From a virus: a DNA stretch of 33,400 nucleotides. The notes below the pieces were generated by a model. The model was given only the letters and a program-made list of their open reading frames with translations, did not search any database and was not told the origin of the DNA. Positions 1-33,400 of this stretch are shown in pieces. Made by a program: the position numbers and the translations under genes. How positions within the stretch are numbered: position 1 is the stretch's first letter; every line of letters begins with the position of its first letter. The stretch is from the IMG/VR virus record IMGVR_UViG_3300021364_000090, positions 1 through 33,400 of that record; one strand, 5' to 3'.

Positions 1-258
1 GACATTAAACCCATCATATGTGAGATTGGGTGAAGCACCATAACTGCCATTGTCATTAAATTGAAATTCTCCGTTGTTTCCTGCCAACGTAGTAGCAGAA
101 CCAACATCGACAATAGATTCAATGTTATTATAAAACTTCTTTAGGAATAGCTTACCATCAGTGGTATTAATTGCTAACTCGCCAAGATCAAGTTGAGACG
201 TAGTTGGCACTTTGCCAGCTACAGCCGTACGTTTAATCTTAATCTTTGGCGATGCCAT
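1..258 (-). CDS. Tail fibre-like protein, N-terminal part (runs off the left edge)
   Basis: This reading frame is open from an ATG at 256-258 to the window edge, giving 86 residues with no stop. It begins MASPKIKIKRTAVAGKVPTT and continues with LDLGELAINTTDGKLFLK, an N-terminal cap common to phage tail-fibre and adhesin proteins. A second signature follows near residues 66-82 (GEFQFN..G.YG..P.LTYD), which in marine phage fibres often follows this cap. A strong ribosome binding site (GAGAGGAGCCAC before the ATG) fixes the start. The N-terminus resembles that of the 510-residue fibre encoded at 539-2071, so the two look like paralogous fibres. The role is probably virion attachment at the baseplate periphery, which is an inference from the module type. 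The C-terminal receptor-binding part lies outside the window. Confidence 0.8.
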   Translation of the reverse strand, partial: MASPKIKIKRTAVAGKVPTTSQLDLGELAINTTDGKLFLKKFYNNIESIVDVGSATTLAGNNGEFQFNDNGSYGASPNLTYDGFNV

Positions 259-277
259 GTGGCTCCTCTCAAATAGT

Positions 278-285
278 GCTATTTA
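278..285 (-). promoter_or_regulatory. Possible degenerate late promoter
   Basis: The minus strand reads CTAAATAG/GCTAAATA here, about 20 bases ahead of the partial fibre's ATG. It matches the T4-type late consensus TATAAATA at only six of eight positions. Its placement resembles the better late promoters in this window, but the same CTATTTAG string also occurs inside genes near 31900 and 32764, so chance is a real alternative. Confidence 0.3.
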
Positions 286-298
286 GCGTGAGGTGACT

Positions 299-520
299 TT
301 ATGTAAAGTCTTCTTGAGCAGTATCTACTGCTTGCTTTTTCCTTGTACTAGTGGACTTAGCAGATTCTAACTCGGTAATTTTTTCCTGTAAGGAGCTTAC
401 TTTCTGCGCTAGAATATTGCCTCTAGTCTCTAATAGGACATTCTGTTGTATCAATTCAGTCATCTTTTTTTGATAGACTTGCACTAACGAAGAATAATCT
501 ATTTCAACATCAGGATTCAT
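299..520 (-). CDS. Small coiled-coil protein downstream of the tail fibre
   Basis: A 73-residue acidic protein of unknown function. Residues about 10-55 are strongly helical with heptad-like spacing (VYQKKMTELIQQNVLLETRG, then LAQKVSSLQEKITELE), so a parallel coiled coil is likely. The tail is polar and contains a short basic run (TRKKQ). There is no signal peptide or membrane segment. A clear GGAG lies six bases before the ATG. The gene starts 18 bases after the stop of the 510-residue fibre and should share its transcript. Small coiled-coil proteins next to fibre genes may be attachment factors or fibre chaperones; that is inference, as nothing in the sequence proves it. Confidence 0.75.
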   Translation of the reverse strand: MNPDVEIDYSSLVQVYQKKMTELIQQNVLLETRGNILAQKVSSLQEKITELESAKSTSTRKKQAVDTAQEDFT

Positions 521-538
521 AATTTTCTCCTTTAATTA

Positions 539-2071
539 TCAGAAGGTACCACCATCTACGAGTGTATTGATTAACTCAAAGGTGCCACCGTTATTATTTA
601 AAACTTGGTTTGTAGCAGTGCCAAAGTCGCCCATCCACAATCCACCGACTTGGACTGAAGCGAGAGTACCTGTTAACTGAGGACCCGCGGCTTCTGACGC
701 ATCTTCTACGAAGATGAAACCAGTGTTACCATCCCAGAAGAGGGATGATGTTTTTGCACTGGTGTCATAGTAGTGGAATCTGAAACCACGGTCACCAGTT
801 GTAGCAGATGATGGAGCACCACCACTTACTGTGCCCAATTCCAACACAGGGTCATCATAGGTGGTGACGGTTGAATTGGTTGTGGATGTAGTACCCGAAA
901 CAGTTAGGTTACCTTGGATAGTGACATCAGCACTATTTAAAGTGATAGCAGTTGTGCCATCACTCGCCTTGATGTCATTACCATTAACACGAAGGTCACC
1001 ACCAATAGTGGTATCACCACCAGTAGTTAAGGTGCCACCTGTGGTAACAGCAGTGCCACTATAAGTAATAGGTGCATTTTCTAGTTGACCGCCACTGGTA
1101 TCCCAACCCATTACGGTATCGTTGGTTAGACTACCAGCATTCTTGATTTGGACATCATCAGCGTTAACTGTGATACCTGTGCCAGCGCCAATCGACAAGT
1201 CAACAGTTTGACCTTCACCAGCAGAAGAAGATTTAGCAAGACCAGCACCTGCAGTTACATCTTCGACATAGTTGCCAGTGGTATCAGTGCCAAGAGCAAC
1301 AGAGTCAGCAGCGATGGTTGCTGTTAAAGTTGCGTTAGCAAGGTCGGTAATAGTTACGTTACCAGTGAGGTCTCCACCAAGAGTGATAGTAAAATCAGCA
1401 ACATCAAAGTCTAGTTTACCATTGGTGTCATCATAAGTAACCGAGATACCTGCTTCGCTGTTGGTCGAAACCATCGCACCAACAGTATCTTGGACATACT
1501 CATCGTTGATGGTTACTGCGCCAGAGGCAACAGTGAAGTTAGTTGCGTCGAATGATGCAACACCCTTATTGGTGTCAGTTGCATCCTCAGCAGAAATCGT
1601 AATCTGGTTATCTGATACTGCGGTATCAATACCTTCACCACCAGTGAAAGTCATTGTTTCACCAGTATTAAAAGTATCGTTGGTGCCAGAATCTGCGGCA
1701 AGAGTAAATGATGAAGCAGCAGGAGCTTGGAATGACAAAGCACCGCTACCATCAGTAACAAGGACATGACCACTGCTGCCGTCAGCAGAAGGTAGTTTAA
1801 ATGTGATGTCTGTGGTTACATCTGGAGATGCAAGACTAACGCTACCACCACCACTAACATCGGTACGTGAATAGAGTTTAACTGCTTGACCAGTCGTTGT
1901 GGTCTCTTTGACCCAGTAACGAGCAGATCCTAAAAATTTGTTGTTGCCAGATGTGCCGTCAAGACCAAGATATAGATTATATTCATCATTAACAAACGCG
2001 GGCTCACCTGCGGCGAGAGCTGGCAGATTAGCCTGCGAGCCTCTCTTAAACTTAATCGTTGGTGCCGCCAT
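539..2071 (-). CDS. Tail fibre / adhesin protein
   Basis: A 510-residue, Thr/Ser/Gly/Asp-rich, beta-predicted structural protein. The N-terminus (IKFKRGSQANLPALAAGEPA then F.NDEYNLYLGLDG) is the short cap seen on many phage fibres, where it is followed by a shaft. Residues about 80-380 are repetitive (GAGLAKS, TDTTGNYVEDVTAG, TLTTGGDTTIGGDLRVNGND). Near residues 385-470 lies a common marine-phage fibre module (GNLTVSGTTSTTNSTVTTYD, DPVLELG, GDRGFRFHYYD, LFWDGNTGFIFVED). The C-terminus ends ...LVDGGTF, like the neighbouring 115-residue protein. A late-promoter match lies at 2105-2112, and AGGA sits eight bases before the ATG. It most likely forms a trimeric fibre or baseplate appendage involved in host contact. 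Specificity cannot be read from the sequence. Confidence 0.85.
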   Translation of the reverse strand: MAAPTIKFKRGSQANLPALAAGEPAFVNDEYNLYLGLDGTSGNNKFLGSARYWVKETTTTGQAVKLYSRTDVSGGGSVSLASPDVTTDITFKLPSADGSSGHVLVTDGSGALSFQAPAASSFTLAADSGTNDTFNTGETMTFTGGEGIDTAVSDNQITISAEDATDTNKGVASFDATNFTVASGAVTINDEYVQDTVGAMVSTNSEAGISVTYDDTNGKLDFDVADFTITLGGDLTGNVTITDLANATLTATIAADSVALGTDTTGNYVEDVTAGAGLAKSSSAGEGQTVDLSIGAGTGITVNADDVQIKNAGSLTNDTVMGWDTSGGQLENAPITYSGTAVTTGGTLTTGGDTTIGGDLRVNGNDIKASDGTTAITLNSADVTIQGNLTVSGTTSTTNSTVTTYDDPVLELGTVSGGAPSSATTGDRGFRFHYYDTSAKTSSLFWDGNTGFIFVEDASEAAGPQLTGTLASVQVGGLWMGDFGTATNQVLNNNGGTFELINTLVDGGTF

Positions 2072-2104
2072 GTGTTTTTCCTACGAGATACGATTTTCTT
2101 CTAC

Positions 2105-2112
2105 TATTTATT
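2105..2112 (-). promoter_or_regulatory. Late promoter (AATAAATA) for the tail fibre gene
   Basis: The minus strand reads AATAAATA, one base off the T4-type late consensus TATAAATA. It ends 34 bases before the fibre ATG, in the short gap after the 115-residue gene. In T4-like phages such motifs are read by the phage late sigma factor gp55 with its sliding-clamp activator. Those genes are not in this window, so use by gp55 is inferred. Confidence 0.65.
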
Positions 2113-2114
2113 AT

Positions 2115-2462
2115 TTAGAAAGAACCAGCATCAACATCAATCAAGTTATCCAAGTCAGTATCGAGAGTATCGATAAAGTCTTGTGGTAATCCTGGTTGAA
2201 TTGTTTGAGTACTATCTGCAGCAGCAGAGAGCACTGCATCTGGATTGACAAATTTATATTTTTGTGCTACTGCATCATATACCATTACATAATTATTTGT
2301 AGTAGTACCTGTCTTGTCTAACGCAGATGTATCTACGTTACCCAAATCTTCTAGTGATTCTGCCACGATGTATGAAGTTGATACTTGAGTATTGGTTGCT
2401 GATTCCAATGTCACATTAGTTGCATTATTATATGACATTGTTACTTGATATTCTTCCGCCAT
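2115..2462 (-). CDS. Small virion-associated protein with fibre-like C-terminus
   Basis: A 115-residue acidic, Thr/Asn/Asp-rich protein with no membrane segment. The middle (TTTNNYVMVYDAVAQKYKFV then NPDAVL) resembles linker segments of cyanophage fibre proteins. The protein ends in a hydrophobic-acidic tail DTDLDNLIDVDAGSF, which closely parallels the ...INTLVDGGTF end of the adjacent fibre. Its ATG overlaps the stop of the upstream BppU-like gene (TAATG), so the two are translationally coupled and probably assemble together. Family unknown to me. A structural role at the baseplate or fibre junction is inferred from position and composition. Confidence 0.75.
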   Translation of the reverse strand: MAEEYQVTMSYNNATNVTLESATNTQVSTSYIVAESLEDLGNVDTSALDKTGTTTNNYVMVYDAVAQKYKFVNPDAVLSAAADSTQTIQPGLPQDFIDTLDTDLDNLIDVDAGSF

Positions 2463-2794
2463 TAGCTGATGCCTGGGGTAACTGTAACTTGTCCTTCTAC
2501 CACTCTGGTTTTTACACCGCCTGGTGAAGTAATCAAAATGTCATAACTATATCTTCCTGGTTTCAAAAGACTGGTAGCAAAACTACTCATAGAGAGTTTT
2601 AACTGACCAGCAGTCCTGTCAAGGAATGAAACACCAAAATTAGTTGATGATGAAGATGTGTAGTGTTTTTTGATTTTTGCCTCGGCACTATAATTAGTCA
2701 AATCCAAAGCAACATTATTCGATCCAGTGACAGTAAATGTCGCTTCAAAATCTGCTTTTTGCTCAACAACCAAGTTGATAGGAATAGCCGCCAT
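2462..2794 (-). CDS. BppU-like / immunoglobulin-fold baseplate protein
   Basis: A 110-residue beta-rich protein beginning MAAIPINLVVEQKADFEATF. The pattern (initial strand, 'qkaDF..tftv', 'ldLTnY.a.akik', 'pGrYsYDILITspGGvktrV.eGqVtVtPGis') is typical of the BppU N-terminal-type domain found in phage baseplates and adsorption devices. A longer reading from 2845 exists, but its extra 17 residues would be coded by the terminator hairpin and by the late promoter itself. The ATG at 2792-2794 lies 25 bases after a perfect TATAAATA and is the better start. No classic ribosome binding site is visible, which is odd for a late structural gene. The stop overlaps the start of the next gene. It is probably a small baseplate or fibre-attachment component. 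Confidence 0.78.
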   Translation of the reverse strand: MAAIPINLVVEQKADFEATFTVTGSNNVALDLTNYSAEAKIKKHYTSSSSTNFGVSFLDRTAGQLKLSMSSFATSLLKPGRYSYDILITSPGGVKTRVVEGQVTVTPGIS

Positions 2795-2801
2795 TAGACA
2801 C

Positions 2802-2837
2802 AAAAAAACCCTTCTTATGTATTTATAAGAAGGGTTT
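2802..2837 (-). terminator. Intrinsic terminator with an embedded late promoter
   Basis: On the minus strand a 13-base stem (AAACCCTTCTTAT paired with ATAAGAAGGGTTT, arms at 2825-2837 and 2806-2818) with a six-base loop is followed by seven T residues. This is a textbook rho-independent terminator. It starts five bases after the stop of the 69-residue gene. The same DNA contains the late promoter at 2820-2827. Confidence 0.85.
2820..2827 (-). promoter_or_regulatory. Perfect late promoter TATAAATA inside the terminator
   Basis: The minus strand reads TATAAATA exactly, occupying the loop and the first arm's inner end of the terminator at 2802-2837. It lies 25 bases ahead of the BppU-like gene's ATG. 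A transcript starting 5-10 bases downstream would contain only the second arm of the stem, so it should not terminate there. Confidence 0.8.
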
Positions 2838-2841
2838 AAAA

Positions 2842-3051
2842 TCATTCTTCAGTTGTTTCTTCTGGTGGCAATTCTCCAAGGTCACCAGGAGAAGATTCTT
2901 GTTGTTCTAGCAATTCTAGAGTTTCAAGTCCACCCACTAGTTTTAGTTTATATTCTTTCGCTTTTACCAACTCTCCTTGAATTTGCTCGATTTTTTCATC
3001 GATTTCTTTGAGTTGGTTTTGGAAGTTTGCTTTCAAATCAGTTGCTGCCAT
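2842..3051 (-). CDS. Small acidic coiled-coil protein
   Basis: A 69-residue protein of unknown function. Residues 5-50 form a near-continuous amphipathic helix (FQNQLKEIDEKIEQIQGELV then KAKEYKLKLVGGLETLELLE), which indicates a coiled coil. The last 18 residues are Glu/Pro-rich and probably disordered (LPPEETTEE). It has its own late-promoter match at 3076-3083 and an intrinsic terminator right after its stop, so it appears to be a single-gene transcription unit. That suggests its dose is set separately from the neighbouring baseplate genes. A scaffold, chaperone or small virion protein are all possible; the sequence does not decide. Confidence 0.75.
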   Translation of the reverse strand: MAATDLKANFQNQLKEIDEKIEQIQGELVKAKEYKLKLVGGLETLELLEQQESSPGDLGELPPEETTEE

Positions 3052-3075
3052 GAGTGCATTGATAAAGACACGATG

Positions 3076-3083
3076 TATTTATT
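3076..3083 (-). promoter_or_regulatory. Late promoter (AATAAATA), fused to a TATAAT hexamer
   Basis: The minus strand reads TATAATAAATA across 3076-3086, combining the late motif AATAAATA with a host-type -10 hexamer. It lies 25 bases before the ATG of the 69-residue gene and just after the 1648-residue gene ends. Late use is likely; host sigma use is only possible, because no -35 at proper spacing was found. Confidence 0.6.
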
Positions 3084-3095
3084 ATAGCATATATG

Positions 3096-6000
3096 TCAAC
3101 TTGCAACGTAATTCTTTTGAATAATCAAACGATTGAGATAATCGTTACCTTGGATTTCTGGAGAATATTTCAACTCAACATTACCAGCATTAATTTCTGC
3201 TGTAAACGTGCCAAGTGATTTTACCGTAAATATGGTGCTGTATTCATTTACATATGTATTGGTGCCATCATGGATAACCATTATTTTTGTGGAATGTATC
3301 CATGATGGATTGACAGTATTCTTTGCTTGAATTAAATATTCAGCAGTATCAAACCTAGAAGTAGGGAATATGTCTAAAACAATAGTGGAAGAAGATGTAG
3401 AATCAACGACTTCTAAGTTGTCGCCAATTTTAACAACCTTAAGGATGCCAAAATTAGCAGCATCATTTCCAGATTGATAATATAAGAATTGTGGAGCATC
3501 TTGTGGGACGGTAAATCTAATTAAGTCACCGACATTTGCGTTTCCATTGCCAATAACACCATCAGTATAAAGATTTGCACCAATAGTGCCAGGAGAAGTA
3601 ACAATATTGAATGGATGACCAGTTACATCTCCCAATCGGAAGACATACTCTTTACCAGCAACTAATTGCAAATCTGGAGTTTGTCCATATGATTTTTGAA
3701 TATTTTCATCATAAACTGTATATCTATTTCCATTCAAAGCAATTTCAAATGTTGGTACGCCAGCAACACCAATACCAATAGGAATTTGGTCTGGGTTTGA
3801 TGCTAAGTTACCTAAATTACCAAGAATTGTTTTTGGTTGAATGTTTTGAATTTTAGAAAGATTAATAGATTTCTCTCTAATGTCAACTACATTCTGAGTG
3901 TCGATAGTAAATCTTTCATATGCAAAACTAGAAACACCTAAAGAGCTAGCTCCACTAGATTGTCCAGCAGTATACGATACAGCATTTACATCTAACTCAA
4001 CAAATCCGCTTTCTTGTAATACACCAAATGTTACAATACCATCTGAAAGATAACTTCCAGGATTGCCAACCCTTGATGCAGTAAATGTTTGTGTACCAGT
4101 TACAGTGACATCATATGTTGCATTAAAAGTATCTGGAATAACAGATTCTATCTCAACATAATCACCTGTAGTTAATAAATGAGCAGTTGTAGTTGTTACT
4201 GTAATTACATCTGCTGCCCATGTGATAGAAGAAATATCTAATGGTGTACCTGTCTTTTTGAGAATTTCAGCTGATCCAGAAACTGTAATTGCTGATGCTA
4301 CTGGTTGTTGGATACCTTTGACTACTGGTGTAAATTTATTGAGACCATTTAGATAAGTATCATCATTTGCAACACCAGTGCCAAGTCTAGATGGTGAAAT
4401 GAGACCCGAAACAATAGCAGCAGCATCTAACTGGTTGAGAGCAATCAATTCCCAATTGTTTGCATCTGTGCCAGGTAATGCAGTTAGAATCCAAGTCTGT
4501 AAAAGCGTTAATGGGTCACCATCCGCTTCGTTTTTCTGAATTACAATATCACCTGCTTTTAGAGGGTCGCCCAAGAAAGCAAGAGAATCACCAACAGTTA
4601 AATCTGGACTGGTTGGTAATGTTTGGTCAACTGTGATGGTATTAGTTGCAATATCAATACCACCAATTACAATTCTAGTGTTATTGGGAATATTTGTGCC
4701 AGTTACAACTAAACCATCAACTAAATCTGTAACATTATTGAGAGTAATTGTATTGGCAGTGTTACTTACAATCGTCTTAGTTGCAACAGGAATATAATCC
4801 TGCAACCTTTCTGCTTCAGTTTCTACAGTATATACAACAAAAGTTGATGTCTGTGGAATCTGTGAAGAATCAATCTTACCAGTAGCATCCAACTGGACAA
4901 TTAGACCAGGAATGCTTGAAGTGCCTTTGTTGAGACCAATAAAGTTTCCTAATACCGAAGTTTTATTGATATAATCTCTAACTGCTTGCTGAGTTGGCAA
5001 TACAGTATCAGACCTACCAACTGGACCACCGAGGTCATCATCAGGAGAGAATTCAAAGATTGGGACACCAGGAGACCCTTTAAGTTGTAGAGAATCTAGG
5101 ACTCCGAGAGCAACAGATCCATTGAATGTAACCTTACCACTTCTAAGATTTACATTGAAGAATGGTCCAACACTAAAGTTACCACTTTGGTCGGTAGCAC
5201 TGACGTAAGTTTTACCAGAAGATACCTCAACACTTTGTTTCGTAACATCAGTGATACCACCATTCTGTGGGAATGCGGTGTAGTTGATTCCAGTGCCGAC
5301 GTATTCAAATGTATGAGAAGAACTATTTACAGTAGATGGCGCAAATAATTGACAAGATGCATTATTTGCAATTGATGCAACCTCTAAATCTGATAATGGG
5401 AAATTAGTTGTGAATTCTGTGAAGTTTCCTTCATCATATGTTAATACTTCACCAACTACATGCTCATTTCCTGTTAGATCTAATCCAAGACCAGGAATTT
5501 TAATAATGTAGTTTGGAATAGGTGGCGCTTGATAACCAGTAACTGTAAACTTAGTAAATACAGATCCTGAAGCAATTTCAATCTCACCAGTTGACAATCC
5601 ATCAACAATACTTCCTGCATTATATGCAACTGGTAACACAATTTGTAATTGATTGTTTTGGAAATCTACATTATCGATTACAATATTTGTGCCATTAATA
5701 TCTGGCGTGGAAACGTGGTTTGAGATGGTGACAGTTTGACCTCTTTCAAACTTACCAATGTCAACAATAGAAACCTCAATAGTTGCTCTAGTTGCAGTAC
5801 CACCTGTTTCAGAAGCAAATGTTGTGCCGACAATACTACTTGGCGAAGTGTTGATATCTGTTTTGGTGATATTCTGAGCATTAGATACTTGACCACCTGC
5901 AAAGATAGGTAATACGTTATCAGAGAAACCTACTGCCTTGAGACCTTCAAAACCAAAGTTAGTAGCAGAGTTAGTGATAGAAGCATAACCACCAGACTCT

Positions 6001-8042
6001 GCAAGGACACCAACAGATTCAAAAACTTGGAATACAGAAACTAACTGAGCGTATGCATCATTCTTTAAGTGGAAACCAATTGACCCAAATACGATTTGAG
6101 TGAATGCATCCACAACCATAGACTCAAGAGGGCTATTGCCGTCGAGCTGAGCACCATCAGCAAACAAACCACCTGCTCTTGTCTTAGACGCATCATACTC
6201 TCCAGTGTTGGTATCATATACTGCTTTACCTAACTTTGAGATACATGAGCAGTTTTGTGTGTATGGTGATAAGAAAATTCTTTCTTTTGGTGGAATGACA
6301 TAGTAAATATCTAGAGTTGCATCCTGACCAACTGGAACTGGGTCAACCAATGTTAATTGACCGTCATTATCGATTGATGCAATCTCGTAGGTGTTTCCGT
6401 TTACTTTAATTGACCAACCATTTTGCAATTCTGAAGTAAAAACGGTATTAACATTACCACTAACAATCGTATTTCCTGCTTGTAAATTGACTCTACCTTT
6501 TCCTACATATCCACTTTGTTCTGGATATGCTACTGCATATCTCCATGTATATGCACTTTGAGATACAAATGCTCCAGTAATGTGTTTTGCTGCTACGGTT
6601 GCTTCACCTGTAATTGGGTCGTTAACCCCTCTATTCACAATAAATGTATTGGTGGTAGTATCGAAGTCAAGCACTTCCATCCATTCCTGGTCAATTAAAA
6701 TATAACCAGGACCAACATAATATTGAGGAACATCACCACCCTGCATCAGAGAAGTGATAATATTTTCCAATGTACTGATGTATGCTTGTGCTCTGGCACA
6801 TGCTGGGTAACCAGTAACATCTTGAGTAATAGGAGAATATGTCCAACCAGGATCTGTAGACCAGTTAGTTAAAATTTCTTGTTGTGCATGATACGAAAGT
6901 CTTTCGATTGCATAAATTTGCTCAATTTCTTCTCCTTGGATTTCAGGAATCAACTCTAGATTAGCATCCAAGTATGATAGACCAGCTTGAATAGATTTGA
7001 CATTACCACCAGACCTCAAGTCAGCGATAATTGCATCAGCAATAAGACCTAAGTCTCTTTCGCAAGTTGTTTGGTCATAATCTGGATTATTAACTAACGC
7101 TGGAAATTGCGCTAGCATGTCTGCAATCGCACTTGCAATTAGATTAGTTTTTCTAAATTCAATGGTATTTCCACTGTCTGGGAATACACCATCAATTTTT
7201 TGTAGAGTATGTCCTGATAGTACTCTAAAAGTTTGGTCAACTTCAGTTATTGTGCGATTGTCACTAGGTTCTGTTTCCAGATAACCGAGACCACCGCTGA
7301 AGTTATCTTCAAAGACCATGTAGTTGATATAACAACCAGATGTCACCCAGAAAATATCTCTACCTTCATTTTCTGGAATGACAATAGTTTCTCTTAGGTT
7401 ATCACCAACAATAGAGGTGCCTTTTGGCAAATAGATTGGGTTGTCCTCATAATATTTGCCAGTGGCTACACGAATGGTTGTGTTGCCATCCATTGCAGCA
7501 GCTGCTTTTGCTGCCGCTTTGATTGTTTGAAATGCTTTTGAAGGACTTGCGCCAGTATTACTGTCGCTACCATTAGGTTTTACATATAAAACATTCTGGT
7601 AGTCTGCTTCACCGAGGGGTGTTGGAGTGCCCCAACCAGATGAAGTCTTAGGACCATATAACTCTTTCTTAACACTATCAAAGTAATAATCATTTTCTTT
7701 GCCTAGCGTGCTAAGTGGTGCTACAACACCAGAAAGAATTTGCTCAGAAAAAGAAATAGTTGAAGTAGGCCAAGCACCATTTTCTTTAGGACCATATAAG
7801 TCATTGGTGCTAGTGTCTAACCAGAAATCTCCATTAGCACCATCACCTGCTGTAGGTGCTGCAGGACCATTTAGTAATTCTCCACCATCTGCTGAACCAG
7901 CAGTAATCTGGTTGATAGCAGCAACAACACTAGGTAAACCACTCGCGAGTTGAGTGATATCACCCACGTCGGTAGCGAGAGAGTTAATCTCCTGACGTTG
8001 TTGGTCAAAGGTATAACTTTTGGGGACGTTTCTTAGTGCCAT
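3096..8042 (-). CDS. Large baseplate/tail-fibre protein with beta-helix, helical and cupredoxin-like modules
   Basis: A 1648-residue virion protein. Residues 66-98 and 114-146 are two copies of a short fibre repeat (GDFWLDTSTNDLYGPK / NDYYFDSVKKELYGPK, each followed by GxW). Residues about 150-250 match a DUF1565/pectin-lyase-like right-handed beta-helix start (YVKPNGSDSNTGASPSKAFQ, TIRVATGKYYEDNPIYLP). Residues about 300-395 form a helical insert (CERDLGLIADAIIADLRSGG) familiar from cyanophage structural proteins. Near residues 1455-1540 is a cupredoxin-like domain (GHPFNIVTSPG, YTDGV, FTVPQDAPQFLYYQ). The last 100 residues resemble a common marine-phage fibre C-terminus (KIMVIHDGTNTYVNEYSTIF, SLGTFTAEI). 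Its ATG overlaps the stop of the 70-residue gene (TAATG). By position after gp8 and the DUF4815 protein it could take the place of T4 gp10-gp12; this is inferred. Confidence 0.85.
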   Translation of the reverse strand: MALRNVPKSYTFDQQRQEINSLATDVGDITQLASGLPSVVAAINQITAGSADGGELLNGPAAPTAGDGANGDFWLDTSTNDLYGPKENGAWPTSTISFSEQILSGVVAPLSTLGKENDYYFDSVKKELYGPKTSSGWGTPTPLGEADYQNVLYVKPNGSDSNTGASPSKAFQTIKAAAKAAAAMDGNTTIRVATGKYYEDNPIYLPKGTSIVGDNLRETIVIPENEGRDIFWVTSGCYINYMVFEDNFSGGLGYLETEPSDNRTITEVDQTFRVLSGHTLQKIDGVFPDSGNTIEFRKTNLIASAIADMLAQFPALVNNPDYDQTTCERDLGLIADAIIADLRSGGNVKSIQAGLSYLDANLELIPEIQGEEIEQIYAIERLSYHAQQEILTNWSTDPGWTYSPITQDVTGYPACARAQAYISTLENIITSLMQGGDVPQYYVGPGYILIDQEWMEVLDFDTTTNTFIVNRGVNDPITGEATVAAKHITGAFVSQSAYTWRYAVAYPEQSGYVGKGRVNLQAGNTIVSGNVNTVFTSELQNGWSIKVNGNTYEIASIDNDGQLTLVDPVPVGQDATLDIYYVIPPKERIFLSPYTQNCSCISKLGKAVYDTNTGEYDASKTRAGGLFADGAQLDGNSPLESMVVDAFTQIVFGSIGFHLKNDAYAQLVSVFQVFESVGVLAESGGYASITNSATNFGFEGLKAVGFSDNVLPIFAGGQVSNAQNITKTDINTSPSSIVGTTFASETGGTATRATIEVSIVDIGKFERGQTVTISNHVSTPDINGTNIVIDNVDFQNNQLQIVLPVAYNAGSIVDGLSTGEIEIASGSVFTKFTVTGYQAPPIPNYIIKIPGLGLDLTGNEHVVGEVLTYDEGNFTEFTTNFPLSDLEVASIANNASCQLFAPSTVNSSSHTFEYVGTGINYTAFPQNGGITDVTKQSVEVSSGKTYVSATDQSGNFSVGPFFNVNLRSGKVTFNGSVALGVLDSLQLKGSPGVPIFEFSPDDDLGGPVGRSDTVLPTQQAVRDYINKTSVLGNFIGLNKGTSSIPGLIVQLDATGKIDSSQIPQTSTFVVYTVETEAERLQDYIPVATKTIVSNTANTITLNNVTDLVDGLVVTGTNIPNNTRIVIGGIDIATNTITVDQTLPTSPDLTVGDSLAFLGDPLKAGDIVIQKNEADGDPLTLLQTWILTALPGTDANNWELIALNQLDAAAIVSGLISPSRLGTGVANDDTYLNGLNKFTPVVKGIQQPVASAITVSGSAEILKKTGTPLDISSITWAADVITVTTTTAHLLTTGDYVEIESVIPDTFNATYDVTVTGTQTFTASRVGNPGSYLSDGIVTFGVLQESGFVELDVNAVSYTAGQSSGASSLGVSSFAYERFTIDTQNVVDIREKSINLSKIQNIQPKTILGNLGNLASNPDQIPIGIGVAGVPTFEIALNGNRYTVYDENIQKSYGQTPDLQLVAGKEYVFRLGDVTGHPFNIVTSPGTIGANLYTDGVIGNGNANVGDLIRFTVPQDAPQFLYYQSGNDAANFGILKVVKIGDNLEVVDSTSSSTIVLDIFPTSRFDTAEYLIQAKNTVNPSWIHSTKIMVIHDGTNTYVNEYSTIFTVKSLGTFTAEINAGNVELKYSPEIQGNDYLNRLIIQKNYVAS

Positions 8043-8254
8043 TACTTACCAGCTATTTCTCGTAGAAGATGTTTAATTTCAGACAATTCGCCTTTCAAAG
8101 TTTCTACATCTGACTGTAGGTTTTTAATAATCCCAGAGGCAGATGTAGATCTTTTACTATTTTCAAATAAACTTTTATCTGTATTTATTATGGCACCAGT
8201 AGTGTTATCACGGTAGAGGTCATCATGTCCCTCTACCTTTGAAAATTTATTCAT
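8042..8254 (-). CDS. Conserved-looking small protein with C-terminal coiled coil
   Basis: A 70-residue protein beginning MNKFSKVEGHDDLYRDNTTG and then AIINTD. An N-terminal element of this kind occurs in small cyanophage proteins found near structural genes, as I recall it. Residues 43-68 form an amphipathic helix (IIKNLQSDVETLKGELSEIK HLL in the sequence), probably a short coiled coil. It is wedged between two giants: its ATG overlaps the stop of the DUF4815 gene, and its own stop overlaps the ATG of the 1648-residue gene. Translational coupling and a shared complex are therefore likely, for example as a linker or assembly helper. The exact function is unknown. Confidence 0.78.
   Translation of the reverse strand: MNKFSKVEGHDDLYRDNTTGAIINTDKSLFENSKRSTSASGIIKNLQSDVETLKGELSEIKHLLREIAGK
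8182..8189 (-). promoter_or_regulatory. Possible intragenic late promoter
   Basis: AATAAATA occurs on the minus strand inside the 70-residue gene, 140 bases before the 1648-residue gene. It could provide extra transcription of that fibre gene. The bases are also needed for the codons of the Ile-Ile-Asn-Thr stretch, and the distance is longer than at the other late promoters here, so confidence is low. Confidence 0.25.
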
Positions 8255-11200
8255 CAGTATGCCGCTACAATTCTCGCGTCTTGAATCTTAGGAACGTAAC
8301 ATGGATTGGATGCCTTCATGACAACTTTCACAGCAAATGAAGCAAACTCACTCAAATCAGAAACACTATACTTGTGCTCTTTATATGAAGACTGCGATTC
8401 AAACAATCCAGAAATAGCTGCTTCATTTGAAGGAATAACTTCAACATCTGGTAATCCATTACCGTTAAATGCAGACCACTCGATATCATCAAATACTAGT
8501 TGAGAATTCACTGGTTTTACTTTATAGTAAACCTCGACATCATCTTGTGCTGCCATGTTTGCAGTCAATCTAACTTCAATTGTTGTTGCTGGATTTGCAA
8601 GTGTTACTTCCTTAGTAACATATTTAGCGAGAGAAGTGCTATTCTTAGAAGTAGTATCTGGAGTAAAGCTGACACCAGATGAATAATCTATGGAGGAAAC
8701 CTCAACAAAACCAGGGACAGATTCATTCAAATCAGTAGCGTCTGCGGGTGAAATATTTTGATGCCATAGATTATCGCCAACTCTAATAATATCACTCACT
8801 TGATTATCACCACTATTAGAAGAATTTCTAGCAAAACTGCCTGTAGCAGAAGAAGTATAATCATCATTAATTGGTGCTTTCTCTTCTAAGACAGTAAGAG
8901 TTTCTGTCTTATCGTCCCAAGAAATAATAGTGCCATAGATTTTATTACCAAATCTATCAGAAAGGTTTTCTTGGAAAACTTCAACCTGTGTGCCAACAGT
9001 AAAGTTACTTACAACCCTAGTAATGCCATCTGGAGAAACAGCAACACCAGTAAATGATTGGACACCAAATGTCAAACTTTCACCTGCTTGGAATACACTG
9101 CTATTCTTAACTTTGACATAAACTAGAGATCCAACTACCTTGATAATATCACCACGGCAGTTTGAGATATCACCAGTAACACTTTGGTCTACTGTTGGAA
9201 TGATTGGGTCACCTGCCTGGTCAACGGGTAGATTAGTTACGTTAAACTTGTAAACAGGATAGAAAGATAGTAACTTATATCTTCTGCCAAATCTAACTTC
9301 ATTGCCTTTTGGTTTGTCAATCTGAGTAGAAATAACTTTAATAGATGAAGACCTCAAGTCAATGATAGGAGATAAATTATCTTTTGTAGTTGAGAAAGTA
9401 AACTTATATTCTAGAGACTCGTCAATATTATTCTTAACTTCATTAAATGTGGATGCAATAACTTTTTGATTATCAAAGAAATGCTCTTCATTCAAGAAAG
9501 TGGTTTCATAATCAGACTGTTGATAAGATGTGTAATTTGTACCAGTGCTGTCTTGTGGAATAATATTAGTCGTTTTAACACTGACATTAAATGGCGTTTC
9601 ACTGAATGACAAATATCCAATTTGTGGATATAGTTTCTCATACTTTCTATTATAAGATGCTAACACTGTGCTACCGCCACCAAATGTGCTGGATCCAGCG
9701 CCCAAATTAGAAGTAATATTGTATGAATTTAAACCAGAGTTACTTACTTCAAATAATGTGGAATTGATGTATTCTCCTTCAACACCACCGACATCAGTAG
9801 ATTGTCTAAAAGTAACATAAGATTTTCCAGAGTCTTCAAAACCAGAATTTCTGTGAGATACTTTAATAATTTTATTATTATTACGGAATAGTAAAGAGTC
9901 TGCACTATCATTAGACGAAGCATCTGTTTGGATTGGATTGTTGTCTAGTAAATCATAACCCAACTCTTCATTAGTCAATCTAATATTTGCTGGAGTATCA
10001 GTGGCAAATACTGCTCTTTTCATCACAAACTTAATATCTTGACTTAAGTCCTCTGTCCAAGCATCAACATTCTGTGATCTATAGACTGACCCAAGTAAAG
10101 GTTGCTGTGTAATAACTTGTGAAGTGGAAATATCAGTTTCACCTAGACGTGAAGACCATACTCTGTAATCAGTAGAATCAGTCTCGATACCTAATGTGTA
10201 ATCAGTATTATTTTGTAAGTAAATAGGATAATCAAATGTGAATCTGGTAGGAGATACAGAATCTAAAGTTTGACCATCTTGTGGGTCAACAGAAACACCC
10301 ATTCTAACTGCAGGAGTATCAATCTCAAGCACTGGCTCAATAACTGCCTCTCTGCTGATAGACCCATTAGGTCTTAGAATAATAGAAGGGGCATCAGTAT
10401 AACCAGACCCTTCTAGAAGAATAGATGTATCAAACACTTCACCGTTCGAGATGAATACGTTTGCTGTCGCAACACTGCCACCAGGAAGTTGTGGACTTTG
10501 AATAACTAATGTTGCTGAATCATATCCTTCACCATAATCAGTAATATTGAGAGAAACGATTCTACCAGAATCTTTAGCAATAGTTACAGTTAGAGTTGTG
10601 TTATTAAGAGTATTGAATTCTGTTAAAGATGGAATGGACAAACCTTCATTTGGTTGGAATCCACTACCATCAAGGCTGGTGTAGTTTGAAAGGACTAAAG
10701 TATAAACTTGGTCATTATTTACCCTCACAGTATTCTGTAGAGTAGGTAAAAGTTTATTGCCATTTTGGTCAACTACTTCTTTAACAACACCTTTAACACC
10801 AGAAACAAATCCAGAAATTGTTTCGCCAACAAGTAAATCTAGACTTCCACTGACATAAATTCTCAAATAAGTATCTGAAGACCTAACAACTTCGGTGCCA
10901 GGAATGATATGTGTGCCTGGTTTTCCAGAATTTGTATCCGTTAAATATACTCTGATTGGCAGAGTATCACTCTTCTGAGCGAAGTATAAATCAACATCGG
11001 TGACAAAGCAACCACCATCCATATTCTCAACACGGAATGTTTGAGACAATGGACTTGGTTTTGCTTGTGTAGAAGCGTTATCAATAAACTGTACGCCCTC
11101 AGACCCTTTGAGGAATGATGGTACTGTAGAAATAATAGATGCTGGTTGATTTGGGAAAGTTCCCGTAGCGTAATATTTACACTCTGCAAAACTATCTACA

Positions 11201-14200
11201 CTTTCATCATTTACATCTTCATCACTAGTCGTGAATCTAATTGTTTTGATTCCAGTAGTAAAGTTTAATTCTTCCCCTGCTGATTCATATGAAACGCTGT
11301 TAATATCTCCAGTCCAAGAAGAATTTTGTAAAGGTGGAGTCCCTGCTGGGAAAATTAAAAGTCCACTTGCATCTCCATTAGAATCTGTTTTAACTGAAGA
11401 TCCATCTTCATTTGCTCCAAATGGACCAAGAGAATTGCCAGGAATACCTGTATAGGTAACGTCTTGACAAACATAACGCGCTACATTTCTACCATCAATA
11501 AATGCATAGAATTTAGTATTCGGTTTTAATCTTCTTAAATTAAACTTGATTGCTCTAGATCTAGCATATAATTGTAGTGATGAAGCAACTGTGGTTTTAC
11601 CATTGGTAGTGGTTGTAATACCTTTTCCAATCTCATTATTTTGAGGACTAATGTTGGAAGATGTGGAGATAGTTGCTGAAACCACATTTGCCTCAGTATT
11701 AGTCGTAATATCATTTAAAGAGCTAACATTGAAGAATGCTCTATTCGTACCAATCCAATTAGTAATGTAGAAATTATTAAGACTTGCATAACCTTCTCTA
11801 GCATCAATTTTATTAACAAATACTGAGAATACTTTAGTATCGTTATTTAAAATATTTGGTGTCTGGGTATTATCATACCAATGGTCGATAGATGGGGAAA
11901 TGGAAGCATCTCCAACATATTGGACAACTACAAATGGGTTTGGATTAATCTTTCCATCTGCTGTTGCAAATTTGTTAGAAACAAAATCTTGAGTTGCATA
12001 AGGAAGAGTTAATACTTCTCCAGTTTTTTGATAACCAGCAACAGACCTTTCTTGGTTTGTAGTTACAACTTCTTTTAATCCATAGGAATTCTCAACAGTA
12101 GGAGCTGTAAGAATAGATTGCTGAGTATCAACGGAGCATTTATAGTCAAGTGACTTAAGATTACCTACCGCATGATTTTCAAAGTTGTCTACGATAATGC
12201 CAGACTTAAATCTATCTAGACCAATATCATCCTTGATTTGAGTATTAAATGTTTGTTGCTCAAGAATACTTAGAGTGGTGTAATACTCTAAACGCTCAAC
12301 ACGCTTCTCCAACTTACCGATGTCGCGCATCGTATAACGACGATTATCGACAGGTGTTACACGAATATCCTTTACATTTTCTGTGAAAGCAGGAATGAAG
12401 AGGTAGTATAGAGCAATCGCATCATCAGGAGACTCTGGTTTAGATGGATTGAGTGAAGAGTTGCCTTTCTTGACAATAAAGTTTCCTTTCTTATTCAAGA
12501 AAATACCATCAATTCTATCTAGATATTGCTTGCTATTAAATCCAAATGTATATTCTAAGTTATCGTCGTGAGCAGGTGTAGCAGAAGGAATACCACCAGA
12601 CCCATTAAATGAGATAGTGTTATTACTTGCTAATAGTGCTTTGTCTTGGAATCCAGAGATAATCGAATTTACATCGACTTTAGGTCTAAAATCAACCAAG
12701 TCGGCAAGATAAACTCTACCCAGTGAAGGTGAGTTAAAGTATGGGATATCTGATGTTGGGACTCCAGTAAGGAGATATGAGTCAACTGTGCAGAAATCTC
12801 CAGCAGAATGCTCAAAGTAATTAAACACAATTACTAATTGACCCGCAGGAGCATCAAAACCAGGCTTTAATACGAGGCGAGAAACATCGTAGAAAGTATC
12901 TCTCTGACCATCATCAAATGTAAACCTTTCAGTTACATCATAACCTTCAATTACATTGTTTTGGTCATCTAGAGTAGGAGGATTGGAAACAGACCCCTCG
13001 AAGACCTTAATATCGGTGCCATAGACACCAAATACATCTGCATATGAGATAACATCTGCAGTCTTGGCATCATAATCATATCCACGGAAAGGAATTACTT
13101 TGTCACCAGATGATACGACAACGATTCTTTTGTTTCTAATAGCAGTTTTAGTCTTAGGAGATGCTTTATCAACCTCAATAGTTGCCGTTAACTTTAATAC
13201 AACATTTGATGCTGAAGAAGCATCAGACCTAAAGGTTAGATTGTCTAGAGTGATAGAAACACCACCAGAAGACAATGCGGAAACTTGGTCGCCAGTGATA
13301 TACATGACATCACCATTCTCCAAACCAGTATCTGAGTTACCTTTATCTAAAACTGTCAATAAGAAGTTGCTTTCCCTAAATTCGATAAATCTCTGTGTGC
13401 CAAATTTAAGTTGAGCAGAGAAAGTAATCTGACCACCAGAAGTGGATGAAGTAGTAATAAAGTCTCTACGAATATAGTATCTAATCTTGGTGTCATCACT
13501 ATCTTGAATCAAGCTGCTAGCAGATTTGAATCCTAGTGGGAAGAGAAGAGATGAATTTTCTGGATTGGAAATTTTATTTCTCTTTCTCACAAGAGTTGCA
13601 TTAGTTACGTCTTCTTGGAGGGCAGTATCAAGATATACTTGACCTCTAATTAATCCACTTGGAGGAGTCACAATTTCTATGATGTTTCTGCGTAATACAC
13701 CAGTAGAATCAACAAACTCGACAACATCTCCAGGAAGCAGGTCAATTGTAGGATTGCCAGAGAATGCTAAGCAAGTAAGAATCTTTTTGCCAGCACTGCC
13801 TTCAAAAGTAGAAGAAGTAACATCTTTACTTGTGGAATATGTGGTATCGAATGTTTCCACATCAGCAGTAAACTTATTAACCTCACCATCTCCAAATTCA
13901 GAGAATAGAGATTTCACACTTTCATTCGTGTATGTATATACAGTATTTTTAAATAAAACTGTTTTAACAACTGCTGATGTTGGTGGAGTGCCTGCATCAA
14001 AACTTACAATGGTAGATGGAGCAGATACATATTCATCACTCAATGCCTTTCTATCGTTAATATCAATTCTAATAACTCGTCCACCCTCTATAACTGGTTT
14101 AACTACCGAAACATCAAAAAACTTACCATCAATACTTAGTGGTTTTGTTGATGCTGCCGCTGTTGATTGTGAATATTGAGACCCTCTCTTAGTGACAACA

Positions 14201-16758
14201 AAATGAGAGATGGTATTTTCTTTAGCAATTCTTAGAACATTTCCAGACTCATCAATAATCGTTTCACCTGAGATAAAGGTGCCAGAAACCATCTTCACAT
14301 GAAGAGTATTGAAAGAAGAATATGAAGAATCTGCAGACCCCTCAACAACAGCATACGCACCACTTGTTTGTCCTGTTACATATCTACCAGCAGTAAATCC
14401 CGCAGTAACTGGAGAATCTAATGTTAACTTGGTGAAGAAAATTGGGTTAAAATATTCAACTTTAAAAATTGAGTTATATATTGGATTGCCAGCGGCATCT
14501 CTACCCTTGGAAAGAATCTTATCAGTTTCTTGATTGAATCCACTACCTCTCTTTAAAAGTGAAATATTTTTTGGTTTACAAACACCAATTATAGGTGTAA
14601 TTAATTCACTATAATCAACAATCTCGCCATATGGGAAAATTTTATTGCCTTCTGAAATGGGCACAGTTAATACAATATTACCAGATGCTGCAGACCCAGG
14701 ATCATCTGCTAAAGCATATTCAAAATATTTTGATGCTAAACCATTTGCCAAAACTGTAGCACCAGTAGTATTGTAATTAGATGGAATAGCACCTTCTACT
14801 GTAATCGTATTGCCTGCAACTAATCCATGATCTGTAACTGTAGTTACTTTGGCAATATATACATTTACGCCATTTTCTACACGAACTTCATACTCTAAGT
14901 CAGATACTTGGACTTGAGTACCACTCTGCTGGAAATAATAGTTTTGTGCTCGAAAATCACCGTCATCTGTGGGATTTCCTGTGGTCCTTGTAAACAGTTG
15001 TCTTCTCTTTACGTCAGACCCACCAGAGTTACCTAATGCAGTTGGAATAAAATCTCCATTATCATATTCCAGGAATTTAGATTCTAAATCTCTCTTATTA
15101 CCTAATACTGTCAACTCCAGATAAATTTCTCCACCAATATCATCTGGCCTGGTGAGTTGCGAAAAACCAATGACATCTACATAATCAACAGCAGTGCCTG
15201 CAAGAGTTTGTGATAGGTCTGATACATACCACAATCTAGTCCCTAGAATGGCGCTATAATCCGCTGCAGGAGACTTTGCCTTGAGGTAGATAGTCTTTAC
15301 TCCATAATCATGTATTAAATTTGTTTTTGCAGAAGACTTGAGTGCCTCGCCCCTTCTACTTACAGTTTTTCTCGTGCCAGAATCGCCATTATATCCAAGA
15401 TATCCGTCATTAAACAATCTAGACATATAGACTGTTGGATATGACGATAGTTGTTGACCTTCAGAGTTTAATGGTAATGTACCGTAGAGATTAGTTACAT
15501 TAAATGATGCGGTGCCATATGTTTTAATCTTATTATTTTCTTTAACTAAAACATCTCTAGCTTTATCAACCTCAAGAAATTTTGTTTCTTTATTAACAAT
15601 TTCATAACCTCTGACATATGCTTTGCCAGACCCCATACCAGAAACTAATTTTGCTTCTGCATCTTCTTGCGATAGTCCTTGTGGACCTACAGTGCCATCG
15701 ACTCTAGTTGGATATAATCCTTGATTCCCAGTCCTTTGCCAATATTCTCTTAATTCGATTGGAAAGTTATCTACAACATAATCACCAGACTCATCATAAG
15801 TCCTTCTAGCGAGGGTGTCTTCTAATACGTTGTATTCTTTCTTATTAACTTTCTTCTGAATTACACCGAGTCTTAGAGTGAGTAACTCGATAAAGTTATC
15901 ACCTGTGTCAGCATCTAACTCAAGTGCTTTTAGATTTAGATTAATTTGTAGTCTATGTGCTCCAGGAGCAGAATAATTTGAAGACCCTCTAGCATTATCA
16001 TAGAGAGTAATATCTTTTTCTGGAGTGATTAACTCTTCTTCAATTTCAAAACCAACTTTTGCAGATGGTTGAGAATAATACTTATCAACTACTAATAGAC
16101 TCTCTGCACACTGTACAAAGAAACCGTTAACAAAGTAAATACCTGTTTCTACTTTAACAGCAGAAGCATAACCCATTGCAGGACTATCAATTAGTGTTGC
16201 TTCCAGAGTATCTGGATTTACACTAGTAATAGAGGATGGCAAAGAGCTGCCATCAGTCCCAACAGTTAAGATAGGACTATTAGCGATATTTACTTCTAAT
16301 TCTTCACCCTGTCTAAATGTAGATTCACTATCATTACCACCACTAATATAATTGACAAAAATAGTATCGGATTCTGTTTCCGATCCATATGCTGCCTCAA
16401 TTACAATTGCCTGTACACCAGAAATTAGTCCAGTAAGAGTGTAACCAATGAGGTCTTTGATATCGTATTTGTTAAATACAATTTCTCCACCAACATTTTC
16501 AGCAACTTCGGAAACAGAGGCAAGTTTCACATAGTTAAGTCTGTTGTTAAACGAGACTTCACCAGGAATGACCTGCTGCCCCTGTTTAAATTGGTATTTT
16601 CCGAATTGCTCAATCTGATTCTGTAGAATCGATTGTAATGTAGTTAACTCCCTAGACTGAATAGAGTATCCTGGTCTAAAAAGGACTTTGTAAAAGTTTT
16701 TAGACGCATCAAAATCGTCATTATACTCTTTGGTATTTAAGTTGGTATTTTGTGGCAT
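8254..16758 (-). CDS. DUF4815-containing giant baseplate structural protein
   Basis: A 2834-residue protein. The N-terminus (KEYNDDFDASKNFYKVLFRP, GYSIQSRELTTLQSILQNQI) is the DUF4815 signature found in phage tail/baseplate proteins. Beta modules with GxxxxGxxSGAxAxV patterns recur at about residues 105, 800 and 1985. A helical coiled-coil segment lies near 1470-1530 (DIGKLEKRVERLEYYTTLSI). A motif near residue 1750 (LKPNTKFYAFIDGRNVARYV) also recurs in phage baseplate proteins. Two GxGY modules are at about 2073 and 2117 (DYGEGYDSATLVIQ, LEGSGYTDAPSIIL). No signal peptide or membrane helix is seen. It follows gp8 after 40 bases and overlaps the next gene's ATG by four bases. By T4 gene order it lies where gp9/gp10 would be, so a wedge-to-fibre connector role is plausible but not proven. 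Confidence 0.88.
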   Translation of the reverse strand: MPQNTNLNTKEYNDDFDASKNFYKVLFRPGYSIQSRELTTLQSILQNQIEQFGKYQFKQGQQVIPGEVSFNNRLNYVKLASVSEVAENVGGEIVFNKYDIKDLIGYTLTGLISGVQAIVIEAAYGSETESDTIFVNYISGGNDSESTFRQGEELEVNIANSPILTVGTDGSSLPSSITSVNPDTLEATLIDSPAMGYASAVKVETGIYFVNGFFVQCAESLLVVDKYYSQPSAKVGFEIEEELITPEKDITLYDNARGSSNYSAPGAHRLQINLNLKALELDADTGDNFIELLTLRLGVIQKKVNKKEYNVLEDTLARRTYDESGDYVVDNFPIELREYWQRTGNQGLYPTRVDGTVGPQGLSQEDAEAKLVSGMGSGKAYVRGYEIVNKETKFLEVDKARDVLVKENNKIKTYGTASFNVTNLYGTLPLNSEGQQLSSYPTVYMSRLFNDGYLGYNGDSGTRKTVSRRGEALKSSAKTNLIHDYGVKTIYLKAKSPAADYSAILGTRLWYVSDLSQTLAGTAVDYVDVIGFSQLTRPDDIGGEIYLELTVLGNKRDLESKFLEYDNGDFIPTALGNSGGSDVKRRQLFTRTTGNPTDDGDFRAQNYYFQQSGTQVQVSDLEYEVRVENGVNVYIAKVTTVTDHGLVAGNTITVEGAIPSNYNTTGATVLANGLASKYFEYALADDPGSAASGNIVLTVPISEGNKIFPYGEIVDYSELITPIIGVCKPKNISLLKRGSGFNQETDKILSKGRDAAGNPIYNSIFKVEYFNPIFFTKLTLDSPVTAGFTAGRYVTGQTSGAYAVVEGSADSSYSSFNTLHVKMVSGTFISGETIIDESGNVLRIAKENTISHFVVTKRGSQYSQSTAAASTKPLSIDGKFFDVSVVKPVIEGGRVIRIDINDRKALSDEYVSAPSTIVSFDAGTPPTSAVVKTVLFKNTVYTYTNESVKSLFSEFGDGEVNKFTADVETFDTTYSTSKDVTSSTFEGSAGKKILTCLAFSGNPTIDLLPGDVVEFVDSTGVLRRNIIEIVTPPSGLIRGQVYLDTALQEDVTNATLVRKRNKISNPENSSLLFPLGFKSASSLIQDSDDTKIRYYIRRDFITTSSTSGGQITFSAQLKFGTQRFIEFRESNFLLTVLDKGNSDTGLENGDVMYITGDQVSALSSGGVSITLDNLTFRSDASSASNVVLKLTATIEVDKASPKTKTAIRNKRIVVVSSGDKVIPFRGYDYDAKTADVISYADVFGVYGTDIKVFEGSVSNPPTLDDQNNVIEGYDVTERFTFDDGQRDTFYDVSRLVLKPGFDAPAGQLVIVFNYFEHSAGDFCTVDSYLLTGVPTSDIPYFNSPSLGRVYLADLVDFRPKVDVNSIISGFQDKALLASNNTISFNGSGGIPSATPAHDDNLEYTFGFNSKQYLDRIDGIFLNKKGNFIVKKGNSSLNPSKPESPDDAIALYYLFIPAFTENVKDIRVTPVDNRRYTMRDIGKLEKRVERLEYYTTLSILEQQTFNTQIKDDIGLDRFKSGIIVDNFENHAVGNLKSLDYKCSVDTQQSILTAPTVENSYGLKEVVTTNQERSVAGYQKTGEVLTLPYATQDFVSNKFATADGKINPNPFVVVQYVGDASISPSIDHWYDNTQTPNILNNDTKVFSVFVNKIDAREGYASLNNFYITNWIGTNRAFFNVSSLNDITTNTEANVVSATISTSSNISPQNNEIGKGITTTTNGKTTVASSLQLYARSRAIKFNLRRLKPNTKFYAFIDGRNVARYVCQDVTYTGIPGNSLGPFGANEDGSSVKTDSNGDASGLLIFPAGTPPLQNSSWTGDINSVSYESAGEELNFTTGIKTIRFTTSDEDVNDESVDSFAECKYYATGTFPNQPASIISTVPSFLKGSEGVQFIDNASTQAKPSPLSQTFRVENMDGGCFVTDVDLYFAQKSDTLPIRVYLTDTNSGKPGTHIIPGTEVVRSSDTYLRIYVSGSLDLLVGETISGFVSGVKGVVKEVVDQNGNKLLPTLQNTVRVNNDQVYTLVLSNYTSLDGSGFQPNEGLSIPSLTEFNTLNNTTLTVTIAKDSGRIVSLNITDYGEGYDSATLVIQSPQLPGGSVATANVFISNGEVFDTSILLEGSGYTDAPSIILRPNGSISREAVIEPVLEIDTPAVRMGVSVDPQDGQTLDSVSPTRFTFDYPIYLQNNTDYTLGIETDSTDYRVWSSRLGETDISTSQVITQQPLLGSVYRSQNVDAWTEDLSQDIKFVMKRAVFATDTPANIRLTNEELGYDLLDNNPIQTDASSNDSADSLLFRNNNKIIKVSHRNSGFEDSGKSYVTFRQSTDVGGVEGEYINSTLFEVSNSGLNSYNITSNLGAGSSTFGGGSTVLASYNRKYEKLYPQIGYLSFSETPFNVSVKTTNIIPQDSTGTNYTSYQQSDYETTFLNEEHFFDNQKVIASTFNEVKNNIDESLEYKFTFSTTKDNLSPIIDLRSSSIKVISTQIDKPKGNEVRFGRRYKLLSFYPVYKFNVTNLPVDQAGDPIIPTVDQSVTGDISNCRGDIIKVVGSLVYVKVKNSSVFQAGESLTFGVQSFTGVAVSPDGITRVVSNFTVGTQVEVFQENLSDRFGNKIYGTIISWDDKTETLTVLEEKAPINDDYTSSATGSFARNSSNSGDNQVSDIIRVGDNLWHQNISPADATDLNESVPGFVEVSSIDYSSGVSFTPDTTSKNSTSLAKYVTKEVTLANPATTIEVRLTANMAAQDDVEVYYKVKPVNSQLVFDDIEWSAFNGNGLPDVEVIPSNEAAISGLFESQSSYKEHKYSVSDLSEFASFAVKVVMKASNPCYVPKIQDARIVAAY

Positions 16759-16798
16759 CTCTACTCAAAGTGACAGGTTTTATGATGAGAAAAAGATA

Positions 16799-18676
16799 TC
16801 AGAATTCAATAACAAGTTTGATATCTTCGATTTGGTCGGGAGCACGGGTAATTAGTCTTCTGTTTTCAACATAAACAATATCACCAGTATTTTTTGCAAG
16901 TTCTGGTACTGCAAGACCATTGGTGAATGTTAAACCGAGCAGAGGAAGAACTGCACCACCAGTTGAATATCCAGTTTCAACTGTGCCAGTAATTAATGAA
17001 GTTTGACCTTCTACAAGTTTTGCAGCATCTGAAACAAATGCTCTTACAACTCCATTATCAGTATGGTAATCAGAACTCTGGAAATACTTTAAAGTACCTG
17101 ATGTTGGTGTTTGACCAGCGGATACTTCATCCCAAACCCAAGAAACTACTGTGCCATATGCAAATTCATTTGGAGCAACTTCTTGCTTGATAATTTCATC
17201 TGGAGTAAAACTTCCTGATACGTTATTTAATTTTAATGCGTAAATTGCACTAATTGTATCTTGAGTTGCAAAATCGGTTGAAGGGGCAGGTAACCTAGGA
17301 TTCTTAATGATACCAATACGACGGAAATCATTATCCACAGGGAAATCACCATCTCCTTCAGCGTATGTCAAACGAATGTTTGCCATAATTCTCTTAGCAA
17401 GAAGCTCATTAATAATGTCACTGCCATGTCCACCTGGAGGTGGAATAATTGCTTCTATGCTTCCAGATGCATTTGCAGAAACTGTGAAAGGACTAGTTAA
17501 ATCTGGATTCTCAAACAACATGCCATCTTTAATTAAGATGTTTGCATATGTATAACCACTACCAGATACATTTACTCTAGCACCACTACTATCAACTAGA
17601 TATGTATCTGAAATTTGACCATTCTGGTCAGTTTGAATTCTGACTAAACCGTTTGCACCATCCCCTTTAATTTCGGTATAAATGACATCACTAGCAGGTA
17701 AATTGCCACCTTTATCTCTCAATACCAATGAAGTAATTGCACCTGCTTGAGAAGCTGCAAGCGCAGTAACAGTTGCATCCTCAACAATAGGCATGAAGTC
17801 TGTTGAAAGGAATCTCAATACGTCATCAGTTGGAATTGTATAGAGATATTTCCAGGTGTAACCATTTGAAACATCTGGATACTCAGTGAAGATGCCAGTT
17901 GCAGAATCATATGTCCCTTCACCAGTAGGACCAGGATTTCTCTTGGGTTCTAGAGATGCATTAATACCAGAAGGACTGTCAACACTAGTACCATTTTGCA
18001 AACACTTAAATACTTCGTAAGTGTTATTGATAACGTAAAATTGTGCGTTTGCGAGAGACTCTGCAGGAGTTAAACTTCCAGCACCATCAGGGTCAACCTG
18101 TGCTGCTCTTGCATAAGAGTAATCAGGTCTCCACATGTCAAACTTAGGATTGACAGTTGGATTCCAGTTAAATCTTCTTACAACTGCTCTTACTTGGTCA
18201 GCACCAATTCTCTTAAGAGCAATCATGTCATCATGGATGCTCTTGTCTTCCTCGTCATTATCAGATGGTCTTAGAGGAATTTCGTCAGTTGCATATCTAT
18301 AAACTGCCGCATATGCAGTAGCATTAGAAGAATCACCTCTAATCTGACTACCAATGCCAGGAACTGCTGAAATATTAGGGAAAACACCAGATAGAAGAAT
18401 ACTATTTGGGTAAACTGCTTCTACTGTTGCTCGGAATGGAGAGTTTGATGCAGTAATGCCACTACCAGTGACATAAACAGTCTCACCTAGTGAGAAAGTG
18501 CCAACAGTGGAGTAAATCTCTAAATATGCATTCCACCTTTGGGGACGACCTACAAAGAAGTAGGATTTTGTTCTTTCGTCAGAAGTTGCTTCAGTGCCTG
18601 TAGCGCCTTCGGATAAAGATTCCAAAAATTGCTTAGCATTAAAGATTCTGAATTTTTCAGAAATGATGGCGGCCAT
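16799..18676 (-). CDS. 8: Baseplate wedge protein gp8-like
   Basis: A 625-residue protein beginning MAAIISEKFRIFNAKQFLES. It contains ERTKSYFFVGRPQRWNAYLE near residues 34-53 and DNDEEDKSIHDDMIALKRIG near 138-157. It also has a Trp/Tyr-rich stretch NGYTWKYLYTIPTDDVLRFL near 266-285. These are the features I associate with gp8 of cyanophage T4-like viruses, which is much longer than T4 gp8 (about 334 residues). A GxGY module near residue 372 (GSGYTYANILIKDG) links it to the neighbouring giants. Gene order gp25-gp6-giant-gp8 supports the call. In T4, gp8 joins gp10, gp7 and gp6 in the baseplate wedge. Two overlapping late promoters and an AAGGGA ribosome binding site precede its ATG, so its expression can be independent of the upstream 9.6 kb gene. 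Confidence 0.72.
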   Translation of the reverse strand: MAAIISEKFRIFNAKQFLESLSEGATGTEATSDERTKSYFFVGRPQRWNAYLEIYSTVGTFSLGETVYVTGSGITASNSPFRATVEAVYPNSILLSGVFPNISAVPGIGSQIRGDSSNATAYAAVYRYATDEIPLRPSDNDEEDKSIHDDMIALKRIGADQVRAVVRRFNWNPTVNPKFDMWRPDYSYARAAQVDPDGAGSLTPAESLANAQFYVINNTYEVFKCLQNGTSVDSPSGINASLEPKRNPGPTGEGTYDSATGIFTEYPDVSNGYTWKYLYTIPTDDVLRFLSTDFMPIVEDATVTALAASQAGAITSLVLRDKGGNLPASDVIYTEIKGDGANGLVRIQTDQNGQISDTYLVDSSGARVNVSGSGYTYANILIKDGMLFENPDLTSPFTVSANASGSIEAIIPPPGGHGSDIINELLAKRIMANIRLTYAEGDGDFPVDNDFRRIGIIKNPRLPAPSTDFATQDTISAIYALKLNNVSGSFTPDEIIKQEVAPNEFAYGTVVSWVWDEVSAGQTPTSGTLKYFQSSDYHTDNGVVRAFVSDAAKLVEGQTSLITGTVETGYSTGGAVLPLLGLTFTNGLAVPELAKNTGDIVYVENRRLITRAPDQIEDIKLVIEF

Positions 18677-18714
18677 AGTTTTCCCTTATTGTATTATTTC
18701 TGGTAATTCCGAGT

Positions 18715-18728
18715 TATTTATATTTATA
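18715..18728 (-). promoter_or_regulatory. Two overlapping late promoters (TATAAATATAAATA)
   Basis: The minus strand carries two perfect TATAAATA motifs sharing two bases, at 18721-18728 and 18715-18722. They lie four bases beyond the stop of the giant gp7-position gene and 38 bases before the gp8 ATG. Both have the exact late consensus, making this the strongest late promoter candidate in the window. Confidence 0.8.
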
Positions 18729-18732
18729 CTGT

Positions 18733-21700
18733 TTAGACCAAACTTCTCAAGTAATCACCTGCATTGTGAGCAACACCTCTCGTCATCGAATATTCATAAA
18801 TTTCACTGATATTATTATCAATGACAAAGAATTTATCGCCTTCTGGTTGGACATAAATGCCGTGTGGATTTGTCAAATTGCCTGAAAGAATTCTATTGCC
18901 AGTATATGAAGCAGTAGTGATATCCCATGCTGTTGCCATGGTGTATTCATATACTGTATCATTTTGTGTGCCAACAACAAAGAATTTACTTCCGTCTGGT
19001 TTGAAATCAATACCAAGGGGGAAATCATCTTCACTGTCAACACTAAATGATACATTGTCATATGTGGACGTAGAAATATCCCAAGGAGTAGACATAGTGT
19101 ATTTAAACACTTCTCTAGCATTATCAATACCACCACCAAGGACAAATAACGTTACACCATCAGACTTGATATAAAGTTGCATTGGAGCTTGGTCAACACC
19201 TGTATTCACATCAAAGCTATTGTTTGAGTATGAAGCAGTAGAAACATCCCACGGTGTTGTCAATGCATACTGGTAGATTCTCTTATTTGAGGGAGCACCA
19301 AAAGAAACTGAGCTGTTACCACTCACATACATTTCAGTGCCATCTGGTTTGAAGAATAGACCTTGTGGATTAAACTCTTCTGAAACAATACTGAAGGTGT
19401 TTGCAAATACTGCAGATGTAATATTCCACGAAGTTGTAAGATTATATTGATGCACAGAATCAGTATTGGTGCCAACAATATACATGTATTCTCCATCTGG
19501 AGAGATGTAGATATCTCTTGGACCATTAACAGATTCTTGATTTGAAATATCAAAAGTTATTCCCAGATGTGATGCAGCAGTGATATCCCATGCACCCAAG
19601 TTATTAGAATATCCCCTTCTAACACCAGTAAATCTATCACTCAATTTACCATCATATATAACAACTTCATTTCCAATTAGAAGTTTACCTGATGCTGGGA
19701 ATCTATCAGTGCTTGGGACATATACTATAGTATCAGTATCTGATAAAGAAGAATCAAGAATTGCTCCATATTCATTGATTGATGGCCAAGTCAGTTTCCA
19801 ATTAGCACCATTTGCACTAAGTGAAGATTCACTTCTATCAGCAAAATCACCAATAGTAACAGTAGGATAATAAATCTCCATCTCTTGGAGTGTATTTTGT
19901 TGACTGACTGGTTGTCCTGCATATGATGCAATACCTAAGTCTTGACTAAATTTGATATTTTCATATACCGAGAATCTATTACCAAGTTGAGCAAACTCAT
20001 ACTTATCTTCGTCAACACTGCTACTGTATACGTCACATGCACCAAAATCGGCAAATACAGTAATGAGTTTAGTAACTGTGGAAGAAGATTCAATATTAAT
20101 TGGTTGTGTAATAGTAGAAACTCTATGGAATTCAACTCTTGTAATTGTATTTGCTTGACCAACTTCAGCATTGATAATGGCAGTAAGTTGTTTTTTGCCC
20201 TCAACTACTGGAGCAATTTTTACTGGTGGAGTAACAATAATCGTTGGATTTGTGGAATCATATCTAATTCTATTATCAATAGTTGCTGTATAGTCAGGTA
20301 CTGCTTTAGATCCAATATCAAGCAAGAATTGTGATGAAATACTAAAGAAAGATTTAATTATGGGTTTAAGAATTAAATCTGTTCTGGATTCAATAATTCC
20401 AGTGGGACTTCTAAAAATATCATACCCTCTAGTAATTAAAACTTTTGGAGGAGCTGCATAGTCACTACCAGAGCTAGTTAAAACTACATCAATAACTTCG
20501 CCACGATTCATTATAGCAAAACCACTAGCACCACCACCAGTTACAGGACCAGTGATATTGCCATATTCATCTCTTGGTGGTTGAGGAACAAATATCAATC
20601 TTGGAGTCTCACGATAACCAAAAGCATTTGGTTGAATATTAATTGGATTTGTTATTAATACTGATTGATTTGGATTGGTTACATTAATATATTCTCCAGA
20701 TCTTAATAAAACTTGTTTGATATTATCTAAAAATACCAATCCATTCCTGGTAGTAACAACTTTAGGAATAATCGCAGAATCTGATACTGCATATGCATAT
20801 TCAGCATAATTTCTTTGATTCCAAGTGATAGAAGTTACTTTTCCTTCTGTAAGTTGTGCCAATACACTTAAACCAATACCATCAATCTGTCCATTATAAT
20901 CAGTAACCCCAACTTGAGCCCAGTGATTATCTTTGATTAAATCTTTTGCTCTATGTCCTAATTTGTTTAATACATCTGGAATAGATAAAACTTCTCTATA
21001 ATCTTCTTCGCCATCTACTCTAACTCTATCCCCAACATTAATATTATTTCTGTATGCTGGTTGCAATTCGGTGCCAACCATCCATCCAGCTTTTGTTTTA
21101 AAGACTTGCTCATATCTTTCATCACCTTCAACAAAATCTGTTAAAGAAACAATATTTGAAGAATCTATGCTAAATTCTGAAGCATAAGTTTTATAGTTTG
21201 CTAGTTTAACTGGATATTGAGCATCAAATCGAGCATTTTGCTGTTTAAAGATAATTCTCAGCGTGGGGTCACCTGTCTGTGGGTCAGTGCTAGCAAAAGA
21301 AGTTAATATTTCGCCAATTGCAGTCCATTCACCAAGTGAATTTCCTTGATATACAGTGTTATATTTTACTAACTGTTCATTAGTAATAAATGCATTAGAA
21401 ATTAAATCAACTGTATTGAAATATTTGTTCGTTTCAAAGTTGTAGAAAGTTAACTTTCTTTCTGTCTCTCTACCATAGACATATAAAATATTGATAATCT
21501 GTCCAGGTCTTGGAGGCTCAGAAAATGTAATTGTAGATCCCGTGACAGAATATGCACGATTTCTAATTTGCAAAATGCCCTCAATAAAAACTAAAATAGT
21601 CCTATCATTATTAACAGTAATAGTTTGATTGCCCAAAACCGTCCTCATAATAAAAGGACCCTTTCTCACACCATCATATAAGTCGGTCTCCAACTGAATT

Positions 21701-24700
21701 CTTTCATAATTACTAATACCATATGCAAAGAATCTAGTATAGTTGACATCATCAAGTCTTCTGGGAGCATCAATGAATACAATATCATTAGGTGTTACCG
21801 TTCTATCGATATAATAAGATGCGAATGCAGGAATCAAAGGTGTCATCTTGTTTTCCTGGATAACACCATCTAGAGAAACTAATAGATTTTCCTTTGCATC
21901 TAGAATGACATCTGTGCCATCATCATAATATAGCGGGAATCTGGTAGTTATTCCATCAAACTGCTCTTGAATATTCTTAATCTTTCTGAAGTATTGATTA
22001 TTGAGAGCATCATTCTTAAATCTAACTAATCTACCAACAAATTTTTGTGGCTCGATGTCTTGATTATTTGCTCTTCTTGGTCCAAGAGGTGCCTTGGCAA
22101 ATGTTAACGTAGACCCAGATACAGTGTATGCTACACCAGGCTCTTGGACAATTCCATCAATAGTGATGAATAGATTATTCTGATTTGCGACATTAAGAAT
22201 ACCAGACCCAGGTAATACCATATTGAATGTCCTAGTGCCTACAATATTACCAGCTTCATCAAAGTCACCATCAAAAGATTGCTGTAACTCAAATTGGTAT
22301 GAGAGTAATTCTGTAGTATCAATACCAGATACTAATACTTCACCTCTTCCTCTTTGTACATTAGTGTCTCTGACAGATATCGTTGATTGAGTAATCTGCC
22401 TTCTTGTGCTCTTAATAGTAACTTTATTTTTTTCTGGATCCCAGAGAGTGAGTTTACTAATATTCTCAATCTTGGGTTGACCAGATGGCATCTGAGTGCT
22501 AGCAGTCGCATCAATAGCAACTTCGCCAAACATTTTAAATCCAGCTGGATGGACAGTCTGCTTGACTAGTTTTTTCCAAATATTGATAGGACTCTTAGAT
22601 TTTACAACATAAGAATAATCTTGATAGAAGTAAGAATCTGCCAACTTCTGTGTATAAGAAGAAGGTTGTCCTCTATTAGTATCAAAATAACCAGCATTAT
22701 CAAAATATGATTTAATTTCAGGGTTAAATAATGTAAAATACACATTAGTAACATCTGCACTGCGATTTAACAATGTCCCAGTAACAGGAAGACCAGATTT
22801 AAACTCACCAATGACATTTTTGACTTTTAAAAAGTTTTTTCTAGAATCATAACCGTCTTTCGCTAATTGACCTTCAGCAATTAAAAAACCACCTTCATAT
22901 TGTTTAATGATTTCGCCATTCAAGAAATTATTCTCACCTAAGTTTGTTACTTGTAAAATTTGGTGAGAAGTCAATAAAGATGAAATTGTTGAATCACTAT
23001 AATATGATGTGCCATTATAAGAAATTTTAATGTTATTAGGAACACCAATTGTATTACTAGCAAAGTATACTTTTACATCACTTTCTAAAACATAAATTAA
23101 TGGCTCAGATGTGAATGTATACTTGTCTTCTAGTTTTATTGCAATAATATCTCCATTATTACCGACCACAATATTGAATTTTAAATAGACTGGAATTCCA
23201 TTATCAACTAAAAGAATTCTAGGTTTAGAATATCCACTACCTGCTGTAGCAATGGAAATGGATAGAATTTCGTTATTGCTTTCACTATAATTTAATCTTG
23301 GAATACATCTATTCGCAATAGAAGGATAAACACCATATGTGATAGGTAATTTTTTATATTGCTTGCCAGTATTCACAATCTTAACTTTATCAATTTCTCC
23401 ATTAGTAAAAATTGAATTTGTGGTATATGAAAATAATCCAGAACCATCATATTCTGGAGAAGAATTTAAATCGTATGCAAAAGAAAATGGGGAAACATAA
23501 TTGACGGTTTTATCCCCTTGTAAAGGGTCGTCTACAATAGACAAATAACTATCATCAGAATTTACTACTCCCGCTTTATCAAAATAGTAATAATTTATAA
23601 AATCGATTTGTTTCTTTTCGGTATAAGTATTTGTTGGCGAAGCATCTCCAAAACCAAACTTAACAGAAACGTAAGAAGTGTTTGCATCTCCTGTGCCAGG
23701 TAAAAGACTTCCTTTTTCTGCTTCTGTTGTAACAATATTTTTATTTCTGCTTGGAGAAAATTCCAAGAAAGACCCACCCATTGAAGGGTCACTAGTGATA
23801 AACTTGTAACGATAATATTTCTGTACTGGAATGATGGGATTAGGAGTCCATGGACCAGAAGTATTAAATTTTGAAAATTCAAATTTAAATGTTGCTGGAG
23901 AAGTTACAGAATCTACCCTTACAGTTTTTGCTGGAGTTCCGTTATCAGTAAATGAAGAATTGAAAGTAATTTCGTCAATTGACTCTAAAGATTGGTCTAA
24001 ATTATATGTTACAGTTAATTCTTGCTTTTCTGAATCATAATATTTCACAAAAGGACTATTATTGCCGCTACCAATTTGATTTCCTTCAATAAAGAAATAT
24101 TGTCCCCTATCAAATGTAACTACGTTGCCATTAAAATGATTTACTCTAGTTGTATTTTCAACTCCCCTAGTTACAGTTACGTTATTTCCTGATACAGAAG
24201 TTACTTTTACTTTTTCTTTGTTAATTTTTAAAATATCATCAGCAGCAACGCCAGATGCATCGGCAAGTGTCAATACAGTGTTATTGATACCAAAACCAAC
24301 ATGAGTAACCTCAACAAATAAGTATGATTGACTTAGAGACCCTGCCAATCTGTTTAAATCCGAATCGGCAACTGCAAGAATATCGCCAATTTGATATGCA
24401 GACCCTTTATCGGTAATTGCAACATTTACTACGGCACCATTAGTTACAGTGATAGTTGCTTTTGCATTACCTTCTGCTCCAGGAGCACCAATAAATGAAT
24501 CCGCAGCATCGACAATAAAACCACCAGCATTTCTGGTACGAGTTTGGTCAGCAAAAAATAACTCTACATCTTGATAAACACCATCGGTATAGTCAGCACC
24601 AGCATTTAGAAGTTTAGTAACACCAACACCAGTATCATCAATAGTTGTGTTGATTTCGGGTGCAAATAATTTTACCGTTTGGTAAATTCTGCGTCTTACA

Positions 24701-27700
24701 TGGTAATTTGTAGTAGTTTGTGCGTCATCGGGAATAATATCAATAGATACTTTATCACCAAAAGTAATATTGTGCTCAACATCAGTAGTTACTAAACCAA
24801 TGTTATTGTTGATATCAAAAATTTCTACTCCTTTACTCAATTCATCTACTTGTGAAATACGAGAACCAATGGTATCATCAATATTCACACTACGGAGATA
24901 ATAATCATTAGTCGCAGTAAAATCACCATCATCAACTCTCACTTTAACTGTATTACCAGCAATAACTCTTTCTAAGATAAGTCCTGTACCAACTTGACTG
25001 GTAGCTACAACACCAAAAGATGAAACTAAGTCTAAAGATAATGGATTTCCTCCTGGCGTGGGTGCAATTTGAAAACTATTAGTAGTAGAATTAATTACAT
25101 AGTAAATTACATCTGCAGTGATTCCACTACCAGTTTGTGGAAATGTAATACCATCTCCATCTTCAAACGGATTCGAGGCAACCCTCAAAGTATTATTAGC
25201 AATAGATAATACCGTGACTTCTTTGCCATCAGTAAATTTAATTACAGTATTTTCTGTATAAAAAGATTCTGTGTCAACAATCAAATTTAGAATTCTTAAA
25301 TTTGAATTTAATTTGTTATTATTGTCAAAGACTCCAGAGACATTACGCAAAACGAAATCATTGTTTGAAAAAATATCTCCAACTACTTCTCCAGAGGCAC
25401 CAGTGCCCTCTTGTGTAATGATAGACTTATCAAAAAAATATACGGGATTTTTTGAGGTAATCTTAACAGCTTTTATGTCAGTAGATTCAATCGAATTAAT
25501 AGTTTTGCCTTTGAGTGTAGAAACTTCACATACTGCACCCATACCTTCAGTATTTCTCTCATCGAGAAACACTTGATTGCCAACAGCAAATGTACTAGGA
25601 GAATATTCTACAACAGATGATGTTACATATCCCTCTCTAGTAGTTTCAACAAGAGCAGTCGATGCAATACCATTTTTAGGAGTAATACTAGTCTTCAAAC
25701 GTCTCGCTTTTGATGGGACGTTAACTTGATTAATGGAAGAATTATAATTAGACTCAACTGGAATAGAATAGAATCTTTCGCCCAAAATATATGGGAATAC
25801 TGGGGTGCCGCCAGCACTTACTGTGATGAAGTAAGCATATACACCATTTGGATAATCTGGTGTAATGCAATAGCGACCATTATTCTCGTCTAAGTCTCCA
25901 AAGCGATGCTGATAATAATAATCAGCAATAAATGTCCCTAATGGATAAGTCGCTTCATCTGGACCATCAGAATCACGTCTATTCTTGATTCTCCAACTAG
26001 TGAGCATCCTATCAACACCAGATGTTGAATCTAGTGGATTGTTATATCCATATGGACCATAAATCGGGTTTCCGTCATAAGCATAACCAATAATTGGCGA
26101 ATGGACATTAGAATTAGTATCACCAAGAGAATTTCTTAAAGAAATTGGATTACCTAGGTGTGCATAACCATACCCAAAGGATTTTGTGAAATTTTCAAAC
26201 AATGCGCCATTCTCAGCGTCTTTTGACGTAACTTCAAATCTATTCTTTTTCCAACGCTTGATAGAAGCAGTTGCTTCAGCACCTTTTCCAAGCGCAACGA
26301 CTTCTACACTAACATTTGCTTGAGTATAGAATTTACCTTCAGCAATTTTGTTAAATCCGATAAGTTTACCCTCATTGGATACGATGGCAGTATATTCTGC
26401 CAATCTACCACTTCCAAGAGAGTCTCTAATGATAATTAGAGGTGGTGATGAGTAGTATTCACCTGGGTCAACAATTGTGAGTTGAGTTACCTTGTCTTTA
26501 GTAACCGTTGCCGTAACAATTGCGCCTCTACCAGATGTAATCGTAACAGCAGGGTTAGAATTGTAGTTTTTGCCAGGATTTGTAACTTCAATGCGCTCTA
26601 CAACCTCTCCAGAAAGAATTGCTTTGCCTGCTGCTTCTTTGTCGCCATCAATGAGCACAAAAGGTGCTGCCTTATAACCACTACCCTTTTCAGTAACGGT
26701 AAAATGAGTTACGCCGCCAAATACCACATCATTTTCATCATAATCCTTATAACCATAAGCAACTACTCCATTTAAGAAGATACCAATGTCTCTAGTTGGG
26801 GTTGGATACAATTCTGTATTTCTAATTGACTCTTTACGAATCAATTTAAGGAATTTTTGGTCTCTAGGTGTTAAATTGCTAAAAGTGCCAATACTATAAC
26901 TTGGAAGGCCAGAAGAAGCAATGTAATAGTACTGCTCGTCCTCATAAATCGCTTGAACATCTGTCAATACCTCACTCAATCCAGAAATGGAGCTTTTTGC
27001 AATGGAATTATTGAGTTTCCATCTTACATCAGATTGTGACTTGTCATAAATGACTGTATTTCTTGTTTCAAATCCAGAATCACTAATTTGGACTTCATCA
27101 CCCTCAGTAGAATAAGGACTTGCTGAAGAAACATTCAAATTATATAAAATGCCATAGCAAACAAATCTTACAGTGTATTCTACGCCATTCTCTTCATAAG
27201 TAGCACTGAGATTAGCATAGTTATACACAGGAGTGTTGACTGGATAGTCGCCATTTCCATTTCTACCTTCGATTACAAACTGGTTGACGTTTTTGTCCTT
27301 ATATGTAAACGTCTCTCCACCAATTTCAATTTTACCTTTCTCAGTTTTCCACCCAGTGGTTGAAAATACGTCAATTCTGCTGTCAGTGTTAGCAGAAGGT
27401 AGTAGTCTACTTGTTAAAAATGTTTTTTGTGCTACAGCAAACTCTCCAACAATAGTTTCTGGCGCTAGAGCAACTTCGTAGATACTCTCACCATCATAAT
27501 TGCCTAAAAAATTGACATTATCAATTGTCGCAAATGCATTACCAACATTAGTATTGTATGTATCCTCTTCTTGACGTAAAATTTGCCCAATTGCCTTATT
27601 TGGGTCTCCAGATAAGACTTTTACTCTTAAAGCAAACTTATTAATCCAATCAGAAGTAGATGCTTTGAGCGTGCTATCCTTGGGATAGTAAATTGAAGGA

Positions 27701-28365
27701 ATATCCTCAGCATCTTGAGCAACAATCGAGTTGAAGATAAACTTGATTGACTGGTCGGTGCCTTTTGCTCTATAAAACTGTTTGATGTTTTTGATTAGAG
27801 TCCTTTTGTCAACTTCTGGTTTAAGTGACTCTTCTGGAAAGGACGCTAGGTATTGTGTTTCGTAGTTTTTAACAAACGCATACAAAAATAGATTGCTAAT
27901 GTTATAAACAGTTGCACCACTCAAGTGCTCTTCACCATTTCCATAGTTACCTTGCTTCCAGGTAGACTCATGATACAAATCACCAAGTTTTGTAGTGCCA
28001 GAAACGTTTCTAATGCAATTTTCTAGAGTAGTATCAGTTTTAGTCTCATAGAAAATGACCTCATCGTCAATTAAGACATAACCATTGGTTTCTGGGAAAG
28101 AATCTGATACTTCAATATTAATAGTAGTATCACCAGCAGCAATATTAGCAGTACATGTCGTAAATTCAGATAATAGACCCTTTTCATAAGTGTCAATATC
28201 TGAATATTGAGTTAAATTTTGAATAATGTCAAGAGGTTGTCCCCTTAGTTCAAGCTGCTCATAGTATTTCTGCAAGAATGCAGAAAACTTTGGATATTCA
28301 GCGGAAATAAAGTCAGGTAATTGCTTATTGACTAACGCAGAAATTCTTTTCTTAATTGCAGCCAT
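18733..28365 (-). CDS. Giant baseplate wedge protein at the gp7 position, with YHYH domain and C-terminal beta-propeller
   Basis: A 3210-residue protein, about three times T4 gp7 (about 1030). The N-terminus (MAAIKKRISALVNKQLPDFI, SAEYPKFSAFLQKYYEQL, QFYRAKGTDQSIKFIFNS) is a phage baseplate type. GxGY modules repeat at about residues 558, 598, 638, 1668, 1708 and 2635. A YHYH domain lies at about 750-870 (YAYDGNPIYGPYGYNNP, GRYCITPDYPNGVYAYFIT). Three DGxxQ modules lie at about 2060-2290. The last 290 residues hold five W-D-I repeats of a YncE/SMP-30-like propeller (KPDGTEMYVSG, KPDGSKFFVVGTQNDTVYEY). The ATG is four bases past the gp6 stop and expression depends on the gp25 late promoter. 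Position suggests the gp7 role in the wedge. The YHYH and propeller parts suggest an added surface or adhesive function, which is inferred. Confidence 0.85.
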   Translation of the reverse strand: MAAIKKRISALVNKQLPDFISAEYPKFSAFLQKYYEQLELRGQPLDIIQNLTQYSDIDTYEKGLLSEFTTCTANIAAGDTTINIEVSDSFPETNGYVLIDDEVIFYETKTDTTLENCIRNVSGTTKLGDLYHESTWKQGNYGNGEEHLSGATVYNISNLFLYAFVKNYETQYLASFPEESLKPEVDKRTLIKNIKQFYRAKGTDQSIKFIFNSIVAQDAEDIPSIYYPKDSTLKASTSDWINKFALRVKVLSGDPNKAIGQILRQEEDTYNTNVGNAFATIDNVNFLGNYDGESIYEVALAPETIVGEFAVAQKTFLTSRLLPSANTDSRIDVFSTTGWKTEKGKIEIGGETFTYKDKNVNQFVIEGRNGNGDYPVNTPVYNYANLSATYEENGVEYTVRFVCYGILYNLNVSSASPYSTEGDEVQISDSGFETRNTVIYDKSQSDVRWKLNNSIAKSSISGLSEVLTDVQAIYEDEQYYYIASSGLPSYSIGTFSNLTPRDQKFLKLIRKESIRNTELYPTPTRDIGIFLNGVVAYGYKDYDENDVVFGGVTHFTVTEKGSGYKAAPFVLIDGDKEAAGKAILSGEVVERIEVTNPGKNYNSNPAVTITSGRGAIVTATVTKDKVTQLTIVDPGEYYSSPPLIIIRDSLGSGRLAEYTAIVSNEGKLIGFNKIAEGKFYTQANVSVEVVALGKGAEATASIKRWKKNRFEVTSKDAENGALFENFTKSFGYGYAHLGNPISLRNSLGDTNSNVHSPIIGYAYDGNPIYGPYGYNNPLDSTSGVDRMLTSWRIKNRRDSDGPDEATYPLGTFIADYYYQHRFGDLDENNGRYCITPDYPNGVYAYFITVSAGGTPVFPYILGERFYSIPVESNYNSSINQVNVPSKARRLKTSITPKNGIASTALVETTREGYVTSSVVEYSPSTFAVGNQVFLDERNTEGMGAVCEVSTLKGKTINSIESTDIKAVKITSKNPVYFFDKSIITQEGTGASGEVVGDIFSNNDFVLRNVSGVFDNNNKLNSNLRILNLIVDTESFYTENTVIKFTDGKEVTVLSIANNTLRVASNPFEDGDGITFPQTGSGITADVIYYVINSTTNSFQIAPTPGGNPLSLDLVSSFGVVATSQVGTGLILERVIAGNTVKVRVDDGDFTATNDYYLRSVNIDDTIGSRISQVDELSKGVEIFDINNNIGLVTTDVEHNITFGDKVSIDIIPDDAQTTTNYHVRRRIYQTVKLFAPEINTTIDDTGVGVTKLLNAGADYTDGVYQDVELFFADQTRTRNAGGFIVDAADSFIGAPGAEGNAKATITVTNGAVVNVAITDKGSAYQIGDILAVADSDLNRLAGSLSQSYLFVEVTHVGFGINNTVLTLADASGVAADDILKINKEKVKVTSVSGNNVTVTRGVENTTRVNHFNGNVVTFDRGQYFFIEGNQIGSGNNSPFVKYYDSEKQELTVTYNLDQSLESIDEITFNSSFTDNGTPAKTVRVDSVTSPATFKFEFSKFNTSGPWTPNPIIPVQKYYRYKFITSDPSMGGSFLEFSPSRNKNIVTTEAEKGSLLPGTGDANTSYVSVKFGFGDASPTNTYTEKKQIDFINYYYFDKAGVVNSDDSYLSIVDDPLQGDKTVNYVSPFSFAYDLNSSPEYDGSGLFSYTTNSIFTNGEIDKVKIVNTGKQYKKLPITYGVYPSIANRCIPRLNYSESNNEILSISIATAGSGYSKPRILLVDNGIPVYLKFNIVVGNNGDIIAIKLEDKYTFTSEPLIYVLESDVKVYFASNTIGVPNNIKISYNGTSYYSDSTISSLLTSHQILQVTNLGENNFLNGEIIKQYEGGFLIAEGQLAKDGYDSRKNFLKVKNVIGEFKSGLPVTGTLLNRSADVTNVYFTLFNPEIKSYFDNAGYFDTNRGQPSSYTQKLADSYFYQDYSYVVKSKSPINIWKKLVKQTVHPAGFKMFGEVAIDATASTQMPSGQPKIENISKLTLWDPEKNKVTIKSTRRQITQSTISVRDTNVQRGRGEVLVSGIDTTELLSYQFELQQSFDGDFDEAGNIVGTRTFNMVLPGSGILNVANQNNLFITIDGIVQEPGVAYTVSGSTLTFAKAPLGPRRANNQDIEPQKFVGRLVRFKNDALNNQYFRKIKNIQEQFDGITTRFPLYYDDGTDVILDAKENLLVSLDGVIQENKMTPLIPAFASYYIDRTVTPNDIVFIDAPRRLDDVNYTRFFAYGISNYERIQLETDLYDGVRKGPFIMRTVLGNQTITVNNDRTILVFIEGILQIRNRAYSVTGSTITFSEPPRPGQIINILYVYGRETERKLTFYNFETNKYFNTVDLISNAFITNEQLVKYNTVYQGNSLGEWTAIGEILTSFASTDPQTGDPTLRIIFKQQNARFDAQYPVKLANYKTYASEFSIDSSNIVSLTDFVEGDERYEQVFKTKAGWMVGTELQPAYRNNINVGDRVRVDGEEDYREVLSIPDVLNKLGHRAKDLIKDNHWAQVGVTDYNGQIDGIGLSVLAQLTEGKVTSITWNQRNYAEYAYAVSDSAIIPKVVTTRNGLVFLDNIKQVLLRSGEYINVTNPNQSVLITNPINIQPNAFGYRETPRLIFVPQPPRDEYGNITGPVTGGGASGFAIMNRGEVIDVVLTSSGSDYAAPPKVLITRGYDIFRSPTGIIESRTDLILKPIIKSFFSISSQFLLDIGSKAVPDYTATIDNRIRYDSTNPTIIVTPPVKIAPVVEGKKQLTAIINAEVGQANTITRVEFHRVSTITQPINIESSSTVTKLITVFADFGACDVYSSSVDEDKYEFAQLGNRFSVYENIKFSQDLGIASYAGQPVSQQNTLQEMEIYYPTVTIGDFADRSESSLSANGANWKLTWPSINEYGAILDSSLSDTDTIVYVPSTDRFPASGKLLIGNEVVIYDGKLSDRFTGVRRGYSNNLGAWDITAASHLGITFDISNQESVNGPRDIYISPDGEYMYIVGTNTDSVHQYNLTTSWNITSAVFANTFSIVSEEFNPQGLFFKPDGTEMYVSGNSSVSFGAPSNKRIYQYALTTPWDVSTASYSNNSFDVNTGVDQAPMQLYIKSDGVTLFVLGGGIDNAREVFKYTMSTPWDISTSTYDNVSFSVDSEDDFPLGIDFKPDGSKFFVVGTQNDTVYEYTMATAWDITTASYTGNRILSGNLTNPHGIYVQPEGDKFFVIDNNISEIYEYSMTRGVAHNAGDYLRSLV
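18736..19606 (-). repeat. Five beta-propeller blade repeats in the giant protein
   Basis: The C-terminal part of the giant gene encodes five units starting with Trp-Asp/Asn-Ile/Val-Thr/Ser (GAWDITAAS, TSWNITSAV, TPWDVSTAS, TPWDISTST, TAWDITTAS). They are spaced about 155-176 bases apart (52-58 residues). Each contains a 'PxGxxxxxDGxxxFVxGxxxxxxxxY' blade pattern. DNA similarity between units is visible but imperfect, so this is an old rather than a recent duplication. Confidence 0.8.
21480..22210 (-). repeat. Three tandem DGxxQ beta modules in the giant protein
   Basis: Three units about 93 residues apart share the pattern 'hhhxhDGhhQ...Y.V.GSTITF...P..G'. They read FITIDGIVQEPGVAYTVSGS, LLVSLDGVIQEN and LVFIEGILQIRNRAYSVTGS. 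The middle copy has lost the GSTITF part, and the third has Glu for the Asp. The module is frequent in marine phage structural proteins. Confidence 0.65.
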
Positions 28366-28369
28366 TTAA

Positions 28370-30181
28370 CTACTCTTGAATAATAGTGAATTTACTCTTG
28401 GTGATGTCTACATCGAGGAACATCTCTCTTGCTGAGACAATATCATTCTGTGCGGGCAATGCACGAATCTCAATCTTGTCATCATTAAAACTACCTTTAA
28501 CGATAATCAAATCATACATTCTCAACTCTCCAGTCCCATAATCAATTTCGCCTAGATTGGCATTTAGGACTTTTTTATCACCTGTTACACTATCTAATTT
28601 ATACAAGACCAACTTACCCATTCTGTCTTCAATATAAACAGTATCTAGAGGGTATTCACGCACAGTAAATCCTGTGCTACGAATCGTTGGCATGTCATCA
28701 GAGACAATTGGATTCTTAAAGCAAATCTCATAATAGAATTTTGAGTTGAGAGCAGGATAGAAGTCCTTTCTCATCTCAATGCTAGTCAAATTAGACATAA
28801 TCGATGTATCAGAATCATCGATTACACCAGTAAATTTACTATAACGGAATTTTCCGTTGAATTTTTCAGTGTCAGATAACTCAATGTAGTCTTCAATGTT
28901 TTTGATGACCATCGATTTGATTTTATCTGACTTATAAGTCGTCAAATTAGTGTTATAGTAAATATTTGAGGTCATCTCAACGTATAGAATCGACGGATCG
29001 ACGATTTTTGGCGTTACAGAGGCAACACTATACTTTTTCAACTTAGTCTCAAGGTCTTTTTTGGTAAAAGACGTGAGTGCAGTCGCATATTTTGGTTTTA
29101 CGACGATTTTTACAACACCATATTCAGGTGGACTGTCCTCTTCGCCACCAAATGCAGTAATATCAGCAACTGAAGGATATAAATTCCTTACAATTGCCTT
29201 GTAGTCTTCTGCTGTTACCGCTCTATCTTGTGTAGCGTAGTTTTTAGCAGCATTAAACTTGATTCTATCTAAAGTTTCTGAATTTTCGCCACCAGATGAA
29301 GCACTGACAGTAGTCAAATTCATGACAGTGACTGTTAGTGAATTCAAAGTCTGAGTAGTTGTATCTGGGTCTTCTAAAAGACCATTAAAAGAAAAGACCT
29401 TAGCACCATTTGTAGTTGGACCAGGAGTCGTGAGGTATGAAATCTCGATATACTCACCGTCTTCTAGTTTCCTACCAAAGACTCCATCGCCAAATTTAAT
29501 CTCATAATTTTCGTCTTCAATCTCAGTCAAGAAGAAGACTTTACTCTGAGGGTCTACATTTAAAATATTTTCTGCATAATCATACAACTCAAAAGCAGAT
29601 GATTGTGCAGACTGAAATACTTTTACACGAATCGTGGTGGTATCAATGTTTTGATTGTTTAGGAGATACCTTTGATTTCTCAAAGTAGCATTAACAGTGT
29701 GGTAATCGGTAACAATATTGCCAGAGTAGATCTCTACATTCTCTAAAACGGCATTACCATTATTAACTGGCACTCTAACATCGTCTAATACGCTATATTG
29801 ATATACGGTATTATCGAATAAGGCAGTGAATGCCTTGCCGCGTCGTAATATCGCTGTTGCAGGGGCATTTGGAGAGGTGTAGGCAAGCGTTACGTTGACT
29901 ACTGCCTTCGATGCTGTTGCTGATTTTGGACGGTATCCAAGCTGCTTGGCAAGTGCTACTACATTATCACGCAGAGTAGCAGAATCCAAAAACATTTCAT
30001 TCACCACCATGTTGGTGTTGAATGCTGTGTAGTAAGTATTGTATGCTAATACATCAATAAGTTGTGCTAATGCACTACCTTCAAAGTCGTAGTCAGTAAA
30101 ATCCGTCTGCGACCTCATGTATTCCTTGAGGGCAGTCTTGATATTACCGAAGTCTAATTGGTTTAACTGAGAGTAAGGCAT
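28370..30181 (-). CDS. 6: Baseplate wedge protein gp6 (baseplate J-like)
   Basis: A 603-residue protein, near the length of T4 gp6 (660). The N-terminus is diagnostic: LNQLDFGNIKTALKEYMRSQ, DFTDYDFEGSALAQLIDVLA, YNTYYTAFNTNMVVNEMFLD, followed by LGYRPKSATASKA. A J-like core follows: SGGENSETLDRIKFNAAKNY near residues 295-314 and AVTAEDYKAIVRNLYPSVAD near 319-338, the conserved 'pes...R..ap......ravt..Dye' pattern of the Baseplate_J family. gp6 dimers join neighbouring wedges around the hub and drive the sheath-contraction switch in T4. The gene starts three bases past the gp25 stop and ends four bases before the giant gp7-position gene. The three therefore form one late transcription unit. 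Identification is firm from motifs and order. Confidence 0.95.
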   Translation of the reverse strand: MPYSQLNQLDFGNIKTALKEYMRSQTDFTDYDFEGSALAQLIDVLAYNTYYTAFNTNMVVNEMFLDSATLRDNVVALAKQLGYRPKSATASKAVVNVTLAYTSPNAPATAILRRGKAFTALFDNTVYQYSVLDDVRVPVNNGNAVLENVEIYSGNIVTDYHTVNATLRNQRYLLNNQNIDTTTIRVKVFQSAQSSAFELYDYAENILNVDPQSKVFFLTEIEDENYEIKFGDGVFGRKLEDGEYIEISYLTTPGPTTNGAKVFSFNGLLEDPDTTTQTLNSLTVTVMNLTTVSASSGGENSETLDRIKFNAAKNYATQDRAVTAEDYKAIVRNLYPSVADITAFGGEEDSPPEYGVVKIVVKPKYATALTSFTKKDLETKLKKYSVASVTPKIVDPSILYVEMTSNIYYNTNLTTYKSDKIKSMVIKNIEDYIELSDTEKFNGKFRYSKFTGVIDDSDTSIMSNLTSIEMRKDFYPALNSKFYYEICFKNPIVSDDMPTIRSTGFTVREYPLDTVYIEDRMGKLVLYKLDSVTGDKKVLNANLGEIDYGTGELRMYDLIIVKGSFNDDKIEIRALPAQNDIVSAREMFLDVDITKSKFTIIQE

Positions 30182-30184
30182 CGA

Positions 30185-30583
30185 TTATCTCGTTCTTTCT
30201 AGAAGAAGTTCCGTTGTCAATGGACCCGAGTCAAGCTCTCTGCCTATAATTTCATATTCCATATAAACTTCGTATGAATTACTGTCAAAGTTTGGCTCAG
30301 TAACTACATTTACTAAGTTTACACGGGTCTCATATCGTCTAACAAGGTCACGAATTTCATCATTGATGATAGCAGCAGTTGCATAGTCATGCATGTCAAA
30401 TAATAATTGAGGAATTCTGCTACCAATTTGTGGTTGAAAGGGTCTTTCTCCCCTCTGTGTCATAACTAAATTCTGCAGCGCAATCTTAATGGCAGTCTCA
30501 TCCTTCGCTACCAGAACATCATCAGTGTTAGGATGCTTACCAAAGGTAACCATCACGTCCTTAAATGTCTGAAAGGTGGGCAT
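30185..30583 (-). CDS. 25: Baseplate wedge protein gp25 (lysozyme-like family)
   Basis: A protein of 132 residues from ATG 30581-30583, the length I recall for T4 gp25. It carries the gp25 signature: 'AIKIALQNLVMTQRGERPFQP' split as AIKIALQNLVMT and RGERPFQPQIGSRIPQLLFD near residues 54-73. It then reads INDEIRDLVRRYETRVNLVN and a C-terminal EYEIIGRELD strand. The family is called lysozyme-like, but in contractile phages it is structural: it binds gp6 and the sheath initiator and helps nucleate the sheath. A longer reading from a TTG at 30604 would place the start only three bases from the late promoter at 30608-30615, before the expected transcription start. The ATG is therefore chosen. No strong ribosome binding site is visible. 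Confidence 0.95.
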   Translation of the reverse strand: MPTFQTFKDVMVTFGKHPNTDDVLVAKDETAIKIALQNLVMTQRGERPFQPQIGSRIPQLLFDMHDYATAAIINDEIRDLVRRYETRVNLVNVVTEPNFDSNSYEVYMEYEIIGRELDSGPLTTELLLERTR

Positions 30584-30607
30584 AGAGACACCACTACGAG
30601 TCAAAAG

Positions 30608-30615
30608 TATTTATC
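30608..30615 (-). promoter_or_regulatory. Late promoter (GATAAATA) for gp25-gp6-giant unit
   Basis: The minus strand reads GATAAATA, seven of eight bases of TATAAATA. It ends 24 bases before the gp25 ATG and lies in the 70-base gap after the 65-residue gene. It would drive about 11.9 kb of baseplate genes and also argues against the upstream TTG start. Confidence 0.65.
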
Positions 30616-30656
30616 ACAGTTGCTGACGGAGTTTCGCGCTTATGTCGGAGTCGCGC

Positions 30657-30854
30657 TCATAACCATTCTACATAATCATCAAACCCATTCTTACCACCAC
30701 ACCATCTCTCAAGACGATTCTCAGGAGTCTTATACTTCATCTTACGAGCTTTCGCAAGGTATTGGTCTGCTCTAGGGTCAGTAATAAGCACAGAAGTCCC
30801 GTGCTCCTTCTCCATAATCTCTTTAACGTGGTCTGGTACTGGATTGTTTGCCAT
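30657..30854 (-). CDS. Small protein of unknown function
   Basis: A 65-residue protein that I do not recognise. It is charged and largely helical in the first half (PDHVKEIMEKEHGTSVLITD). A basic middle follows (KARKMKYKTPENRLERW), with CGG near residue 52 and an aromatic acidic end, DDYVEWL. There is a single Cys and no membrane segment. GGAG lies seven bases before the ATG, supporting real translation. It stands between the 151-residue gene and gp25, with a 43-base gap upstream and the gp25 late promoter downstream. Codon use and AT content match the neighbours. No function is assigned. Confidence 0.7.
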   Translation of the reverse strand: MANNPVPDHVKEIMEKEHGTSVLITDPRADQYLAKARKMKYKTPENRLERWCGGKNGFDDYVEWL

Positions 30855-30897
30855 CTGTTTTCTCCATAAAGGTTAAACAGAACTTTTATAGGGGTTT

Positions 30898-31353
30898 CTA
30901 TCCCTTTCTTTCGATTAACTCATAGTCATCCGCAAGCACTTCACGCAAAAAGTTATCACTCCAGTAGTCGTAATACGGGGTATTCCCCAGTTTTTCACGC
31001 GCTTTCCGCAACTTTTCTCTGTTTTGCATCAGAATTAAGTTGTAAAACCCGTTATTCGTCTGAATTTCCCCAATATACGATGGTTTTTCCGCAGCATCTT
31101 CTAAAAATATCCAATCAGGGTAGATAATATTCAAAGATTCACACCAATCTTCAACATCTTCAGGCTCTAATTCACGCTCGATCACAAAAATAACGACATC
31201 AAACCCGTCAATAGGCTTGATATCGTTAACTAAACACTCAATAATAGTAAAACTTGCTCCAGAGGCATAGGGACAGACTGCAAAACCTCCCAACTCGGGG
31301 CGTAACACCGCTAGTTTGCGAATCCATTCCCTAATATGCGCCTCTTGATTCAT
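30898..31353 (-). CDS. Conserved-looking protein with GFAVCPYA motif, function unknown
   Basis: A 151-residue soluble-looking protein. After an N-terminal helix (HIREWIRKLAVLRPELGG) comes GFAVCPYASGASF with Cys27. The Cys-Pro motif vaguely recalls the NLCPFA motif of the DUF1415 family, but I cannot confirm membership. The middle alternates strands and helices (FDVVIFVIERELEPEDVEDW). The C-terminus is basic, then aromatic-acidic (QNREKLRKAREKLG, YYDYWSDNFLREVLADDYEL). Its ATG overlaps the stop of the 48-residue gene (ATGA on the minus strand). AAGGAAGGGG precedes the ATG, though partly too close for ideal spacing. No signal peptide is seen. An enzymatic role is possible but unproven. Confidence 0.78.
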   Translation of the reverse strand: MNQEAHIREWIRKLAVLRPELGGFAVCPYASGASFTIIECLVNDIKPIDGFDVVIFVIERELEPEDVEDWCESLNIIYPDWIFLEDAAEKPSYIGEIQTNNGFYNLILMQNREKLRKAREKLGNTPYYDYWSDNFLREVLADDYELIERKG

Positions 31354-31496
31354 CCCCTTCCTTGTCCTCTGTAACGCTTTTTAGCACCGTTGCGTGCCGT
31401 AGCACTCAATTTAGTATTCTTTGACCGTCCTTGACGAGTCGTTTTGGGTTTGCCAGCGACATAACCGCTCTTAGTGAAACTTGGTGACTTTGCCAT
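31350..31496 (-). CDS. Arg/Lys-rich 48-residue protein
   Basis: A short gene from ATG 31494-31496 to TGA 31350-31352. The product begins MAKSPSFTKSGYVAGKPKTT and continues RQGRSKNTKLSATARN, ending KKRYRGQGRG. It is very basic with almost no acidic residues, so it likely binds nucleic acid or an acidic partner. The stop overlaps the next ATG, and a GAGAAAG element lies before its own ATG. Small proteins of this appearance occur in T4-like cyanophages as I recall, without known function. The tight coupling to the 151-residue gene and the clean basic composition argue against a chance frame. Confidence 0.72.
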   Translation of the reverse strand: MAKSPSFTKSGYVAGKPKTTRQGRSKNTKLSATARNGAKKRYRGQGRG

Positions 31497-31522
31497 GATG
31501 CTTTCTCTGTATCAACTCGAAT

Positions 31523-31528
31523 ATTATA
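31523..31528 (-). promoter_or_regulatory. Possible host-type -10 element
   Basis: TATAAT on the minus strand lies 26 bases before the ATG of the 48-residue gene, in the gap after the PAAR gene. No convincing -35 hexamer is seen 16-18 bases upstream. It may mark early or middle transcription of the small genes below it, but it could be chance in AT-rich DNA. Confidence 0.3.
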
Positions 31529-31539
31529 GCACAGAATCG

Positions 31540-31875
31540 TCAGTTTGCATTGACGTTTGGTGACCCTTGTGTGATGCTTCCTTCATCGGCAGCATCATAC
31601 TGACGTGCAATGGGTTTCCCGTTGACCCTCACAGTGCTGCTACCTTCCTTCACGGTCGTTGTATGAGGTATACATGTAGAAATTTGTCCTGGTGGATTGC
31701 CAGGAGGTTGCACTCCCCTCAAACTCTCAATCGTATGAGGTGATATTGCAGCACCTTTAAATGCTACAGGTTTCCCATTTACCTTTACGTTGCTACTGCC
31801 TTCACCAATCGTAGAAGTAGTATCACACAGATGACCTGTGCTAATAAAGTCTCCTTTGCCTGCTACGCCTGGCAT
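31540..31875 (-). CDS. PAAR-repeat protein, probable baseplate spike tip (gp5.4-like)
   Basis: A 111-residue Gly/Ser/Thr-rich protein with two PAAR-type repeats. The first reads GKGDFISTGHLCDTTSTIGE then GSSNVKVNGKPVAFKG and AISPH. The second reads HTTTVKEGSSTVRVNGKPIA, then DEGSITQGSPNVN. His and Cys residues at about 17-19 and in the central IS-CIPH segment are candidates for the metal-binding cluster near the cone's point. PAAR proteins cap the needle of contractile phages and type VI secretion systems and sharpen it for membrane puncture; T4 gp5.4 is the phage example. Its ATG overlaps the stop of the upstream coiled-coil gene (TAATG). Position close to gp25 fits a baseplate hub component. 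Length is typical for a minimal PAAR cone. Confidence 0.9.
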   Translation of the reverse strand: MPGVAGKGDFISTGHLCDTTSTIGEGSSNVKVNGKPVAFKGAAISPHTIESLRGVQPPGNPPGQISTCIPHTTTVKEGSSTVRVNGKPIARQYDAADEGSITQGSPNVNAN

Positions 31876-32000
31876 TATTCCATTGCACTTTCAATACTAT
31901 TTAGACGCTCGTGTAACGAATCTAACACCTTATCTAACTTCTTGTAATCTTCTCCAGGTGGTTTATACCGAATCGTAAAGTCACTCGGCACTTGCCTCAT
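31875..32000 (-). CDS. Short coiled-coil protein upstream of PAAR (start uncertain)
   Basis: The frame ends at TAA 31875-31877, overlapping the PAAR ATG. I choose the ATG at 31998-32000 because GGAGAGTCGT precedes it, giving 41 residues (MRQVPSDFTIRYKPPGEDYK then a helix ending RLNSIESAME). Earlier ATGs at 32042 and 32087 would add a heptad-like helix (MDSLSSRIEKLESRM). They would also overlap the preceding gene by 62 or more bases in another frame and lack a good binding site. Either way the C-terminal half is helical and probably self-associating. Coupling to the PAAR gene suggests a baseplate-hub or chaperone role; function unknown. Confidence 0.6.
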   Translation of the reverse strand: MRQVPSDFTIRYKPPGEDYKKLDKVLDSLHERLNSIESAME

Positions 32001-32301
32001 ACGACTCTCCAACTTCTCTATCCTTGATGACAGAGAGTCCATCTGTGATAGGATTTTCAACAAGCTCTCCTTCAACACTGTATCCATAATCTTCACCACC
32101 GAAACTACTCTTGTCTTCAAATACTACTTTGCCATCTTCAATCCTTTCGATAATAATATTATCGCCAGGGTCCTGTAGTCCAGCATACCACTTGTCTGCT
32201 GCATCTAACATATAGTCAGCAACAGCATCCATATCATCAAACATTAAATCTTCAAGAATCTTACCGTCTTTTCCAACGATATTAAATTTAAACTCAGACA
32301 T
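31981..32301 (-). CDS. Acidic small protein of unknown function
   Basis: A 106-residue, strongly acidic soluble protein beginning MSEFKFNIVGKDGKILEDLM. A helix follows (DDMDAVADYMLDAADKWYAG), then strands (NIIIERIEDGKVVFEDKSSF) and a Glu-rich tail. I do not recognise a family. The ATG lies within the 3' end of the 52-residue AbrB-like gene (eight-base overlap). Its 3' end overlaps the next small coiled-coil gene by 20 bases. The pattern of overlaps indicates a compact co-transcribed set. The high acidity might suit interaction with the very basic 48-residue protein nearby, but this is speculation. Confidence 0.75.
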   Translation of the reverse strand: MSEFKFNIVGKDGKILEDLMFDDMDAVADYMLDAADKWYAGLQDPGDNIIIERIEDGKVVFEDKSSFGGEDYGYSVEGELVENPITDGLSVIKDREVGESYEASAE

Positions 32302-32452
32302 CTGCTTTCTTTAAAATAAGAGAATCATCATTATACTCCCATTGTAGCACATCCCCGATGTCCCAGCCAAGACTATCTAAAATCTCGTCAGGAATTGGTA
32401 GCATCAACTCGTCTGTCTCTGCGTCATACTCGATGTGACTTGTATATTTCAT
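32294..32452 (-). CDS. AbrB/MazE-like small protein
   Basis: A 52-residue protein from ATG 32450-32452 to TGA 32294-32296. It reads MKYTSHIEYDAETDELMLPI then PDEILDSLGWDIGDVLQWE and a final LILKKA. The 'lpIPdeild.lgw..GD.lqwe....lilkk' layout is that of the swapped-hairpin AbrB/MazE-type DNA-binding fold, with the usual length of about 45-55 residues. A very strong GGGGGAGGA sits immediately before the ATG. The start overlaps the stop of the 73-residue gene by four bases. No MazF-like toxin is present, so an antitoxin role is unlikely; a small phage transcription regulator is possible. Fold assignment is by motif only. Confidence 0.75.
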   Translation of the reverse strand: MKYTSHIEYDAETDELMLPIPDEILDSLGWDIGDVLQWEYNDDSLILKKADV

Positions 32453-32670
32453 TCCTCCCCCTTTTTCTTTCTTGGATTCAGATTTTCAGATACAATCTTA
32501 TTCATCGGAGAAGGTGAATTAATTTCCTCCTTCTTCATAGCATCCGCTTCTTTTTTTGTTTTGAATTTTACTGCTTTCTCTTTGTCCGCTGTCCATCTGC
32601 CATGCTCAGAGTAATATACATTACCTCCAATAATTTTTGATGGGTTGGGACATCTTAATACATATGACAT
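32449..32670 (-). CDS. Small basic protein of unknown function
   Basis: A 73-residue, Lys-rich protein. The first part (MSYVLRCPNPSKIIGGNVYY then SEHGRWTADKEKAVKFKTKK) looks like a small beta-hairpin followed by a helix (KEADAMKKEEI). The end is basic and probably disordered (LNPRKKKGEE). The 'G..W..d..kA..FktkkeA' pattern is often seen in small phage proteins of unknown role. AAGGAGTGATAAA precedes the ATG, a good binding site that lies in the end of the upstream gene. It overlaps the AbrB-like gene by four bases. It is supported as a gene by binding site and packing, but no function can be given. Confidence 0.75.
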   Translation of the reverse strand: MSYVLRCPNPSKIIGGNVYYSEHGRWTADKEKAVKFKTKKEADAMKKEEINSPSPMNKIVSENLNPRKKKGEE

Positions 32671-32674
32671 TTTA

Positions 32675-32917
32675 TCACTCCTTCATTGGGACAAATTCTT
32701 TTGGTGTATTGCGTTGAGGAAGTCTAACTTCACCATCTCGCAATCTGATTAAATCGGCAGCCCTATTTAGTGCGGCGGCAACTTCTACCCTCCTCTCATT
32801 CATTGCAAATGCTTTGCAAATCTTTTCACACTCTACACGCTCAAATTCAGCGGCAGCTTTAAGAAGCTCTGTAAGTCCTGCTTCTTCTGCCATCTCATAC
32901 AGTTGTCTCTTATTCAT
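32675..32917 (-). CDS. Helical small protein of unknown function
   Basis: An 80-residue protein that is almost entirely helical: MNKRQLYEMAEEAGLTELLK, AAAEFERVECEKICKAFAMN, ERRVEVAAALNRAADLIRLR. It then ends in a short extended tail with NTPKEFVPMKE. Two Cys residues flank Glu-Lys-Ile (CEKIC). The 'FErlcee.C' arrangement is similar to small phage proteins of unknown function. GAGGA lies eight bases before the ATG. It follows the basic membrane protein after two bases and precedes the 73-residue gene by four, so co-expression is near certain. No function assigned. Confidence 0.75.
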   Translation of the reverse strand: MNKRQLYEMAEEAGLTELLKAAAEFERVECEKICKAFAMNERRVEVAAALNRAADLIRLRDGEVRLPQRNTPKEFVPMKE

Positions 32918-32919
32918 AC

Positions 32920-33183
32920 CTAATTCCTCACAGTTACTTTATATAGCATATTAACGCTCCACTCGATAACATTCCATACCAAAAGAATAATACCGATACA
33001 CAACCAGGCGATAGCCTCAACTGCAGCGGTGTCATTCTTTCGCCTTCTGGAAGTCTTAGGGCGACTCCTCGTAGTCTCTTTGATTAACCTCTTTGTCTTT
33101 CGATACTGCTTCTCTTGGAAGTCTCGGACGGTATTGTATTTGCCCCTTTCGGTGGCTCTTCTGAGATGTTGACCTTTTTGCAT
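32920..33183 (-). CDS. Basic protein with C-terminal membrane helix
   Basis: An 87-residue product from ATG 33181-33183. The first 50 residues are extremely basic (GQHLRRATERGKYNTVRDFQ, KRLIKETTRSRPKTSRRRKN). They are followed by one hydrophobic helix (AIAWLCIGIILLVWNVIEWS) and a short VNMLYKVTVRN tail. The layout suggests a tail-anchored membrane protein with its positive part in the cytoplasm. A 13-residue longer form starting at TTG 33222 is possible. Neither start has a clear binding site; a distant GAGAGAG lies 18 bases before the ATG. No family recognised. Its placement as the first gene after the edge terminator suggests it opens this cluster. Confidence 0.6.
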   Translation of the reverse strand: MQKGQHLRRATERGKYNTVRDFQEKQYRKTKRLIKETTRSRPKTSRRRKNDTAAVEAIAWLCIGIILLVWNVIEWSVNMLYKVTVRN

Positions 33184-33400
33184 GGTTTTAAAAATCTTAC
33201 TAACTCTCTCAACGTTATCCAAATATACGATACCTGCTCACTTAGAGTAGTGCGAGTTTCTGGGCGAATTTTTTCTGGGAAAAATTTTTTTATTTTCATG
33301 AATATATATCGCTCTCTTTCAAAGTTTTGTAGGTTAATAGTATCTATCGTTTTTGGTATCGCTCGGCCGCCCCGACCCTACAAAAAAACCCCCGACTAAC
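33184..33400. other. Right-edge region without an accepted gene
   Basis: About 217 bases hold no gene I accept. They contain the half terminator at the edge, a GC-rich island (33361-33378, with CGGCCG), two CCCCGAC direct copies 19 bases apart (33370-33376 and 33390-33396), and a nine-base inverted repeat TTTTGTAGG/CCTACAAAA at 33325-33333 and 33377-33385. No promoter of the TATAAATA type was found here. The region is a likely control region for the small-gene cluster. Confidence 0.4.
33382..33400 (-). terminator. Half of an intrinsic terminator cut by the window edge
   Basis: The minus strand reads GTCGGGGG followed by seven T residues (33382-33396). That is the second arm and T-run of a rho-independent terminator. 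The matching CCCCCGAC arm would lie just beyond the right edge, so it is not visible and the call is tentative. It would end a transcript entering from the right. Confidence 0.5.

Follow-up and report, generated by a model that had tools for sequence, protein, structure and literature searches.

Late promoters in hairpins and terminator-promoter cassettes

PeSL cassettes of T4-type phages were reportedly described by Arbiol in 2010 and by Comeau in 2014. They join a terminator to an early promoter, as a citing paper has it (PMC4503421). In T4, gene e (lysozyme), soc, I-TevI and segB have a late promoter inside a hairpin which sequesters the ribosome binding site (PMC3014915, PMC2988022). The late boxes of T4 are located at -13 to -6, and the published late box of Aeh1, a T4-like Aeromonas phage, is CTAAATA (PMC1524935).

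The locus considered here lies in a 33,400-nt stretch of viral DNA (IMG/VR record IMGVR_UViG_3300021364_000090, positions 1 to 33,400), hereafter the window. A 36-base element on its minus strand probably ends one late message and starts the next, as judged from the letters and their folding. The element and its neighbors are made up as follows.

2806..2837, minus strand: terminator hairpin of 13 bp (5' arm 2837-2825, loop 2824-2819, 3' arm 2818-2806), from letters and fold, the pairing being backed by two-sided changes in relatives
2802..2808, minus strand: run of seven T (U tract) at the stem end, after GGG, the first three T pairing with AAA of the 5' arm; from the letters
2820..2827, minus strand: late promoter box of T4 type, TATAAATA, occupying loop and inner stem; from the letters and from the 89:3 sense-to-antisense ratio of the box near cyanophage starts
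2814, minus strand: predicted transcription start, a G, the sixth base past the box and fifth of the 3' arm, placed by the T4 spacing of -13 to -6 (PMC1524935)
2795..2814, minus strand: predicted 20-nt leader GAAGGGTTTTTTTGTGTCTA, from start to ATG, without a Shine-Dalgarno sequence at normal spacing; from the sequence
2462..2794, minus strand: downstream gene of 110 aa, L-shaped tail fibre protein assembly-like (PHROG 1084 and 3304; 121 phage records)
2842..3051, minus strand: upstream gene for a 69-aa coiled-coil-like protein (phrog_580), homologues of which precede gp13 in S-PM2, S-RSM4, Syn1, S-WAM2 and S-RIM32
3076..3083, minus strand: late box AATAAATA of the 69-aa gene, from the box search

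Structure and position of the element

Read from 2837 to 2802, the minus strand is AAACCCTTCTTAT-AAATAC-ATAAGAAGGGTTT-TTTT, with 13 perfect pairs and a 6-nt loop. The RNA folds at -16.9 kcal/mol (z -4.3), and none of 200 shuffled sequences was equally stable. The hairpin was listed first among 15 terminator-like sites in the first 17 kb, where shuffled sequences gave 9.0 sites of any quality. Its stable stem and abutting U tract conform to the sequence of an intrinsic terminator. Two points speak against the boundary explanation given below. Only 4 of the 13 pairs are G-C, and the hairpin begins so close to the 69-aa gene, 5 nt past its stop codon, that folding could be impeded by a ribosome terminating there.

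Like a T4-type (gp55) promoter, the TATAAATA-like box stands on the coding strand, a little ahead of a late virion gene; promoters of this type start RNA 6 nt past the box and depend on gp55, gp33 and gp45. TATAAATA is not over-represented in the window (3 occurrences, 3.7 expected), and all seven copies of ATAAATA are on the minus, coding strand. None of the best 60 of 79 sigma70-like sites overlaps the hairpin, and an Rfam search of positions 2000-3400 gave no credible family. A program-called ORF (2462-2845) spans the hairpin, yet the alignment with homologues begins only with the ATG at position 2794. In other parts of the window, genes for baseplate wedge and tail fibres indicate a structural region of a T4-like cyanophage. 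The 69-aa gene comes with a late box too, so the unit that would be ended here likewise seems to be a late one. Elsewhere in the window, two overlapping late boxes (TATAAATATAAATA, 18715-18728) lie about 40 nt upstream of a gp8-like baseplate wedge gene (16799-18676, minus).

The late box itself was studied in eight cyanophage sequences. ATAAATA lies at most 60 nt from a start codon 89 times in sense and 3 times in antisense orientation, and CTAAATA near starts 27 times and once, respectively, unlike GTAAATA (8:3) and TTAAATA (8:8). From this strand bias, (A/C)TAAATA is apparently used as late box by cyanophages. CTAAATA would appear to act like a second late promoter box, and it alternates with ATAAATA in otherwise identical cassettes (L170 vs L176).

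Proposed mechanism

The element is best explained, and we consider this likely, as a fused boundary between two late transcription units of a T4-like cyanophage, which would terminate read-through and start the next unit. RNA entering from the 69-aa gene carries both arms as well as the U tract, which together make a standard intrinsic terminator, and would end at about 2802. With a gp55-type late box in the loop and inner stem, new RNA would, by the T4 spacing, begin in the 3' arm at about 2814. Such RNA would have no 5' arm, could not form the hairpin, and would elongate into the tail-fibre-assembly gene. Its predicted use is to insulate virion gene modules (tail fibres, gp13 unit) at their edges in little space, so that each might be expressed at its own level, whatever its neighbor does. 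In 13 embedded examples, the read-through leaders fold at -13 to -28 kcal/mol and the promoter-started leaders at -0.3 to -6. These energies suggest that incoming RNA is stopped and RNA begun at the element released.

The original prediction had already placed a late box in the loop and inner arm of a 13-bp stem with a T7 tail, between two late units, and both the letters and the fold (z -4.3) confirm the former, while the box AATAAATA and the late appearance of both neighbors agree with the latter. Its claim that a transcript from the 69-residue gene contains both arms, and that one from the embedded promoter cannot make the hairpin, is borne out by folding, which gives the hairpin in the read-through leader and none in the promoter-started one. 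The following gene was said to have no evident ribosome binding site, and the 20-nt leader is in line with this.

Occurrence at the fibre-assembly gene and upstream of gp13

Relatives of the fibre-assembly gene were studied in 80 contigs carrying it. The four closest have the element, among them L003 with another stem (CCCCTCGTAT-AAATAA-ATGCGAGGGG-T6), a spelling found in this one contig only. Most other relatives have a late box without terminator, which counts against the boundary explanation. BLAST of the 39-nt window element against phage records gave only weak matches to Vibrio and Tenacibaculum phages; by this search alone, the exact window stem is not seen in isolates. The 69-aa protein had no tblastn match in phage records, and its homologues came from synteny instead.

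A stem search located a second home of the 24-nt core (CCTTCTTATAAATACATAAGAAGG) immediately before the neck gene gp13, where the preceding gene is one of several unrelated ones. Leaders of gp13 were gathered by protein homology and from cultured phages. The layout recurs in the cultured phages S-PM2, S-RSM4, Syn1, S-WAM2 and S-RIM32 and in many contigs, mostly upstream of gp13 and with at least eight different stems. The gp13 stem is AAATCCCTATCTG-ATAAATA-CAGGTAGGGATTT in S-PM2, AAGTCCCTGCCTG-ATAAATA-CAGGTAGGGACTT in Syn1 and S-RIM32, and AAATCCCTTCTTC-CTAAATA-GGTAAGAAGGGATTT in S-RSM4 (leader L223) and S-WAM2. Further gp13 stems of the same design are present in L161, L162, L166 and L170. 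In a second geometry (L150, L213, L216), the box opens the 5' arm, and the predicted start is again inside the hairpin; L150 reads AAATACCTCTAG-GAAA-CTAGGGGTATTT, followed by four T and the ATG. Syn9 has almost no gap upstream of gp13, hence no element there. Just before the portal gene gp20 of Syn9 (L332:28915), a late box lies in a hairpin, TTACCCTGATAAATAGATCAGGGTAA, without T run. Terminator and late box in tandem also occur in cyanophages (S-BM3, L146, L152).

Hairpins of another kind were observed as well. In L007, L008, L012, L020, L025, L029, L030, L052, L073 and L079, a box-containing hairpin (CACAC..TTTCCTT / AAGGAGA..GTGTG) lies just upstream of the fibre-assembly gene. Its 3' arm is the Shine-Dalgarno sequence and it has no T run, so that a T4 gene e-like hairpin stands at the gene where the window has a terminator. 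In two phages (L131:9485 and L137:13792, minus), a similar T-tailed hairpin, whose 5' arm is the late box (AAATACCTCC..), stands before a small gene of resolvase- or endonuclease-like type. The 3' arm of the L131 hairpin is a perfect GGAGG and could act on both termination and translation.

Control of the T4 gene e or I-TevI type has to be weighed here. The read-through hairpin would hide the ribosome site and the late RNA would be translated, the target being translation and not termination. The principle is documented in T4, and the hairpins of L007, L012 and L020 (AAGGAGA in the 3' arm, no T run, same gene) and of L131 (T-tailed, GGAGG as 3' arm) speak for it. The 3' arm does sequester the Shine-Dalgarno sequence or start codon in the L012, L020 clade, but not in the window, where it stops 12 nt before the ATG at 2794 and where no Shine-Dalgarno sequence is found at normal spacing. 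Moreover, in the gp13 families the T run follows the stem immediately, and T runs are enriched where stems occur. This explanation is considered unlikely for the window.

Tail-fibre modules

In contig G003, one cassette (34273) lies before the fibre-assembly gene and another (49776) before gp13, bracketing a 15.5-kb block of mostly tail-fibre-like genes. The two cassettes have differing arms, and G003 is the only genome seen with two copies. L086 lacks the module, and its 69-aa-like gene, cassette and gp13 follow one another directly. At ten gp13 loci with a window-type leader, identity is about 20-42% to the left of the box (92% in one close pair) and 82-100% to the right, and the 5' arm is lost in some of them. 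Such breaks would agree with upstream modules being exchanged and joined at the element, as has been suggested for PeSLs. Upstream of gp13 in L144, L145, L147 and L148, the box, the 3' half and the leader are kept and the 5' arm is replaced by unrelated sequence, as though an exchange of upstream modules had left its junction at the box. The loss of this arm implies that the terminator is dispensable there, a point against the boundary explanation.

It is possible, if somewhat doubtful, that the fusion of late promoter and terminator is the standard cyanophage border of exchangeable virion modules. Paired cassettes would then bracket and insulate the host-range tail-fibre module, an incoming module would work at once, and the cassettes would provide short homology for swap or loss. 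The element may also be viewed chiefly as a recombination cassette, i.e., a short repeated homology for tail-fibre module swaps which carries promoter and terminator along, as a late-promoter counterpart of PeSLs. This view is compatible with the boundary explanation and can draw on the identical 24-nt core at two different genes, on the cassettes at both ends of the G003 module and the missing module of L086, and on the identity of about 30% left of the box against 82-100% right of it in most pairs. As a main role it is nonetheless very unlikely, as the covariation described below reflects selection on pairing and not on identity, many stems differ across lineages, and the single two-copy genome seen has unlike arms.

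Covariation and enrichment

The pattern CCCTNNNTNNTAAATANANNTAGGG, with inner stem positions and the first box base left free, matched 93 stretches in viral contigs. All of the 42 distinct sequences examined precede gp13, and the free first box base is always A or C. The free pair -1/7 is G-C in 17, C-G in 14 and unpaired in 1, and the free pair -3/9 is T-A in 14, C-G in 13 and A-T in 5; these counts are of sequences and not of independent events, and independent changes are few, a weak point of the boundary explanation. The covariation score of alignment A3 is 0.287, compared to 0.136 in shuffled alignments, none of 500 reaching the observed value, and no more than 0.085 when the partner was slid. 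Both arms vary while box, stem and T run persist, in the series window, L095, L087 and L003 as well as in S-PM2, Syn1 and L170. Thus, the conservation of the box inside the stem, on which the original prediction had staked itself, holds in relatives.

The enrichment over shuffled sequences which it had also proposed is found, too. Of the gp13 leader clusters chosen by protein homology, 29 have a late box; the predicted start lies in a T-tailed hairpin in 12 of these (0.015 expected), a separate terminator lies upstream in 3, and a hairpin lies downstream in none. For 443 late-promoter clusters in 2.8 Mb, not picked by hairpin, the predicted start is inside in 16 (0.2 expected), and a hairpin lies upstream in 20 (0.4 expected) and downstream in 2, plus 1 downstream with another box in the hairpin. 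The scarcity of downstream hairpins is expected under the proposed mechanism, since RNA from a promoter ought not to end right after its start. Per control word, 0 to 4 cases fell inside, the top counts coming from words able to overlap the box. A T run is present in 11 of 24 leaders with an enclosing stem and in 47 of 419 others (p 5e-5). In a separate tally, six clusters had the promoter before the terminator, 4 of which carry another late box in the hairpin or overlapping its 5' arm. L168:1949 and L156:1016 are the only two cases of a late box, then a complete T-tailed hairpin, then a gene; they may be attenuators, unless the box is no promoter.

Any 3' hairpin can block exonucleases, and the position just past a stop codon would suit a hairpin for stability or processing at the 3' end of the upstream message, with no termination involved. 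The association with T runs and the near absence of downstream hairpins are predicted by termination and not by stability, and this reading is hardly probable. The view that an AT-rich word and a terminator loop overlap by chance, for which only the unremarkable TATAAATA count in the window could be quoted, is rejected as having a practically negligible probability, given the recurrence, the covariation, and the statistics of leaders and promoter clusters. A sequence-specific palindrome for a DNA-binding protein was likewise rejected, since the stems are too varied.

Significance and comparison with known systems

If the boundary explanation is true, the element is a natural promoter-terminator switch of about 36 bp which treats incoming and outgoing RNA polymerases in opposite ways and needs no factor beyond the late sigma machinery. 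Cyanophages of several genera carry it, in most cases ahead of the neck gene gp13. The separation of late units from swappable tail-fibre modules in abundant aquatic viruses would then have a concrete explanation that can be tested.

The openly available papers searched contained no account of a late promoter lying within a T-tailed terminator, and no fused late promoter-terminator was found in the 76 kb of T4 examined. At the T4 35/36 and 8/9 junctions, successive late units are likewise insulated by a terminator plus late promoter within a narrow gap, but the box comes after the T run, in tandem and not fused. The CTAAATA box of Aeh1 recurs in the cassettes of S-RSM4, L161, L162 and L170; it was described for one divergent T4-like phage, whereas the cyanophage cassettes alternate A and C forms.

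As in PeSLs, a small intergenic stem-loop terminator and a promoter form a composite at the edges of variable modules. The PeSL promoter is of the early sigma70 type and lies beside the stem-loop; in the window, a late promoter is inside the stem, bordering virion modules. With the T4 gene e group, the element shares a TATAAATA box in hairpin DNA, a read-through RNA that folds, and a late RNA without the 5' arm. There, the hairpin hides the ribosome site and controls the translation of late genes on early transcripts. The window hairpin, in contrast, has a T tail and does not cover the start region, and what it would control is transcription, at the border of two late units. The principle, be it a late box in a hairpin or a composite of terminator and promoter, is known; the new part is the fusion of a T-tailed terminator with a late promoter.
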